From positions 186,001 through 250,000 of the forward strand of contig NZ_JAQNDM010000002.1 of NCBI RefSeq assembly GCF_028368975.1: 64,000 bases of DNA. Reading direction: 5' to 3'. Shown here in pieces: positions 1 to 64,000 of this stretch. The notes under the pieces were generated by a model. The model did no database searches. It had not been told where the DNA came from and was given only the letters and a program-made list of their open reading frames with translations. Position numbers and translations under genes: made by a program. Position 1 is the first letter of the stretch. Every line of letters starts with the position of its first letter. Source of the stretch: Stigmatella ashevillena. Its GTDB lineage: Bacteria > Myxococcota > Myxococcia > Myxococcales > Myxococcaceae.

Positions 1-362
1 AGGTGCTTGAGCGAGGGCCGGTGCAGGAGGCCCATGCCCTGTACCGGGCGGCGGAGATCTCCCTGACGCTGGCCTCGTGTGACGAGCTGTTCGCGCTGGA
101 TGGACGGCTGGTCTTCGAGCCCCTGCCCCGCCCTCTTCCCGCCTCGCTCACGGCGGACGATCTGTACCTGTACTCCAAGCTGCGGGGCAGCGTGACCATC
201 CGTCAGGCCTTGCGCACGGCGGCCATGGGGGAGGCGGCCGCTTCCCGGTCGATGCACCGGCTGCTGGCCATGGGGCTGCTGCGCATCGTCCCTCCAATGG
301 GCGAGCTCGAACCGCAACGCAAGACGGATCCCTACGGCTTTCTCCCCGCGCTGGAGGTTTGA
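1..362 (+). CDS. C-terminal part of a DUF4388-like protein (5' partial)
   Basis: An open frame enters from the left edge and stops with TGA at 360-362, leaving about 119 residues. The pattern 'LTADDLYLYSKLRGSVTI' followed by 'SMHRLLAMGLL' resembles the C-terminal winged-helix-like part of myxobacterial DUF4388 (PATAN-type) proteins, which are often fused to response-regulator or Ser/Thr-kinase modules. The GTG at 3-5 is more likely an internal valine than the start, because the first residues already look like domain interior. The family assignment rests on motif memory only, and the N-terminal domains lie outside the window. It converges on the phosphoesterase gene, whose stop lies about 15 bp away. 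Confidence 0.55.
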   Translation, partial: VLERGPVQEAHALYRAAEISLTLASCDELFALDGRLVFEPLPRPLPASLTADDLYLYSKLRGSVTIRQALRTAAMGEAAASRSMHRLLAMGLLRIVPPMGELEPQRKTDPYGFLPALEV

Positions 363-377
363 GCCGGCGGGGGGGGC

Positions 378-1199
378 TCAGCCGTACAGCCGCCGCAGCT
401 CGATGCCCTCCCGCAGCATCTGGACGTCCGGGTAGACCGTGCCCAGGTCCAACTGCACATACGTCTTGTGCTCGTCCAGGAGCGCGAAGCTGGTGGAGAC
501 GCAGAGCTGCTCCAGCCCTATGCGCTCGTAGCCCTCGCGCACCACGTCATGGCCGTAGATGGCGATGCGGCCGCCCAGCACGGAGAGGAACGCGCGGGCC
601 TGTTCCGCGGTGGCCATGCGGCTCCACAACATGGGGCCCAGCACGGACTCGCGGAAGAACTCCTCGATGCCCCAGCCGAAGTAGCCCTCGAGCTTCACGT
701 CCTCCAACTGCGCCAGGCTGCGCAAGGGGGCGGAGGGCGCGGCGTGCAGCAGGACGACGCCGTTGGGGGCCGCGGCCACCAGGGGCAGCTGCTGGAAGAG
801 GCTGCGCAGGGTCAGCACCTCGTCCGGGTTCATGCGCTCCTCCAGCACTTGGGCTTCGTCCGCGTGGAACTTGGCGGTGCGCGGGCCGCCCACATGGGCG
901 TGCTCGTGGTTGCCCATCAGGCAGTGGACGCGCCCTGGGAAGCGGGCCTGGGCGCGGAGGAAGGCCTGGATGACCTCGGGAGACTCATCCTTATAGGGAG
1001 TGCCGAGGTAGTCCGGCCACTGCTGCTCGGTGAGCGAGTCGGGCCCGTGCACCATGTCGCCGGTGAAGACGAGCACGGTGTCCTGGGGAGCGTCCTCCAG
1101 GAGCGTGACCATGCGCTGAAAGTCCCGCAGGTTGCCCTGGATGTCGGTAGCGACCAGGAGCCGGCCGGAATCGGGGAGCCTGAGGAGGCGGGAAGTCAC
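378..1199 (-). CDS. Calcineurin-like metallophosphoesterase
   Basis: A 273-residue cytoplasmic protein with the ordered motifs of the calcineurin-like phosphoesterase superfamily: 'ATDIQGN' near residue 19, 'VFTGDMVHG' near 48, 'MGNHEHAH' near 97, a 'LLHAAPS' histidine and a 'YGHDVV' histidine. These would bind two metal ions and hydrolyse a phosphomonoester or phosphodiester; the substrate cannot be told. The first motif is usually D-x-H, but here it is D19-I-Q21, so one metal-ligand histidine is a glutamine. The open frame runs upstream to 1784, but that part is arginine/proline-rich and overlaps another gene. I therefore chose the GTG at 1199, preceded by GGAGG. It lies downstream of and co-directional with the small gene at 1298-1747. 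Confidence 0.8.
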   Translation of the reverse strand: MTSRLLRLPDSGRLLVATDIQGNLRDFQRMVTLLEDAPQDTVLVFTGDMVHGPDSLTEQQWPDYLGTPYKDESPEVIQAFLRAQARFPGRVHCLMGNHEHAHVGGPRTAKFHADEAQVLEERMNPDEVLTLRSLFQQLPLVAAAPNGVVLLHAAPSAPLRSLAQLEDVKLEGYFGWGIEEFFRESVLGPMLWSRMATAEQARAFLSVLGGRIAIYGHDVVREGYERIGLEQLCVSTSFALLDEHKTYVQLDLGTVYPDVQMLREGIELRRLYG

Positions 1200-1297
1200 G
1201 GCCTCCAGCCTAGATGCAGATGGGCCAAGCTCAAGTTCGTAGACATCCCAGACACGGCGTCCCCAATGGCTAACAGCGGGAAACCGGCTCGCGTTTA

Positions 1298-1747
1298 TCA
1301 CCGGGTGTCGACAGGTGCTCCCGGCGTCGCCTGCTTCCGGAGGGGCAAGGGCTGGAGATCCGGTGGCACCCAGCCTGCTTTGGCGCGCGGTGACTCCAAG
1401 GTCTCCTTCCGGTAGTGGCGCCCCAGCAGCTTCGAATCCAGCAACTCCGGGTGCATGGACAGGAACGCCTCGAAGGAGTCTGGCCCGGGCGTCTCGTCGA
1501 GTGCCACCTGCATGCGCTCGGCCCAGGCCCGCGTCATCGTCTCGTGGAACTTCTCCGCCGCTCCGAGCGCCGTGGCGTAGGTGCGCACCAGCGTCCGGAT
1601 TCGCTCCAGCCCCGCATCGAACCCGTGAGCCCTCAGGCACACCCATCCCAGCCGCAGGTGCCCGCGGTGGCCGAACTGGTCTCCGGGGTATGTCGCTGCC
1701 TCGATCGCCGCCAGGAACTCCGTGTCGGACAGCTCTCCTGTGCTCAT
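1298..1747 (-). CDS. Conserved hypothetical protein with an F-x-HRxHL motif
   Basis: A 149-residue soluble protein with no signal peptide. The N-terminal half contains 'FGHRGHLRLGWVCLR' followed by 'KFHETMTRAWAERM'. This histidine-bearing helical pattern is found in a widespread uncharacterised bacterial family and suggests a small alpha-helical fold with possible His ligands. The ATG at 1747 is preferred over one six codons upstream because the family begins near 'LSDTEFLAAIEAATYPG'. It lies about 100 bp upstream of the phosphoesterase on the same strand and may share its transcript. No function is assigned. Confidence 0.7.
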   Translation of the reverse strand: MSTGELSDTEFLAAIEAATYPGDQFGHRGHLRLGWVCLRAHGFDAGLERIRTLVRTYATALGAAEKFHETMTRAWAERMQVALDETPGPDSFEAFLSMHPELLDSKLLGRHYRKETLESPRAKAGWVPPDLQPLPLRKQATPGAPVDTR

Positions 1748-2006
1748 GCCGCGCCTCCGGCGCAAAAGTCGAACCTGGGCCCACTGCCTATCACCCAGAG
1801 CCCTTCGCGAGGTGGGGTGAACGGCGTGACTGTGCTGACACGTTTAGGCCGAGAACGTGGCGTTGGCGTGCCGCGTCATTTCAAAGAAGCGCAAAGGTGG
1901 ATCGCTCTGAGCAACGCATGTTCCAAAAACCCCTGATGCTTTTTTGTAACGTTTCGACAAGACGTGTGTCTTCAGCGCTTGCGATTCAGGTGCTGCACCG
2001 CGTCAG

Positions 2007-2035
2007 TTGATTCACATTTCCTGAAACTGGATACT
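2007..2035 (+). promoter_or_regulatory. Candidate housekeeping promoter of the GH16 gene, in a 359-bp gap
   Basis: The 1748-2106 gap holds no convincing gene. Its right half is much more AT-rich than the surroundings. TTGATT at 2007-2012 and GATACT at 2030-2035 are separated by 17 bp and resemble -35/-10 boxes (4 of 6 matches each). This would give a leader of about 65 nt before the ATG at 2107, which is preceded by a purine-rich GGAAAGAG. This is a pattern match only. Confidence 0.3.
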
Positions 2036-2106
2036 GATATAACCTTTTTTGTCGCCTTTTGCGGCTTGGGTTTCTTTTACAAGTTTTCACGGAAAGAGTC
2101 TGAGAT

Positions 2107-4725
2107 ATGAAAAGTGGCTGGAGCGCCGCTTGGAAGCGGCTCGTGGTAGGCGGCAGCGCCTGGGCCCTGGGCTTGGGTGGACTGAGCTGTGTGGTGGAAG
2201 AGGCCGTCTCGGTTCCTGAATCGGCCGAGGTCCTCCAGAGCACCGAGGTTGCCCTGGAGACCGGGGCCTCCCGGACGATTTCCATCGCGGGCCAGCCCTT
2301 CACGTTGACGTGGGAGGATGACTTCGGTGGCGACCTGAACAAAGGCCAGGCCAAGTCCTTTCTCAACACCGCCTACTGGTCCAAGGAAAACCTGGGCGTC
2401 AATTACGAGCAGCAGGCTTATACGAATCGGGAATGTGTCGATCACCCCACCAACTGGAACTACTGTGTGGAGAACGGCAAGCTGACCCTGCTGGCCCGTA
2501 AGGAGCCGCTGGATTGTGTTGTCTGGCAGCAATGTACCGCCAGCAGCCAATGTGGAACCAACGGCACCTGCGCGGCCACCGGTTACTGCATCTACGACCA
2601 GAACCGGAACGGCGTCTTCGATCACGAGGAGTGCGCGCCCTTCAACGGCACCGCCAACGGGCCGGCCAACGGCCAGCAGTACACCTCGGGCCGCATCAAG
2701 AGCGACGAGAAGGTCGAGTTCCGCTACGGCTACATCGAGTTCCGTGCGCGCATGCCCTTCGCGGATCTGCCTGCCGGTGCCACGCCCCCCAACGGCATGT
2801 GGCCGGCGATCTGGATGCTCGGCGCCAACGGGGCCATCTCCAATGGCACCCGTGATGACAGCGCTGGCTGGCCCATGACGGGCGAGATCGACATCATGGA
2901 GTACTCGCAGATCAAGGAGAACAAGGCGCTCTATCCCCAGAACGAGGCGATGGGCTTCAACGCCCTGTGGCGTGAGATTCCCGAGTCGGGCGAGATGGCG
3001 GCGGCTCCCGGCGGCTGGCAGGCGAACGCGTGCAGCGATTGGCCCAACGGCGGCGACGCGAAGTGCGACGGGGACGTGGGCGGCGCGCGCGTGCAGTGGC
3101 CTGGCAAGACGATCGACTACCACCAGTGGCACACCTGGGGTTTCCTCTGGGACGAGAACGGCTTCAAGATCTACATCGACAACCTGCCGCAGAATGGCGG
3201 CACGCCCGTGGGCTCCTTCAGCATCGGCGACAGCGCGACCGAGTTCCGTCAGCCGATGTTCCTCATCCTCAACAACGCCATCGGCGGTGAACTCGGGTGC
3301 CTGGGGTGGTCCAACCGCTCCTGCACCTCCAGCGCGCAGTGCGCCAATGGCGCGGCGTGCTCGGGTGGCAAGTGCCAGGAGACCCCCGCCTCGTGCATCA
3401 ACGTCGACTGGGCGGCCCATGGAGACAAGGCCAAGCTCGAGGTGGACTACGTGCGCTGGTTCCACCGCAACTCGGGCTACCCGCAGGCCGCCAAGGCCTC
3501 GTGCCAGGACAGCGATGGCAACGGCACGGCCGACAACATCATCCGCAACTGCGGCTTCAACGAGGACTACACCTACCACCGCAGCGACCTGTTCTTCGAA
3601 GGCGGCGGAGGCCTCACCGACATCAACAACGAGGGCGGTACGCGCGGCATGGTGCAGTGGGTGCGCATCGACAACGGGGGTTCGCAGCCCTACAGCGTGC
3701 AGATCCGCCAGGAGGGCTTCCAGCTCAACGCGGGCACCCAGTACAAGTGGAAGGTGGACCTGAAGTCGAGCGTGGCCCGCACCCTCCCCATCAAGATCGC
3801 CCAGCCGGCGGCTCCCTACGGCGTCATCTCCACCTTCAACTGCAACGTGGGCACGGGCTGGACCACGTGCACCGGTCCGAACTTCACCCCCACCGCCACG
3901 GGCCTCTACAAGTTCGAGATCGACGCGGGTGGCGGCACGGCCTACAACAACACCCAGGTGTGGGTGGATGACATGTACCTGGGCGCCACCAGCAATGCCT
4001 GCCAGCCCGAGTGCACGGGCAAGACGTGTGGCAGCGACGGCTGCGGCGGCGTCTGCGGCACCTGCCGCTCGGGAACCTCCTGCGCGAGCTGGGGCCAGTG
4101 CACCGCTTCCACGGGCACCTGCACCCCGTCGTGCTCTGGCAAGACGTGTGGCAGCGATGGCTGCGGCGGCACCTGCGGCACCTGCTCCACGGGCAACACC
4201 TGCAACGCCTCTGGCCAGTGCACCCCGAACACCTGCACCCCGTCGTGCTCCGGCAAGGCGTGTGGCAGCAACGGCTGCGGCGGCACCTGCGGCACCTGCG
4301 GCTCGGGCACCACCTGCAACACCTCCGGCCAGTGCATCCCCTCGACGCCCACGGCGGTGCGCCTCGAGGCGGAGAACGCCACGCTGACCGGCTGCTTCGC
4401 CGAAGCGGGCGGTGACAGCGGTGGCAAGGTCGTGGCCTTCGAGGGCAACGACACCGTCTGCTGGAGCAACGTGACGCTGACGGGCCGCACCACGGCCACG
4501 GCGCACGTGGGCGCGCCCTACCCCGATGGTCAGGGGCAGCTGAAGTTCAATGGCACCGTCATCGGCACGGTCAAGCTGGCCACCGCCACGGGCGGCTGGA
4601 GCAGCCCCGCCCTGACGGACATCTCCACGGCGATCTCCGCCAGCGGCACGGGCACCCTCTGCCTCACGGGTGTCACGCATCCGAACGGGTGGATCTTCTC
4701 GGTGGACTACCTGGATCTGAAGTAG
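2107..4725 (+). CDS. GH16 beta-glucanase lipoprotein with Cys-rich repeats and C-terminal CBM
   Basis: An 872-residue secreted lipoprotein predicted to cut beta-1,3(-1,4)-glucans such as laminarin or fungal wall glucan. A lipobox 'GGLSC' puts the lipidated cysteine at residue 28. The GH16 domain spans roughly 55-460 and carries the signature 'GEIDIMEYS', with E260 (nucleophile), D262 and E265 (acid/base) by family rule. Two Cys-rich insertions (about 136-180 and 395-432) sit inside the catalytic region. A jelly-roll-like segment follows (about 490-630). Three Cys-rich repeats (about 632-745) come next, and then a CBM6/35-like domain beginning 'VRLEAENATLTGC' that ends in 'FSVDYLDLK'. The GH3 gene downstream, after a hairpin, suggests a joint role in glucan breakdown. 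The start is supported by the lipoprotein signal. Confidence 0.88.
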   Translation: MKSGWSAAWKRLVVGGSAWALGLGGLSCVVEEAVSVPESAEVLQSTEVALETGASRTISIAGQPFTLTWEDDFGGDLNKGQAKSFLNTAYWSKENLGVNYEQQAYTNRECVDHPTNWNYCVENGKLTLLARKEPLDCVVWQQCTASSQCGTNGTCAATGYCIYDQNRNGVFDHEECAPFNGTANGPANGQQYTSGRIKSDEKVEFRYGYIEFRARMPFADLPAGATPPNGMWPAIWMLGANGAISNGTRDDSAGWPMTGEIDIMEYSQIKENKALYPQNEAMGFNALWREIPESGEMAAAPGGWQANACSDWPNGGDAKCDGDVGGARVQWPGKTIDYHQWHTWGFLWDENGFKIYIDNLPQNGGTPVGSFSIGDSATEFRQPMFLILNNAIGGELGCLGWSNRSCTSSAQCANGAACSGGKCQETPASCINVDWAAHGDKAKLEVDYVRWFHRNSGYPQAAKASCQDSDGNGTADNIIRNCGFNEDYTYHRSDLFFEGGGGLTDINNEGGTRGMVQWVRIDNGGSQPYSVQIRQEGFQLNAGTQYKWKVDLKSSVARTLPIKIAQPAAPYGVISTFNCNVGTGWTTCTGPNFTPTATGLYKFEIDAGGGTAYNNTQVWVDDMYLGATSNACQPECTGKTCGSDGCGGVCGTCRSGTSCASWGQCTASTGTCTPSCSGKTCGSDGCGGTCGTCSTGNTCNASGQCTPNTCTPSCSGKACGSNGCGGTCGTCGSGTTCNTSGQCIPSTPTAVRLEAENATLTGCFAEAGGDSGGKVVAFEGNDTVCWSNVTLTGRTTATAHVGAPYPDGQGQLKFNGTVIGTVKLATATGGWSSPALTDISTAISASGTGTLCLTGVTHPNGWIFSVDYLDLK
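3999..4342 (+). repeat. Three tandem Cys-rich repeats inside the GH16 gene
   Basis: Three consecutive units of about 37-41 codons share the frame C-x-P-x-C-S/T-G-K-x-C-G-S-x-G-C-G-G-x-C-G-T-C, followed by a second C-x(5)-C-x(5)-C half. The DNA is also highly similar between units (for example GTGTGGCAGC before each GGCTGCGGCGGC core), which points to recent duplication. Each unit has an even number of cysteines, as expected for a disulfide-rich spacer or carbohydrate-binding knot. Confidence 0.8.
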
Positions 4726-4755
4726 CCGTTCATTCCGCGGTCAGTAAGGCGTGGG

Positions 4756-4792
4756 CAGTCCCTCTCCAACGATGTCTGTTGGAGAGGGACTG
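4756..4792 (+). terminator. Strong hairpin between the GH16 and GH3 genes
   Basis: A perfect 15-bp inverted repeat (arms 4756-4770 and 4778-4792, loop GATGTCT) starts 30 bp after the GH16 stop. The following 30 bases are T-rich but contain no uninterrupted U tract. It could be a terminator of the GH16 transcript or a partial terminator/attenuator for read-through into the GH3 gene 60 bp further on. Confidence 0.65.
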
Positions 4793-4851
4793 TTCGCGCC
4801 GTGGTTCTGTCTGTTGTTGCTGTTCCACTCCTCGCAGCTTCCCCCCTCCCT

Positions 4852-9303
<4,452 letters not shown>

Positions 9304-9335
9304 CCTTCGTCGAGGGGTCGGTTTCCAGCAGTGAG

Positions 9336-9368
9336 AAGGGCGGCCCGGCGAGGGGCCGCCCTTTTTTT
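9336..9368 (+). terminator. Intrinsic terminator of the GH3 gene
   Basis: A GC-rich stem (GGGCGGCCC at 9338-9346 with GGGCCGCCC at 9353-9361, extended by A-T pairs) is followed directly by seven T residues (9362-9368). This classic rho-independent terminator lies 33 bp after the GH3 stop and separates it from the VOC gene. Confidence 0.9.
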
Positions 9369-9404
9369 ATGGCGGCGCGGTGAAACAGAGGGGAAAGAGG
9401 AGCG

Positions 9405-10178
9405 ATGACAGCTCCCTGCCCCTTCGTTTCATACGATCTGAGAACCACGGATGTGGACGCGGCCCAGGCGTTCTACACAGGCCTTCTGGGGTGGCGGGTT
9501 CAGCGGGAGGGAGAATCCCGGGTGTTCCATGCGGGCGAGCAGCGCGTGGGCGAGCTCCTGGCCCTGCCGGAGCGGGCCCGGGCCCAGGGCGCCCCGGCGC
9601 ACTGGCTCGGCCATATGGGTGTCCAGGACATGGATGCGGCGGTGAACCGTGTCCTGGCGCTCGGAGGCCAGAGGCTGGGCCCCCCGCTGGAGCCCACGCA
9701 GGGGCAACGCACCGCTGTCCTCAAGGATCCGCAGGGGGCGGTCTTCGCGGTGAGCACCGGCAGGGGTCGCGCGAGCATTGAAGCGGTCGCGTGGCATGAG
9801 CTCAACACGACCGACCGTGAGCACGCGTGGACCACCTACTCGGAGCTGTTTGGCTGGCGGGCCACCGGGGCGCTGAATTTGGGACCCGAGGTGGGGACGT
9901 ATCAGATGTTTACCTGGGACGGGGCTGGGCGAGACGTGGGGGGCATGGTCAACACGGCACGCTTCCCTTCCATCCACACCCATTGGCTCTTCTACCTGAC
10001 GGTGGAGGACCTCGATGCCGCGATCGCGAAGGTGCGGTCTTCCGGTGGCCAAGCGCTGAATGGACCGATGGAAGTCCCAGGGGGCGACCGCATCGTTCAG
10101 TGCGAGGATCCACAAGGCGCGGCCTTTGCCCTGCGCCAACCCGCTGCCTCTGCCCAATCAATAGAACGCCAGTCTTAG
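9405..10178 (+). CDS. Two-domain VOC (glyoxalase/bleomycin-resistance) family protein
   Basis: A 257-residue soluble protein made of two consecutive VOC domains (about 5-120 and 130-245). Each begins with the betaalphabeta pattern, 'FYTGLLGWRV' in the first and 'YSELFGWRAT' in the second. The second ends in 'VQCEDPQGAAFAL', typical of Cfp30B-like proteins. VOC members include glyoxalases, dioxygenases and drug-binding proteins; the substrate here is unknown. A good ribosome site (AAAGAGGAG) precedes ATG 9405. It stands alone between a terminator and the lectin gene. The last codons overlap the first copy of a direct repeat. Confidence 0.8.
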   Translation: MTAPCPFVSYDLRTTDVDAAQAFYTGLLGWRVQREGESRVFHAGEQRVGELLALPERARAQGAPAHWLGHMGVQDMDAAVNRVLALGGQRLGPPLEPTQGQRTAVLKDPQGAVFAVSTGRGRASIEAVAWHELNTTDREHAWTTYSELFGWRATGALNLGPEVGTYQMFTWDGAGRDVGGMVNTARFPSIHTHWLFYLTVEDLDAAIAKVRSSGGQALNGPMEVPGGDRIVQCEDPQGAAFALRQPAASAQSIERQS

Positions 10179-10206
10179 TCAGGTGTTTCTCAATCAATAG
10201 AACGCC
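10155..10206 (+). repeat. Direct repeat, 36-bp period, upstream of the lectin gene
   Basis: The 16-mer CAATCAATAGAACGCC occurs at 10155-10170 and again at 10191-10206. The bases after each copy are also related (TCTTAGTCAGG against TCTCTGTCAGC), giving an imperfect 36-bp tandem repeat. The first copy encodes the end of the VOC protein and the second is non-coding, so the unit was probably duplicated. It may be a regulator-binding repeat of the lectin promoter. Confidence 0.7.
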
Positions 10207-10280
10207 TATCTCTGTCAGCGCATTCTGAACAGTACAGGGATTGATTCGCCCCAGAGTGAAGAAAGCAGTTACAAGCGCGC

Positions 10281-10314
10281 CAGAGTTTCAAGGGCTGGGG
10301 GATTCGAAACTCTG
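10281..10314 (+). promoter_or_regulatory. Inverted repeat in the lectin upstream region
   Basis: A perfect 9-bp inverted repeat: CAGAGTTTC at 10281-10289 pairs with GAAACTCTG at 10306-10314, with 16 bases between. It lies about 65-95 bp before the lectin start. It could form a hairpin in a leader or serve as a dyad operator. It has no T tract. Confidence 0.5.
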
Positions 10315-10316
10315 TC

Positions 10317-10334
10317 ATACCCAGTAATGGGTAT
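10317..10334 (+). promoter_or_regulatory. ATACCC/GGGTAT palindrome before the lectin gene
   Basis: An 18-bp near-perfect palindrome has outer 6-bp arms ATACCC and GGGTAT that match exactly (8 of 9 positions per half-site). It is centred about 50 bp upstream of the lectin ATG, in the most AT-rich part of the intergenic region. Its size and position fit a dimeric repressor or activator site near the promoter. Confidence 0.45.
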
Positions 10335-10376
10335 TGTATTTCCATTCGCCAAAGCGCAAAGAACGGGAGTGCAGAC

Positions 10377-11180
10377 ATGTCGCTTTATCAGGTGCAGAAC
10401 CAGTGGGGCGGTCAGTCCGCGGCTTGGAATCCGGGAGGGCTGTGGGCCATTGGCAGCCGCTCCAACCAGAGCGTTCTCGCCCTCAATCTGAAGTCCACGG
10501 ATGGAGGCAAGAACCTGACGGGGACCATGACCTATTCGGGAGAGGGTCCCATTGGCGTCCAGGCAGCCCAGTCTGGCACCAACAGCTACACCGTGCAGAA
10601 TCAGTGGGGGGGCTCCTCCGCTGCCTGGCAACCGGGTGGGCAGTGGCTCCTCGGCGACCGGCCCAATCAGAGCGTTGTCGCCATCGACATCACCTCCACC
10701 GATGGGGGCAAAACCCTGACGGGAACCATCACGTACGCCGGTGAAGGCCCCATCGGGTTCAAGGCCGATCAGTCCGCTGGCGGGCTCTACTCGGTGCAAA
10801 ATCAATGGGGAGGGGCCTCCGCTGCCTGGCAACAGGGAGGGGCCTGGGCCATTGGCGCGCGGCAGAATCAGGGCGTCGTCGCCATCAAAGCCACCTCCAC
10901 CGATGGGGGCAAAACCCTGACGGGGACCATGACCTATTCGGGAGAAGGGGCCATTGGCTTCAAGGCGACCTTGTCTGGCGACAACACCTATGCGGTGCAG
11001 AACCAGTGGGGAGGCCCCTCTGCCCCCTGGCAGCCCGGAGGCCAGTGGATCCTCGGTGCCCGGAAGGGCCAGGGCGTCGTCGCCATCGACGTCACCTCGA
11101 ACGACGGCGGGAAGACCTTGTCGGGGACCATGACGTACGCCGGTGAAGGCCCCATCGGCTTCCGCGGCAACCTGAACTGA
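10377..11180 (+). CDS. mbhA: Myxobacterial hemagglutinin (MBHA) lectin
   Basis: A 267-residue lectin of four tandem repeats of about 67 residues. Each contains 'QNQWGG', a 'W-x-PGG-x-W' core (one copy reads QQGGAW), 'STDGGK/SNDGGK' and '(E)GPIGF'. Length and repeat plan match Myxococcus xanthus MBHA, a high-mannose-binding lectin of the OAAH beta-barrel family made during fruiting-body development and found at cell poles. There is no signal peptide, as in MBHA, so export is by an unknown route. The ATG at 10377 follows GGGAG at good distance. The upstream region carries a direct repeat and two dyads. By family knowledge it is likely developmentally regulated; that is not shown by this sequence. 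Confidence 0.92.
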   Translation: MSLYQVQNQWGGQSAAWNPGGLWAIGSRSNQSVLALNLKSTDGGKNLTGTMTYSGEGPIGVQAAQSGTNSYTVQNQWGGSSAAWQPGGQWLLGDRPNQSVVAIDITSTDGGKTLTGTITYAGEGPIGFKADQSAGGLYSVQNQWGGASAAWQQGGAWAIGARQNQGVVAIKATSTDGGKTLTGTMTYSGEGAIGFKATLSGDNTYAVQNQWGGPSAPWQPGGQWILGARKGQGVVAIDVTSNDGGKTLSGTMTYAGEGPIGFRGNLN

Positions 11181-11197
11181 GGCAAAACCCACGCATG

Positions 11198-11231
11198 GAG
11201 GCCGCCGGCGGGCTTGCCGCCGCGCGGCCTC
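11198..11231 (+). terminator. GC-rich hairpin after the lectin gene
   Basis: Arms beginning GAGGCCGC (11198) and ending GCGGCCTC (11231) form a long GC stem with one bulge and a tiny loop, 17 bp after the lectin stop. There is no U tract, so it may act as a processing or stability element, or as a weak terminator before the next gene. Confidence 0.4.
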
Positions 11232-11288
11232 TCCTGGACAGCTCCCTTGATTTCGGACACGTTGCTGGGCTCTTCAGGAGAACAACTT

Positions 11289-12038
11289 ATGCGCCTCACG
11301 TTGAAGCAGGATCTGTTCACCCTCGGTGTTGCCTTCACCCTCGCCGCGCCGTGGCCGGGTTTCGGCGCCGGTGCCACGTCGCCCGAGAAGCGCTTCGAGA
11401 CCCCCGTGGGGATCGCGCTATCGGTCAAGCAGATCGGCCCCGTCACCCAGACCACCGATCTGCAAATCATCTGTGTGTTGAAACATGATCCCGCAGGTGA
11501 CCCGTACATCGAGGCGATGCAGGACTTCAATGACAAGCAAGGTGGACTGCTCTCATCCTTGCGTGAGCGCGGCGAGTTCGTGGGAGAGCTGGGCGAGACC
11601 CTGCTCTACACGCCACCTCCCCGGTCTATTACCCCGAAGCGGGTGCTGTTGATTGGCATTGGAGATGCCAAGGAACTGTCCCTGGACCGGCTGCGCCTCG
11701 TGGGCCGGATCGCACTGCGCGAGGCCGTGCGCCTGGGGGTGAAGCACGTCTCGTTCGCGCCGACGTTGCGCGATCAGGGGAGCAGTGTCATCGACGTGGG
11801 CGAGGGGGATGCGGCAGTGGTGGAGCAGATGCTGCTGGCCTACGACACGGAGAAGCGGTTGCAGCAACAGGGGCTGGCGCCCAAGCTCCGTCTCTCGTCC
11901 TGGGTCATCGAGGCAGGTCCGAAATACTTCGAGGGCGTCAACACCCATGTGGGCGATGCCGTCAAGGCGGCCGGCGAGCAGATCCAGAAGCGTGACAGCA
12001 AGCCGTACGTGAACGCGGCCCCCGCTGCGGCAAAGTGA
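11289..12038 (+). CDS. Secreted stand-alone peptidase-M17 N-terminal-domain protein
   Basis: A 249-residue protein. ATG 11289 follows AGGAG at about 9 bp and opens a signal peptide (about residues 1-27, 'LFTLGVAFTLAAPWPGFG'). The rest resembles the N-terminal domain of leucyl aminopeptidases (peptidase family M17): 'RVLLIGIGDAKELSLDRLRLVGRI' in substance, followed by 'EAVRLGVKHVSFAP'. That domain normally precedes a metal-binding catalytic domain, which is absent because the gene stops at normal domain length. The protein is therefore not expected to be a peptidase. It may bind ligands or inhibit or organise other proteins in the periplasm. It converges with the endonuclease-like gene (stops 15 bp apart). 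Confidence 0.75.
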   Translation: MRLTLKQDLFTLGVAFTLAAPWPGFGAGATSPEKRFETPVGIALSVKQIGPVTQTTDLQIICVLKHDPAGDPYIEAMQDFNDKQGGLLSSLRERGEFVGELGETLLYTPPPRSITPKRVLLIGIGDAKELSLDRLRLVGRIALREAVRLGVKHVSFAPTLRDQGSSVIDVGEGDAAVVEQMLLAYDTEKRLQQQGLAPKLRLSSWVIEAGPKYFEGVNTHVGDAVKAAGEQIQKRDSKPYVNAAPAAAK

Positions 12039-12052
12039 GGTTGAACACCCGG

Positions 12053-12685
12053 TCAGAGCGTCCACTTGGCGGGGAAGATTCCCGGCACGACGTTCTTGTC
12101 CCAGGCATCGGGAACACCCTCGAAGAGCAGGCGATCCATCTTCTGGCTCTCGAAGTAGACGTAGGAGTCCTGCTTGGTGCCTTTCTCGTCACACACCTGC
12201 GCGGTGACGAAGAATTGTTTGGGAAAGCCCCAGCCCGTCCGTGAGGGGGTGTCTTTGTAGACGACCTCGACGGTCATGTAGATGAACTGGACAGGGGGCG
12301 CGCCCAGGAAGGTGTCGAGGAGAGATTTGAGGCGCCGCTCCATCTTCCGCCAGCGGCCATTCTCCTGCCAGAAGCCCCACTGTGGCGCGACGTTCTCCGC
12401 GACGTTGGGCCCCCCCAGCTCCAGGGCGATGAGGTGACCCTTGTCGACGTCCGGGACTCCCTGGGGAAGCCACTGGGCAATCGGGTCCGGAGTGGCGGGG
12501 CGGGGACTGGGGACTGTCGGCATCAGCACGGCCTCTGCCCTCAGGGGACGCGCCCCCCACCCTCGACCCACTGGCGGGTCCTCAAGGGTGATTTGGACGT
12601 CCGGGAGCGTGAAGCCCTTGATGGTCCTGAGCTGCGGAGCTCCGCGCGAGATGCGGCGGTTGAACGTGACGACTCGGGGGGGCAT
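12053..12685 (-). CDS. DNA/RNA non-specific endonuclease-like protein
   Basis: A 210-residue protein with a core 'DKGHLIALELGGPN' followed by 'ENVAPQ' and 'GRWRKMERRL'. This matches the DRGH...N...N-x-x-PQ...W-x-x-x-E architecture of the DNA/RNA non-specific (beta-beta-alpha metal) nucleases; the histidine of D-K-G-H would be the general base. The first ~90 residues are proline/arginine-rich and not recognised. There is no signal peptide or obvious export domain, so the target compartment is unknown. The start lies 6 bp after the xerD stop, so it is almost certainly co-transcribed with xerD. Alternatives: a toxin domain, or a nuclease-fold protein with another role. Confidence 0.65.
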   Translation of the reverse strand: MPPRVVTFNRRISRGAPQLRTIKGFTLPDVQITLEDPPVGRGWGARPLRAEAVLMPTVPSPRPATPDPIAQWLPQGVPDVDKGHLIALELGGPNVAENVAPQWGFWQENGRWRKMERRLKSLLDTFLGAPPVQFIYMTVEVVYKDTPSRTGWGFPKQFFVTAQVCDEKGTKQDSYVYFESQKMDRLLFEGVPDAWDKNVVPGIFPAKWTL

Positions 12686-12691
12686 AGCCGA

Positions 12692-13630
12692 CTATACCTT
12701 GCGCCGCTTGGGACGGGGGGGAGCGGCGGTCTCGCTGCGCGGGTGGTGCTCGTCGTAGACGGCGCGCAGCCGGGCGCTGTTGACGTGGGTGTAGATCTGC
12801 GTGGTGGCCAAGTCCGCATGGCCGAGCATGGCCTGGACGGCGCGCAGGTCCGCCCCTCGCTCCACCAAGTGGGTTGCGAAGGAGTGGCGCAGCTTGTGCG
12901 GGGAGATGGGCTTGCGAATGCCCGCCTTGAGGGCATAGCGCTTGAGGAGCTTCCAGAAGCCCTGACGGGTGAAGGCCCCTCCCCGGGGGGTGATGAAGAG
13001 CGAGCGGGATTGGCGTTTGCCCAGCATGTGCTGCCTCGGCCCCCCCAGGTAGGCCTGCACCTTCTCCACGGCCACGCTGCCCACCGGGACGACGCGCTCC
13101 TTGCTCCCCTTCCCCTTCGCCACCAGGTAGCCCGCCCCCAACTGCACGTCGTTGATGCCCAGCGAGCACAGCTCGCTCACGCGCAGGCCGGTGGCGTACA
13201 GCAGCTCCAGCATCGCCTTGTCCCGCATGCCCGTGGGGTGGCGCTCGTCCGGGGCGGCCAGCAGTTGCTCCACTTCCTCCAGCGTGAGGAAGCTCGGCAG
13301 CTTGCGCGCCGAGCGCGGCGTGTCCAGGTCCTCGGTGGGATCCTTCTCCGCGTGCTTCTCGGCGATCAGGAACCGGTGGAAGCCGCGCACGGCCGCCAGG
13401 TGCCGCGCCTGGCTGCGCTTGGACAGTCCGCGTGCCCCCAACTGCATCAGGTGCGCCGTCACGTCCTCCTGCTTCACCCGGGCCACGTCGAGCACCCCGC
13501 GCGCGCGCAGGTCCTCGAAGTAGACCGTGAGGTCCGCGGCATACGCATCCACCGTCTTGCCGGACAGCCCCCGCTCCGCGCGGATGAAGGCGATGAACGA
13601 GTCCAGGAACCCTTCCATCGGACTGCTCAC
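12692..13630 (-). CDS. xerD: Site-specific tyrosine recombinase XerD
   Basis: A 312-residue tyrosine recombinase with an N-terminal SAM-like DNA-binding domain (about 5-90) and a C-terminal catalytic domain (about 110-295). The catalytic set is visible: Arg in 'ATGLRVSELC', Lys in 'KGKGSKER', His-x-x-Arg in 'SPHKLRHSFATH', His in 'MLGHADL' and the nucleophilic Tyr in 'TTQIYTHV'. The C-terminus '...LRAVYDEHHPR' is typical of XerD rather than XerC. XerD with XerC resolves chromosome dimers at dif during division. It overlaps the upstream membrane-protein gene by 4 bp (ATGA) and is followed at 6 bp by the endonuclease-like gene, so it sits inside an operon. Confidence 0.9.
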   Translation of the reverse strand: MSSPMEGFLDSFIAFIRAERGLSGKTVDAYAADLTVYFEDLRARGVLDVARVKQEDVTAHLMQLGARGLSKRSQARHLAAVRGFHRFLIAEKHAEKDPTEDLDTPRSARKLPSFLTLEEVEQLLAAPDERHPTGMRDKAMLELLYATGLRVSELCSLGINDVQLGAGYLVAKGKGSKERVVPVGSVAVEKVQAYLGGPRQHMLGKRQSRSLFITPRGGAFTRQGFWKLLKRYALKAGIRKPISPHKLRHSFATHLVERGADLRAVQAMLGHADLATTQIYTHVNSARLRAVYDEHHPRSETAAPPRPKRRKV

Positions 13631-14619
13631 CGCTCACCGCCTGCGCTCTTCCGGGCCTCCGTGGCGGCTTCCGCTTGCGCCAGGGCCGCCAGCACCCAGG
13701 GCCACCCCAGCATGGAGTTGCCGGGGGACTTGAGGCAGGCGTTGGCCACCTCGAGCACTTCCTTGGGCCTGGAGCGCGCCGCCAGCGCCAGGTGCGCCCT
13801 CAGGAACGGGTAGCGCAGGTAACACAGGTTGTGGTGGAGCACCGGCGACCAGTGCAGCGTGGGCCGCCCCGTCCAGCGCTCCACCGCGAAGGCCACCATC
13901 TGGAGAAGCGCCTCCCCCGGATAGAGCGGCAGGCGGAAGGCGGCCCCCAGGTACATCACCAGCGAGCTGGCGGCGACCGCCCCGCCAATCCGCCAAGCCC
14001 CTCCCGTGCCCCAGACGAGCATCGGCACGAGGCTCAGCACGATGGCCCCCACCTGCACCCGGTTGACCGAGAGCCCCTGCCCACGCGCCAGTCCCCCAAT
14101 GCTCCCCGCGCACACCCCGCCCACCAGGCCCAGGCACGCGCCCATGATGGCGGACGCCATGCCTCCCATCCGGGGCCCGAAGGTCTCGGCCGCCACCCCG
14201 TGCAGCCCCACCACCATGGCGAGGCTGGCCATCAGGCCCATGAGCATCCCCGCCGCCAGCCCCGTGGTGAGCGCCAGGAAGAGGCCCATCACCGAGCACA
14301 GCGCCGCCGTCATTCCCCAGCCTCCGGCCAAGGGGACTCCCGCGGCGTGGAGCCCCAGCCCCAGCGCGAAGGACAGCACCGGGGACACGCCCAAGAGCAG
14401 CACGAGCATCCTCCGCGCGTACACGCCCGCCGAGCGGTTGCCTTCTCCCTGCTCGCGCCAGAGTTGCCCGATGCGGCCTCCCGGACAGCGGACGCCGGCC
14501 CCGTGCAGCCGGTAGTGCAGATCCACCGGCCGCCACAGCAACAGCCACAGCAAGGCAAACGTCCCGGGGACCCGCTCCGGAGCGTCCTGTGCCACCTCGT
14601 GCGAGTGCTCGGTGCCCAC
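13627..14619 (-). CDS. Multi-pass membrane protein of unknown function
   Basis: A 330-residue protein. After a soluble N-terminal ~70 residues there are about six hydrophobic segments rich in Gly/Ala/Met, between 'MLVLLLGVSPVLSFALGLGL' and 'AVAASSLVMYLGAAFRL'. A C-terminal soluble region (about 260-330) then contains 'HWSPVLHHNLCYLRYPFL'. I recognise no transporter or enzyme signature. A GTG start at 14619 follows AAGGGGAG. It lies 18 bp downstream of the YrdC-family gene and overlaps xerD by 4 bp. The function may relate to NTPase-type neighbours in other genomes, but nothing here shows it. Confidence 0.75.
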   Translation of the reverse strand: MGTEHSHEVAQDAPERVPGTFALLWLLLWRPVDLHYRLHGAGVRCPGGRIGQLWREQGEGNRSAGVYARRMLVLLLGVSPVLSFALGLGLHAAGVPLAGGWGMTAALCSVMGLFLALTTGLAAGMLMGLMASLAMVVGLHGVAAETFGPRMGGMASAIMGACLGLVGGVCAGSIGGLARGQGLSVNRVQVGAIVLSLVPMLVWGTGGAWRIGGAVAASSLVMYLGAAFRLPLYPGEALLQMVAFAVERWTGRPTLHWSPVLHHNLCYLRYPFLRAHLALAARSRPKEVLEVANACLKSPGNSMLGWPWVLAALAQAEAATEARKSAGGER

Positions 14620-14637
14620 GTGCTCCCCTTCTCCCGG

Positions 14638-15249
14638 TCAGGCGTCCAGCTGGCCCTTGCCCTGGCGGAGAATCTCGATTGAGTCTCCGATGAGCGACAC
14701 CACGGTGGAGGGCTCCATCAACGTCACGCCCCCATCCAGGATGAGCTCCAACCCGTGTCCCAGCCGCTCCTTGATGTCCCGGGCGTCGATGAGCGGCTCG
14801 CCCTCCTCGTCACTGGCGGAGGTGGTGACGAGCGGCCGGCCGAGGCCCGCCGCGAGCGCGCGCGCCAGCGGAGCGTCCGGCACGCGGATGCCCACCTGCT
14901 TCTGCTTCGACATCATCATGTCCGGGACGATCCGCGTGGCCTCGAGGATGAAGGTGAAGGCCCCCGGCGTCAGTCCCTTCATGGTGCGGTAGGCGAAGTT
15001 GCTCACATGCGCGTACTTCGCCACGTCCGACAGGTCCGGACAGAGGATCGACAGCGGCTTCTTCTTGTCCCGGCCCTTGAGCTGGTACAGCCGCTCGATG
15101 GTCTTCTTCGCCGTCAAATCGCACCCCAGGCCGTAGTAGGTGTCCGTGGGATAGGCGACGAGCCCCCCGCGAGACAGCACCTCCACGGCCCGGCTCACGT
15201 GGCGGGGTTGGGGATTGTGGAGATCGACCTCGAGAATGGGTGCCGACAT
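14638..15249 (-). CDS. YrdC/Sua5/YciO-family protein (threonylcarbamoyl-AMP synthase type)
   Basis: A 203-residue protein of the YrdC superfamily. Signatures: 'YPTDTYYGLGCD' near residue 35, 'LKGRDKKKP' near 60, 'PGAFTFILEAT' and 'VGIRVPDAPLARAL'. Members make threonylcarbamoyl-AMP from threonine, bicarbonate and ATP for the t6A modification of tRNAs reading ANN codons. The short single-domain form and the R-D-K-K-K-P motif are closer to YciO than to TsaC, and YciO activity is weak or different, so the name is kept broad. ATG 15249 was chosen over the GTG one codon before because AGGAGG lies 6 bp upstream. It lies 33 bp after the antiporter gene. Confidence 0.85.
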   Translation of the reverse strand: MSAPILEVDLHNPQPRHVSRAVEVLSRGGLVAYPTDTYYGLGCDLTAKKTIERLYQLKGRDKKKPLSILCPDLSDVAKYAHVSNFAYRTMKGLTPGAFTFILEATRIVPDMMMSKQKQVGIRVPDAPLARALAAGLGRPLVTTSASDEEGEPLIDARDIKERLGHGLELILDGGVTLMEPSTVVSLIGDSIEILRQGKGQLDA

Positions 15250-15282
15250 CACATGCCTCCTGGGCTCCCGGAGATTACCTCC

Positions 15283-16581
15283 TTACGCTGTCCTGGGGCG
15301 CTCGTCTCCCCGTGTCTCGCCGCTGCGCTCCAGGGCGCGCCGGGTGAGCACCGGGCCTACCAGCTCGTGCGTGGTGATCATCGCCACGATGAGGACCTCC
15401 ACCTGGGGGCCGAAATCCGGGAAGGTGCGGGAGACCAGTGCCGCCAGCCCGAAGGTGACACCCGCCTGGGAGATGAGCCCCATCCACAGGTAGCGCCGCA
15501 GCCGGGGATCCTCGGCGGGCGCGAAGCGGCGGCAGGCCAGGAGGATGGCCACCGCGCGCAGCACCACGAGCAGCAGCGCCGCCGGGCCCACCGTCATCAG
15601 CGTGTCCAGCTTCAGCCCCGCCCCGGCCGCGGCGAAGAAGAGGGCGAACACCGGCAGGCCCGCGAACTGGATGGCATGGTGGATGTTCTGGCTCTGGCGC
15701 TCGTCCAGGTTGGCGATGAGCGCCCCGGCCGCCAGCGCCACCAGCAGGGGCGACAGGTGCAGCCGCGTCCCACCTTCCGCCGCCGCGAAGCAGATGCCCA
15801 CCAGGAACAGGGGCAGCTCTCGGTTCACCCGCCGCATGTACACGAGCATTCCCAGCGCCAGCACGGCCCCGACCCCCACCGAGCCGAACAGCTCCCAGCC
15901 CACCCCGCTCAGCAGCCCGCCCACGTCGAAGCCGCCCCCGAAGCTGGCGCGGGTGACGCCCGCGGCCAGCGCGAAGGCCACCATCACGAACAGGTCGCCG
16001 ATGATGACCAGCGCCATGAGGAACTCGGTGAAGGGGCCCCGCGCGGAGGTCTCCTGCACGATGGCGATCGTCACCGTGGGAGAGAAGGACACCACCACGG
16101 TGGACACCAGCGCGCTGACCGCCAGCGCCTGCGGCACCGTCATGGGCGTCAGGAAGGGCAGCACCGGCTTCAGGGCGAAGATCGCCGCGAAGCACACCCC
16201 GAAGGTGATGCCGCACACCGTGGCGCACAGCACGGCCACCTTGGCGCCCACCCGGCGGATGAGCCCCAGGTGCAGCTCCGTGCCGGCCACCAGCGCGATC
16301 AGGCTCACCGCCAGCCCCTTCACCAGTTCCAGCCCCTTCACGCCCTCGCCCGGGATGAAGCCCATGGCATAGGGCCCCACCGCCACCCCCACCAGCAGGT
16401 AGCCCGTCAGGCGCGGCAGCCCGACCCCCTTGGCCACCTTGCCGGCGAACAGCCCGCACAGCAGCAACGCCCCCGCGGCCAGCAGCACGGGCGTGCCCGA
16501 GTCCACGCGCCAGAGCTGGGCGCGGGAGATGCCCGCAAGGAGCATCACCAAGAGCGCCAGCCGGATGATGGCGCCGATCAT
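15283..16581 (-). CDS. Cation/proton antiporter (CPA superfamily), second of a pair
   Basis: A 432-residue membrane protein with about 12-13 hydrophobic segments in the Na+/H+ exchanger (PF00999-type) pattern. 'GLPRLTGYLLVGVAVGPYAM' marks the first family motif and 'SFSPTVTIAIVQE' the unwound helix. 'ALVIIGDLFVMV' is the TM5/6 acidic site, where one conserved aspartate remains but the preceding residue is Gly instead of Asp or Asn. The short charged C-terminus lacks TrkA-N or USP domains. The start ATG (16581) overlaps the stop of the first antiporter (ATGA), so translation is coupled and the two may assemble together. The transported ion (Na+, K+ or H+) cannot be told. Confidence 0.85.
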   Translation of the reverse strand: MIGAIIRLALLVMLLAGISRAQLWRVDSGTPVLLAAGALLLCGLFAGKVAKGVGLPRLTGYLLVGVAVGPYAMGFIPGEGVKGLELVKGLAVSLIALVAGTELHLGLIRRVGAKVAVLCATVCGITFGVCFAAIFALKPVLPFLTPMTVPQALAVSALVSTVVVSFSPTVTIAIVQETSARGPFTEFLMALVIIGDLFVMVAFALAAGVTRASFGGGFDVGGLLSGVGWELFGSVGVGAVLALGMLVYMRRVNRELPLFLVGICFAAAEGGTRLHLSPLLVALAAGALIANLDERQSQNIHHAIQFAGLPVFALFFAAAGAGLKLDTLMTVGPAALLLVVLRAVAILLACRRFAPAEDPRLRRYLWMGLISQAGVTFGLAALVSRTFPDFGPQVEVLIVAMITTHELVGPVLTRRALERSGETRGDERPRTA

Positions 16582-17780
16582 GCCGTGCCCTCGGGCGCCC
16601 TTCGGGGCGGCTCCAGCACCCGCCGGAAGGCGCGGCTGGCCAGCACTTCGTTGATGATCGCTCCCACCGCGACGATGTCGAAGACCTGCTGGGACAGCGT
16701 TCCGGGCACCAGCAGCAGGTACTCCGCCACCAGGCACAGCGCCAGGCCGCCCTGGGAGATGAGGGCGTAGCCCAGGCGGGGGGGCAGCTCCAGCATGTTC
16801 GCCGCATAGCGCCGCGCGAGGGCGCCGCCCAGAATCTTCCCCACGAAGCGCAACGTCACGTACCCCGGCAATAGGAGCCACGCATCCATGTCCTGGCCAT
16901 GGAGGTGACAGCCCACCAGGAACACCAGCACCAGGTACGCGGGCCGCTCGAAGCGGCCCAGGGCGCGCGCCACCTGCTCCACGGCCCGGCCCCCCACCAG
17001 CGCCAGCGTCGCCCCACACGCCACGCCCGCGAGCAGCGCGGACACGCGCAGGTAGGCCGCCGCGCCCCCCACCAGCGCCACGCCGCCCAGGGTGACGGCC
17101 ATCAGCTCCGCGGGATCCTTCAGCCCATACGTGAGGAAGGCGATCAGCGCGCCGCACATCATCCCCAGCAGCATCGCCAGGCTCACCAGCCCCAGCCCCT
17201 CCGCGGGGCTGGCCGAGGCGCTCAGCGCCAGCGCCAGCGCCAGCACGCCGAGCCCCACGCCGTCATCCAGGATGGTGAGCAGCGCCACCGCCAGCCCGCG
17301 CGAGCGCTCCATGCGTCCACTGCGGTAGCCCAGCACCGCGAAGTGTCCTGACGAGAGGCTGGCCGCCGCGCCCAGCAGCGCCGCGCCGCCCACCGCCGTG
17401 GCCAAGGGCAGCTCGCTGGTGAGCAGCAGCACGGCCGCCAGCGGCACCGACACGAACAGAAAGGCCACCCCGGCATGGGCCAGGGCGGCCGTGAACACCA
17501 CGCGCGGCAACAGCCGCAACAGCCGGGGATCCAGGTTCAACCCCAGGATGACGCCCACCGTCCCCAGGCCCAGCGCCACCACGGGCCGCAGGGATTCCAG
17601 ATCCTGGAGGGTGAGCACCCCGGTCTGTCCCGGCCCGAGCAAGGCCCCGAAGATCAGAAACAGCAGCCCACTGGCCGCCAGCTGCGCGACACCCGGCAGG
17701 CGCGCCGCGTCCAGCAACGTCCGGCTCGAAGCGAGCAGGGAGAGCGCCGCGATGGCGAGAAAGACGAGCAGCGCCTGCAC
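16578..17780 (-). CDS. Cation/proton antiporter (CPA superfamily), first of a pair
   Basis: A 400-residue membrane protein with about 12 hydrophobic segments. Family marks are 'LIFGALLGPGQTG', 'AASLSSGHFAVLGYRSGR' and 'ALLTILDDGVGLGVLAL'. Here the ion-binding site reads D-D, the form usual in electrogenic CPA2 antiporters, unlike the G-D of its partner. It starts with GTG at 17780, 33 bp after the small PII-like gene, and overlaps the next antiporter by 4 bp. No regulatory C-terminal domain is present, which fits regulation in trans by the small upstream protein. The assignment to CPA is firm; ion specificity is open. Confidence 0.82.
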   Translation of the reverse strand: MQALLVFLAIAALSLLASSRTLLDAARLPGVAQLAASGLLFLIFGALLGPGQTGVLTLQDLESLRPVVALGLGTVGVILGLNLDPRLLRLLPRVVFTAALAHAGVAFLFVSVPLAAVLLLTSELPLATAVGGAALLGAAASLSSGHFAVLGYRSGRMERSRGLAVALLTILDDGVGLGVLALALALSASASPAEGLGLVSLAMLLGMMCGALIAFLTYGLKDPAELMAVTLGGVALVGGAAAYLRVSALLAGVACGATLALVGGRAVEQVARALGRFERPAYLVLVFLVGCHLHGQDMDAWLLLPGYVTLRFVGKILGGALARRYAANMLELPPRLGYALISQGGLALCLVAEYLLLVPGTLSQQVFDIVAVGAIINEVLASRAFRRVLEPPRRAPEGTA

Positions 17781-17813
17781 GGATTCGTGCTTACACCGCC
17801 CGGGGGGGCGCCG

Positions 17814-18149
17814 TCACTCCCGCCGGAACAGGGGTGCGGAAACCACCGGGAGGGCGATCAGCCGGCCCATGGGCGGCTCATCCGCATCCATTTCCAGCTG
17901 CACGCGATTCACCAGCCGCTCAATCTCCTCGGCCGACTGCGGCAGCAGGCTTAGCAGGACGAGCCGGTCCTCGTCGGCGCCCAGCGCCAGACTGCGCAGC
18001 CCCGCGAAAACGGGCACCTCGGCGGACAGCGCGGCCGCGGCACTTCGGGCGCGCACCACCCAAGGCTCCGGGATGCCAAAGTCCCGGAGGCGGCGGATGG
18101 CCCGCTCGAGCTGCTCCACCTGTTCGAGCATCGTGATGAGGAGAAACAC
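17814..18149 (-). CDS. Small PII-like (ferredoxin-like fold) protein, antiporter-associated
   Basis: A 111-residue protein without recognised signature motifs. Its predicted order is strand ('MFLLITML'), helix ('EQVEQLERAIRRLRDFG'), strand ('EPWVVRA'), a variable loop, strand ('DRLVLLSLLP'), helix ('AEEIERLVNRVQLEM') and strand ('GRLIALPVV'). This betaalphabeta-betaalphabeta order and the length match PII-like or CutA-like trimeric proteins. PII-like proteins next to transporters usually bind nucleotides or metabolites and gate the transporter. The gene directly precedes two antiporter genes. The fold is inference from the reading of the sequence; the GTG start at 18149 follows AGGGG. Confidence 0.6.
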   Translation of the reverse strand: MFLLITMLEQVEQLERAIRRLRDFGIPEPWVVRARSAAAALSAEVPVFAGLRSLALGADEDRLVLLSLLPQSAEEIERLVNRVQLEMDADEPPMGRLIALPVVSAPLFRRE

Positions 18150-18185
18150 GGCCCCTGTTTAGCGGGTCCGTGCCCCCCCGTCACG

Positions 18186-18638
18186 CTACTCGCGATGGGG
18201 TTCCTGCCCCTCGGTGGGGGGAGTCGGCACCGCGGGAGCGCTCGCGGGCTCCTGGGGCGCCGTGGGCTGCTGCTCGGGCTGAGCCATCGCCGCTCGGGCC
18301 GCGCGCTTGCCCTCTTCGATGAGCTTCTTCACCTTCTGCCCACCCTTGCGGCCGATCTCCTCGTAGAAGTTCGGCCCCCGCGTCGCCTTCACGCGATCGC
18401 CGCCCTTCTTGCCGATCTCCTCGTAGAACTTCGCGCCGCGCTCGGCCTTCACGGTCTCGCCGCCCTTGCGGCCGATCTCCTCGTAGAAGGAGCGGCCGCG
18501 CTCGGCTTTCACGGTCGCACCTCCCTTGCGGCCGATCGTCTCGTAGAACTCGCGGCCGCGCTCGTTGCGGACAGTCTCTCCGCCTTTTCGTCCCGCCTCG
18601 GCCACCGTCATGCTGCCCTTGTTGTCCTTGTCCGACAT
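18186..18638 (-). CDS. KGG-repeat general stress protein (GsiB-like)
   Basis: A 150-residue hydrophilic protein with five or so tandem units of about 20 residues of the form 'FYEEIGRKGGETVKAERG' (stress-induced acidophilic repeat, as in Bacillus GsiB and plant group-1 LEA proteins). The tail is Pro/Ala/Gln-rich. Such proteins are thought to protect against drying, salt or acid stress. ATG 18638 follows AGGAG at a good distance; the longer frame upstream is not coding-like. It lies 36 bp before the PII-like gene on the same strand. Together with the antiporters this suggests an ion/osmotic stress transcript, which is inference. Confidence 0.85.
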   Translation of the reverse strand: MSDKDNKGSMTVAEAGRKGGETVRNERGREFYETIGRKGGATVKAERGRSFYEEIGRKGGETVKAERGAKFYEEIGKKGGDRVKATRGPNFYEEIGRKGGQKVKKLIEEGKRAARAAMAQPEQQPTAPQEPASAPAVPTPPTEGQEPHRE

Positions 18639-19227
18639 TTTAGTCTCCTCTCGTTGCTGCCCGACGCCTCGCCACGATGCCCCGTGCCTCAAAGCTTGGG
18701 ATGGAAGCGCCCCAATGCAAGCAAGCTCCGTACTCCACCAGCCGTTCGCACCCGACAAAACCCATCACAACCCCAATGATTACGAGAGGTTGCCAAGCTA
18801 GCTGGGCATCCTGGCCGGGCTAATGCCTGCCCGGCAGGATGCTTTCATGTCCAAAACACACCAGCCCACGTTGCCGATTCCCCATTCGTGCACCCACCTT
18901 CAGCGCGCCACGCATGGCGCCCCAGGGGAAAGCAGCGACTGCCCAGGTCGAGCAGGCTCAAGGGGTGGCTTCGAGGACTAGCCCTGTTGGTCCGCTCTCT
19001 GGGAGGGCTGGCCCTGCTGCGCCTCCTTGGACCAGATGCGGTGGATCAGGAAAAGTTGCACGGCGGGATGGCGCCGCTGGGCCCGGCTGCCCCCTGGGCC
19101 TACATCCTGGCGTTGGGGAGCCGGCCCGTGACGTTGCTGCCCGGGCACGTACACTTTACCGCCGTGGACGGAACGCTCTTCAGCACCTGTGGGGGCACGC
19201 TCCTCGCTGGGGCACACCCTCCGTGCG
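18639..19227 (+). other. 589-bp gap with a long hairpin and no confident gene
   Basis: Between the KGG gene (start 18638) and the amidase gene (stop 19228) I see no convincing gene. A strong hairpin lies at 18806-18842: GCATCCTGGCCGGGC pairs with GCCCGGCAGGATGC apart from one bulged G, loop TAATGCCT, followed by TTTC on the plus strand. A 115-codon plus-strand frame (GTG 18888 to TGA 19235) has moderate G/C third positions and a hydrophobic stretch, but no recognisable family, no ribosome site, and it runs into the amidase gene. It could be a degraded gene. Confidence 0.4.
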
Positions 19228-20844
19228 TCAGTTGATCTTCGCCAGCCGGTTCCGGTCGTTGAGGAAGTCCTCGACGCCCTGAGCGATCGACTGGGCCACG
19301 GTGTCCTGGTACTCCGGCGAGGCCAGCCGCTTCTCGTCCTCGGCGTGGGACAGGAAGGCCGTCTCGACGAGGATCGCCGGCATCTTCGCTCCCAGCAGCA
19401 CGTAGAAGAGGGCCTCCTTGGTGCCCAGATCCCGGGTGCCCTTGAAGTCCTTGGACAGCTGGCCCACGAGGCTCTTCTGCACCTGGGAGGCCAGGCGCGT
19501 GGACTCGCCCGTGTTCGCCTTGGTGGCCAAGTCCGCCAGGATGAACTGCAAATCGCTGATGCCCTTCTCGGTGGTGGCGTTCTCGCGCGCGGCGAGGCGG
19601 ATGGAGTAGCGATCCGAGGAGAGGTTCAAGGTGTACGTCTCCACCCCGCGCAGCTTGCGGTTGGTGGCGGAGTTGCAGTGGATGGAGATGAAGAGATCGC
19701 CCCGGGCCTCGTTGGCGAAGGCCGCCCGGTCCTCCAGCCGAACGTAGCGGTCCTCCTCGCGCGTGAGGAGCACCTCCAGGCCGCGCTCCCGAAGCTCGGC
19801 GGCGAGCTTCAGAGAGATGGCGAGCGTGATGTCCTTCTCGCGCGTGCGATCATGGCCGATGGCGCCGGTGTCATGGCCCCCGTGGCCTGGATCAATCACG
19901 ACCCGGCGCACCTTGAGGCCGAGCTGCTCGACGAGCGTCAGCTCCGTCTGGCGCGACATCTTCGCCGCGCTCTTGAGGCGCGTCTCGGACATGAGCTTGT
20001 CGAGCGAGGCCGTGGCGGGCGCGGCCGGTGTCTCGGCCACGGGCTTGGGCTGCGGCGCGCTGGGCTTCGGCGGGGCGACGGCGACGGCGGGCGGGGAGGC
20101 CGGTGGGGCGGTGACGGGCGCGGGAGTCGGCGGGGCGGAAACAGGCGCGGGGGCCGGAGACACGGAGGCCGTGGCCGGAACCGTGGGCTCGGACAGCTTC
20201 ACCGGGACGACGATGGGCTCCGGCGCGGGCTTGGGCGTGCTCGCCTTCGAAATGGCATCCACCAGCGAAGGCGTGGACGGGTCCGGGCGGGAGACGGGGG
20301 CCTCGGCCACCGCGGGCGCGGTCGGCTTGCGCGCGGGCGGCGCCTTGGCCGCGGGCAGCGAGGCGAGCAGATCCTTGATCTCGCGGCTCCGGTCTCCCTT
20401 GGAGGTGACGGCGAGGCTGTCCGTCAGCACCCGGCGGGCGGCCTCGGGCTGATCCTGGCGCTCCAGGTAGATGCGCGCCAGGTAGAAGGCCGCGTCATCC
20501 GCGAGCCGGTGCCGGGGGTGGGACTCCATCAGCTTCGTGTAGTCGGTGACGGCCGCCTGCTGATCCTCCGGCAGGAAGGAGATGCGGCTGAGCTCATTCA
20601 TCAGCTCGCCCGCCGTGAAGAGCGCATCCGGGGCGCGCGTGCTCTTGGGGTGCTCGCTGGCCACGGCCTCGAACCGGTGGGCCACGCTGAGCCAGTGGTG
20701 GCGCAGCTTGCGCCGGGCGGCGTCGCCCTTCAGGGCGTAGTACGCCGTCCGCGCCTCTTGGTAAGCGGTCTCGGCCACATCCTGTTTCGCCGCGGCGGCA
20801 ACACTCGACAGCAGCAGGAGGCAGAGAACGAGCCGGGTGCGCAT
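19228..20844 (-). CDS. N-acetylmuramoyl-L-alanine amidase (Amidase_3, AmiC-like)
   Basis: A 538-residue exported protein that cleaves the bond between MurNAc and L-Ala in peptidoglycan, acting in daughter-cell separation or wall turnover. A signal peptide (about 1-22) is followed by a TPR-like helical region (about 25-160), a Pro/Ala-rich linker (about 165-290) and the zinc amidase domain (about 310-535). Zinc and catalytic residues appear in 'VVIDPGHGGHDTGA', 'ITLAISLKLA', 'ISIHCNS' and 'AILVETAFLSH'. The usual AMIN domain is replaced by TPR-like repeats, as in other myxobacterial amidases. ATG 20844 was chosen over an upstream ATG because GGAGG precedes it and it opens the signal peptide. 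Confidence 0.9.
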   Translation of the reverse strand: MRTRLVLCLLLLSSVAAAAKQDVAETAYQEARTAYYALKGDAARRKLRHHWLSVAHRFEAVASEHPKSTRAPDALFTAGELMNELSRISFLPEDQQAAVTDYTKLMESHPRHRLADDAAFYLARIYLERQDQPEAARRVLTDSLAVTSKGDRSREIKDLLASLPAAKAPPARKPTAPAVAEAPVSRPDPSTPSLVDAISKASTPKPAPEPIVVPVKLSEPTVPATASVSPAPAPVSAPPTPAPVTAPPASPPAVAVAPPKPSAPQPKPVAETPAAPATASLDKLMSETRLKSAAKMSRQTELTLVEQLGLKVRRVVIDPGHGGHDTGAIGHDRTREKDITLAISLKLAAELRERGLEVLLTREEDRYVRLEDRAAFANEARGDLFISIHCNSATNRKLRGVETYTLNLSSDRYSIRLAARENATTEKGISDLQFILADLATKANTGESTRLASQVQKSLVGQLSKDFKGTRDLGTKEALFYVLLGAKMPAILVETAFLSHAEDEKRLASPEYQDTVAQSIAQGVEDFLNDRNRLAKIN

Positions 20845-20953
20845 GGGGCCTCCAGGAGACACAGGGAGTTACCGCTACAGACGTGTGTCATGAGCCCACC
20901 CCACCCGCAACTTTTCGGTCCTCCCGCCCTGCCCTCCCCGGCCCTGCCGCGGA

Positions 20954-21718
20954 TCAGCGGATCCACCCCAACGTGCGGGCCAGATCCTCGTCAATCACAC
21001 GCACCCAGCGGGGCTGCCGGGGCACCACGGCGGCCAGCACCTTGTCGCCATTGCGGACCGGCGCTCGGCCGGGACGGGCCCGGGCCTGGACGGCGTGTTT
21101 CACGTCCTGCCGCCAATACGTGGCGGGGAAGACGACTTCCTTGCGCGTTTCGGGCAGGGGGCCCTCCGGGGTGAGCCATACCAGCGCGCCCAGGCGCAGC
21201 GGCTCCACCTCCGCCCGCAGGGTGCGGCGCAGCTCTCGGAGCAACAGGGCCAGGGCCCCCAGCACTCCCACCCCCAGCGCCCACGGCAACAGGTGCACCG
21301 CGCCGGCACGGCCCCGGGTGAAGCGCGCCTCGCGGGGGCGATCCGGCTGCGACGGGTCCACGAGCAGCAGCACTTCCGCCCCATGGCCGAGCCCCTCGGC
21401 ATACTCGGCGGTGGTGCGCACCTCCCCTGCGGAGTACTGCACGCCCTTGTGGCTGTAGAGCACCTCCAGGGTGGCCTCCGCGTCCGCCCGCTCCTCGCGA
21501 GGGGGGAGCCTCACGCCTGCAATCAACCCCCGGACTTCCTGGGCCTGGGAGAGGAAGGCGCTCTCCCTCAGGAAGAAGCGCCCCACCCCGGCCGCGCCCG
21601 CGCCCAGCACCGCGATGAGCCCCAGCCCCAAGGCAAGCGTCTTCAGCAACCGCCCGATGGCGCCGGGAACCTGGGCGAACCGGACCGGGCGAGGCGCATG
21701 GGGAATGACGAACTGCAC
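20954..21718 (-). CDS. DUF3592-type membrane protein
   Basis: A 254-residue protein with two membrane segments: 'LLKTLALGLGLIAVLGAGAA' near the N-terminus and 'LLPWALGVGVLGALALLL' near residue 170. The extracytoplasmic part between them carries 'EVLYSHKGVQYSAGEVRT' and 'VLLLVDPSQPDRPREARF', the pattern of DUF3592 proteins (unknown function). The cytoplasmic tail is basic. The frame opens earlier (21826), but GTG 21718 has AGGAG about 10 bp upstream and the preceding codons look non-coding. It lies divergent to the large kinase gene; the promoters of both must lie in 21719-21873. Confidence 0.7.
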   Translation of the reverse strand: MQFVIPHAPRPVRFAQVPGAIGRLLKTLALGLGLIAVLGAGAAGVGRFFLRESAFLSQAQEVRGLIAGVRLPPREERADAEATLEVLYSHKGVQYSAGEVRTTAEYAEGLGHGAEVLLLVDPSQPDRPREARFTRGRAGAVHLLPWALGVGVLGALALLLRELRRTLRAEVEPLRLGALVWLTPEGPLPETRKEVVFPATYWRQDVKHAVQARARPGRAPVRNGDKVLAAVVPRQPRWVRVIDEDLARTLGWIR

Positions 21719-21873
21719 GGTGGGGGGGCTCCTGGTGCCTGCCCTTTGGGTGTCCAGGGGCAGCGGATATGCCCTCCAGTCTAGCCTGAGTTTCCACCCT
21801 TCAATACTTGCCTTGGCCCCGGCCATCCTCAGATTGGTTGGAACGCACGAGACCCTCCGTGCTCGCTGCGGGG

Positions 21874-24800
21874 ATGGGGATGCAGAACAACTCGGACGAT
21901 GACTCGGACTTCGACGACGCGCTGATTCGCGAAGTGGCCCGGTCGCCTCCGCCGCTGCCCCTGCCAGGCGTGGGGGAGCACCTGGGCGGGAAGGACGGTC
22001 AGCGGTTCGAGATTCTCGCCCCCCTGGGCGTCGGGTCCATGGGACAGGTCTTCCGGGCGTGGGATCAGGAACTCCGGCGGGTGGTGGCCCTCAAGTTCAT
22101 CCAGCCGCACGAGGCGCTGGGGGAGGCGCCGCTGCGCACCCTGCTGCGCGAGGCGAGGGCCATTGCCCAGCTCGACCACGAGAACATCGTCCGCGTCTTC
22201 GACATGTCCGAGTGGAGCGGCCGGGGTTGGGAGCCGCGCGTCCCGTTCTTGATCATGGAGTGTTTGCAGGGAGAGTCATTGTCCGCATTGCTGTCGCGGG
22301 GGCGGCTTCCCCTGGGCCGAGCCCTGGAGATCATGGTGGGCATCGCCGCGGGGTTGGCGCATGCGCATGAGCACCAGGTCATCCACCGGGATCTCAAGCC
22401 CAGCAACGTCTTCATCAACCAGCGAGGGATCGCGAAGCTGCTCGACTTCGGCCTGGCCCACCTGTTGTCCTCGGGCCCCTCCGCGTTGCCTCACCTACCG
22501 TCGGCCGGCACACCGGTCTACATGGCTCCGGAGCAATGGCAGGGAGAGGCCCAGGACGAGCGCACCGACATCTGGGCCGCGGGGGCCGTTCTCTACGAGA
22601 TGCTCACCGGTGAGCCCCCCTACCCCCACAGCACCTCCTTGGATGATCTGCGCGCGCAGGTGGCTTCCCCCGAGCCCGTTCCTTCCGTCCGGGGACGGAA
22701 CCCAGAGCTTCCGCAGGAAGTGGAGCAGCTGCTGGCCACGGCGTTGGCGAAGGAGCCCGCGAGGCGCTTTCCCACGGCACAGGAGTTGGGAGAGGAGCTG
22801 CGGGAGCTGTCGGATCGTTTCGGCCACCGGCCGGAAGTTCATCGGCCCAGCGCCCCCGAGCGCCGTCAAGTGACCCTGGTGTCCTGCGCCTTGTCCGGGC
22901 TGGCGCTCGGTCCGGAAAAGCTGGACGCGGATGATCTGGGAGAGTTGGAGGAGGCGTTCCTCCAGTGCTGCGAGGAAATCATTCAGCGCCACGGCGGCAC
23001 CATCGCCCTGTACCTCGGTGATGAGGTGCTGGCGTGCTTTGGCTACCCCGTGGCCCGTGAAGAGGACACGGAGCGTGCGGTGCGCGCGGGGCTGGAGCTG
23101 ATCCGGGAAGTCCCCCCTGCCCTCCAGCGGCAGCGGGCGGCGTTGCCTCTGGGGACGCTGGCCGTGAAGGCCGGGATCCACACCGGCAAGGTGGCCCTGC
23201 GGGCCCGGCTCCGGGAGCACCAGGGCGGAATGCTCATCATCCATGGCGAGGCGCTCCGGGCCGCCTCGTGGGTGGCAAGCCAGGCCGAGCCCGGCATGCT
23301 GCTCGTCAGCCAGAGCACCTGGGCGCTGGTGCGCGGGGCCTTCGAGGCCCGGTCCGCGGGTTCCCGCTTCTTCGAGAGCCTGTCGGATCCCCGGCAGTTG
23401 GGGCTCTACCGCGTGCTCCAGGAGCGTCCCTCGGAGTTCCGGTTCGACCGGGTGCTCGCCGCCGGAGGCCTCACGCCCCTGGTGGGCCGGAAGCGGGAGC
23501 TGCGGCAGTTGCTGGAAGCCTGGGAGCAAGCGCGACATGGCCACGGGTCGCTCGTCCTCGTCAGCGGGGAGGCCGGTATCGGCAAGTCCCGCCTCATCCA
23601 GGAGCTGCTCGCGCACCTGAACCTGGAAGAAGCCGTCTACTACCAGAGCCAGTGCTGGCCGCAATTCAGCGCCAGCGCGTTTCACCCCATCGTCGAGATG
23701 CTGCGTCGGCGGATGCCCGAGGACCCTCTGTCCGGCCTGATCGCGGAGCACGCGTACCTCCTGGGGGCCCTTCTCGAGGTGCCCGTCCCCGGAGCGCCGC
23801 TGCGGCCCCCGCTCTCCCGGGAACGGTGGAAGGAAGGAACGCTCCAGGCCCTGCTGACCCTGTCGCTGCGAACGGCCCGCGAGCACCCGGTGCTGGCCCT
23901 CATCGAGGACGTGCACTGGGCCGATCCGTCCACCTTGGAGTTTCTCGGCCTCGTTCTCGAGCACGTGGAGCGGGAGCGGCTGCTCATCGTGCTCAGTGCG
24001 CGGCCCGACTTCCGGCCGGCCTGGCCCCCTCGCCCCTGGCTGCACCGGATGGTGCTGGACCGGCTGCCCGCGGAGCTCACCGCCCGGATGGTGCGGGAGG
24101 CGGCCCGAGGCCGGATGCTGCCCGAGGAGACGGTTCAACGGCTGGCGCTGAAGACGGACGGAATCCCCCTCTTCGTCGAGGAGATGACGCACATGGTGCT
24201 GGAGCGGGCGCCCAGTGGAGAGGTGCCCACCATCCGGGAGGGGGCCGCCATTCCAGCCTCCCTCCACGAGCTGCTGCTGGCGCGGTTGGACCTGCTGCCT
24301 TCGAGGCAACGGATCCTCGCTCAGGTCTGCGCGGTGGTGGGGCGTGGCATGGCGCTGTCCCTGCCCGCCGCCGTGTTGCAGCGGGATGAGGCGGGGGTGC
24401 GGCGAGACTTGGAGGGGCTGGTGGCGGCGGGGCTCCTCCAGCCCCAGGGGGCGGGCTGGGAGGCGGGCTATCAGTTTCGCCACGTGCTCTTGCAGGATGC
24501 GGCCCTGCACTCGCTGCCGCGCAGCACCCGCCGGGAATACCACCGTCGCATCGCGGAGGTCCTCGCGGAGCGCTTCCCGGACATGGTGGCGCTTCAGCCC
24601 GAGGTGCTCGCCCACCACGCCACGGAGGCGGGGGAGTACGCACAGGCCATTCGCTCCTGGTACCGGGCCGGGCAGCTCGCGAGTCTGCGCTCCGCCAACC
24701 CGGAGGCCGTCAGCCACTTCCAGCGGGCATTGAAGCTGCTCCGGTCCCTGCCGGACGCGAACCAGCGGGCCTCGGAGGAACTGGAGCTGCTCATCGCCCT

Positions 24801-25836
24801 GGGCACGCCGCTGGCCCAGATGCAGGGGTACCGCTCGCCCGACGTGGAGCGCATCTACGCGCGGGCACGGGCGCTCTTCCAGCAGGTGGGAGAGGCCCTG
24901 CCCCAGCTTGAGCTCTCCTACTGGGGGCCTTTCGCCTATTACTTCTCGCGGGGAGAGTATTCCCAGGCGCACGAGCTGGCCGAGCGGCTGGTGGACCTGG
25001 GCCGACGCCAGAACCATCAGGAACTGCTCGCCCTGGGCCACCGGATGATGGCCTCCATCCTCTTCATCTGGGGGCAGATTCCTGCGGCGCTGGAGCACAT
25101 CCTCCAGGCACTGGAGAACTCCCACTTCGAGCTCGCCCAGCACCAGCAGCTGGCTGAGAAACACTGGGTCAATCCGCGCGTCATGGCCCTGGCCTTCGGC
25201 GCCATGGTGCTCTCCGTGATGGGCCGGGACGAGGAGGCCCAACGCTTCAGCCACGAGGCGCTCCAGCTCTCCCAGCGCATCGGCCACCCGCACACCACCG
25301 CCAGCGCGTTGACCTACGTCACCGTGGCCTGTCACCTGCGTCGGGATGTGGAGGGGGCCTTGAAGTGGGCGGATGAGGCCATCGCGTTGGCGAGCGAGCA
25401 CGGCTTCCCGGCATGGCAGCTCTGGTGCACCCTGGTGCGCATCTGGGCCCTGTCCGAGCGGGGCCATGCCCGCGAGGGGCTGGAGCTCATGCGCGAGGGC
25501 ATCTCACGCTGGGCGCGTCTGGGCATCCGCGCGGGGCTGTACCAGCACAACCTCGGCCTGCTGGCGGAAATGCACTTGAAGCTGGGAGAGCCCCGGGAGG
25601 CGCTGGAGTTGCTGCTCCCGGCGCTGCACCGGCCGGAGACGGGCGAACACTTCTATGAGGCCGAGCTGATCCGGCTCCGGGGAGAGGCCCTGCGAGCGCT
25701 GGGGCGGGAGGAGGAGGCCCGGGGGTGCTTCCGGCAGGCCCTCCGGATCGCCCACTCGCAGGAGGCCCACGCCTTCGAGCAGCGCGCACGGGAGGCCCTG
25801 GGCGGGCTCTCTGAAGGGGCCTCCCCTTCTTCCTGA
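21874..25836 (+). CDS. Ser/Thr kinase - cyclase-like - AAA ATPase - TPR signalling protein
   Basis: A soluble protein of about 1,320 residues. The kinase domain (about 45-315) is complete: 'GVGSMGQVF', Lys in 'ALKFI', 'HRDLKPSNV' near 171, 'LLDFGLAH' and 'YMAPEQW'. A class-III cyclase-like domain (about 327-510) follows, but its first metal Asp is replaced ('VTLVSCALSGLA' where A/C-D-I/L is expected), while 'LYLGDEVLACFGYP' keeps the second. The ATPase domain (about 535-810) has Walker A 'GEAGIGKSR' and Walker B 'LALIEDVHWADPS'. TPR-like helical repeats fill the C-terminus. The plan is that of MalT/STAND-like signalling switches. The start is uncertain (21859, 21874 or 21880). It converges on the DUF5995 gene with 8 bp between stops. 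Confidence 0.85.
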   Translation: MGMQNNSDDDSDFDDALIREVARSPPPLPLPGVGEHLGGKDGQRFEILAPLGVGSMGQVFRAWDQELRRVVALKFIQPHEALGEAPLRTLLREARAIAQLDHENIVRVFDMSEWSGRGWEPRVPFLIMECLQGESLSALLSRGRLPLGRALEIMVGIAAGLAHAHEHQVIHRDLKPSNVFINQRGIAKLLDFGLAHLLSSGPSALPHLPSAGTPVYMAPEQWQGEAQDERTDIWAAGAVLYEMLTGEPPYPHSTSLDDLRAQVASPEPVPSVRGRNPELPQEVEQLLATALAKEPARRFPTAQELGEELRELSDRFGHRPEVHRPSAPERRQVTLVSCALSGLALGPEKLDADDLGELEEAFLQCCEEIIQRHGGTIALYLGDEVLACFGYPVAREEDTERAVRAGLELIREVPPALQRQRAALPLGTLAVKAGIHTGKVALRARLREHQGGMLIIHGEALRAASWVASQAEPGMLLVSQSTWALVRGAFEARSAGSRFFESLSDPRQLGLYRVLQERPSEFRFDRVLAAGGLTPLVGRKRELRQLLEAWEQARHGHGSLVLVSGEAGIGKSRLIQELLAHLNLEEAVYYQSQCWPQFSASAFHPIVEMLRRRMPEDPLSGLIAEHAYLLGALLEVPVPGAPLRPPLSRERWKEGTLQALLTLSLRTAREHPVLALIEDVHWADPSTLEFLGLVLEHVERERLLIVLSARPDFRPAWPPRPWLHRMVLDRLPAELTARMVREAARGRMLPEETVQRLALKTDGIPLFVEEMTHMVLERAPSGEVPTIREGAAIPASLHELLLARLDLLPSRQRILAQVCAVVGRGMALSLPAAVLQRDEAGVRRDLEGLVAAGLLQPQGAGWEAGYQFRHVLLQDAALHSLPRSTRREYHRRIAEVLAERFPDMVALQPEVLAHHATEAGEYAQAIRSWYRAGQLASLRSANPEAVSHFQRALKLLRSLPDANQRASEELELLIALGTPLAQMQGYRSPDVERIYARARALFQQVGEALPQLELSYWGPFAYYFSRGEYSQAHELAERLVDLGRRQNHQELLALGHRMMASILFIWGQIPAALEHILQALENSHFELAQHQQLAEKHWVNPRVMALAFGAMVLSVMGRDEEAQRFSHEALQLSQRIGHPHTTASALTYVTVACHLRRDVEGALKWADEAIALASEHGFPAWQLWCTLVRIWALSERGHAREGLELMREGISRWARLGIRAGLYQHNLGLLAEMHLKLGEPREALELLLPALHRPETGEHFYEAELIRLRGEALRALGREEEARGCFRQALRIAHSQEAHAFEQRAREALGGLSEGASPSS

Positions 25837-25844
25837 GGCCCTCT

Positions 25845-26753
25845 TCAGAAGGGCCGTTGCAGGAGGTGGTGCGAGGCACGCTGGGCGCGGATGCCGCCGG
25901 CGCGTTCCTGCTCCAGCAAGGGGGCTTTGTACCGCCAGTCCCTCAGGCGGCCGTCCACGCGCCAGACCATGCGGTTCAGGGCGCTGCCCTGGGAGATGAC
26001 CTCGGCGATCTGGAGGGACTCCCAGTCCAAACGCTTCTCCACCTTGTGGCGCTCCTCCGAGGTGCGCGCCGACAGGAGGGCCAGCACGTTGTGCCAGACC
26101 CGGTCCCGGTAGGACCGGAGCCCCGTGAAGGTGAGCAGCTCGTCCAGCTTGCCGAACAGGTCGCTGAAGATCCGGATCCCTCCCCCGAACTCCCTCGCCA
26201 GCACCGTCTGAATCTTCGGGATGCAGCGCATGAGGATATTGTTGATCTGGTCGTGATCGAACCTCCGGCGGGCCAGCCGCTCGGGGTTCAGGTACTCGCC
26301 TCCCTCGCGGAGGAGCGCGTGAATGCCGAAGGCCAGGTCGTAGTTGATGTGCGCGTTGATGCCGAGCATCAGGTTCTCGATGACGCTCGAATGCGCCTCT
26401 CCCGCCAGGGCATGCGCCCGCTTCCACGCTTCACAGGCGGGGGCCTTCAGGGAGGAGAAGTAGAGTCGGCTGAACCGGGCCGCGACTTCATCCACCCACT
26501 CGCCATCGAAGAAGATGGGCTGTTGGTAGTCGCCCTCCCCGTGGATGGCCGCACGCACCTCCGTGGTCATGATGTAGTAGGCGCGCAGGAAGATCGCTCG
26601 GCTGTCCCTGCGTGCGTAGAAGTGCTCGAGTTGCTGGCGCATGCACAGCAGCGTCTCGCCGGTGGTGCGAGGGCTCCGCTGCTGAATGCGCTCTTCGGGG
26701 GTCTCCAGGGACTCCGACTCATGCGCCCTGGCGGCGATAAAAATGTCTGCCAT
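25845..26753 (-). CDS. DUF5995 family protein
   Basis: A 302-residue soluble, helix-rich protein. Motifs include 'FYARRDSRAIFLRAYYIMT', 'FFDGEWVDEVAARFSRLYF' and 'INAHINYDLAFGIHALL', plus 'RVWHNVLALL'. This histidine-containing all-helical pattern is that of DUF5995, a family of unknown function found in actinobacteria and myxobacteria. The I-N-A-H-I-N-Y-D-L motif and the later W-H could form a metal site, by analogy only. ATG 26753 follows GGAGGAAGG. It lies 100 bp downstream of mutS on the same strand and could be read from its transcript. Confidence 0.75.
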   Translation of the reverse strand: MADIFIAARAHESESLETPEERIQQRSPRTTGETLLCMRQQLEHFYARRDSRAIFLRAYYIMTTEVRAAIHGEGDYQQPIFFDGEWVDEVAARFSRLYFSSLKAPACEAWKRAHALAGEAHSSVIENLMLGINAHINYDLAFGIHALLREGGEYLNPERLARRRFDHDQINNILMRCIPKIQTVLAREFGGGIRIFSDLFGKLDELLTFTGLRSYRDRVWHNVLALLSARTSEERHKVEKRLDWESLQIAEVISQGSALNRMVWRVDGRLRDWRYKAPLLEQERAGGIRAQRASHHLLQRPF

Positions 26754-26859
26754 GGTGTTCCTTCCTCCGCTCCCGAGAAGACAGAGAAGGAAGGTGGCAC
26801 CTGTGACACGCGGGCGGCGCCTGCCACGGGACGAGGCCTCAGGCGCTCGCCCTCACGCC

Positions 26860-29616
26860 CTACATCAACTCTTTCTGAAGCCGTGCCAGGAGGTTGAGGG
26901 CCTCCAGGGGCGTGGTGAGGTCCAGCGCGGTGGTGCGCAAGGCCTCCAGCACCTTCAGCTGGGCGGCAGGAACAGGGGGCGAGGCTGGCACGGCGGGTGG
27001 AGAGGCACCTGAGAAGAGCCCCAGTTGCCCGGCCGAGGTCCGGGAGCCCCGGCGCGCGGCCACCCGGGGCCTTCCCGTCTCATCCAACTCTCCGGACTCC
27101 AGGTTCTGCAGAATGTCCCGCGCGCGGCCCACCACCTCTTGGGGAAGCCCCGCCAGTCGGGCGACCTCGATGCCATACGAACGGTTGGCTCCGCCCGGCA
27201 CCAGCTTGCGCAGGAAGAGCACCTTGCCCCCCTGCTCCTTCACGGCGACGCACAGGTTCTTCACCCGGGGCTTCTCGCGCGCGAGGTCCACCAGCTCGTG
27301 GTAGTGCGTGGCGAACAGCGTCCGCGCGCCGATCTTGTCGTGCAGGTGCTCGGCCACCGCCCAGGCAATGGAGAGGCCGTCGAAGGTCGAGGTGCCCCGG
27401 CCAATCTCATCAAGGATGACGAGGCTGCGGCGTGTGGCATGGTGGAGGATGTGGCTCGTCTCCGTCATCTCCACCATGAAGGTGGACTGGCCGCGCGCCA
27501 GGTTGTCGGCCGCCCCCACGCGCGTGAAGATCCGGTCACACAGGCCAATGTGCGCCGCGCGGGCCGGGACGAAGCACCCCGCCTGGGCCATCAGCACCGT
27601 GAGGGCCACCTGCCGCATCACCGTGCTCTTGCCCGCCATGTTGGGGCCGGTGATGACGAGCAGCTGCGCCTCGGTGGGCTCCAACCGCACGTCATTGGGG
27701 ACGAAGGCTTCGCCCGCGGCGAGCACCCGCTCCACCACGGGGTGGCGCCCGCCGGTGAGCGAGAAGACTTCCGAGTCATCCACGACCGGCCGCGTGTAGC
27801 CATACTCCGCCGAGCACCGCGCGAAGGAGAGCAGCGCATCACACGTGGCCACCGCCTCCGCCGCCGAGCGGATGCGCGGGGCCGCGGCCACCACCTGGGC
27901 CCGCAGCTCCTCGAACAAGCGCAGCTCCAGCGCGCACCGCCGCTCCTCCGCGGTGAGCACCTTCTCCTCGAACTCCTTGAGCTCGGGGGTGATGAAGCGC
28001 TCGGCGCCCACGGTGGTCTGCTTGCGGATGTAGTCCTTGGGGACGAGCTCCAGGTTGCTGCGCGTCACCTCCAGGTAGTAACCGAAGACCTTGTTGTAGC
28101 GGACCTTCAGCGAGGAGATGCCCGTGCGCTTGCGCTCGCGGGCCTCGATCTCCAGCAGCTTGTCCTTGCCCGAGGTGGACAGGGCGACGATCTCATCCAG
28201 CTCGGCATGGAAGCCCTGCCGGATGAGACCGCCTTCCTTGATGACCAGGGGCGGCTCGTCCACGACCGCGCGCAGCAGCAGCTCCGCCAGCTCGGGCAAC
28301 GCCCCCAGCGGACCGCAGAGCGCCTGGAGCAGCGGCGCCGAGCACCGGGCCAGCGCGGTGCCGAGCTTGGGCAGGAGCGCCAGCGAGGCCCCGAGGGCCC
28401 TCAGGTCCCGTGCATTGCCCGCTCCCAGGGAGAGCCGACCACACAGCCGCTCCAGATCGGCCACTTCCTTGAGGAGGGTGGTCAGCTCCTCGCGCCACAC
28501 GCTGCGCTGGGCCAGCTCTTCCACGGCATCCAGGCGGGCGTGAATCTCCGGCAAGGCGCACAAGGGGGCGGCGAGCCAGCGCGCCAGCTTCCGAGCCCCC
28601 ATGCAGGTGGCGGTCCGGTCCAGCACGCCGAGCAGACTGCCCTTGCGCGCCCCATCGCGCAGCGTCTTGAGCACCTCCAGGTTGGCCCGGGAGGACTCGT
28701 CCATGAGCATGTGCCCGGCGCGCTCCATGCGGCTGAGCCGGTCCACGTGCGGGGCGGCGGTCTTCTGGGTGTCCTTGAGGTAGCGCAGGGCGGCGCCCGC
28801 GGCACCGGTGGCCAGGGGCGCATCGGTGAGCCCGAAGGCCTCCAGCGAGGCCACCGCGAAGTGCATGCGCAGGTAGACGGTGGCCCGGGCGGGCTCGAAG
28901 GCGGCCTTGTCCAGCCCCGCCACGGCGGGCGTGCGCGGCAGGCGCGAGGTGAGGAAGGCCACCTCGGGCGCCTCGGTGAGCCCCTCGGGCACCAGCAGCT
29001 CCCGGGGCTCCACGCGGGACAGGGCCTCCACCAGGTCCTGCGCGCTGGGGACCTCCACGGTGAAGAACTCGCCCGTGGAGGCCTCGAGCAGCGCGGCCCC
29101 GAAGCCCTTCTCGCTCCAGTGCACGGCGGCCAGGAAGTTGCTGGCGCGGGGCTCCAGCACCTCGTCATCCAGCACCATGCCGGGGGTGATGATGCGCGTC
29201 ACCTCGCGCCGGACGATGCCGGGCCCGTTGCCCGGCGGCTCCATCTGGTCGCAGATGGCCACCTTGAGCCCCTGCTCGATGAGCCGGGCGATGTAGCGCC
29301 GCGCCGAGTGGTAGGGCACCCCACACATGGGGATGCGATCGCCGGTCTTGGAGCGCGCCGTGAGGGTGATCTGGAGCAGCTCCGAGGCCTTCACGGCGTC
29401 CTCGAAGAACAGCTCGTAGAAGTCCCCCAGGCGGAAGAAAAGCAAGGCGTCGGGGTTGAGCGCCTTGGTTTCCAGGTACTGCCGCATCATCGGGGTCAGG
29501 GAGGCAAGGTCCCGCACCACGGCCTGCCCACCGCCCCCCTCCATACCCTCCGGGTTGGCCACGGCGGCAGCCCCTGTCTCCACATCCTTGATTGTCTTCG
29601 CCTGCGTCACGCCCAT
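26860..29616 (-). CDS. mutS: DNA mismatch repair protein MutS
   Basis: A 918-residue MutS that recognises base mismatches and small loops and starts repair with MutL. The mismatch-binding domain has the F-x-E motif at F66-Y67-E68 ('LGDFYELFF'). The connector, lever and clamp domains follow, then the ABC-type ATPase with Walker A 'TGPNMAGKSTVMRQ' near 657, Walker B 'VILDEIGRGTSTFDGLS' and 'FATHYHEL'. The tail after about 830 is Pro/Ala-rich and ends with the helix-turn-helix dimerisation region. ATG 29616 was chosen over an upstream start because GGGAG precedes it and the upstream residues are not family-like. Length is a little above the usual 850-880. Confidence 0.96.
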   Translation of the reverse strand: MGVTQAKTIKDVETGAAAVANPEGMEGGGGQAVVRDLASLTPMMRQYLETKALNPDALLFFRLGDFYELFFEDAVKASELLQITLTARSKTGDRIPMCGVPYHSARRYIARLIEQGLKVAICDQMEPPGNGPGIVRREVTRIITPGMVLDDEVLEPRASNFLAAVHWSEKGFGAALLEASTGEFFTVEVPSAQDLVEALSRVEPRELLVPEGLTEAPEVAFLTSRLPRTPAVAGLDKAAFEPARATVYLRMHFAVASLEAFGLTDAPLATGAAGAALRYLKDTQKTAAPHVDRLSRMERAGHMLMDESSRANLEVLKTLRDGARKGSLLGVLDRTATCMGARKLARWLAAPLCALPEIHARLDAVEELAQRSVWREELTTLLKEVADLERLCGRLSLGAGNARDLRALGASLALLPKLGTALARCSAPLLQALCGPLGALPELAELLLRAVVDEPPLVIKEGGLIRQGFHAELDEIVALSTSGKDKLLEIEARERKRTGISSLKVRYNKVFGYYLEVTRSNLELVPKDYIRKQTTVGAERFITPELKEFEEKVLTAEERRCALELRLFEELRAQVVAAAPRIRSAAEAVATCDALLSFARCSAEYGYTRPVVDDSEVFSLTGGRHPVVERVLAAGEAFVPNDVRLEPTEAQLLVITGPNMAGKSTVMRQVALTVLMAQAGCFVPARAAHIGLCDRIFTRVGAADNLARGQSTFMVEMTETSHILHHATRRSLVILDEIGRGTSTFDGLSIAWAVAEHLHDKIGARTLFATHYHELVDLAREKPRVKNLCVAVKEQGGKVLFLRKLVPGGANRSYGIEVARLAGLPQEVVGRARDILQNLESGELDETGRPRVAARRGSRTSAGQLGLFSGASPPAVPASPPVPAAQLKVLEALRTTALDLTTPLEALNLLARLQKELM

Positions 29617-29776
29617 TGTCTCCCTTCTCTCACGCCCACCGCCCCGGATCAACGCTCCGTCGCCCTACCCCCTACGTCACCCGATTCTCCCTCTAACAGT
29701 TCATGGAGGGATTCGCCCTCTTTGGTACTGAAAGCAATTCACGACCGGCTCCTGGGAGGGCAACCTGCCGCCTCCT

Positions 29777-31114
29777 ATGGATCCCCGTCCCCCACCCCCT
29801 GTCCCCGTTCTCTTCAAGGTGGCCCTCGCCCCGCTCCAGGCCTTCTTCCGGCTGGAGGCCAGCAGCGGAATTCTCCTGGCCCTGTGCGCCGTGGTCGCCC
29901 TGGTGTGGGCCAACTCGCCTTGGGCGCCCCTCTATACAGCCCTCTTCGATGCGCCCCTGGCCGTGGAGATAGCCGGGTTTCGGGGGGCCTTCACCTTTCA
30001 GGAGTTCGTCAACGATGGGCTGATGACGCTCTTCTTCTTCCTCGTGGGGATGGAGATCAAGCGCGAGCTGTCCGCGGGAGAGCTGCGCACGCCGGCCCGG
30101 GCGCTGCTGCCGCTGATCGCCGCGCTGGGCGGCATGGTGGTGCCCGCCCTCCTTTATATGGCCTTCAACGCGGGGACACCGGCGGCCGGGGGGTGGGCCA
30201 TTCCCATGGCCACGGACATCGCGTTCTCCATCGGGTGCCTGACGCTGCTCAAGGGCCGGGTCTCCCACCCGCTGGTGGTGTTCCTCACGGCGCTGGCCAT
30301 CTTCGATGACATCGGCGGCATCCTCGTCATCGCCTTCTTCTATGGCACGGGCATCCACGCGGAGTGGCTGGCGGCGGCGGGCGGCGTGGCGCTGCTGCTG
30401 GGCATGTGCAATCGCTTCTACGTGCGCAATGGCCTGGTCTACGCGGCGCTGGGCGCGGCGCTCTGGTACGCGATGCACCACGGAGGGGTGCACGCCACCC
30501 TGTCCGGAGTGGTGCTGGGCATGTTCATCCCGGCGCGCCCCACCCGCCCCGGGCGGGAGGTGCTCCGCGAGCTGGCCACCTATGTCACCCGGTGTGTGGA
30601 GGAGCCCGAGGACGAGTCCGTCCGCGGCGCCCAGTTGCTGGCCATTGAGGAACAGTTGGAGGACATCGAGCCGCCGCTCAACCGCTTCGTCCACCTGTGG
30701 CACGGCTACGTCGGCTACGCCATCGTCCCGCTGTTCGCGCTGGCCAACTCGGGCATCTCGTTGCAGGGCATGTCGCTTTCGGACCTGGGCAGGCCCCTGC
30801 CGCTGGGCATCATCCTGGGGCTGTTCGTGGGCAAGCAGCTCGGCATCTTCCTGTTCACGTGGGCGGCGGTGAAGGCGAAGGTATCCCCCCTGCCGGGAGG
30901 GGCGCCCCTCTCCCAGTTGCACGGGGTGGCCGTGGTGGCCGGCATCGGCTTCACGGTGGCGCTCTTCGTGGCCAACCTGGCGTTCGTGGGGAAGGAAGAG
31001 CTGCTGACGGAGGCCAAGCTGGGCATCCTCCTGGGCTCCTTGCTGTCAGCGGTGGTGGGCTACCTGTTGCTGCGCTTGGGTCCTCGAGGCCGACCCGCTC
31101 CGGCTGAGCGCTAG
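29777..31114 (+). CDS. nhaA: Na+/H+ antiporter NhaA
   Basis: A 445-residue inner-membrane antiporter with about 12 membrane segments. It exchanges internal Na+ (or Li+) for protons. The essential acidic residues are kept: 'ATDIAFSIG' (D147, equivalent to E. coli D133) and 'IFDDIGG' (D177/D178, equivalent to D163/D164). The pH-sensing region 'GGVHATLSGVVLG' is also present. A cytoplasmic insertion of about 40 charged residues sits near the middle ('EEPEDESVRG...'), as in many proteobacterial forms. It is divergent from mutS with 160 bp between starts, and no second gene follows in an obvious operon. Confidence 0.95.
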   Translation: MDPRPPPPVPVLFKVALAPLQAFFRLEASSGILLALCAVVALVWANSPWAPLYTALFDAPLAVEIAGFRGAFTFQEFVNDGLMTLFFFLVGMEIKRELSAGELRTPARALLPLIAALGGMVVPALLYMAFNAGTPAAGGWAIPMATDIAFSIGCLTLLKGRVSHPLVVFLTALAIFDDIGGILVIAFFYGTGIHAEWLAAAGGVALLLGMCNRFYVRNGLVYAALGAALWYAMHHGGVHATLSGVVLGMFIPARPTRPGREVLRELATYVTRCVEEPEDESVRGAQLLAIEEQLEDIEPPLNRFVHLWHGYVGYAIVPLFALANSGISLQGMSLSDLGRPLPLGIILGLFVGKQLGIFLFTWAAVKAKVSPLPGGAPLSQLHGVAVVAGIGFTVALFVANLAFVGKEELLTEAKLGILLGSLLSAVVGYLLLRLGPRGRPAPAER

Positions 31115-31291
31115 CCATCGAGCCTTTCCAACTGCCCTTCAGCGATATCCCGGTAGTGAGGCACAACCTCATCGGCTCGAGACCATTGAGCGAGTTGGCG
31201 GTGTCTGGGTGGTTTTGCTTGGTACTACTTGGTGGTTTCCCGAGGACGACCGAGATCCTTCAGAGAGAACGTCTTGGCATCGGGGGATTCT

Positions 31292-32590
31292 GTGAGATTT
31301 CTGGGAGTTATCGCGTCATTGCTTCTTGTAGGGGGATGTGCGGCCACTCGCGTCGTCCACGTTGATGTTGGAGACGGCAGACAGGAGGTCCACGAGTCTG
31401 TGGAGGTGGATCCGGTTCGGGTGCGTGAGGACGAGTTCAAGGCAGCCCTCACGCAGCTCATCCTTGACGTGCGCATGGACGTTGCGTTCCGCGAAATGGA
31501 TGCAGCGGATCAGCGAGGTTGGGTGCGCTCCAGGACTCTGCTCGCGTCATCGAGGGGAATTGCGGACTCGGGCTCAGGGAGTTCACCTGAGTCCTTGTAT
31601 GCGCGCCTCTGCCCCGATGGGGACAACTGCTTGACCCTCGTGGGCGGGACGGGTCTGACGTTCTCGCGCAAGGATCGCACGTTGATGGCACTCTCGTTCG
31701 CACTCGACACCGTGTGGACGAGCGTCGAGGCCGAGGTCGGCAAGGTGCTGAACCCAGCAACGCTCAAGGCCATGGTAACCTCGGCTGCGCTGACACTTCT
31801 CCTCACGATGACCCTTCCCGAACCGGTCACCAAGGTCCTTGCGGTCGCGTTGACGGCGGCAATGGTGGCTTACCTGGGCATTGTTCCGGTTTGGGAGATT
31901 GGCCGCGGCTTCATCAGGTTGTGGGACGATGCGGAGAAAGCTACGACGCTCATCGAGTTGCAGGACGTCGGCCACCGCTTCGGAAATGTGCTCGGTACCA
32001 ATGGCACGCGAGTCCTGGTTCTCGTCGTCATGGCGGCTCTCGGCGGAAAGAGCGCGATGGCGGTCCAGGGCCCGAAGCTCCCGGGCTTTCCGCAGGCCGC
32101 GCTTCGAGCGCAGGCCGAGGCAGGATTCCAGCTTGGGGCGGCACTGAACGGCGGCATCACCTCCATCGCGATGCCCAGTGCTGGAGTGCTGAACGTGGCG
32201 CTGGCTCCAGGAGCTACTGCTGCTGTCGCAATGCACTCGGACGGGACTCCCGGTGGCACAGCAGGCCCAGCCCATCACATCTGCACGAACAAGAACCTCG
32301 TTTCCGCTGCCACAGGCGGTCCATGGACTCCACTGTGTGAGAAGATTTTCAAGAAGGCGGGCATGACGCTTGAGGATGCGGCCAACAAAGTGCAGCTCAA
32401 AGGTCATGAAGGGCCGCACCCCGAGCTGTATCACAAGAAAGTGGTGAGTCGGCTACAAGATGCCGTTAGCCGCTGTAGGACAACTGAAGCCTGTCGGGCC
32501 AATTTGAAGGAGGAGCTAGCGAAAATAGCCGACGAACTGACGACACCGGGCTCTCCGTTACGGCGGCTTATTGTGAAGAGGGGGGAATGA
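31292..32590 (+). CDS. SitA-type lipoprotein toxin with AHH nuclease domain (copy 1)
   Basis: A 432-residue lipoprotein. GTG 31292 after CGGGGG gives a signal with lipobox 'LLVGGC' (Cys16) followed by 'AATRVV'. An escort-like region follows. A strongly hydrophobic helical hairpin (about 160-206) comes next, then an Ala/Gly-rich stretch and a C-terminal AHH nuclease-type domain: A327-H328-H329 and 'GGPWTPLCEKIFKKAGM', then 'KGHEGPHPELYHK'. AHH domains belong to the HNH-like nucleases used as polymorphic toxins. The architecture fits SitA5-like toxins that Myxococcus passes between siblings by TraA/B outer-membrane exchange. The imm11 gene starts 2 bp after its stop. Codon use is visibly less GC-rich than in mutS or nhaA. 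The subfamily name is from memory. Confidence 0.82.
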   Translation: MRFLGVIASLLLVGGCAATRVVHVDVGDGRQEVHESVEVDPVRVREDEFKAALTQLILDVRMDVAFREMDAADQRGWVRSRTLLASSRGIADSGSGSSPESLYARLCPDGDNCLTLVGGTGLTFSRKDRTLMALSFALDTVWTSVEAEVGKVLNPATLKAMVTSAALTLLLTMTLPEPVTKVLAVALTAAMVAYLGIVPVWEIGRGFIRLWDDAEKATTLIELQDVGHRFGNVLGTNGTRVLVLVVMAALGGKSAMAVQGPKLPGFPQAALRAQAEAGFQLGAALNGGITSIAMPSAGVLNVALAPGATAAVAMHSDGTPGGTAGPAHHICTNKNLVSAATGGPWTPLCEKIFKKAGMTLEDAANKVQLKGHEGPHPELYHKKVVSRLQDAVSRCRTTEACRANLKEELAKIADELTTPGSPLRRLIVKRGE

Positions 32591-32591
32591 G

Positions 32592-33176
32592 GTGGACCGC
32601 AATTTCTATTGGGTTGAAATGGGCGACGTGCCCCAGTGGCTCATTGATACGCCGACACGGGCCTCTGGTGAGGCGTTTGACGAACCTTGGATGTTCGCGG
32701 ATGGTCGCGTCCTTTCAGACCCTGGTTACCTCAAAGCCCAAATCTCACATCCGGGCACCAAACGAGCGTTTATCTTCTCCGTGATAGAGAAAGCCCCCAT
32801 CGTCAGCGAAGCTGTTGCGAACGTCTTCAGGACAATGGCTCCCACGGACGTGCAGATTTTCCCGGTATCGATAGAAGGAGAACCTGAACGGCATTTCGTT
32901 GTCAATGTAACCACAGTGCTTGATTGTATTGACGAAGCGCGGTGTCAGGAAATACAGCACTATCCCGAGGGCTCCTTCCCTGAATACGAGGGCGAGTACC
33001 GCTGGATCTACGGCCTGCGAATCGCCCCCTCGAAGATCGAGGGCGCCCATGTCTTTCGGCTGATGAAGTTCAAGACCGCATTCATCGTGTCAGAGGATAT
33101 TAAGAACGCGCTCGAACAGGCCGGGAACCTGGGAGTGTCGTTCGAGCGCGTGACCGGGCCTCACGGGCCTCACTGA
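32592..33176 (+). CDS. imm11-family immunity protein (partner of AHH toxin copy 1)
   Basis: A 194-residue soluble protein, GTG start right after the toxin stop and preceded by GAGGGGGG. It is related to two other proteins in the window (35436-36023 and 42132-42698): all share 'Y/F-x-x-x-x-D/G-V-P', a middle 'DVQIFPVSIEG' and a C-terminal '(F/L)IVSEDIKNALEQAG' element. This is the imm11 (DUF1629) immunity family that protects against nuclease toxins. By position it neutralises the upstream AHH toxin in the cytoplasm. The C-terminal 'THGPHGPH'-like tail differs from the paralogs. Only 21 bp separate it from the outer-membrane protein gene, so a three-gene transcript is possible. Confidence 0.8.
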   Translation: MDRNFYWVEMGDVPQWLIDTPTRASGEAFDEPWMFADGRVLSDPGYLKAQISHPGTKRAFIFSVIEKAPIVSEAVANVFRTMAPTDVQIFPVSIEGEPERHFVVNVTTVLDCIDEARCQEIQHYPEGSFPEYEGEYRWIYGLRIAPSKIEGAHVFRLMKFKTAFIVSEDIKNALEQAGNLGVSFERVTGPHGPH

Positions 33177-33197
33177 CGGTCGATGCGGAGCACTGAC

Positions 33198-34442
33198 ATG
33201 CTCTCGACTCGCCCATCCCCCATTGCCTTGGCCGCGGCGGTTGCCGTGCTTGCCTCCAGTCCCATGGCGCTCGCGGCCAACCCGCCTCTGACCCACTCGA
33301 ACTACGCGATCGACGTGTTCCAGGGCCCGGTGCTGGCGCCGGTGCGCGTATCGGGCCTGGCCGGCGCGTACGCCCCCATCGCCGAGGGCGTCGAGGGCAT
33401 CGGCGTCAACACGGCCGCTCCGGCCGCGCGCTCGCTCTACTCGACCCAGCACATCGACTACGACCTGTCGCTGGGCTTCACCTTTCCCAGCGCGTTGCGC
33501 GACACCGACTTCGACAACAACGGCTCCGTGGGCTTTGCTTACACGGACTTCGTCTTCACCCAGCTCGGAGGCCTGATCCAGTGGGGCCCCTGGGGGGCGG
33601 GGGGGCTTGCCTCTCTGCAGACCTACACGCTGGGCCAGGACGCGAGCGGGCAGACCCTCCAGCTGACCACGACTCGCTTCCAGCTTCAGGTCGCACGCGG
33701 TCTGTTCGACCACGAACTGCTGGTCGGCATCGGCCTGCGCGCCGTCTCCCTCACCATCGACTCGGATGAAGTCACGAAGGACAGCCTCGCCTCCATGTTC
33801 GGCGTCAACGCCGAGGCCGGCGTCCTCTGGGCCCCGCTGGCCCTGCCGCTGCGTGCGGCCCTGTCGCTCCGGGCCCCCGTCCAGGGTCGGCTCAATCCCA
33901 ACGGCCCGACCACCGCCGACGACGCAGGCAACGTGAAGGTCGCCGACCTCTACCTGCCCTCCTCGCTCAAGCTCCCCTGGGAGATCGAGGCGGGCTTTGC
34001 CTACCAGTTCGGCTCCCGCCCGCTCCAGATCGCGTGGGGCCCAGACCGTGCCGAGCGCTACGCGGCCCTGCCCCGTGCGAAGCTGCTGCTGACCGGCTCG
34101 GTGCTCATCAGTGGCGCGGTGTCGAATGCCATCGGATTCGAGTCCTTTCTGTCGCAGCAGATCGAGCGCTCCGGGCGGCATGTCGTGGTCTCGCCCCGCA
34201 TTGGCGCCGAGCTCGAGCCCATCGAGAACCGGCTCCAGGTGCGGGCTGGCAGCTACCTCGAGCCCAGCCGCTTCGACGCCTTCCGGCCTCGCTTGCATGG
34301 CACTGCCGGGGCGGAGGTGCGCCTGTTCCGCTGGTCCGTTTTCGGCCTGACGTCGCCTGAGACTTCGTGGCGCATCAACGGCTTCGTCGACTTTTCCCGC
34401 CTCTACTTCGGCTGGGGCATCGGCGCCGGTATCTGGCGCTGA
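33198..34442 (+). CDS. FadL/PorV-like outer-membrane beta-barrel protein
   Basis: A 414-residue secreted protein. ATG 33198 has GGAG seven bases upstream and opens a signal peptide ending 'SSPMALA'. The mature N-terminus 'RVSGLAGAYAPIAEGVEG' followed by 'VNTAAPAA' is the plug-like start of FadL/UPF0164/PorV-type barrels ('GGAY-x-x-x-A...N-P-A'). Alternating polar/nonpolar strands continue to the terminal aromatic/basic residue 'GAGIWR'. Such barrels import hydrophobic compounds or serve as secretion shuttles. It lies 21 bp after the immunity gene and its G+C is again high, so it may simply be the backbone gene into which the toxin pair was inserted. Confidence 0.72.
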   Translation: MLSTRPSPIALAAAVAVLASSPMALAANPPLTHSNYAIDVFQGPVLAPVRVSGLAGAYAPIAEGVEGIGVNTAAPAARSLYSTQHIDYDLSLGFTFPSALRDTDFDNNGSVGFAYTDFVFTQLGGLIQWGPWGAGGLASLQTYTLGQDASGQTLQLTTTRFQLQVARGLFDHELLVGIGLRAVSLTIDSDEVTKDSLASMFGVNAEAGVLWAPLALPLRAALSLRAPVQGRLNPNGPTTADDAGNVKVADLYLPSSLKLPWEIEAGFAYQFGSRPLQIAWGPDRAERYAALPRAKLLLTGSVLISGAVSNAIGFESFLSQQIERSGRHVVVSPRIGAELEPIENRLQVRAGSYLEPSRFDAFRPRLHGTAGAEVRLFRWSVFGLTSPETSWRINGFVDFSRLYFGWGIGAGIWR

Positions 34443-34513
34443 AGGGAATGCTGGCGCACGGGTTCGCGCGGGTTCGCTGCGAGAGTTGCGCGGTGGGCCT
34501 CCCTCCGGTTCGA

Positions 34514-34535
34514 CCCCCGCGATCGTCCGCGGGGG
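34514..34535. terminator. Hairpin between convergent genes
   Basis: CCCCCGCG (34514-34521) pairs perfectly with CGCGGGGG (34528-34535) over a 6-base loop, in the gap between the convergent outer-membrane protein and ricin-lectin genes. It could terminate from both sides, although no T tract follows on either strand. Confidence 0.5.
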
Positions 34536-34560
34536 CCACAGCGGAGCTGCTCAAGCAGGA

Positions 34561-35100
34561 CTAGTTGACCCGCTCGAACCTCCACAACTGGCTTTGAACT
34601 CCCGGGACGTACTCCCATTGATGAATATACTCACCATTGCCCGTCCCGTTGAATTCGACATCGATATACCTGAGGGTGAGATTATTCTTGATGACATAGG
34701 GCGGCGCGCCGGTGTTGGGGACGAATCCGATGTGCCACTGCTGCTGGATCGAGAAGGCGAGAGGCCACTGCCAGATCTTCGCGCCATTGTTACGTGCTGC
34801 CGGCTCAAGGGCCATGCCGCTGTTTTGATTCGTGATATAGTAGTAGTTATTGCCGATTGCCCAAAGCTTCCAGTGCTGGCTCGACAAACCCAGATACTCC
34901 CATTGATGGAGCCTGTAGCTTGCCTCCGTGGAGTTACGCACGACGTCCAGGACCTTTCCGCTGTTGACATTCACAATCTTGTAGATGGCGTTCGGATCAT
35001 TCTGAATGTCCGCATGAGCATCCGAGGCAAATCCAAAGATGGCACCGAAGAGCACCGACGAGCACAATGCCATCAACTTCATCAGTTTCGACTTCTTCAT
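34561..35100 (-). CDS. Secreted ricin-type (beta-trefoil) lectin
   Basis: A 179-residue exported protein. ATG 35100 follows AAGGAG by 7 bp and opens a signal peptide (about 1-29, ending 'ASDAHA'). The mature part is one beta-trefoil of three related units, each with a Q-x-W-type motif: 'RLHQWEYLGLSSQHWKLW', 'IWQWPLAFSIQQQWHI' and 'IHQWEYVPGVQSQLWRF'. This is the ricin B / CBM13-like fold that binds galactose, xylan or similar glycans. There is no catalytic domain, so it is a free lectin. Codon use is strikingly AT-richer than that of neighbours (many AAT, ATA, GAT), suggesting recent acquisition. It lies beside an ISAzo13 relic. Confidence 0.85.
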   Translation of the reverse strand: MKKSKLMKLMALCSSVLFGAIFGFASDAHADIQNDPNAIYKIVNVNSGKVLDVVRNSTEASYRLHQWEYLGLSSQHWKLWAIGNNYYYITNQNSGMALEPAARNNGAKIWQWPLAFSIQQQWHIGFVPNTGAPPYVIKNNLTLRYIDVEFNGTGNGEYIHQWEYVPGVQSQLWRFERVN

Positions 35101-35269
35101 GGTCAAACTCCTTAAGGCGTGCGTGTCCCCCCAAAGAGCAAAGGTTCTGAAGGCAGTACTACGCCGAGAGCCGTCACTTGGAGGGGCACGTACAGAGTGA
35201 GCCGGCGTGGAGGGAAATGATGCAGAAAATGTGCGATCTATCTGCAAATCCTTGAGATTGCTGGGTTTC

Positions 35270-35401
35270 CGGGATGACCTTTCCCTCCGCAGTGTCCGGG
35301 AAGTCGTGGGTAAGGGCGAACACCGGCGCGCCCTTCGGCTGCCACTCCCGGCCTCCATTCTTGAATTCCCCCACGAACTCCTTCTTCTTCGTGTCCACCG
35401 A
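35270..35401 (-). pseudogene. ISAzo13-type transposase relic
   Basis: About 44 codons on the minus strand read 'VDTKKKEFVGEFKNGGREW' and continue 'QPKGAPVFALTHDFPD', 'TAEGKVIP'. That block is the hallmark of ISAzo13-family (DDE-type) transposases. The similarity stops abruptly on both sides: before VDTKKK the frame is arginine/serine-rich shadow of the immunity gene, and after GKVIP the expected 'YGVYD' is missing. No terminal repeats or rest of the gene are visible. It lies 34 bp beyond the stop of the immunity gene. The rest of 35101-35435 holds nothing recognisable. Confidence 0.7.
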
Positions 35402-35435
35402 GCTTGGAGAAGCGGCAGGTCGACCGTGCGACGAG

Positions 35436-36023
35436 CTACACTTCCTTGAACTTCGTCCCCGTGGCCCCGATGTGCTCCAGGGCATCCTTGATCTCCTCGG
35501 AGACGATGAGGGCGATGTGCCACCCCCAAGTGCGGAACACCTTCGCGTCCCCCACCTGGGTTGGATCGATCCGCATTCCGGCAACCGAGAAGTAGGTGCC
35601 GACTTTCTCGGGCAGGCCGTCCTTTTCGGTCCAGTACGAGACTTCCTCGGAGGCTTGATCATCGATGCACTTCACAATGCGGATGACGTTCACGAGAAAG
35701 TACCGTTCTCGTTGCATCTCTATCTCCACCGGGAAGAGCTGCACGTCATGAGGAGCCACCCTGGTCAGAAGGTCACCCACTCTCGAATGGACAACAGGAA
35801 CAGCTCCAGCATCCGCGAGAGAAAAGTCGAGAGGTTTTCCTTGCTGATACAGAGGGACGCGAATAGGGCCATCTACGTCCACAGGCTCCCCCTGCAAGAA
35901 CACGGGTGACCCGAGTTCTTCCCCCCGCACCCCGATGGGAGTCCCTAACTCCCACCGGCCAGGAATGTAGACATCCTCGGTCAGCTTAAAGTAGCGCATC
36001 GACATGAGGGGGCTTGGCTTCAT
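35436..36023 (-). CDS. imm11-family immunity protein (partner of AHH toxin copy 2)
   Basis: A 195-residue soluble protein of the imm11 (DUF1629) family: 'RYFKLTEDVYIPGRWELGTP' at the start, 'PLDFSLADAGAVPVVHSRVG' and 'HDVQLFPVEIEMQRERYFLV' in the middle, 'LIVSEEIKDALEHIGATG' at the end. The ATG at 36023 overlaps the toxin stop (ATGA), so translation is coupled. A start at 36005 or 35999 is also possible. It is clearly more similar to the orphan imm11 at 42132-42698 than to the copy at 32592-33176, down to the shared C-terminal 'GATGTKFKEV' / 'GATGTRFEEV'. Confidence 0.82.
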   Translation of the reverse strand: MKPSPLMSMRYFKLTEDVYIPGRWELGTPIGVRGEELGSPVFLQGEPVDVDGPIRVPLYQQGKPLDFSLADAGAVPVVHSRVGDLLTRVAPHDVQLFPVEIEMQRERYFLVNVIRIVKCIDDQASEEVSYWTEKDGLPEKVGTYFSVAGMRIDPTQVGDAKVFRTWGWHIALIVSEEIKDALEHIGATGTKFKEV

Positions 36024-37375
36024 GGAGTACGGGTGACCAGCTTGTTGAGATAGGTGCTCTCGGTCAAGATCTGCTGTCTTAGGCGGTCCAGTGCCTTTTT
36101 CAGCGACACCTGACATTGCTGCATGGTGCGACAGGTCCGCGTCGCATCCCTCAGCGCCTCGAAGACATACTCGTGGTATTCTTGCGGATGGGGGCCCACG
36201 TGACCCTTGACGCGCACCTTGTTCGCCGGGTCATCCAGCGACATGCCTGCCTTGTTGAAGATCTGCTTGAACGTCGGCGTCCACGGACCACCGCTGTGGG
36301 TTGCATCGTTCCACTTGTCGGTGGCGATGTGGTGCTCGGGCCCCTCTGCATCCACTGGCTTGGAGGCCGCCCCATAGACACTCTGAGCCGTCGCGGCGAC
36401 CGCGTTGGGAGCCAGGGTGATGGTGACCGCATCGGCAGTCACGGCCACAGCTTCCACCTGCGCCACTGCGGTCAGCCGGATTCCCGCCTGCGCTGCTCCC
36501 GCTGCTGACGCTTGAGCCGAGCCGAGCAGGGTGGGGACCTTGGCCGAGAAACTGGCGGCCGTCTGACCGATGGCGGCCGTGAGCAGCAGGGCAAATGCCC
36601 GCGCTGCATTCTTCCCCATCACCTTGCCGTACGTCCTCCCGGCCTCTCGAACTGCCGCGAACGAGGTGACGTGATCCAACTCTTCCACCATCCGCCTGAA
36701 GCCCTGGATGAGCGTCCAAAACGTGTCCACTCCGATGTAGCAGACGAAGGTGGCCGTGATGACCGTAGCCAGCCCCTTGGAGAACACCGGCTCGGGCGCC
36801 AGCCACATCGCCGCGTAGATCGCCATCGTCCAGTAGAGCGAGGCCTTGATCGTCTCCGGGTCGGCCATGTCCTTGAAAGACTGCTTCATCTCCGGAACGA
36901 TCTCTTCGATAGCGAAAGACATGCCCAGGGCGTAGCGGCCATCCCCGGTGAGGACGGGGCTGTTCATCAGCGCATTGCGGCAGTCTCCCGGTTTCCCGAT
37001 GGCCTCGCAGAACTGGAGGTATTCCTGCGTGACTCGCGCAGCCACCTCGGCCCACTGCGAAGCCGAGAGCGGTTCGTCCAGGGGAACGACACCTTCGCGC
37101 TGGGTATACCGGTACCAGCCACTGCGAGGGGGGATTTCGAATAGTTCCCGCGCGACTTTCTCGGGGTTGAGCGAGGGTCTCTTCTGCCGGACTTCCTTCG
37201 CAATGGCCTTGATGAACTCCTCCTCCCCCAACTCCACCGGATTGGCATCATCCGGGTGGGGGACGTGGATCGTGGACTGGCCTTGCCCAGTGTCGAGGCG
37301 GACCACGCGCGTCGTGCTGCATCCTGCGGATAGGACCAGGAGAAGAATCGCAACGATCAGACGACGAGACGTCAT
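36020..37375 (-). CDS. SitA-type lipoprotein toxin with AHH nuclease domain (copy 2)
   Basis: A 451-residue lipoprotein with lipobox 'LVLSAGC' (Cys19) followed by 'STTRVVRLDTGQG', closely like the start of copy 1. Residues about 20-185 form the escort-like region, about 187-235 the hydrophobic hairpin ('ASLYWTMAIYAAMWLAPEP' then 'TVITATFVCYIGVDTFW'), and the end carries the AHH-type nuclease with E347-H348-H349, 'GGPWTPTFKQIFNKAGM' and 'KGHVGPHPQEYHEY'. The AHH motif itself reads EHH here. ATG 37375 follows GGAGG by 7 bp. It is divergent from the kelch lipoprotein gene. By analogy with Myxococcus SitA5-like proteins it would be passed to neighbours by outer-membrane exchange and kill non-immune kin. 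Confidence 0.84.
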   Translation of the reverse strand: MTSRRLIVAILLLVLSAGCSTTRVVRLDTGQGQSTIHVPHPDDANPVELGEEEFIKAIAKEVRQKRPSLNPEKVARELFEIPPRSGWYRYTQREGVVPLDEPLSASQWAEVAARVTQEYLQFCEAIGKPGDCRNALMNSPVLTGDGRYALGMSFAIEEIVPEMKQSFKDMADPETIKASLYWTMAIYAAMWLAPEPVFSKGLATVITATFVCYIGVDTFWTLIQGFRRMVEELDHVTSFAAVREAGRTYGKVMGKNAARAFALLLTAAIGQTAASFSAKVPTLLGSAQASAAGAAQAGIRLTAVAQVEAVAVTADAVTITLAPNAVAATAQSVYGAASKPVDAEGPEHHIATDKWNDATHSGGPWTPTFKQIFNKAGMSLDDPANKVRVKGHVGPHPQEYHEYVFEALRDATRTCRTMQQCQVSLKKALDRLRQQILTESTYLNKLVTRTP

Positions 37376-37510
37376 GAGGCGCCCTCCAGAGCAACTCCTT
37401 CAAAAGCTCGCGGCGCATGCAACCGACCGCAGGCTCCACCACCACGATGATGTCACACCGGCATGTCACTGTGCGTGAAGCCTATTCCCCCGTGAATCGA
37501 GGACTCCCTC

Positions 37511-39808
37511 TTGAAAAGCCTCTCACCCCCCCTGCGGTTGGCACTCTGCCTGGCGCTGTTCGCTGGCTGCGCTCCTTCTTCTGCCCCTGGCTCCGCCCAG
37601 TTTGCCATCTCCGTCCCCCAGGCCCTCTCCGCCAGCGACGTCTCCCGCGTCGTCCTGACGGTCTCCGCCGCCGACATGGATTCCCTCTCGGTCGAGATGG
37701 CCTCGTCCAACGGCTCCTGGGGCGGCCTCGTCGGCAACATCCCCTCTGGCTCCAACCGCTTCTTCCTCGCCGAGGCTTTCGATTCCTCTGGCGCCCTCCG
37801 CTTCCAGGGCCAGTCCCCCGGCGTCTCCATCTCTCCCGACCAGACCACCGCCGTCGCTCTCACGGTCCAAACGGTTTCGCCTTCTCCTGCCTACGCCAAT
37901 GAGGCTCCCCTCCTGGATTCCCTCGTTGCCTCTTCCACCTCGGTTCTGACCGGCGGCACGCTCTCCCTGACGGCCACGGCGCATGACGTCAACCCCGGCG
38001 ACACCCTCTCCCTGGCTTGGACGGCCACCGGTGGCTCCTTCTCCGCCCCCTCCGCCGCCGCCACCTCCTGGACGGCGCCTTCCTCCCCAGGCATTCAAAC
38101 CCTCACCCTCGCCGTGACCGACTCCCAGGGCGTTGCCACCGCTGTCTCCCTCGCGGTCAACGTCCTCCCCGGCTCCTCCACCGGCAACGGCGCCCTCACC
38201 CTCGCCTTCAACCTCTGGCCCGTTGTCTCCAAGGTCTCTGCCTCTCTCAACCGCCTCGACGCCGGACAGTCCACCTCCGTCTCCGCTCTGGCCTCCGATG
38301 CGGACGGCGATGCGCTCTCCTACCAGTGGGCCTCCTCCTGCGCGGGTACCTGGACCCAGGCCTCCTCCAGCACGGCCTCCTTCGTTCCCTCCTCGGTGCC
38401 GACCAGCGATTGCAACAACTGCCAGCTCACCGTCACCGTCCAGGACGGCCGCGGTGGGCAGGCCCAGGGCTCCCTCTCCCTTTGCGTCGCGTCCGCCTCG
38501 ACCGAGCGCTTCCCGCCCCGCTTCATCCAATTCTCCCAGTCCGCTCCGTCCGCCTCCCCGGGCCAGACGGTGACCTTCGACGTCACCGCCCTGGACCCCC
38601 AAGCCAGTTCCCTGAAATTTGCCTGGAGCGCCCCCGCCGGCACCCTGGGCACACCGGTGAACGGTGCCTCCACCAGCCGCATCACCTGGACAGCCCCTTC
38701 CTGTACCCCCACGAGCACGCCCTCGGTCATCACCGCCACCGTCACCAACGCTTTCAAACTCACCGCCAGCCAGAGCTTCTCGGTGGCACCCGCGCCCCTG
38801 TGTGCCGTGGGTTGGGTCTCGGCGGGCGCCATGTTCCAGCCTCGCGATGCACACACGGCGACGCTGCTGCCCCAGGGCAAAGTCCTCGTCTCGGGAGGAC
38901 GCAACGGTGCGAACAGCTACCTGGCGGCGTCGGAGGTGTACAACCCGGCCACGGGGACCTGGAGCGCGACGGCCTCCATGAACTCGCCTCGCCGGAACCA
39001 CACGGCGACGCTGCTGCAAAACGGCAAGGTCCTCGTCACGGGGGGACACAATGGCAGCATCCCCCATGCGACGGCGGAGGTGTACGATCCCGCTTCGGGC
39101 ACTTGGAGCGCGACCGGTTCCATGGCCTATCCTCGCGGGTACCACACGGCGACGCTGTTGCCCAACGGCAAGGTCCTCGTCGCCGGGGGCACCAACGCCA
39201 GCCTCTACCTGACATCGGCGGAGGTGTACGATCCCGCTTCGGGCACTTGGAGCAGGACCAGTTCCATGGCCATTCCTCGCGGGTACCACACGGCGACGCT
39301 GCTGCAAAACGGCAAGGTCCTCATCGCGGGGGGGTACAACAGCCTCAGCGGCTACCTGAGCACGGCTGTGGTGTACGACCCCGCCTCGGACAGTTGGAGC
39401 GCGACCGGCTCCATGGGCCAGGTTCGCGCCTTCTACGCCACCGCGCTGTTGCCCGACGGCAAGGTCCTCGTCGCGGGCGGCCTCCGCAGCTCCAGCGAAA
39501 CCTTGGCGACGGCGGAGGTGTATGACCCGGCCACGGGCACCTGGAGCGCGACCGACTCCATGGCCTCGCTTCGCAGTGACCACACGGCAACGCTGCTGCC
39601 CAATGGCAAGATCCTCGTCTCGGGGGGAGGCACCGGCGCGACGGCGGAGATGTATGACCCGGCCTCGGGTACCTGGAGCGCCGCCGCCGCCATGCCTTCG
39701 CCACGCCAGTTCCATACGGCGACGCTGCTGCAAAACGGCAAGGTGCTCGTGGCGGGGGGAACCAACACCAGCGGCTACCTGCCGATAGCGGCGCTGTACT
39801 CGCCCTGA
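37511..39808 (+). CDS. Kelch-repeat lipoprotein with PKD/Ig-like domains
   Basis: A 765-residue surface lipoprotein. A TTG start (37511), preceded by GAGGACT, gives lipobox 'LALFAGC' (Cys20). After a Ser/Val-rich N-domain come two or three Ig/PKD-like units (about 130-425) with motifs such as 'DTLSLAWTATGGSFS' and 'DALSYQWASS'. The C-terminal half is one seven-bladed kelch propeller: seven copies of 'HTATLLPNGKVLVAGG' (one reads YATALLPDGK), each followed by 'Y-D/N-P-A-(S/T)-G-T-W-S-A'. Such proteins are numerous in myxobacteria, sit on the outside and probably bind other proteins or glycans; galactose-oxidase-like catalytic residues are not apparent. The unusual start makes the N-terminus a little uncertain. 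Confidence 0.8.
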   Translation: MKSLSPPLRLALCLALFAGCAPSSAPGSAQFAISVPQALSASDVSRVVLTVSAADMDSLSVEMASSNGSWGGLVGNIPSGSNRFFLAEAFDSSGALRFQGQSPGVSISPDQTTAVALTVQTVSPSPAYANEAPLLDSLVASSTSVLTGGTLSLTATAHDVNPGDTLSLAWTATGGSFSAPSAAATSWTAPSSPGIQTLTLAVTDSQGVATAVSLAVNVLPGSSTGNGALTLAFNLWPVVSKVSASLNRLDAGQSTSVSALASDADGDALSYQWASSCAGTWTQASSSTASFVPSSVPTSDCNNCQLTVTVQDGRGGQAQGSLSLCVASASTERFPPRFIQFSQSAPSASPGQTVTFDVTALDPQASSLKFAWSAPAGTLGTPVNGASTSRITWTAPSCTPTSTPSVITATVTNAFKLTASQSFSVAPAPLCAVGWVSAGAMFQPRDAHTATLLPQGKVLVSGGRNGANSYLAASEVYNPATGTWSATASMNSPRRNHTATLLQNGKVLVTGGHNGSIPHATAEVYDPASGTWSATGSMAYPRGYHTATLLPNGKVLVAGGTNASLYLTSAEVYDPASGTWSRTSSMAIPRGYHTATLLQNGKVLIAGGYNSLSGYLSTAVVYDPASDSWSATGSMGQVRAFYATALLPDGKVLVAGGLRSSSETLATAEVYDPATGTWSATDSMASLRSDHTATLLPNGKILVSGGGTGATAEMYDPASGTWSAAAAMPSPRQFHTATLLQNGKVLVAGGTNTSGYLPIAALYSP

Positions 39809-39830
39809 GACATCCTCTCCTTAGGATGTC
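39809..39830 (+). terminator. Hairpin directly after the kelch gene
   Basis: GACATCCT (39809-39816) pairs perfectly with AGGATGTC (39823-39830) across a 6-base loop, beginning at the base after the TGA. No U tract follows, so this is a moderate-confidence terminator or 3'-end stability hairpin. Confidence 0.5.
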
Positions 39831-39897
39831 CTCTGCTGGACGCACGGCCTCGCCCTTGCCCACGGGGGGAGCCCCCTGAATTCGCTGGATTGCGGGC

Positions 39898-41610
39898 GTG
39901 ACGCGACCGTGGGAAGGTCCCCGGCGCGTGATCCTCCAGGACCTTAACCGAGTGCGTCAGATCGCCGTCATCGCCGCCAAGCACGGCTTTGGCGAGCTCA
40001 CCGATGGTGCGGGCCTGTGGCGCATGCTGGGGCGCAAGGAGAAGGTGGAAGTCTCTCCGGAAGCCCAGCGGGCCTCCACGGCGCGGCGCTTCCGGATGCT
40101 GCTGAACGATCTGGGGCCGACCTTCGTCAAGCTGGGGCAGATCCTCTCCACGCGGGGAGACCTGCTGCCGGCCGAGTACATCGAAGAGCTGGCGATGTTG
40201 CAGGACCAGGTGGACCCCATTCCGCTGGAGCAGGTGTACGCGCAGATCCGCGAGTCGCTGGGCCGCGACGTGCCGGATCTCTTCGCGAAGATCGAGCCCG
40301 TGCCCCTGGCGGCCGCGTCGATCGCCCAGGTGCACCGGGCGGTGACGCTGACGGGAGAAGAGGTGGTGGTGAAGGTGCAGCGGCCGGGGATCTCCGAGCG
40401 GATCGACTCGGATCTAACGGTGCTGCGCTCGCTGGCGCGGCTGTTGGAGGCGGTGGTGGAGGAGACGGGCGTGTACACGCCCACGGGCATCATCGACGAG
40501 TTCGACCGGGCCATCCACGAGGAGCTGGACTTCATCAACGAGGCCTCGAACATCCGGGCCTTCCTGGCGAACCACGCCGAGCGGCCCTATCTCAAGATTC
40601 CCCGGGTCTACGAGGAGCTGTCGAGCCGCCGGGTGCTGACGCTGGAGTTCATCGCCGGGGTGAAGATCAGCCAGGCGCAGCTCGAGCAGGCGGATCGGGA
40701 GGTGCTGGCGCGGCACCTGCTGGATGGGAGCTTCCGCCAGCTCTTCGAGGATGGGCTGTTCCATGGAGACCCGCACCCGGGAAACCTCCTGGTGCTGGAG
40801 GGCAACCGGCTGGCGCTGTTGGACTTCGGGGTGGTGGGACGGCTCACCAAGCCGATGCAGGAGACGCTGGTGATGCTGTGCCTGGCGGTGGCGCTGAAGG
40901 ACAGCGACTCGGTGGCGCGGCTGCTGTACCGGGTGGGGGTGGCGGACTCGCGGGCGAACTTGGCGGGGTTCCGCAACGACATCGAGGCCATCCTGGGGCA
41001 GCACCTGCCCACGACGCTGGGCGAGGTGGACGCGCAGACGCTGCTGCGGGACTTGTTGGATCTGGCGGTGAAGTACCGGATCCGGATTCCCAAGGAGTAC
41101 GCGCTCTTGAGCCGAGCCTCCATCTCGATGGAGGGGATGCTCCGAAGCCTCTACCCAGAGATGAACATCCTGGAGGTCGCTCTGCCCTACGCGAAGGAGC
41201 TGCTGGCGGGCCGGTATGACCCGAGCCAGCTCCAGGGCGGGCTGATGCGCACGCTGTTGCGCTTCCAGTCGCTGGCGACGGATCTGCCCACGCAGTTGTC
41301 GCAGATTCTGTTGGACCTGGAGTCGGGGAAGTTCAGCGTGACGGTGAGGGCCGAGCAGTTCGACCGGCTGAACGAGAACCTGAGGAGCGCGGCGGTCATC
41401 GCGTTCGTGGGGCTGTGCGCGTGCGGGTTCATCGTGGGGACGTTCATCGCGTTCGCGCAGAAGCCGTGGATGTACGGGAACACGCCGGTGCTGGGCATCA
41501 TCGGGGTGGCGATGTCAGCGGCGTTCTTCGGCGCGGTGTTCACGTGGTACCTGTTCGGAGGCCGAATCCGGAAGGTGAGCGTGAGCCGCTGGCTCAAGAA
41601 GCGCAAATAG
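39898..41610 (+). CDS. AarF/ABC1/UbiB-type atypical kinase
   Basis: A 570-residue membrane-anchored protein of the UbiB/ADCK family. Family signatures in order: 'FVKLGQILSTR' (the K-x-G-Q motif) near 78, the Ala-rich loop 'PLAAASIAQVH', 'VVVKVQRPG', 'EELDFINEA', 'FHGDPHPGNLLV' and 'LALLDFGVVGRL'. Two C-terminal membrane segments follow ('AVIAFVGLCACGFIVGTFIA' and 'GIIGVAMSAAFFGAVFTWYL'). UbiB proteins are ATPases required for ubiquinone (or other isoprenoid lipid) biosynthesis and lipid handling; whether this is the true UbiB cannot be told. The GTG start at 39898 is the longest; GTG 39928 is also possible. Confidence 0.9.
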   Translation: MTRPWEGPRRVILQDLNRVRQIAVIAAKHGFGELTDGAGLWRMLGRKEKVEVSPEAQRASTARRFRMLLNDLGPTFVKLGQILSTRGDLLPAEYIEELAMLQDQVDPIPLEQVYAQIRESLGRDVPDLFAKIEPVPLAAASIAQVHRAVTLTGEEVVVKVQRPGISERIDSDLTVLRSLARLLEAVVEETGVYTPTGIIDEFDRAIHEELDFINEASNIRAFLANHAERPYLKIPRVYEELSSRRVLTLEFIAGVKISQAQLEQADREVLARHLLDGSFRQLFEDGLFHGDPHPGNLLVLEGNRLALLDFGVVGRLTKPMQETLVMLCLAVALKDSDSVARLLYRVGVADSRANLAGFRNDIEAILGQHLPTTLGEVDAQTLLRDLLDLAVKYRIRIPKEYALLSRASISMEGMLRSLYPEMNILEVALPYAKELLAGRYDPSQLQGGLMRTLLRFQSLATDLPTQLSQILLDLESGKFSVTVRAEQFDRLNENLRSAAVIAFVGLCACGFIVGTFIAFAQKPWMYGNTPVLGIIGVAMSAAFFGAVFTWYLFGGRIRKVSVSRWLKKRK

Positions 41611-41626
41611 GGCAGCTCAGAGTTCA

Positions 41627-42127
41627 ATGCGAAAACCACGTTCATTCGAGGGCATGAGCGGCATATGCGCGATGCTGGTGGTGGCGCTGAGTTCCACGGG
41701 CTGCGCTGTGTTTGCTCCACTGTTTGGCAAGACAGAGCCTTCCGTGGAGTGGCCAACACCTGAAGAACTGGCAGCGCTTCAGCCTGTCTCAAGCGACGTC
41801 AAAGAAGAGATCAACGGGCAAGCTGTTCTGGCCGCAGCTGCGGCAATCCAGGAGACAAACCGTCTCTGGTCCCGGCAGGGTCTCTTCGACGGCTGCCCTG
41901 CTCCAGCCCTGGGACTGGGCGCGGTGGTCTACGCATGGAAGGGATATTATTATGTCAACGTCACGCAACGGTTCGACCGGTGTGGAGGCAAACGGTTCCG
42001 GATGCTTGACTGGTGGGAGTTTTTCGCTGTGTCCCCCGAGGGAGAACTCATCGCTCGTCAGCCCTATGCCAAGCGAGCCCGCTCCACGGGATGGCATCAG
42101 CAGTGTCCCCCTGTCTACCCAGAATGA
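41627..42127 (+). CDS. Hypothetical lipoprotein next to the third Sit-like locus
   Basis: A 166-residue lipoprotein with signal and lipobox 'LSSTGC' (Cys26) followed by 'AVFAPLFGK'. The mature part begins with a Pro/Glu-rich stretch and ends in a compact Trp/Tyr/Cys-rich region ('WKGYYYVNVTQRFDRCGGKR', then 'LDWWEFFAVSPEGELIA'). I do not recognise the family. ATG 41627 is weakly supported; ATG 41654 would also keep a signal peptide. It converges on the orphan immunity gene with 4 bp between the stops. It is AT-richer than the upstream kinase gene and may be part of the accessory island, possibly an accessory or relic of a Sit system; this is speculation. Confidence 0.6.
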   Translation: MRKPRSFEGMSGICAMLVVALSSTGCAVFAPLFGKTEPSVEWPTPEELAALQPVSSDVKEEINGQAVLAAAAAIQETNRLWSRQGLFDGCPAPALGLGAVVYAWKGYYYVNVTQRFDRCGGKRFRMLDWWEFFAVSPEGELIARQPYAKRARSTGWHQQCPPVYPE

Positions 42128-42131
42128 GACG

Positions 42132-42698
42132 CTAGACTTCCTCGAATCTCGTGCCCGTAGCGCCCGCGCGCGCCAAGGCGTCCTTGATTTCCTCGGAGAC
42201 AATCAGCGTGCTCGACCACCCTTCAGGACGGAAGACCTGGGCATTCCCTACCTTCTCCTTGTCAATGCGTAGGCGATCCACGCCCATGTATTGCCCGACC
42301 TTGTCGGGGACTCCATGCTCTGGCGTCCAAAAACTCACCTCGGACGCCTTTTCGTCGATACAGCGGATGAGGCGGGTTACCACGAGGATGAGGTACTGAT
42401 CCGGTTGGCCCTCGATGTCGGCGGGGATGAGCTGTATGTCGCCAGGAGCCCGCTCTGACAGCATGGAAGCCACCTTGACGTGAACGATGGGGATGCTCAA
42501 TCCCGCCCAGGAGAAGTCCAACGGTCTGCCTGCTCTCTTGATGGGGATGGTCAACCGGCCCTCGACGTGCGCGGGGGTTCCTCTCTTGAAGTTCCAGTCA
42601 TGCACCTTGCGGCCTTGACTGTCGATGGGCGTAGCCAAGTACCAGCGGCGGGGGACATAGAGGTCGTCCGATAAGTCGAAGAAGCGCCGGTGCGTCAA
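42132..42698 (-). CDS. imm11-family immunity protein without its own adjacent toxin
   Basis: A 188-residue soluble imm11 (DUF1629) protein: 'RFFDLSDDLYVPRRWYLATP' at the start, 'RPLDFSWAGLSIPIVHVKVA' and 'GDIQLIPADIEGQPDQYLIL' in the middle, 'LIVSEEIKDALARAGATGT' at the end. It is close to the immunity protein at 35436-36023. The start overlaps the stop of the double-CXXC immunity gene by 4 bp, so it is translated with it, although the toxin of this operon is not an AHH protein. It probably protects against an AHH toxin met elsewhere, either the copy at 36020 or a foreign one. Confidence 0.82.
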   Translation of the reverse strand: MTHRRFFDLSDDLYVPRRWYLATPIDSQGRKVHDWNFKRGTPAHVEGRLTIPIKRAGRPLDFSWAGLSIPIVHVKVASMLSERAPGDIQLIPADIEGQPDQYLILVVTRLIRCIDEKASEVSFWTPEHGVPDKVGQYMGVDRLRIDKEKVGNAQVFRPEGWSSTLIVSEEIKDALARAGATGTRFEEV

Positions 42699-43360
42699 GG
42701 GGGGCCTAGACGAAGCGGATCGCGGATGTACTCCTCGGTGGGGATGAGCTTCATGTTCGTCAGTGAGTGGCTTGCAATGAGCTCAGCAAGTCGCCAGGAG
42801 ACTATATTCTTGCCCGGCATTCCACGTGCACGGAACATGTCCTCTCCTTGCCAAGTCCCTGCTTCCAAGGCGAACCCATGAGCCGATTGTAGGCCAGCGC
42901 TACGGCACTCCTGGCACGTGACAGGATCGTTGTAGCGTAAGTGACTGCGTGTCACATCCACAGCCGCCTGGCTGAAACACGGGATGACAACTTGATACCG
43001 AGGCGGCGTCCTCACCTTGGGGCTCGCGCCTTTCCTACGTACGCGCACCACCTCTGCTGGATGAAAACCGAGCAGGCCAGTCAACTCTTGCTTCAAGTAA
43101 GCCTCGGCCATGCGCTCAGAAAGCAGCAAGCTGTTGCCAGGACCTTTGACGAAGTCTCCGAAGTCCTTGCCATGCAGTTCCAACTCGATACGGAAAGGTG
43201 GCAGCCACGTCTTCATCGCAAGGATATCATTGCAGCTTGGACACCTCGGCGCATCCCCATAGTGAACAGGCTCGGCGGCGTAAGCTTGCGTGTCGTGGAT
43301 TCCAAAGGTGTCTTCTTCGATCACAAAGAAGCGAGGCTCCTCATGTTCCTTAGAAGCCAC
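42695..43360 (-). CDS. SitI6-like double-CXXC immunity protein
   Basis: A 221-residue soluble protein of the myxobacterial 'double-CXXCG motif' family, members of which are immunity proteins for SitA6 toxins. The two motifs are visible as C40-P-S-C43 and C149-Q-E-C152; the residue after each is Asn or Arg instead of the usual Gly. They probably bind zinc. The GTG at 43360 follows GAGG by 7 bp and overlaps the end of the toxin gene by 11 bp; the longer frame to 43513 lies inside the toxin gene and is not likely to be used. Immediately downstream it overlaps the imm11 gene. Confidence 0.8.
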   Translation of the reverse strand: MASKEHEEPRFFVIEEDTFGIHDTQAYAAEPVHYGDAPRCPSCNDILAMKTWLPPFRIELELHGKDFGDFVKGPGNSLLLSERMAEAYLKQELTGLLGFHPAEVVRVRRKGASPKVRTPPRYQVVIPCFSQAAVDVTRSHLRYNDPVTCQECRSAGLQSAHGFALEAGTWQGEDMFRARGMPGKNIVSWRLAELIASHSLTNMKLIPTEEYIRDPLRLGPP

Positions 43361-43874
43361 GGGGAAACCTCTTGAGCAGTTCCGGCCGGTTGTAGATCGC
43401 CCGCAGAAATTTTTCGAATTGCTCTGAAGTGGCTTTGGGATTTTCGTCGAGCCAGTCGATAACCTCCTTGTCCACCCTACGATGCCAATCTTGATAACCG
43501 CAGTGCGAGTCATCGTCCTTGGCCTTGGCTACGAATCGGGGGTCTCGTGGTTTGTACAACCCACCCAGGGTAGAATGACCTTTGAGCCTCTTCGCAATGG
43601 GCCTGGAGATGATGTGGTGGTTTTGGCCCTTGCAGTTGGGTGGCTCAGGGGCTGCTTCTATCCCCTCTTCGGATGTTTCCGCGGATTGTTCTCGAGCATC
43701 TTCTATAAACTTGAGAGCTGCCAAGTCTCGTGCGATTTCAGCGGCTCTCTGAGGGTTAACCTGTTTCAGGGCTTCGCATGCACTTGCCCTGCCCTGCTTA
43801 CAAAATGAGACCAGGGTGGTTTCTCCGGGAACAGCCGGAACCTGGGTCAGCAAAAGCAAGAGCAGAGAGAGCAT
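43350..43874 (-). CDS. SitA6-like toxin with HH...YQxWHR nuclease-type domain, no lipobox
   Basis: A 174-residue protein. The C-terminal ~95 residues match my memory of SitA6-type toxin domains: H86-H87-I-I-S-R-P, 'YKPRDPRFVAKAKDDD', 'YQDWHRRVDKEVIDWL' and 'FLRAIYNRPELLKRFPRG'. The paired histidines and Trp-His suggest an HNH/WHH-like nuclease. The N-terminus is a short signal 'LSLLLLLLTQVPAVPGE' with no Cys at a lipobox position, unlike SitA lipoproteins. The start is secure (GAGG 4 bp upstream of ATG). The SitI6-like gene overlaps its end. The low G+C and small size fit a mobile cassette. Confidence 0.72.
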   Translation of the reverse strand: MLSLLLLLLTQVPAVPGETTLVSFCKQGRASACEALKQVNPQRAAEIARDLAALKFIEDAREQSAETSEEGIEAAPEPPNCKGQNHHIISRPIAKRLKGHSTLGGLYKPRDPRFVAKAKDDDSHCGYQDWHRRVDKEVIDWLDENPKATSEQFEKFLRAIYNRPELLKRFPRGF

Positions 43875-43950
43875 ATATCCTCGTTATGCCACACTGAACC
43901 ATTTGTGTCCTGCCATGGCTTGAAGCCGTTACCTTGGCTCAAGTGGAGTG

Positions 43951-45456
43951 TCACCTTCGCTCTTGTGGATTCGAAGTGGGCTTGCGGGGAGCATTGGCCG
44001 AAGGGATGTAGCATCCACCCTCCCAGTCAAATGCATTGTTTCCACAGGGGGGAGCCATTTTGAGTTCCACCCAACATGATCCCCGGATAGCTGTTTCGAA
44101 ACGAGGCTCGCAAGGGGGCTTGCGCTGGCCAGGAAAAGGCTTCTCCGGTAGGGGCAAACCCAAGGTGGATATTGGATCGCATTGGACGCTGGATGAATGG
44201 GGCACAAACATCACGCTGTTGCCCACAGCCACGCTTTCTCCTTCGCGGGAACTTACGCCTTGGGGACTGTCCGGCAGCTGCGGAGCTGCTTGGCGCCAAG
44301 ACTCGGACATGAGGGTAAACATGACGCTCGTGCAGACCACCGCGGCTCCTATTGCCCACGCTCGTGCAGGGGCATGGGGCCACACACGAGGGTGCTTCGC
44401 TACGGCTCGGTCTCGCTTGTCATTTCCCCCATTCTCGACTTCTTCCCTGGGTGCTGCATCTTGCTCGGCAACGAGGCGCAAGCCTTCAAGGGTTCGCCAA
44501 CGGGGACAATGTGCCTGCCCCACAGAGAACAGCAGGGCATCCATCTCGGGGTCTGGGCTCTGCACGGCCTGCTCCAGTGTCTCTGCGGCCTCTCGGGCCA
44601 TTCCGTTGAATCGATCAACCGGAGCGGTGGACAGCAATCTCATGATGGCGGTTTCCAGCGCGGGGCTCACGTTGGGGTTGAGGCTGCGCGGGCGTTGCGG
44701 CCCTGGACCGTCCTCCCTCCAGACCTTGGCGCTGGGCTCATCCGGGAATGTGGGCGGTGGGTACTCATCCGTCACCAACCGGTAAGCCATCACCCCCAAC
44801 GCGAAGAGATCATCACACGCGCTGGCCGGGTAGTGCGCCGTGGGGTGCCGACGAAACACTCGCAAGAAAGCCCACGCTTCGGGACTGCGGTACGCGGGAG
44901 TCCCCGGCGGGAGCAGCTTCGAGGTGAGCGTCCCCGCCCCCCGGAAGTGTCCGGCGCCGAAATCGGTGAGGAAGACCCGTTCATCCCTCGGGCACACCAG
45001 CACGTTGTCCCCTTTGACGTCCCGGTGTGTCCCCCCGGCGGCGTGGGTGGCCTCCAGGGCCCGTGCCACCTGGGCCAGCAGCCTCAACACCTGGCGCGAG
45101 GTGGGATTGCGCCGGGCGGCCCAGGCGTAAAGGGACTCGCCTTCCACCCACTCCATCACCAGATAGGGATGGGCTCCGGAAGGGTGTTCCCACACGCCCT
45201 GATCCAGGAGGCGCGGGACGTGGGGACTCTGGATGCGCGAGAGCAACAGGGCTTCCCGCTCGAATCGCGGGTCTTCCGGTGCGATGGCCAGCTTGAGGGC
45301 GAAGGAGCCAGAGCCCTCGCGGCCCTCTCTCTCCACCCGGTAGAGCGTCCCGTAGGCGCCCCGCCCCCTCCAGCCCTGAATCCTCCAGTGCCCTACCCTC
45401 ATGCCCATGGGAAGGCAGAGCGGGTCCACTTCCAGCAAGGGATTCTTCTTTCTCAT
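43951..45456 (-). CDS. Membrane-anchored Ser/Thr protein kinase
   Basis: A 501-residue Hanks-type kinase. Catalytic domain about 22-300: glycine loop 'GWRGRGAYGTLY' (30-39), Lys in 'ALKLAI', 'HRDVKGDNVLV' with catalytic D146, 'TDFGAGH' (165-167) and 'GTPAYRSPEAW'. A single membrane segment (364-383, 'RAWAIGAAVVCTSVMF') is followed by a periplasmic tail of about 115 residues with six cysteines ending 'PPCGNNAFDWEGGCYIP', a tail seen in several myxobacterial kinases and probably a sensor. ATG 45456 has GGAGG six bases before it. It is divergent from the small lipoprotein gene with about 170 bp between them. Substrates are unknown. Confidence 0.9.
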   Translation of the reverse strand: MRKKNPLLEVDPLCLPMGMRVGHWRIQGWRGRGAYGTLYRVEREGREGSGSFALKLAIAPEDPRFEREALLLSRIQSPHVPRLLDQGVWEHPSGAHPYLVMEWVEGESLYAWAARRNPTSRQVLRLLAQVARALEATHAAGGTHRDVKGDNVLVCPRDERVFLTDFGAGHFRGAGTLTSKLLPPGTPAYRSPEAWAFLRVFRRHPTAHYPASACDDLFALGVMAYRLVTDEYPPPTFPDEPSAKVWREDGPGPQRPRSLNPNVSPALETAIMRLLSTAPVDRFNGMAREAAETLEQAVQSPDPEMDALLFSVGQAHCPRWRTLEGLRLVAEQDAAPREEVENGGNDKRDRAVAKHPRVWPHAPARAWAIGAAVVCTSVMFTLMSESWRQAAPQLPDSPQGVSSREGESVAVGNSVMFVPHSSSVQCDPISTLGLPLPEKPFPGQRKPPCEPRFETAIRGSCWVELKMAPPCGNNAFDWEGGCYIPSANAPRKPTSNPQERR

Positions 45457-45629
45457 GCGCGTCCTCCGCCACGGCGCAGCCCGCCGCATTCTTGCTCTCT
45501 ACCCTACCTCACAGGTTTCCTGGCCACTTTGTCACCTGGATTGCGCAACTTCCCGGAAGTAGGTCTTTCTCATTCCCCGAAAAAATGACACAATGTGTCT
45601 TCCCTTCTTTTCCAGGAAGAGGTCACACC

Positions 45630-45869
45630 ATGCGCTTCATTGCGATTGTCGGTCTTCTGGGTGTTCTGAGCGGCTGTGGTCCTGCCACCGAGGCGGAGGC
45701 TCCGGCAAATGCCGATCAGGTCGAGCAGTTGGCGCCGCCCGAGACCTGGTGCAACAGCTACAAGACCCAGCAGTACTGCCCGGGCTACGCGGGATGTTAC
45801 TGGGTGAGCACCAACCCGGAAGGCAAGAAGTGCACCGCCAAAGCGGTGGAGGCGAAGTCCTCCCTCTGA
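45630..45869 (+). CDS. Small Cys-containing lipoprotein
   Basis: A 79-residue precursor. ATG 45630 follows GGAAGAGG. The signal carries lipobox 'GVLSGC' (Cys16), after which come an acidic spacer 'ATEAEAPANADQVEQL' and a compact C-terminal part with four cysteines ('WCNSYKTQQYC', 'AGCYWV', 'GKKC'), probably two disulfides. The family is unknown to me. The gene is followed by a clear intrinsic terminator, so it is an independent unit. Confidence 0.75.
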   Translation: MRFIAIVGLLGVLSGCGPATEAEAPANADQVEQLAPPETWCNSYKTQQYCPGYAGCYWVSTNPEGKKCTAKAVEAKSSL

Positions 45870-45892
45870 GGCCCTGACCCCGGTGAAGGTTC

Positions 45893-45930
45893 ATGCCCGC
45901 TTGGCCTGCACGGCAAGCGGGCATCTTTTT
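45893..45930 (+). terminator. Intrinsic terminator after the small lipoprotein gene
   Basis: A perfect 11-bp stem (ATGCCCGCTTG at 45893-45903 with CAAGCGGGCAT at 45914-45924) with a 10-base loop is followed by C and five T residues (45926-45930). It lies 23 bp after the TGA and 31 bp before the next start. Confidence 0.88.
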
Positions 45931-45961
45931 GGCGCTTCCTGCGATAGTCGCTGCCGGACCC

Positions 45962-47812
45962 ATGACCGTTCCCGACGGGCCAGCGCCTCACCGCACTTAC
46001 ACCGAACGTCTCTCCGGCGCTCAGGCGAAGCGGGCGGCCCTGGATCGCCTCAGTGGGCGCTACGCCTACCTGCGAGGGCTCACCTTCCTCGGGGCGGCCG
46101 TCCTCGCCGGGCTCACTGTCTTCGAGCGGTTGCCCAAGGGGGCTGGGTGGGCCGTGGTGGGGGCCCTGGTCCTCTATGCTGTGCTCGCTGTGTTGCACCA
46201 CGGTGTCTTTCGCCGGGACGCTCGCGAGCGGCTGTACGTGACGTTGAATGAGCGCGGATTGGCCCGGCTCAGCGGAGGGTGGCGGGAGTTCACCGAGCAC
46301 GGCGAGCGGTTCGTCTCCTCCGCGCATCCCTATGCCTCGGACCTGGATGTCTTCGGCCAGGGCAGCCTCTTCCAGCTCTTGAATGAGACGGCGACCCGCG
46401 CCGGCGAGGAGCGGCTCGCGTCCTGGCTGTCCCGCCCTGCTCCCCCCGAGACGGTGGAGACGCGCCAGGGAGCCGCACGGGAGCTGGCGGCGCGGACCGC
46501 GTTCCGGCAGGACCTGTGCGTGGAGGCACGGACCGTGTCCCAAGAGAAGGTGGACCCGGGCCTCTTCATCCAGTGGGCCGAGGCGGGCCCCTCGCTTGAA
46601 TCCATCCGCTGGGCCCGGCGATTTGCCCTCGTCCTGCCGCCCCTCACGCTGACGCTCTACGTCTTGGGCGATCTGCGGCTCCTGCCCGTCTGGGCGTGGG
46701 GGCTCGGCCTCTTCGCGCAGTTGGGGGTGGCGCTGGCCACGTTCGGGACGCTGCGGCAGGTGGATGAGCGCCTGTCCGTGGCAGAGCGCGGCTTTGTGCG
46801 CTACGCCCCCCTCTTCGCCCAGCTTGAAGGGCAGCCGGTCCACCATCCCCTGCTCCAGCGCTTACAGGCAGGGCTCCAGCGGCCCGGTGAGCCCGCGGTG
46901 TCCACGCACTTCCGGCGCTTCGGCTGGCGCTATTCGCTCGTCGAGTTCAAGCGGCACCCGTTCCACCCGGTGGTGCACCTGTTCACCTTCTGGGACCTCC
47001 ACGTTTTCTTCGCGCTGGAAGACTGGCGCGCGAGGCATGGCGCCCAGGTGCGTCAGTGGTTCGAGGCGCTCGCGGAGTGGGAGGCGCTCTCATGCCTCGC
47101 GGGTTTCGCGCATGACCGGCCGGAGTTCACCTGGCCCACGCTGGTCACCGAGGGTCCTCGTCTGGAGGCCCAGGCGCTGGGACACCCGCTGCTGGACAAC
47201 CCCGTGCCCAATGACGTCTCCCTGGCGGGGCCTCGCCACGCACTGCTCATCACCGGCTCCAACATGTCTGGGAAGACGACCCTGATGCGGGCGGTGGGCG
47301 CCAACGCGGTGCTGGCGCTGGCCGGGGCTCCCGTCTGCGCAAAGGCATTCACCTTGTCTCCGCTCCAGGTGCTCACCAGCATGCGGGTGAAGGACTCGCT
47401 GGAGCGCGGCGTGTCCTACTTCTACGCCGAGGTGCAACGCATCAAGGCGGTGCTGGACGCGGCCACCGAGGCCCGAGGGCAGGCGTTGTTCCTGCTGGAT
47501 GAGATCCTGCTGGGAACGAATACGCGCGAGCGGCAGATCGCCTCCCGCGAGGTGCTGCGGCTGCTGCTGGACACAGGGGCTTGTGGCGCGGTGACAACGC
47601 ATGACGTGTCACTGGCGGTGCGGGACGGTGAACCCGGCACCCACGTGGTGAACGTCCACTTCCGGGAGCACCTGGAGGACGGAAAGATGGTGTTCGACTA
47701 CCGGCTGCGTCTGGGAGTGGTGGACACCACCAACGCGCTCTGGGTGCTGCATCTGGCCGGAGTGCCCATCGGAGCGATGTTCACTCAGGAGTGTCAAGAC
47801 GTCGGTTTTTAG
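45962..47812 (+). CDS. Membrane-anchored MutS-family ATPase
   Basis: A 616-residue protein. It has two pairs of membrane segments (about 37-85, 'LTFLGAAVLAGLTVF' and 'WAVVGALVLYAVLAVL'; and about 225-270, 'FALVLPPLTLTLYVLG' and 'WAWGLGLFAQLGVALATFG'). Between them lie MutS core-like helices ('FGQGSLFQLLNETATRAGE'). The C-terminal MutS-type ATPase (about 410-605) has Walker A 'TGSNMSGKTTLMRAVG', Walker B 'ALFLLDEILLGTNTRER' and 'VTTHDVSLAV'. The mismatch-recognition and connector domains are absent, so it is not a repair MutS. Proteins like this occur in several phyla and have no settled function. Start ATG 45962 was chosen because upstream codons overlap the terminator. Confidence 0.82.
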   Translation: MTVPDGPAPHRTYTERLSGAQAKRAALDRLSGRYAYLRGLTFLGAAVLAGLTVFERLPKGAGWAVVGALVLYAVLAVLHHGVFRRDARERLYVTLNERGLARLSGGWREFTEHGERFVSSAHPYASDLDVFGQGSLFQLLNETATRAGEERLASWLSRPAPPETVETRQGAARELAARTAFRQDLCVEARTVSQEKVDPGLFIQWAEAGPSLESIRWARRFALVLPPLTLTLYVLGDLRLLPVWAWGLGLFAQLGVALATFGTLRQVDERLSVAERGFVRYAPLFAQLEGQPVHHPLLQRLQAGLQRPGEPAVSTHFRRFGWRYSLVEFKRHPFHPVVHLFTFWDLHVFFALEDWRARHGAQVRQWFEALAEWEALSCLAGFAHDRPEFTWPTLVTEGPRLEAQALGHPLLDNPVPNDVSLAGPRHALLITGSNMSGKTTLMRAVGANAVLALAGAPVCAKAFTLSPLQVLTSMRVKDSLERGVSYFYAEVQRIKAVLDAATEARGQALFLLDEILLGTNTRERQIASREVLRLLLDTGACGAVTTHDVSLAVRDGEPGTHVVNVHFREHLEDGKMVFDYRLRLGVVDTTNALWVLHLAGVPIGAMFTQECQDVGF

Positions 47813-47955
47813 AAGATGTGCGAGAGATCCTGACTTGCAAACCGCCGATGATGAACGGGTCAAGGGGGGGGCTCCTTGCGCCGCTGCCATTTCATCACCG
47901 ATAGTCGAAAACCATGCTTCAGCCATGCTTCCAACGGGGGGGGCAGACGAAGCCA

Positions 47956-50088
<2,133 letters not shown>

Positions 50089-50154
50089 GGCCCTCACGCA
50101 ATCAGGCGGGGCGCTTCGCGTAGAGAGGAGGTCCCCTCTTCGCGGAGCTTCTGC

Positions 50155-50685
50155 ATGCGCCCTCTGTCTTTTGCCCCCCTGGCCCTTGCTACCCTGCTGG
50201 CCTTCCCAGCCTTCGCGGACGACACAGGGAAGAAAAAGCCTTCCGGCCCGCGGGTGATTTGCGCGGTCCAATCCAAGGATGGCACCCGCGCCGTTCAGGG
50301 CACGGACCTCGTCCTGGAGGCCGGAGAGACGCTGAAGGACGCGGTGGCCGTCGAGGGCAACGTCATCGTCCGCAAGGGGGCGGTGGTGGAGGATGTGGTA
50401 GCCATCCAGGGCAAGGTCATCGTCGAGGCGGGCGCGGAGGTGAAGGGGAACGTGGTTGCCCTCGGGGGCGACATCCGGCTCCGCAAGAACGCGCACGTGC
50501 AAGGCGATGCGGTGGCGCTCGGGGGTTCGATCAACGCGGACGAGGAGGCCACCATCGATGGGGACAAGGTGAACTTCTCCCTGGCCTTCAATGGCAAGGA
50601 GCTCGTCCGGAGCTTCCTCAAGAACGCGCTCGACGAAGAGTCGGGCTGCACGATCTCCTTCGATGACGAGGGCGACAAGACCTGA
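50155..50685 (+). CDS. Secreted bactofilin-like beta-helical protein
   Basis: A 176-residue exported protein. The signal peptide ends near '[10 protein letters not shown]'. Residues about 55-135 are made of short strand repeats such as '[18 protein letters not shown]', '[18 protein letters not shown]' and '[18 protein letters not shown]', the right-handed beta-helix pattern of polymer-forming bactofilins. Bactofilins are usually cytoplasmic scaffolds, so this is a periplasmic version or an unrelated beta-helix. The last 40 residues are charged with one cysteine. GGAG lies 7 bp before the ATG. It follows the histidine kinase by 66 bp on the same strand. Confidence 0.75.
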
Positions 50686-50879
50686 CGCGCGCCTGGAAGG
50701 CCCGGGGCAGCGCTCGCTCAGCGAGGGATGGCTCGAGCGCTTCACGGAGGCGTCCCAGGGACAGGGCACAAGGCTTCCTTGCCCCCGCCTCCCCTGCGTG
50801 TTACCACAAATCTGTACTGGTCATTACAGGATTGTGTGCACGGCGGGCGCTCACCCGTGAGCCCCAGGAGCCTGTTTCC

Positions 50880-51863
<984 letters not shown>

Positions 51864-51877
51864 CCCGGCACCCCGGC

Positions 51878-52819
51878 TCAGCTCTCGGTGTCCTCGGGAT
51901 CCGGGTAGGACTCCAGCTCCTCGTCCTCGGTCTCTTCGATGGGCTTCGCCTCCCGGGCCTCCCGCGAGCGGCGCGACGGGCTGCTGCGAACCTCCGGGGT
52001 CTCGGGAGACACCACGTACCACTGCCGTCCCTGCTGCTGCCGCTTGAGGATGCCCTCTTGCTCCATGGCCTCCAGCAGGCGGGCGAAGGTGGGAAAGCCA
52101 TGGTCCCTCTCGTCGAAGTCGGGCTCCTTGCGGACGATGGTCTCCTTGATGAGGGAGGGGTTGATGGGCCCGGCGGCGCTGCCCAGCAGGCGCTGGACCA
52201 CCTTGCGCGCGATGTCCGGCACCTTGGGCGGCGTCTTGGACGAGGACTCCTTCTCGGCGGCCTTGCCCCCCTTGCCCTCCGCGTGGCGGCCAGAGCGTCC
52301 GCCCCGGGGAGCGTCCTCGGCGCCGCGCTTGTCCTTCTCGCCGCGCGGCTGGACCTGCTTGGGGCGAAGGTAGAGGAACTCGTCGCACGCCTTCACGAAG
52401 AGGGGCGAGGTGGATTCCTTCACCGCCAGGCCGATGACGGTGCGGCCGTTCTCGCGCAGCTTGTAGGCCAGGGGGCAGAAGTCGCTGTCACCCGAGGCGA
52501 TGACGAAGGTGTCGATGTGCTCGCGCGCATAGCACAGCTCCAGCGCGTCGATGACGAGGCGCATGTCCGCCCCGTTCTTGCCCGCCCGCGTGGAGGGGGG
52601 CACGTCCACCAGCTCCACCCCGTGCTCGTGCAGCCGCCCCTTGGCGTCCGAGAAGCGGGACCAGTCACAGTAGGCCCGGCGGAAGACCACCTTGCCCTTC
52701 TCCAGCAATCGGTCGAGGGAGGGCTGCAAATCGAACCCCGCCGTGCTGATGCCGGTGTTGGTGACGAGGTTTTCGAAGTCGAGGAAGAGGGCGATGCGGC
52801 TCTCGTTTTTTGATTCCAC
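51878..52819 (-). CDS. NYN (PIN-like) nuclease with OST-HTH/LOTUS domain
   Basis: A 313-residue protein. The NYN domain (about 8-150) has the acidic catalytic set D14 ('IALFLDFENL'), D85 ('NGADMRLVIDAL') and D111/D113 ('ASGDSDFCPLAYKL'). A Lys/Gly/Arg-rich linker (about 165-205) leads to an OST-HTH (LOTUS) domain (about 205-275, 'GFPTFARLLEAMEQEGIL'). The tail is Glu/Asp-rich. NYN proteins are PIN-fold endoribonucleases, and LOTUS domains bind RNA (including G-quadruplex RNA in recent work), so it probably processes or decays RNA. GTG 52819 was chosen because the family begins there; the frame upstream is shadow. It is divergent from the PilZ gene. Confidence 0.88.
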   Translation of the reverse strand: MESKNESRIALFLDFENLVTNTGISTAGFDLQPSLDRLLEKGKVVFRRAYCDWSRFSDAKGRLHEHGVELVDVPPSTRAGKNGADMRLVIDALELCYAREHIDTFVIASGDSDFCPLAYKLRENGRTVIGLAVKESTSPLFVKACDEFLYLRPKQVQPRGEKDKRGAEDAPRGGRSGRHAEGKGGKAAEKESSSKTPPKVPDIARKVVQRLLGSAAGPINPSLIKETIVRKEPDFDERDHGFPTFARLLEAMEQEGILKRQQQGRQWYVVSPETPEVRSSPSRRSREAREAKPIEETEDEELESYPDPEDTES

Positions 52820-53006
52820 GGAGATCTCTCGGCAAGGCCGCCTGGGCGGCAGATAGGGGAAAACCGGAAACACAACGGGGGAGTCCAGGATGCCCCATGA
52901 TTTTCGTTCTTTGCATCGAACAAGCTGGTACAGCCGGAACGACACAAGTCGTGGCACACTGCGGGTTGGCGCAGCAAATCCAGGCGAGGCTCTCAGGAGA
53001 CGCCCG

Positions 53007-53618
53007 ATGGTGGAGAAGCGGAGATACCGGAGGTTCAAGCAGCAGTACACGGTTCGTTTTGGCACGGAGGACCTCTCGGAGTCCGGTTTCACCGGGGACA
53101 TCTCCAAGGGCGGCGCCTTCATCGTCTCGAACCATCTGGTACCGCTTGATACGCGCATCCACGTGCAAGTGCACTTGGACCCGAAGAACTTCGTGATGTT
53201 CGAGGCCGTGGTGCAGCGCCACCGGTTGGTTCCTCCAGAGCTTCGGGACGAGGAGCCCGATGGGTTCGGGGTGCGCTTCCTCTACCCGGGCGAGGTGGTG
53301 GCGGACCTGGTGCACACGGGCAGCCCCACCTTCGAGCTGCACTTTTCCAGCCCCGAGCAGCTCCAGTGTTTCCAGGACCGGGAGCTGCGTCCGGACAAGC
53401 TGTTCATCGCGACGGACAAGGTGCTGCGCATCCAGGAGAAGGTGTTGCTGTCGCTCTGCCTGGACTTCGCCCGGACGACCGTCGAGCACGAGGCCACGGT
53501 GGTTCACATCGCCCTGGCCCATGGAGAGGGCACCCACCCGGGCGTCACCGTCACCTTCGCCGACCCGGACGAGTTGGAGGCGAGGATCCAGCCCTACCTG
53601 GTCAGGCCTCCCCAGTAG
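53007..53618 (+). CDS. PilZ-domain protein
   Basis: A 203-residue protein. The first PilZ-type domain (about 3-105) keeps the c-di-GMP signature: R5-x-x-x-R9 ('EKRRYRRF') and 'GDISKGGAFIVS' (D-x-S-x-x-G). A second PilZ-like half (about 110-200) lacks the motif. It may read c-di-GMP levels and pass them to motility, exopolysaccharide or development in myxobacteria. ATG 53007 follows AGGAG; the longer frame is not conserved-looking. Its last 17 bases overlap the stop end of the RND gene on the opposite strand. Confidence 0.85.
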   Translation: MVEKRRYRRFKQQYTVRFGTEDLSESGFTGDISKGGAFIVSNHLVPLDTRIHVQVHLDPKNFVMFEAVVQRHRLVPPELRDEEPDGFGVRFLYPGEVVADLVHTGSPTFELHFSSPEQLQCFQDRELRPDKLFIATDKVLRIQEKVLLSLCLDFARTTVEHEATVVHIALAHGEGTHPGVTVTFADPDELEARIQPYLVRPPQ

Positions 53619-56600
53619 CCCCCTGCCCCGCCTTGGGGCGAGGGGCGTGCCGGCTGAACCGGTCCTTGAGCCGATCCGCCACGACGTAGAAGGCGGGAAC
53701 AACCAGCAGGCTGAGCACGGTGGAGACGGACAGGCCGCCGAGCACCGCGATCGACATGGGGGCCCGCGTCTCGCTGCCGGCGCCCAGTGCCAGCGCCGCG
53801 GGGATGGCCGCCATCATCGTGGCCAAGGAGGTCATCAGGATGGGCCGCAACCGCACGGGCCCCGCGCGTCGCATGGCCTCCAGGGCGTCCGCCCCCTCCT
53901 GCCGCTGCTGCAGGGCGTAGTCCATGAGGATGATGGAGTTCTTCTTCACGATGCCCATCAGCAGCAACAAGCCGATCATGCTGAAGATGTTCAGCGTCAT
54001 GCCGCTGATCCCCAGGGCAAAGGCGGCCCCCGCGACCGAGAGCGGGAGGATGGTGAGCACCGTCACCGGGTGGAGGAACGAGTTGAACTGCGAGGCGAGC
54101 ACCATGTACGCCACGCCAATGCCCAGGAAGAGCGCGAAGATCAGGCTGCCCATGGACTCGCGGAAGGCCACGCTCGCGCCACCGAGCACCGCGCGGGTGC
54201 CCCCTGGGAGCTGCTGGGCGGCCTGCTCCACCATGGCGAGTGCTTCCTCTTGGTTCGAGGACGGGGCCACGTTGGCGAAGATGCTGATGGCGCGCTCCCG
54301 GTCCCGCCGGGTGATGGCCTGGAGCGCTGGGCGCTCCTCTTGCTGGACCAGCGCGGACAGCGGCACGAGCTCTGCGTTGGAGGCGCGCACCTTGAGCCCG
54401 CCCAGATCCTCGGGCCGCGCGCGCTGGTCGGCCAGCAGCCGGAGCCGCACGTCGATGCGGCGGCCTCCCGTGCTGTACTTGCCCACGCGCACCCCGCCCA
54501 CCAGGGCGTTGATGGTGGAGGCCACCGACTCGATGGAGATGCCCATGTCGGCCGCGCGGGCCCGGTCCGGGGTGAGCCGCAGCTCCGGCATGCCAAGCTG
54601 GTAGTCCGTGTCCACGTCCACCACCTTGCCGCTGGCCTGGAGCGTCTCGCGCATCTGCCCGCTGGCCACCACCAGCTGATCCCAATCCGAGCCGCGCACG
54701 CTGAACTCCACTGGGAAACCGCGCTGAGCGGTAAAGCCGCTCTGGGACAGATCCTGGACGACGGCGCGCAGGCCTGGGATGGCGTTGAGCTCCTTGCGCA
54801 GCACCTGCTGGAATTCAGATTGGGACATGCGCTCGCTGGGAGGCAGCAAGGTCAGCATCAACTGCCCCGAGTTCACCCCCGAGCCGCCCATGCCGCCCAC
54901 CGTCGAGAAGACGCGGATGACTTCTGGCCGCTTGCTGACGATCTCCTCCGCCTGTTGGAACAGCCGGTCCGTCTCCTGGAGGTTGCTGCCCACCGCCGTC
55001 TGCAAGCGCACCGTCAGGCGGCTCTGATCCTGCGAGGGGACGAACTCGCTGGGCAGCGCCTGGAAGACGAACGCCGAGGCGCTCAGCAGCACCACCGCTC
55101 CTGCCAGCACCCACCAGGGGTGCGCCAGCGCCTTGTCCAGCACCCGCGCGTACAGCCCCTCGAGCTTCACGAAGACGCGATCCACCCACTGCCCGACCCG
55201 CCCGCGGTGCTCGCGGGACGTCTTGAGCAGCTGCGCGCACCGCGCGGGCGCCAGGGTGATGGCCTCCACATAGGAGAGCAGCACCGCCACGCACAGGGTG
55301 ACGCCGAACTGGAGGAAGAACCGGCCGATGACGCCCTTCATGAAGACGACGGGAATGAAGATGGCCACCACCGCCAGCGTGGCCGCCAGCGCCGCGAAGG
55401 TGATCTCCGAGGTGCCCTCGCGTGCGGCGCGCGTCCGCTCCTTGCCCATCTCCGCGTGCCGGTAGATGTTCTCCAGCACCATGATGGCGTCGTCCACGAC
55501 GATGCCCACCGCCAGCGCCAACCCCAAGAGCGTGAAGGTGTTGAGCGTGAAGCCCAGGAAGTAGATGACGGCCACCGTCCCCAGGAGCGACATGGGGATG
55601 GCCAGGATGACGTTCAGCGTGCTCGACAGTGAGCCGAGGAACATCCAGCACACCAGGGCCGTCAGAATGCAGGCCAGCATCAGCTCGAATTCGATCTCGT
55701 GGACGCTCTCCTCGATGAACCGCGTCGAGTCGAAGTTCACGCCGATCTCCATCCCCTCGGGCGCGTCCTTGCGCAGCTCGCCCAGCACCTGGTGGACGCC
55801 CTGGGCCACCGCGACCGCGTTGGCGCCGCGCTGCTTGCGGATGCCCAGCCCTTGGGCAGGGTTGCCGTTGGCGCGCGACATGCGGCGCGTGTCCTCGAAG
55901 CCGTCCTCCACGAGCGCCACGTCCGACAGGTACACCGTGGCCCCTTCCTGCTGGCGCAGGACGATGTTGCGCAGGGCCGTCAGGTCCAGCGCCTCTCCCA
56001 TGACCCGGACGTTGACCTCGCGGCCCTCCGTCTCGATGCGGCCCGCGGGCAGCTCCACGTGCTCACGCTGCAGGGCGCTGATGACGTCGGTGACGGTGAG
56101 CCCCTGGGCATCCATCTTCTGGGAGTCCACCCAGATGCGCACGTTGCGCTCCAGGGAGCCGCCCAGCGTCACCTCTCCCACGCCGGGAACCGTCTGAAGC
56201 TTCTCCCGGACCCGGTAGCGCGCGTAGTCGCTCACCACCTGCTGCGAGAAGGGGCCTGCCACGCCCAGCCACATGATGGGCTGGTCCTCGGGGTTCGTCT
56301 TGGAGGTGACGGGCGGGTCCACGTCCTCCGGCATCCGGCGTTGGGCCTGGCTCACCTTGGTCTGCACGTCCTGGAGGGCCAGGTCCACGTTGCGCGACAG
56401 GTCCAGCTCCACGGTGATGGAGGCACTGCCCTGGCGGGCGGTGGAGGTGATGGACTTGACGCCCTCCACCTGCATCACCGCCTCCTCCAGCGGCTCGATG
56501 AGATCGCTCTCCACCGCCTCGGGGGAGGCCCCCTCCCACGTCACCGAGACGTTGATGGTGGGAAAGTCCACGTCTGGAAACTGGCTGATGCCGATGCGCT

Positions 56601-56688
56601 GCGCGGCCACCAGTCCAAAGACGATGGTGGCGGCCATCAGCATCCACGCGAGGACGGGTTTCCGGATGCAGACTTCCGTGATGTTCAT
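53602..56688 (-). CDS. RND efflux inner-membrane transporter (HAE1/AcrB-type)
   Basis: A 1,028-residue inner-membrane pump with 12 membrane segments and two large periplasmic loops. 'ISQFPDVDFPTINVSVTWEG' opens the first loop, 'AVGIVVDDAIMVLENIYRH' carries the two proton-relay aspartates of TM4, and 'PMSLLGTVAVIYFLGFTLN' is family-typical. It exchanges protons for drugs, detergents or lipophilic metabolites together with the adaptor and TolC encoded upstream. The start overlaps the adaptor stop by 4 bp. It converges with the PilZ gene, overlapping by 17 bp. The substrate is not known. Confidence 0.94.
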   Translation of the reverse strand: MNITEVCIRKPVLAWMLMAATIVFGLVAAQRIGISQFPDVDFPTINVSVTWEGASPEAVESDLIEPLEEAVMQVEGVKSITSTARQGSASITVELDLSRNVDLALQDVQTKVSQAQRRMPEDVDPPVTSKTNPEDQPIMWLGVAGPFSQQVVSDYARYRVREKLQTVPGVGEVTLGGSLERNVRIWVDSQKMDAQGLTVTDVISALQREHVELPAGRIETEGREVNVRVMGEALDLTALRNIVLRQQEGATVYLSDVALVEDGFEDTRRMSRANGNPAQGLGIRKQRGANAVAVAQGVHQVLGELRKDAPEGMEIGVNFDSTRFIEESVHEIEFELMLACILTALVCWMFLGSLSSTLNVILAIPMSLLGTVAVIYFLGFTLNTFTLLGLALAVGIVVDDAIMVLENIYRHAEMGKERTRAAREGTSEITFAALAATLAVVAIFIPVVFMKGVIGRFFLQFGVTLCVAVLLSYVEAITLAPARCAQLLKTSREHRGRVGQWVDRVFVKLEGLYARVLDKALAHPWWVLAGAVVLLSASAFVFQALPSEFVPSQDQSRLTVRLQTAVGSNLQETDRLFQQAEEIVSKRPEVIRVFSTVGGMGGSGVNSGQLMLTLLPPSERMSQSEFQQVLRKELNAIPGLRAVVQDLSQSGFTAQRGFPVEFSVRGSDWDQLVVASGQMRETLQASGKVVDVDTDYQLGMPELRLTPDRARAADMGISIESVASTINALVGGVRVGKYSTGGRRIDVRLRLLADQRARPEDLGGLKVRASNAELVPLSALVQQEERPALQAITRRDRERAISIFANVAPSSNQEEALAMVEQAAQQLPGGTRAVLGGASVAFRESMGSLIFALFLGIGVAYMVLASQFNSFLHPVTVLTILPLSVAGAAFALGISGMTLNIFSMIGLLLLMGIVKKNSIILMDYALQQRQEGADALEAMRRAGPVRLRPILMTSLATMMAAIPAALALGAGSETRAPMSIAVLGGLSVSTVLSLLVVPAFYVVADRLKDRFSRHAPRPKAGQGATGEA

Positions 56689-57896
56689 CGTCCCGAGCCT
56701 CCGTTGAGACCACCCGCATCCGAGGGGGGGCGGGGCTCGCCCGTGAAGGTGGGCTTGGGCCCTTCCGCCACGCGCACGGTGGCGCCTTCCTTCAGGGCCT
56801 CCGCTCCGCGCACCACCAGTTGCTCACCCGGGCGGAGCCCCTGGCGCACCTCGACCAGACCATCCTGGGTGCGAAGGCCCAGCTCCAGCACCCGCTCATG
56901 CGCCTTGTCCCCTTCCACCACGTAGGCGAGGAAGCCCCGCTCGCTGGGGCGCACCGCCGCCTGGGGGACGACGGGCGAGTCCTTGGCCGTGTCCACGGGC
57001 ACGGACACCGTGGCGAAGGCTCCCGGACGCAGGGCCTTGGCCTCCTCGCCCGTCACCTCCGCCGTCACGGCCACCATCCGGCTCTGCTCGTCCGCTGACG
57101 CCGCCACATAGGTGATCTTCGAATCGTACGTCCGGCCATCCGTGCGGACGGTGAAGCGGGCCCCCATTCCTGGCTTGAGCCGCCCGGCCTCTCCCTCGGG
57201 GACGCGGAAGCGCAAGAGCAGTGGCTCCCGGCGCAACAGCGTGGCCAGCACCGTGCCCGGCTGGACGTACTGTCCTGTCTGCACGGTGCGTGTCTGCAAC
57301 ACCCCATCCATGGGCGCCCGGACATAGGCGTCGCGCAGGTCCAGCTCCGCCTTGTCCAGTGCCGCCTTCGCCGCGCCCACCTCGGCCACCGCGGCCCGGG
57401 CACGCGTCTGGAAGCTCTCCAACTCCTCGGCGGGGAGCAGGCCCGGGCGTTGCTCGTTGACGGAGGCCCGTCGCTGCGCGCCCGCCTGGGCTTCCTCGGC
57501 GGCGGCCTGGGCCTTGTCCCGCGCGGCCCGGGCCTGGTTCACCGCGAGGCTGTAGCGGGTGGGTTCGATCTCCGCGAGCACTTGGCCCTTCTTCACCTCC
57601 TGCCCCTCGGAGAAGGCCACGCGATCCAGGACACCGGCCACCCGGGCGGTGATCTGCACGCGCTCGAAGGCCTCCACGGCCCCGACCGCGGAGATGACGT
57701 ACTGCACGTCTCGCGCCTCCACGGGGGCCAGCTCCACGGGGAACTGCAGAGCCCCGCGTCCGCCTCCGCCCCCGCCTCGTGCGCTCCCGCTCCCCTCCTT
57801 GCCGGGCGCCCCTTCGCTCTTCTTCCCGCACCCCGGCCCAGCGGCCAGCGCCAGGGCGATCAGGGCCATCCGCGCTTTTGCTCGCACCACGGTCAC
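56685..57896 (-). CDS. RND periplasmic adaptor lipoprotein
   Basis: A 403-residue membrane-fusion protein. The lipobox is 'AAGPGC' (Cys23), followed by a Gly-rich linker. Order: 'SEGQEVKKGQVLAEIEPTRY' (lipoyl half), an alpha-hairpin rich in Ala/Gln (about 120-190), 'DAYVRAPMDGVLQTRTVQTG' (second lipoyl half), and beta-barrel/proximal domains. It bridges the RND pump and TolC. GTG 57896 overlaps the tolC-like stop (GTGA); GTG 57890 with AAGGAG 8 bp away is an alternative. Translation is coupled to both neighbours. Confidence 0.92.
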   Translation of the reverse strand: MTVVRAKARMALIALALAAGPGCGKKSEGAPGKEGSGSARGGGGGGRGALQFPVELAPVEARDVQYVISAVGAVEAFERVQITARVAGVLDRVAFSEGQEVKKGQVLAEIEPTRYSLAVNQARAARDKAQAAAEEAQAGAQRRASVNEQRPGLLPAEELESFQTRARAAVAEVGAAKAALDKAELDLRDAYVRAPMDGVLQTRTVQTGQYVQPGTVLATLLRREPLLLRFRVPEGEAGRLKPGMGARFTVRTDGRTYDSKITYVAASADEQSRMVAVTAEVTGEEAKALRPGAFATVSVPVDTAKDSPVVPQAAVRPSERGFLAYVVEGDKAHERVLELGLRTQDGLVEVRQGLRPGEQLVVRGAEALKEGATVRVAEGPKPTFTGEPRPPSDAGGLNGGSGR

Positions 57897-59233
57897 GGCT
57901 CCTTCCCGAACGGATCGAGTCCCACCGCGGCCCGAAGGTCCAACAGGGCCACGCCCAGCGCATAGCGGGTGCGGACCTGCGCCACCTCCGCCTCGAAGAG
58001 GCGCAAGGAGGCATCCGCCACCGTCAACGCGGTCGACAACCCCTGCCGGTAGAGAATCCCCGTCTCTTCTGCGTTCTTGCGCGCCTGTTGCGCGGCCAGC
58101 TCACTCTGCCGGAGGGCAGCCTGGGCATTGTCCAGGGCCACCTGGGCGCGCTGGATGTCCACATCCACACGGCGGGTGAGCGCCGTGGTCTCCAGGGCCG
58201 TGGCCCGGGCCAGGGCCACCTGCTCGCGGCGCTCCGCGTACCGCTCACCCCCATCGAAGAGGGTCCACGTGAGGTCCACCTGCAAGGAGCCATCCCCACT
58301 GTTGCCCGCGAGCCCCTGCTCGTTCGTGAAACGGTACTGGCCGGACACGCCCAGTGCGGGCAACAGGCGCGCGAGGGGCTCTTTCGCGGCGCTCTCCAGG
58401 GCCTGCACCTTGAGCTTCGCGGAGAGGATGTCCAGGCGGCGGTCCACGGCGCCTTGGGCCAGGGCGGTCAACGTTTGAGGCGCCCGGGATGCCTCGGCCA
58501 ACAAGGACTCCGGGAGGACCAGGGGGCCTTCGATGGGGGGCGCCACGAGCAGGTACCCCAGCTCGATGCGGCTCGTCTGGGCATCGCCCCGGCTGGCCGC
58601 TAGCTGGACTTCGGCGCTGGCCGCTTCCAGCTCCGCGCGTGTCACATCATTGGTGCTGGCCAATCCCGCCTGGGCCCGCGCTTGCGCGTCCTGCAGGCTC
58701 TGGCGCGCGAAGTCGAGCCGCCGCACCGCCGCCTCGTACACCTGCTGCGTCCCCAACGTGGCCAGGAAGGCATCCGCGGCCTCGAAGGTCACCAGTCGGC
58801 GGGCCTCCCGCGCATCCAGCTTGGCCGCATCACCTTCCAGGCGCGCCGCGCGGTACAGGGGAAAACCCCGGGCGTCGAAGAGCACGACGCGGGCCGTGGC
58901 CGCCGCGCCCAGGGCGTTGTAGCGCTGAATGACCGTGGTCTCTCCGCCCACCTGCCGGACGGACTCGCGCAGGCGGCGGGTGTAGGTGCCTGTCAGGCTC
59001 AGCTCGGGAAAGAAGAAGGCCCGGGCCCGAGCGACGCGGGCCTCGGCGGCTTCCGAGCGCTGCTGGGCGGCCAAGGGGGCTTCGTTGCGCTCAGCGGCCC
59101 GCTGAATGGCCTGCTCCAGGGTCAGCGGCTCTGCCGATGCTGCCGGATCCGAGGCTTGCGCGCGGGCTTCCGGGACCGCCAGAAGGAGCCAAGAACTCAG
59201 GGTTGAAACGAAGAAGAAGCGCGCGGTGGCCAT
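57893..59233 (-). CDS. TolC-family outer-membrane efflux protein
   Basis: A 446-residue outer-membrane channel protein, first gene of the efflux operon. A signal peptide ('ARFFFVSTLSSWLLLAVPEA') precedes two TolC-like repeats of long helices: 'LTLEQAIQRAAERNEAPL' near 45, 'TYTRRLRES', 'ASTNDVTRAELEAASAE', then 'LAQGAVDRRLDILSAKLKVQ' and 'ILYRQGLSTALTVADASLRL'. Three copies would form the tunnel across the outer membrane. ATG 59233 was chosen for the signal peptide; the frame continues to 59311 and neither start has a good ribosome site. Confidence 0.9.
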   Translation of the reverse strand: MATARFFFVSTLSSWLLLAVPEARAQASDPAASAEPLTLEQAIQRAAERNEAPLAAQQRSEAAEARVARARAFFFPELSLTGTYTRRLRESVRQVGGETTVIQRYNALGAAATARVVLFDARGFPLYRAARLEGDAAKLDAREARRLVTFEAADAFLATLGTQQVYEAAVRRLDFARQSLQDAQARAQAGLASTNDVTRAELEAASAEVQLAASRGDAQTSRIELGYLLVAPPIEGPLVLPESLLAEASRAPQTLTALAQGAVDRRLDILSAKLKVQALESAAKEPLARLLPALGVSGQYRFTNEQGLAGNSGDGSLQVDLTWTLFDGGERYAERREQVALARATALETTALTRRVDVDIQRAQVALDNAQAALRQSELAAQQARKNAEETGILYRQGLSTALTVADASLRLFEAEVAQVRTRYALGVALLDLRAAVGLDPFGKEP

Positions 59234-59432
59234 GAGCAAAGAAGGGGTGTCTACGGTCCTGGGTACGACGCGAAGCGCCAGAAAATAGCGGAGCCAGGAG
59301 GCCAGGGCCATGGACTTCGCCAGTGGCTGGACGGTGACCGGTGCAGCAGATTAAGCACAGTTGTTTCTTCAGGCCCGTGCCGTGGCGGTGGGGCCTCCAG
59401 ACGGGCGCGTACCGCCCGGGAATGCACCGGGC

Positions 59433-61088
59433 ATGCGTTTATTCCTGTGGGTTCTGCTGATTCTGACGATCGCGGGGTGCAAGGGCGAGGAGCGCCAAGC
59501 GGGCGCGGTCCGCGTGGATCTGTCGTATGCGACGTTCCGCCCAGGCTGCCTCACCCTGACGGTGAGCGACAAGGCGGATCCCTCCCGTTTCACGGTCGAG
59601 GAGTTGGAGACTGCGGAGACCCCGGGGGGCAGACCCCCTCGCGGCCGGGAGCTGACGGTGGCGGTCTTCCGGCAGGAGGGTTGGAGCCGTGACCTGATCG
59701 TCACACTCGATGCCTCCGAACAGGGCTGTGCGGTGGAAAACAGAAGAAGCGTTGCCTCGCAGACACAGGAGGCCCAAGTGCCGGAGGAAGGCGTCGTGGT
59801 GGTGCGGTTGGATCTGCGGGCGACGGACCTGGACGATGACGGCTTCGTGCGCACGGACGAGGGCGGGACGGACTGCGACGACGCCAATGCCGCGGTGAAG
59901 CCAGGGGCGAGCAACCTCGCGTGCGCCACGGCACAGGGTTGCGAGGGCACCTTCTCCTGCACTGCGGAAGGAGTGTCGACCGCGTGCGTGAGCCCTCAGA
60001 CGTTCACCCCTTGGTACAAGGATGTGGACGGAGATGGAGATGGAGATGCGAGCGCACCGCTCATCAGCGCTTGCACCGCGCCCGAGTCTGGAGCGGTCAC
60101 CACCTCCGGCGACTGCGACGACAGCTCACCCTTTGTCTTCAACGGCAGAGAGGAGCTGTGCGACCGGTTGGACAACAACTGTAATGGCCAGACGGATGAG
60201 ATGTGCACCCCAGGGGCCTGGAGGGAAATTCTCCCGCCGGATGGTTCCAGTTCAACGATCTGGCGCGCGGTGGCTGTCCACGCGCAGGGCCAAGCGTGGG
60301 TGGCGGGCAATGCCGGCAAGGTGGTGCATGTGGCGGGCACCAGCACCAAGAACTATGCGGACTGCCCCGGCGAATGGATTTCAGCCTGGGCCCGTCCTAT
60401 CGATGGCCGTGTCTTCCTTGGATCGGAGCAAGGGGGATTTGCCACCCACGCGCTGGACGGCGGAGGCTGCGGGGGTCACTACACGGGTAATCAAGAAAGG
60501 CTCAACGGTTTGGTGGGCTTTGGTGATGGAACGGCCACCACGCTCTTCGCAGTGAGCGGTGCGGGGCGCATCTTCCGATGGAACTACCCGGCAGATCCGG
60601 TCCTGGTCACTCAGGTGAACTCTGCCTTGCGCGCCATTCACGGGACGAAGGTGTCGAACCTCCTGGCCGTGGGGACCATGAACGGTACCCCTCAGATTTT
60701 CGCCTCGAATGCAGATGGCAGCCAATGGCGTGAAGAGGCCTTGCCAGCGGGGCTGCCCAGTGGCCTCACGTTGCGCAGCGTCCATGTGGTTCACGATGGG
60801 CTGGCTTTTGCCGCGGGAGACAAGGGCGTCGTGCTAATGCGTGCTCGAGGCTTCTGGTCCGAGTTGCCCCGCCTTCCTGTCGCCACCACCGACACCCTGA
60901 GCATGGTGGCCTACGGCCGGACCGCGCTCTATGTCGCCGCCAACGACGAGACCGTGAAACGGCTCGTCAATGACGCGTGGACCGCTGATTACCAAGGTGC
61001 TTGGACGCCCACTGCCATCGGGGGCTTGGGCCCACACGAGATCTGGCTGGTGGGGTTCAGAAACACCGTCATCCGCTGGGGGCAGTGA
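59433..61088 (+). CDS. MopE-like metal-binding-motif lipoprotein with propeller-like C-terminus
   Basis: A 551-residue lipoprotein; lipobox 'LTIAGC' (Cys16). Two copies of the 'putative metal-binding motif' of MopE type are present: 'DLDDDGF...GTDCDDANAAVKPGA' and 'DVDGDGDGDAS...GDCDDSSPFVFNG', each with the pattern D-x-D-x-D-G and D-C-D-D and followed by 'C-D-x-x-D-N-N-C-N-G-x-x-D-E' (seen as 'CDRLDNNCNGQTDEMC'). The C-terminal half has repeats like 'IWRAVAVHAQGQAWVAGNAG' that suggest a beta-propeller. Such proteins abound on myxobacterial surfaces; calcium binding is likely from the Asp loops. ATG 59433 was chosen for the lipoprotein signal; the frame opens earlier. Confidence 0.8.
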   Translation: MRLFLWVLLILTIAGCKGEERQAGAVRVDLSYATFRPGCLTLTVSDKADPSRFTVEELETAETPGGRPPRGRELTVAVFRQEGWSRDLIVTLDASEQGCAVENRRSVASQTQEAQVPEEGVVVVRLDLRATDLDDDGFVRTDEGGTDCDDANAAVKPGASNLACATAQGCEGTFSCTAEGVSTACVSPQTFTPWYKDVDGDGDGDASAPLISACTAPESGAVTTSGDCDDSSPFVFNGREELCDRLDNNCNGQTDEMCTPGAWREILPPDGSSSTIWRAVAVHAQGQAWVAGNAGKVVHVAGTSTKNYADCPGEWISAWARPIDGRVFLGSEQGGFATHALDGGGCGGHYTGNQERLNGLVGFGDGTATTLFAVSGAGRIFRWNYPADPVLVTQVNSALRAIHGTKVSNLLAVGTMNGTPQIFASNADGSQWREEALPAGLPSGLTLRSVHVVHDGLAFAAGDKGVVLMRARGFWSELPRLPVATTDTLSMVAYGRTALYVAANDETVKRLVNDAWTADYQGAWTPTAIGGLGPHEIWLVGFRNTVIRWGQ

Positions 61089-61239
61089 GTCCCGGAAGCA
61101 CCTGGGTACGGAAACAGGTCTTCCACGCCATCCCGGATGTTTCAGAATGGCCTGACCGTTTCGGACCAGCCTGATCCAATCTGGTGCACTGCCCTCGGCC
61201 CGAGGGCTCCAGTCCCTGTAAGTTCAAGCACTTACGCAT

Positions 61240-61255
61240 TGGCATCATCCCTGCT
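61240..61255 (+). promoter_or_regulatory. Candidate sigma-54 (-24/-12) promoter
   Basis: TGGCATCATCCCTGCT matches the sigma-54 consensus TGGCAC-N5-TTGCW at nearly all key positions, with GG (61241-61242) and GC (61253-61254) at the required 10-bp interval. It is the only such site I noticed in front of a gene here. It lies about 60 bp upstream of the MBL-hydrolase gene, which is followed by a sigma-54 activator gene. The rest of the 61089-61315 gap shows nothing else. Confidence 0.5.
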
Positions 61256-61315
61256 TTGTCCTCCTAGTGTGAATGCGGCCACACCCTGCCGCCAGTACCT
61301 CGGAGGAAGCGCACC

Positions 61316-62155
61316 ATGGAAATCCGGCTTTTCGGCGTTCGGGGCAGCATCTCGGTCTCGGGGTCGCGCATCGGTGGCAACACCGCCTGCGTAGAGGTGA
61401 CCAGCCAGGGTCACCGGCTCATCTTCGATGCGGGCACGGGGATCCGCACGCTGGGCGAGATCCTGATGCGCGAGAGCGCGCCCCAGAAAGCAGCCCTCTT
61501 CTTCTCACACCTGCACTGGGACCACGTGCAAGGGTTCCCCTTCTTCACGCCCGCCTACCTGGGAACCACCGAGCTCAGCCTCTACGGCCCGGGGGCCAAC
61601 GGCGCGCAGGCCTTGCAGCACGTGCTGACCCAGCAGATGGAGCCGCCGAACTTCCCCGTCCCCCTGTCCATCATGCGCTCGCGGATGACGTTCGGCTCGG
61701 CCCTGCACGGCACCCCCGTGGAGGTGGGCCCGTTCCGTGTCACCCCCGTGGATGTGCCGCATCCCCAGGGGTGTCTGGCGTACCGCGTCGAGGCCGACGG
61801 CCACACCTTCGTCTACGCCACGGACGTGGAGCTGGCGCGCGACACCCTCACCGCGGACGTGGGCCGCTATCTCGAGGGGGCCGATGCGCTCGTCCTTGAT
61901 GCGCAGTACACGCCCAGCGAATACGCGGGCAAGGGAGGCATCCCCAAGAAGGGCTGGGGCCACTCCACCATGGTGGACGCCGCACAGGTGGCCCAGGCGG
62001 TGGGCGCTCAGCGGCTGATGCTGTTCCACCATGATCCGGCGCACAACGACGACATGCTGGAGAACATGGCCGAAGAAGCACGCCTCCACTTCTCCGCCAG
62101 CGAGCCGGCCCGGGAGGGCCACCGCATTGTCCTGGGCTCGACCGTGATCGCGTGA
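61316..62155 (+). CDS. MBL-fold metallo-hydrolase
   Basis: A 279-residue metallo-beta-lactamase-fold enzyme. Start 'EIRLFGVRGSI' and 'GGNTACVEV' are typical of a soluble phosphodiesterase-like branch. The metal motif is 'FFSHLHWDHVQGFPFF' (H-x-H-x-D-H), with further ligands in 'VDVPHPQG', 'YATDVELA' and 'LFHHDPAHND'. It may hydrolyse a cyclic phosphodiester or related ester; the substrate is unknown. GGAGG lies 10 bp before the ATG. The stop overlaps a possible GTG start of the next gene, so the two are one operon, probably controlled by the sigma-54-like site upstream. Confidence 0.85.
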   Translation: MEIRLFGVRGSISVSGSRIGGNTACVEVTSQGHRLIFDAGTGIRTLGEILMRESAPQKAALFFSHLHWDHVQGFPFFTPAYLGTTELSLYGPGANGAQALQHVLTQQMEPPNFPVPLSIMRSRMTFGSALHGTPVEVGPFRVTPVDVPHPQGCLAYRVEADGHTFVYATDVELARDTLTADVGRYLEGADALVLDAQYTPSEYAGKGGIPKKGWGHSTMVDAAQVAQAVGAQRLMLFHHDPAHNDDMLENMAEEARLHFSASEPAREGHRIVLGSTVIA

Positions 62156-62223
62156 GACACGGCGAGATGACCCCCGAATGCTATGGTGGCACCACGGCGT
62201 TCGTCCTTCCGCCCCTGCCCACC

Positions 62224-63729
<1,506 letters not shown>

Positions 63730-63741
63730 AGCCTCCCGGAA

Positions 63742-64000
63742 TCAGGTGGCCCGGCCCGCGCCGGCAATCCGCCGCGTCAACAGCTTCTGGAGCATCACGA
63801 AGGCGAGCAGCAGCGCTCCGATGGCCACCCGCGTGAGCCCGGAGCTCATCATCCCCTCGTAGGTCGTGATGGAGGTGAGGATGAGGCCCAGCATCAACAC
63901 GCCGATGAGCGTGCCGAACACCGAGCCGACGCCTCCCGCCAGAAGCGTGCCGCCGATGACCACGGTGGCGATCGCATCCAGCTCCATGCCGACTCCCTCC
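63742..64000 (-). CDS. Sugar ABC-transporter permease, YjfF/RbsC-type (C-terminal part)
   Basis: The last ~86 codons of a gene entering from the right edge. 'GMELDAIATVVIGGTLLAGG' is the conserved motif of the ribose/galactofuranose-type (BPD_transp_2) permeases, and the rest ('SVFGTLIGVLMLGLILTSI', 'TRVAIGALLLAFVMLQKLL') contains the last two or three membrane segments. The form is closest to E. coli YjfF. The ATG at 63987 is an internal methionine, since the frame is open to 64000. It converges on the activator gene with 12 bp between stops. Confidence 0.85.
   Translation of the reverse strand, partial: EGVGMELDAIATVVIGGTLLAGGVGSVFGTLIGVLMLGLILTSITTYEGMMSSGLTRVAIGALLLAFVMLQKLLTRRIAGAGRAT

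Follow-up and report, generated by a model that had tools for sequence, protein, structure and literature searches.

Three minus-strand genes of Stigmatella ashevillena, lying within the 64,000-nucleotide stretch of DNA analysed here (the window), encode a PII-like protein and two unequal antiporters of the CPA superfamily, called B and A in gene order. The linkage is conserved beyond the Myxococcaceae, the second antiporter of such pairs lacks, as a rule, the first ion-site aspartate and a lysine, and the A proteins form one clade. Its retention across distant bacteria points to an antiporter made up of one working and one altered subunit that would be under the control of a dedicated sensor. 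Our preferred reading, to which we give a probability of about 0.55, is that of a PII-regulated antiporter in which A would be the catalytic protomer and B a structural or regulatory one. Complex formation, the catalytic role of A, electroneutral transport, the direction of regulation and the ligand are inferred; the analysis itself shows the genes, their folds, the conserved linkage, the motif rule and the A clade.

The three genes and their proteins

The first-pass annotation had described a 111-residue protein ahead of two CPA genes overlapping by 4 bp, with different ion sites (D-D and G-D) and no cytosolic regulatory domain in either antiporter. The open reading frames and the sequence bear out this layout (Table 1), the alignment columns confirm the difference between the ion sites, and the protein lengths and Pfam agree that both antiporters are devoid of any cytosolic domain, the Kef-type C-terminal RCK/TrkA domain included. 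The PII-like gene is separated from B by 33 bp. The three frames are kept as proteins in every complete Myxococcaceae locus examined; since they are conserved between genomes, chance open reading frames and misread starts are ruled out. The synteny throughout the Myxococcaceae also includes an upstream gene for a KGG/LEA_5-type stress protein (window 18186-18758) and a downstream Sua5/YrdC gene (window 14638-15252).

Table 1. Features of the PII-like/antiporter locus, in window positions
Feature	Position	Strand	Basis or remark
PII-like protein, 111 aa	17814..18149	-	start GTG 18149; ORF
CPA antiporter B, 400 aa, first gene of the pair	16578..17780	-	start GTG 17780
CPA antiporter A, 432 aa, second gene of the pair	15283..16581	-	start ATG 16581
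ATGA overlap of B stop and A start, 4 bp	16578..16581	-	sequence
T-loop motif V45-P-V-F-A-G-L51 of the PII-like protein	17997..18017	-	domain-wide alignment
B-loop region P92-P-M-G-R96 of the PII-like protein	17862..17876	-	sequence and alignments; without canonical TGxxGDGK
Ion site D172-D173 of antiporter B	17262..17267	-	sequence and alignment column
TM10 lysine K315 of antiporter B (NapA K305)	16836..16838	-	HMM alignment to NapA
Ion site G195-D196 of antiporter A	15994..15999	-	sequence and alignment

The AF2 model of the small protein, built from an alignment with its relatives (pLDDT 82.9), has a beta-alpha-beta-beta-alpha-beta topology, and the T-loop region between strands 2 and 3 is helical and of lower confidence. 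Nearly all of the top 50 Foldseek matches are PII or PII-like proteins (best E = 3.8e-3). The VIA-align comparison gives Z values around 8, but other ferredoxin-like folds tie with PII proteins, so the fold by itself is not PII-specific. Taken alone, the protein has a significant match in neither Pfam (PF00543 included) nor the PDB, and no member of its family was found in the PDB. A profile from 39 domain-wide sequences (A2) finds PII proteins of the PDB (E = 0.0011 and 0.0018), and distant family members match PF00543 (best E = 5e-4), a weak but consistent signal of PII homology. The earlier proposal that this protein is PII-like thus stands on the predicted topology, the Foldseek neighbours and the distant homology, and membership of the PII superfamily is supported by the modelled fold.

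A canonical GlnB/GlnK identity was ruled out: the protein has no PF00543 match, contains no Tyr at all, and therefore not the uridylylated one (T-loop Tyr-51 of GlnB/GlnK), and instead of the B-loop TGxxGDGK the region reads EPPMGRL (family consensus PGxGI). Within the family, conservation is highest in the T-loop motif (V/I)P(I/V/L)FAGL; in the domain-wide alignment (n = 39), P46 is conserved in 36 sequences, F48 in 35, A49 in 29, G50 in 26 and L51 in 27. No PF00543 P-II protein was found anywhere in the complete 10.9 Mb genome, and 13 of 14 control genomes have one. A diadenylate cyclase is encoded in the genome, which leaves c-di-AMP a conceivable ligand, although nothing specifically points to it.

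Antiporter A is recognised by Pfam (Na_H_Exchanger, E = 7.5e-21). Antiporter B goes unrecognised by Pfam, yet the structure modelled for it (pLDDT 89, pTM 0.88) resembles NapA (Z = 30.3) and then NhaP, KefC and NhaA; B consequently has the CPA fold, and the suggestion that it is no antiporter because Pfam missed it can be discarded. Both proteins are thereby placed in the CPA superfamily (NhaA-type fold, broken TM4/TM11), B by structure match and A by Pfam. The essential Asp (position 7) is kept in both, as D173 of B and D196 of A. The motif of the electrogenic CPA2 antiporters of the NapA type (D6, D7, K8) is complete in B (D172, D173, K315) but not in A, where G195 and I346 replace D6 and K8. 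According to Masrati et al. (PMC6181914), 94% of the CPAs conserve the essential Asp and 95% a basic residue in TM10, D6 and K8 are both linked to electrogenic transport, and CPA2 proteins without the first Asp are expected to be electroneutral. Since A lacks both residues tied to electrogenicity, its motif predicts an electroneutral exchange of one cation for one proton. The Myxococcaceae B, with D-D and Lys intact, may be a transporter too.

Gene neighbourhood, motif asymmetry and phylogeny

The order PII-like, B, A is kept in all complete Myxococcaceae loci and in a distant myxococcal family, in which the small protein is 27-38% identical; a search for this gene order, which the first-pass annotation had proposed as a check, also recovered it in other phyla. 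The sample across bacteria comprises 93 PII-like loci with 53 family labels. A CPA gene lies within 2 kb of the PII-like gene in 63 of these loci, an EIIA-type PTS gene in 57 and both in 42; none of the tested partners is nearby in 14. Of the CPA open reading frames, 95 lie no more than 3 kb from the PII-like gene (524 kb) and 4 lie beyond that distance (445 kb), a density about 20-fold above that of the surrounding DNA. This linkage strongly suggests that the PII-like protein would gate the antiporters in trans. The EIIA identity (EIIA_2) was confirmed by Pfam in 7 loci, and EIIA and the PII-like protein are joined in a single protein at about a dozen loci, mostly directly beside a CPA gene.

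These PTS_EIIA_2-PII-like fusions occur at L128-L131, L166, L170, L171, L178, L180, L181 and L184. Members of the PII-like family are also found beside the Mrp subunits MnhE/F/G (L109, L114, L136, L145), ClC channels (L111, L150, L157) and an SLC12-like cotransporter (L069), EIIA usually being present at such loci. At L119, L122 and L165, an EIIA-PII protein adjoins a large hybrid sensor histidine kinase (assigned by Pfam on the L119 protein only), with two D-D CPA antiporters upstream. A search of plasmids returned one relative; it comes from a plasmid of Clostridia, where one D-D antiporter adjoins it.

A reciprocal search yielded six loci where B and A are neighbours and no PII-like gene is present, A without an adjacent B in several genomes (L210-L214), and A unlinked from B in others (L198-L201, L203/L204); two genomes of one family have A and B apart. 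An obligatory PII linkage is thus ruled out: the linkage is strong, the pair predates or extends beyond its association with PII, and A can probably homodimerise. About 16 family codes show both the gene order B-A and the split between A and B motifs, with and without PII. The lone A of L211 has its own TrkA_C domain, a single example that fits the idea of PII replacing a cis domain.

Among the 27 tandem CPA pairs downstream of a PII-like gene, the second antiporter lacks the first Asp and the Lys in 26, which have K, G, A, L or S at the first-Asp position; the essential Asp is always kept. CPA partners that occur singly, or as pairs located upstream of the PII gene, have D-D in 39 of 39 cases and Lys in 38. 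The B proteins of the downstream pairs have lost the essential Asp in 14 of 27 and kept the Lys in 21; B never has Glu at the alignment position of A residue E102, and in the B sets where Arg replaces the first Asp the Lys is gone as well. Because the A group of the motif alignments was selected by motif, its counts are in part a matter of definition, unlike the position-based count (26/27) and the tree. A rule by which A never has the first Asp was rejected, as one of the downstream pairs, L184, has the motifs DD/DD and falls with the lone-partner type.

The maximum-likelihood tree reconstructed without the motif columns recovers A as one clade (100/100) and B as one clade except for two members: the very divergent L132 and L169 fall elsewhere on long branches, and a strict single B clade is incompletely supported. 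When 28 further A and B proteins, identified solely by profile, are added, A is still one clade, and in this enlarged A set the first Asp is missing from 42 of 42 proteins and the Lys from 40 of 42. Some groupings, among them L070+L162 and L160+L161, appear in the subtree of A and again in that of B. At the level of sequence, the inequality of the two ion sites is a deep and systematic feature. Where Lys has replaced the first Asp in A, the alignment position of A residue S277 usually holds Asp or Glu (Asp in 12 of 15), which suggests a relocated salt bridge or a moved charge pair.

Proposed mechanism and alternative explanations

Under the preferred reading, the locus would encode a monovalent cation/proton antiporter system in which two CPA subunits of unequal make-up are accompanied by a PII-like regulator in the cytosol. 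A, with its G-D site, its lost TM10 lysine and its essential Asp, would be the catalytic subunit. B would be its divergent partner, most likely paired with it across the CPA dimer interface in what is probably an A/B heteromer, and would serve mainly as a structural or regulatory protomer, with D-D and Lys here and a degenerate site in many relatives. The PII-like protein would bind the cytosolic face, where its hydrophobic T-loop (VPVFAGL) would probably enter the cleft that separates the core domain from the dimer domain, as that of SbtB does in SbtA, and a small-molecule signal would make it switch transport. Elsewhere among bacteria, a phosphorylation input would come from an EIIA-Ntr-like protein, which in some cases is fused to PII. 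There are precedents for both inputs: the T-loop of SbtB sits in the inter-domain cleft of SbtA (PMC8352866), and unphosphorylated PtsN binds and inhibits the antiporter YcgO (PMC11808508). The first-pass annotation had suggested a heteromeric antiporter gated in trans by a nucleotide-binding trimer. Our results support this in part: gating in trans agrees with the linkage, a heteromer is probable, and a nucleotide-binding trimer is a conjecture for a protein that has neither the canonical PII ligand motif nor the uridylylated Tyr.

Several points count against this reading. CPA antiporters are dimers and PII proteins are trimers, so that their symmetries do not match, and a review describes control by PII as apparently confined to transporters that are trimers (PMC10710835). 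In addition, A occurs without B, D-D and Lys are intact in the Myxococcaceae B, the canonical PII ligand residues are absent, and 14 of the 93 loci have none of the tested partners. A stronger version is tentative and, in our judgement, somewhat improbable: A and B would constitute an ancient, obligate heterodimeric class of CPAs in which A transports, B is a pseudo-antiporter and a PII-like/EIIA sensor pair gates. If true, it would provide a dimeric transporter under a three-fold symmetric regulator and a route to the loss of electrogenicity by the joint loss of D6 and K8.

Alternatively, A and B could be independent homodimers of different stoichiometries (B electrogenic, A electroneutral), co-expressed and with one or each of them regulated by PII. 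The intact D-D-K of the Myxococcaceae B would agree with this, as would the genomes in which A stands alone (with TrkA_C at L211) and those in which A and B are unlinked within one family. Nevertheless, the B proteins of many relatives have lost an Asp conserved in 94% of the CPAs (PMC6181914) and are still kept beside A, as would scarcely be expected of a transporter that works independently, and the recurrence of the same groups in both subtrees also speaks against it; we consider this explanation unlikely. An explanation that we find improbable is that PII has a single target, either A or B, and that the other antiporter is a passenger gene held by the operon organisation; the many PII-like loci with one D-D-K CPA can be cited in its favor, but the B-A order and motif split of about 16 family codes persist with and without PII. 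Finally, the PII-like protein could be a sensor of the same ion-homeostasis regulon with other targets, the antiporters being ungated. The Mrp, ClC and SLC12-like neighbours and the 14 loci without tested partners might be read in this way, yet what the neighbours share is a role in ion transport, and CPA genes are about 20 times denser near the PII-like gene than in the DNA around, and we regard this last explanation as very improbable.

Relation to known systems

Transporters controlled by PII-like proteins are already known, and so are CPA antiporters, but no published description of a PII-like protein combined with a systematically unequal CPA pair was found in the open literature searched. 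To our knowledge, the transporters so far characterised as partners of PII are trimeric or of the ABC type, and the CPA antiporters of known structure are homodimers. In SbtA-SbtB, as here, an operon-encoded PII-like protein adjoins a two-domain secondary transporter with crossed unwound helices and the T-loop is proposed to act as a plug; contrary to the locus studied here, SbtA is a trimeric Na+/HCO3- symporter encoded by one gene, and our PII-like protein has no C-terminal redox loop. GlnK-AmtB likewise links a PII-family protein to a membrane transporter gene, but GlnK has PF00543, the uridylylated Tyr and TGxxGDGK, all missing here, and AmtB is trimeric and unrelated to the CPA antiporters. 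NapA and the other CPA2 D-D-K antiporters share the fold of B and its D172-D173-K315, but NapA is a homodimer, and here A, without the first Asp and Lys, is paired with B. KefB/KefC with KefG/KefF also combine a CPA2 antiporter with a separate small regulatory protein; KefC, however, has its own cytosolic domain, is kept silent by glutathione and has KefF/KefG rather than PII as partners (PMC11808508 and, in part, general knowledge).

The partnership of a PII-like protein, often with EIIA, with CPA, Mrp, ClC and SLC12-like transporters would imply a general, nucleotide- or phosphorylation-based control of monovalent ion and pH balance, and the natural A/B motif split offers a ready test of the determinants of antiporter electrogenicity. 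PtsN (EIIA-Ntr) and the K+/H+ antiporter YcgO/CvrA resemble these loci in that an EIIA-type protein controls a CPA antiporter, and many relatives have EIIA genes beside their PII-CPA pairs; but that system has no PII-like protein, YcgO is a CPA1 with its own cytosolic domain, and EIIA is absent from the window locus, as from the other Myxococcaceae loci. EIIA genes are present elsewhere in the same genome. There, another CPA antiporter (L197, G000:C2:7143056-7146065) of 729 aa, with D-D-K and Usp domains, lies directly beside a gene that joins a helix-turn-helix to an EIIA domain.

Follow-up and report, generated by a model that had tools for sequence, protein, structure and literature searches.

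Operons that are switched on from a sigma-54 promoter by an activator which they themselves encode are a known kind of circuit. In activators such as NifA, NorR and FhlA, a GAF domain is followed by an AAA+ domain and a helix-turn-helix (HTH). In M. xanthus, according to the excerpt of PMC9765219 used here, the activators Nla28 and Nla6 are encoded in two-gene operons with sigma-54 promoters, the Nla28 targets include the promoter of the nla28 operon itself, the Nla28 half-site is CT(C/G)CG(C/G)AG and the sigma-54 consensus is TGGCACG-N4-TTGC(T/A). The E. coli NtrC consensus TGCACCANNNTGGTGCA is given in the excerpted text of PMC8743547 as a 17-bp palindrome with CCA/TGG cores and a three-base centre. 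The locus considered here lies in a window of 64 kb, the whole stretch of DNA that was analysed, and comprises genes for an MBL-fold metallo-hydrolase and a sigma-54 activator, or enhancer-binding protein (Table 1). As in the Nla28 and Nla6 operons, the activator gene is the partner in an apparent two-gene operon with a sigma-54 promoter; the M. xanthus systems, however, are two-component systems that combine a sensor kinase with the enhancer-binding protein, whereas here the activator carries a GAF domain and is paired with a hydrolase. Its domain order is that of NifA, NorR and FhlA, and NifA is the best NCBIfam match (407 bits; best PDB match, 9qq6), but the protein falls below both the nifA and the norR cut-offs and is linked to other genes than those three. 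In our best reading, to which we assign a probability of about 0.78, the two genes form an operon that its own activator would switch on from the sigma-54 promoter.

Table 1. Features of the hydrolase-activator locus (window coordinates) and of the unlinked SPFH/band-7 gene promoter in the same genome
Feature	Position	Strand	Basis and remarks
Distal activator-site dyad TGTTTCAGAATGGCCTG, degenerate	61138-61154	+	Motif search, alignment; starts 102 nt before the -24 element
Proximal activator-site dyad TGATCCAATCTGGTGCA	61172-61188	+	Alignment, motif search; starts 68 nt before the -24 element
Sigma-54 -24/-12 promoter element TGGCATCATCCCTGCT	61240-61255	+	Motif search and comparison across loci
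MBL-fold metallo-hydrolase, 279 aa	61316-62155	+	Pfam Lactamase_B_2, structure model, alignment
GAF-AAA+-Fis-HTH sigma-54 activator (enhancer-binding protein)	62166-63729	+	Pfam GAF, Sigma54_activat, HTH_8
SPFH/band-7 gene promoter, sigma-54-like element and dyads	G000:C2:2354517-2354590 (L298)		Pattern search

The preliminary description had proposed a sigma-54 promoter with GG/GC spacing about 60 bp before the hydrolase gene, and comparison across loci bore this out. The GG-N10-GC core of TGGCATCATCCCTGCT is intact, the element lies 60 nt upstream of the hydrolase ATG and agrees with the M. xanthus consensus at nine of its 12 specified letters (counted by eye), and transcription is predicted to start at about 61266, 12 nt after the GC. 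By itself the element is weak, near chance within one genome: TGGCA-N7-TGCT was found twice in the window versus 0.64 expected, with at least two matches in 17 of 100 shuffles, and GG-N10-GC was found 1660 times versus 1580 expected. The second TGGCA-N7-TGCT match in the window is TGGCACCCAGCCTGCT (1364-1379, + strand). To the comparison across genomes we brought 75 myxobacterial hydrolase loci, 45 from a named list (best 80 of 162), among them one titled only Deltaproteobacteria (L040) and one titled Comamonas sp. KCTC 72670 (L008), and the 30 best unnamed ones; grouping by 8-mers shared within the 100 bases upstream of the start codon reduced these to 47 non-redundant loci. The operon copy in L008 is myxobacterial (hydrolase 78% identical), and the record is probably mislabelled or mixed. 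TGGC-N8-TGC(T/A) occurs no more than 130 bases upstream of the hydrolase gene in 46 of the 47 non-redundant loci, the sole exception (L045) carrying CGGC, compared with a mean of 0.28 loci and a largest value of 3 over 500 rounds in shuffled upstream sequences. With the spacer varied between 4 and 12, lengths other than 8 were seen at none of the 47 loci, save one at 12, and the opposite strand upstream of the hydrolase gave 0 of 47. It is because the element is kept in nearly all loci at a fixed internal spacing, unlike a lone motif, that the promoter is convincing, and these comparisons strongly support TGGCATCATCCCTGCT as a real, conserved sigma-54 promoter. That it is instead a chance match, with transcription coming from a sigma-70-type promoter or by read-through from a promoter upstream, would agree with the near-chance frequency of the motif in one genome, but we consider this highly improbable given the conservation across loci and given that a simple consensus scan of 61050-62300 found no sigma-70-like match on the sense strand.

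In genome-wide searches, the correctly spaced pattern has matches in 80 of 96 genomes, many of them at other places, and a pattern with the -24/-12 spacing shortened by one base has matches in 14 of 96, none at the hydrolase promoter. A whole-genome profile search for the proximal dyad plus promoter, covering 39 genomes, returned the hydrolase promoter as the best match in its own genome (E 9.0e-11, the own promoter being among the training sequences), the next listed match having an E-value of 0.017. The source genome (10.95 Mb; closest named records among the matches listed, Hyalangium versicolor and other Myxococcaceae) contains a sigma-54 gene, with one Sigma54_DBD match (PF04552, 220.5 bits). 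The gene upstream of the promoter (59433-61088) matches the MopE-type copper-binding motif (PF11617).

Further upstream, clade alignments revealed islands of conservation that correspond to two copies of a 17-bp palindrome, YGMKCCR-NNN-YGGMKCR. The palindromes are of the NtrC-box type, sharing the 17-bp layout, CCA/TGG cores and three-base centre of the E. coli site as excerpted from PMC8743547, differ from the Nla28 half-site as excerpted from PMC9765219, and are candidate activator sites. The window's proximal dyad, together with the promoter, was also matched in whole-genome pattern and profile searches, and its distal dyad is degenerate (score 9.6). Dyads were analysed in 46 of the 47 loci, L009 being excluded as too short. 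The distance between dyad starts is 32-34 bp in 27 of 27 closer loci, and in these loci the start of the proximal dyad precedes the -24 element by 66-69 bp, both spacings being derived from a matrix fitted to all 46 loci; the corresponding values in the distant loci are 21-24 bp (19 of 19) and 56-58 bp (16 of 19, with 66-69 bp in the other three). The spacing differences between closer and distant loci thus amount to about one helical turn. In a held-out test, a matrix from the 27 closer loci, its seed chosen after viewing alignments that included both closer and distant loci, detected the better dyad in all 19 distant loci and the second dyad in 17 of them (all but L029 and L035), detection requiring a score above 95% of shuffled controls. 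The operon therefore has activator-type sites upstream of its own sigma-54 promoter, the arrangement that characterizes an autoregulated operon; the degeneracy of the window's distal dyad and the two held-out failures of the second dyad count against self-regulation.

The hydrolase and activator genes are closely tied to each other. All 75 myxobacterial loci have an activator gene directly downstream of the hydrolase gene. None was seen there at 34 loci with hydrolase relatives from other groups; 32 of these loci are titled cyanobacteria, and a few extend only some hundred bases downstream. A tally of 96 family genomes, with presence defined as E <1e-100 for the hydrolase and E <1e-150 for the activator, counted both genes in 84, the hydrolase only in one (G088, where the contig ends within the activator), the activator only in one (G089) and neither in 10. 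The operon also has a copy in M. xanthus AM003 (L015). In a genome from another family of the order (G096), where identity to the window's proteins is 46% for the hydrolase and 60% for the activator, the operon has the promoter TGGCAAGCCGATTGCT and the dyads TGCGCCAAAATGGTGCA and TGCGCCATTTCAGTGCA. Three activators have no hydrolase in the stretch fetched (L218, L219 and L220, from G097, G143 and G089, respectively). The one in G097 has three dyads upstream; the 650 bases scanned there also contain eight GG-N10-GC matches, among them GGGTACGTGTTTCGCA. No dyads were found upstream of the activators of G143 and G089 in the stretch scanned. The preliminary description implied that the activator begins at 62224. 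In several closer relatives, however, an ATG located 10-15 nt beyond the stop codon of the hydrolase gene (62166 here) opens an in-frame peptide that they have in common; because of this shared peptide, the start is probably ATG 62166 rather than ATG 62224 (a further alternative being GTG 62152), so the two coding regions almost touch.

As expected for an enhancer-binding protein, the activator has an AAA+ domain with the GAFTGA loop (47 of 47 rows) and Walker A and B motifs, followed by a Fis-type HTH. The HTH contains GRNTLxRKL in all 34 complete in-frame rows; of the remaining 13, one is out of frame and 12 are cut short in this region. A nearly identical helix is present in NtrC, and we take it to be that of NtrC-box binders; the operon's activator can therefore be expected to bind an NtrC-type box. 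Its AAA+ and HTH domains are NtrC-like, but it is not NtrC, the nitrogen regulator, in the strict sense: it has an N-terminal GAF domain, Pfam shows no receiver domain, and the NCBIfam ntrC score is 341 bits against a cut-off of 558.6. The main rival to self-regulation accepts the sigma-54 promoter but has the palindromes bound by some other NtrC-type activator, for example true NtrC, with the operon's own activator acting elsewhere. This could explain why the palindrome is laid out over 17 bp like the E. coli consensus (PMC8743547, as excerpted) and why two of the three hydrolase-less activators show no dyad upstream, and the genome has many sigma-54 activator-like sequences that could take such a role (118 first-look candidates, 10 of them scored). 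On the other hand, the hydrolase-less activator of G097 keeps its dyads and the conserved recognition helix fits binding by the operon's own protein, and we regard the involvement of another activator as unlikely. The earlier suggestion that the activator may autoregulate thus stands in the main, supported by the tandem upstream sites, gene adjacency, near-perfect co-occurrence and the G097 dyads, and is weakened by the dyad-less activators of G143 and G089 and by the fact that NtrC-box-type sites could take another activator.

Pattern searches of the 96 genomes led to a second candidate target, a gene of the SPFH/band-7 family (Pfam Band_7) that is unlinked to the hydrolase-activator operon. 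Among the best 30 SPFH loci, one of which was too short, 29 of 29 have a sigma-54-like element near the start together with a dyad whose score exceeds 9, and 25 of 29 have a second dyad above 9, these loci being close relatives with 26 from one genus. Of 20 further SPFH loci, nine have a reliable start (genera g1, g3, g6 and g8), and all nine, including that of the source genome, carry TGGC-N8-TGCA and at least one dyad; in the remaining 11, whose start is not reliable, a dyad was found in the scanned stretch of nine. The two others are those of G093 and G047. G093 has the activator, but the scanned stretch upstream of its SPFH gene, a gene of uncertain start, yielded no dyad, which counts against self-regulation. 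G047, a single genome that is 78% complete, has neither hydrolase nor activator, and the absence of dyads from the scanned stretch before its SPFH gene fits expectation because the activator is missing; this one case also argues against binding by another NtrC-type activator. The profile of proximal dyad plus promoter detects the SPFH promoter weakly (G035, E 0.021), with no such match listed for the source genome. With its dyads and sigma-54-like element, the SPFH/band-7 gene is most likely a second target of the activator. Among the papers listed by searches of the open-licence PMC literature, none was seen to describe this operon or its pairing with an SPFH target. In five genomes of genus g19, pattern searches found the dyads and promoter arrangement before a further gene, which in L328, L329, L330 and L331 encodes a protein of 77-86 residues with one probable membrane helix (by eye) and has dyads of this kind plus a TGGCAT...GGTGCA element upstream. 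The fifth of these genomes, G068, is represented by a pattern match only, and G063 has two copies of this promoter. In G039, a TPR-like gene (L175, G039:C9:214201-214286) has TGGCACGGCAGGTGCT and two dyads upstream and is a possible further target there. An amidase/lipoprotein gene of the source genome was rejected as a target, as only one of 17 homologous loci, scanned like the 29 SPFH loci, has the dyad and a sigma-54-like site.

The preliminary description also put forward the product or substrate of the hydrolase as the GAF ligand. Metallo-hydrolases of the MBL fold bind metal through an HxHxDH...H...D...H set. The hydrolase encoded here has this fold (structure model pLDDT 90) and the metal-binding-type residues H65, H67, D69, H70, H149, D170 and H239, all invariant in 33 rows, and it matched 11 NCBIfam families, each with a score under the cut-off. 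Its best structure matches are RNase Z/ELAC, YhfI and PhnP-family proteins, followed at lower rank by nucleotide-bound MBL proteins, Apyc1 (7u2r, TM 0.63) and yeast PDE1 (4ojv, TM 0.66). It therefore resembles MBL-fold cyclic-nucleotide phosphodiesterases in fold and in a weak match to their NCBIfam family NF041851, but at 52.8 bits against a cut-off of 400 it is not a member of that family, and RNase Z, YhfI and PhnP-family proteins give better E-values. A second hydrolase paralogue in the source genome (G000:C2:595857-596663, 41% identical; L176) has no activator gene seen beside it, and many family genomes carry a paralogue like it.

For the GAF domain, PDB sequence matches were led by CyaB2 (1ykd, E 1e-30), then 4mcw, a metal-dependent phosphohydrolase, and further PDE5A and PDE2A, with PDE10A lower, so that cyclic-nucleotide GAFs make up most matches. 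In CyaB2 GAFb, cAMP contacts include Arg291, Thr293 and Asp356, as excerpted from PMC4411481. At the aligned positions, all 47 rows of the operon's GAF have R, T and D (residues mapped by hand; the window's sequence is present twice among the rows). The pocket resembles those of cyclic-nucleotide GAFs in this respect and in the invariant N, F and D of the NKFDE motif, but differs in that 42 of 47 rows have R in place of the K and the E is variable, and in that the position of CyaB2 Ile308 is A in 46 of 47 rows and that of Asn359 is T in all. The genome has 79 GAF matches; a scan of the 30 best of these loci for a signature derived from the window's GAF found it in one. We rejected the PDB ranking as proof of cyclic-nucleotide binding, since cyclic-nucleotide GAFs are also matched (best E 8e-35) by a control GAF that lacks the pocket signature and belongs to a GGDEF protein encoded in the same genome; another control GAF, of a different type and from an FHA-GAF sigma-54 activator (L241), does not match them, giving one match in all (1e-4).

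From the cyclic-nucleotide-type pocket residues and the phosphodiesterase-type fold of the hydrolase, it is plausible that the GAF ligand is the hydrolase substrate or product, and the earlier claim stands at that strength; a phosphodiesterase acting on the ligand is possible. We somewhat favour the view that the GAF senses something unrelated to the hydrolase, such as redox state, a metal or a metabolite, and that the hydrolase processes RNA or nucleotides and is induced within a stress response, a view that is compatible with autoregulation. This would be in line with the RNase Z-, YhfI- and PhnP-like fold, with the sub-cut-off family scores and with the behaviour of the GGDEF-protein control, as well as with the neighbours of the SPFH gene, which are a divergent cysteine desulfurase-like gene in the source genome and G063 and, following it in the source genome, a DsbD-like gene (names by eye); the invariant R, T and D and the rarity of the GAF signature in the genome speak against it. 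A full feedback, in which a cyclic-nucleotide-sensing GAF protein would activate its own gene, that of an MBL phosphodiesterase destroying the same nucleotide, and the SPFH gene (in some genomes also that of the one-helix membrane protein), would amount to a cyclic-nucleotide-gated, Psp-like envelope response of myxobacteria, and appears rather doubtful.

For the autoregulated operon that we prefer, the predicted sequence of events would be as follows. The hydrolase and activator genes would be transcribed together from one sigma-54 promoter, and a small molecule in the GAF domain would switch the activator. An activator dimer would bind each of the two palindromes, which lie two or three helical turns apart, and the bound protein would contact the sigma-54 polymerase and open the promoter, so that activator and hydrolase would both increase. 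The SPFH/band-7 gene and, in some g19 genomes, the one-helix membrane protein gene would most likely be switched on by this activator as well.

In a group that has many sigma-54 activators, the operon offers a conserved regulator for which a DNA site and two conserved target promoters are predicted, so that the regulon is directly testable. Should the hydrolase destroy the ligand of the GAF domain, the two genes would form a compact sigma-54 second-messenger circuit.
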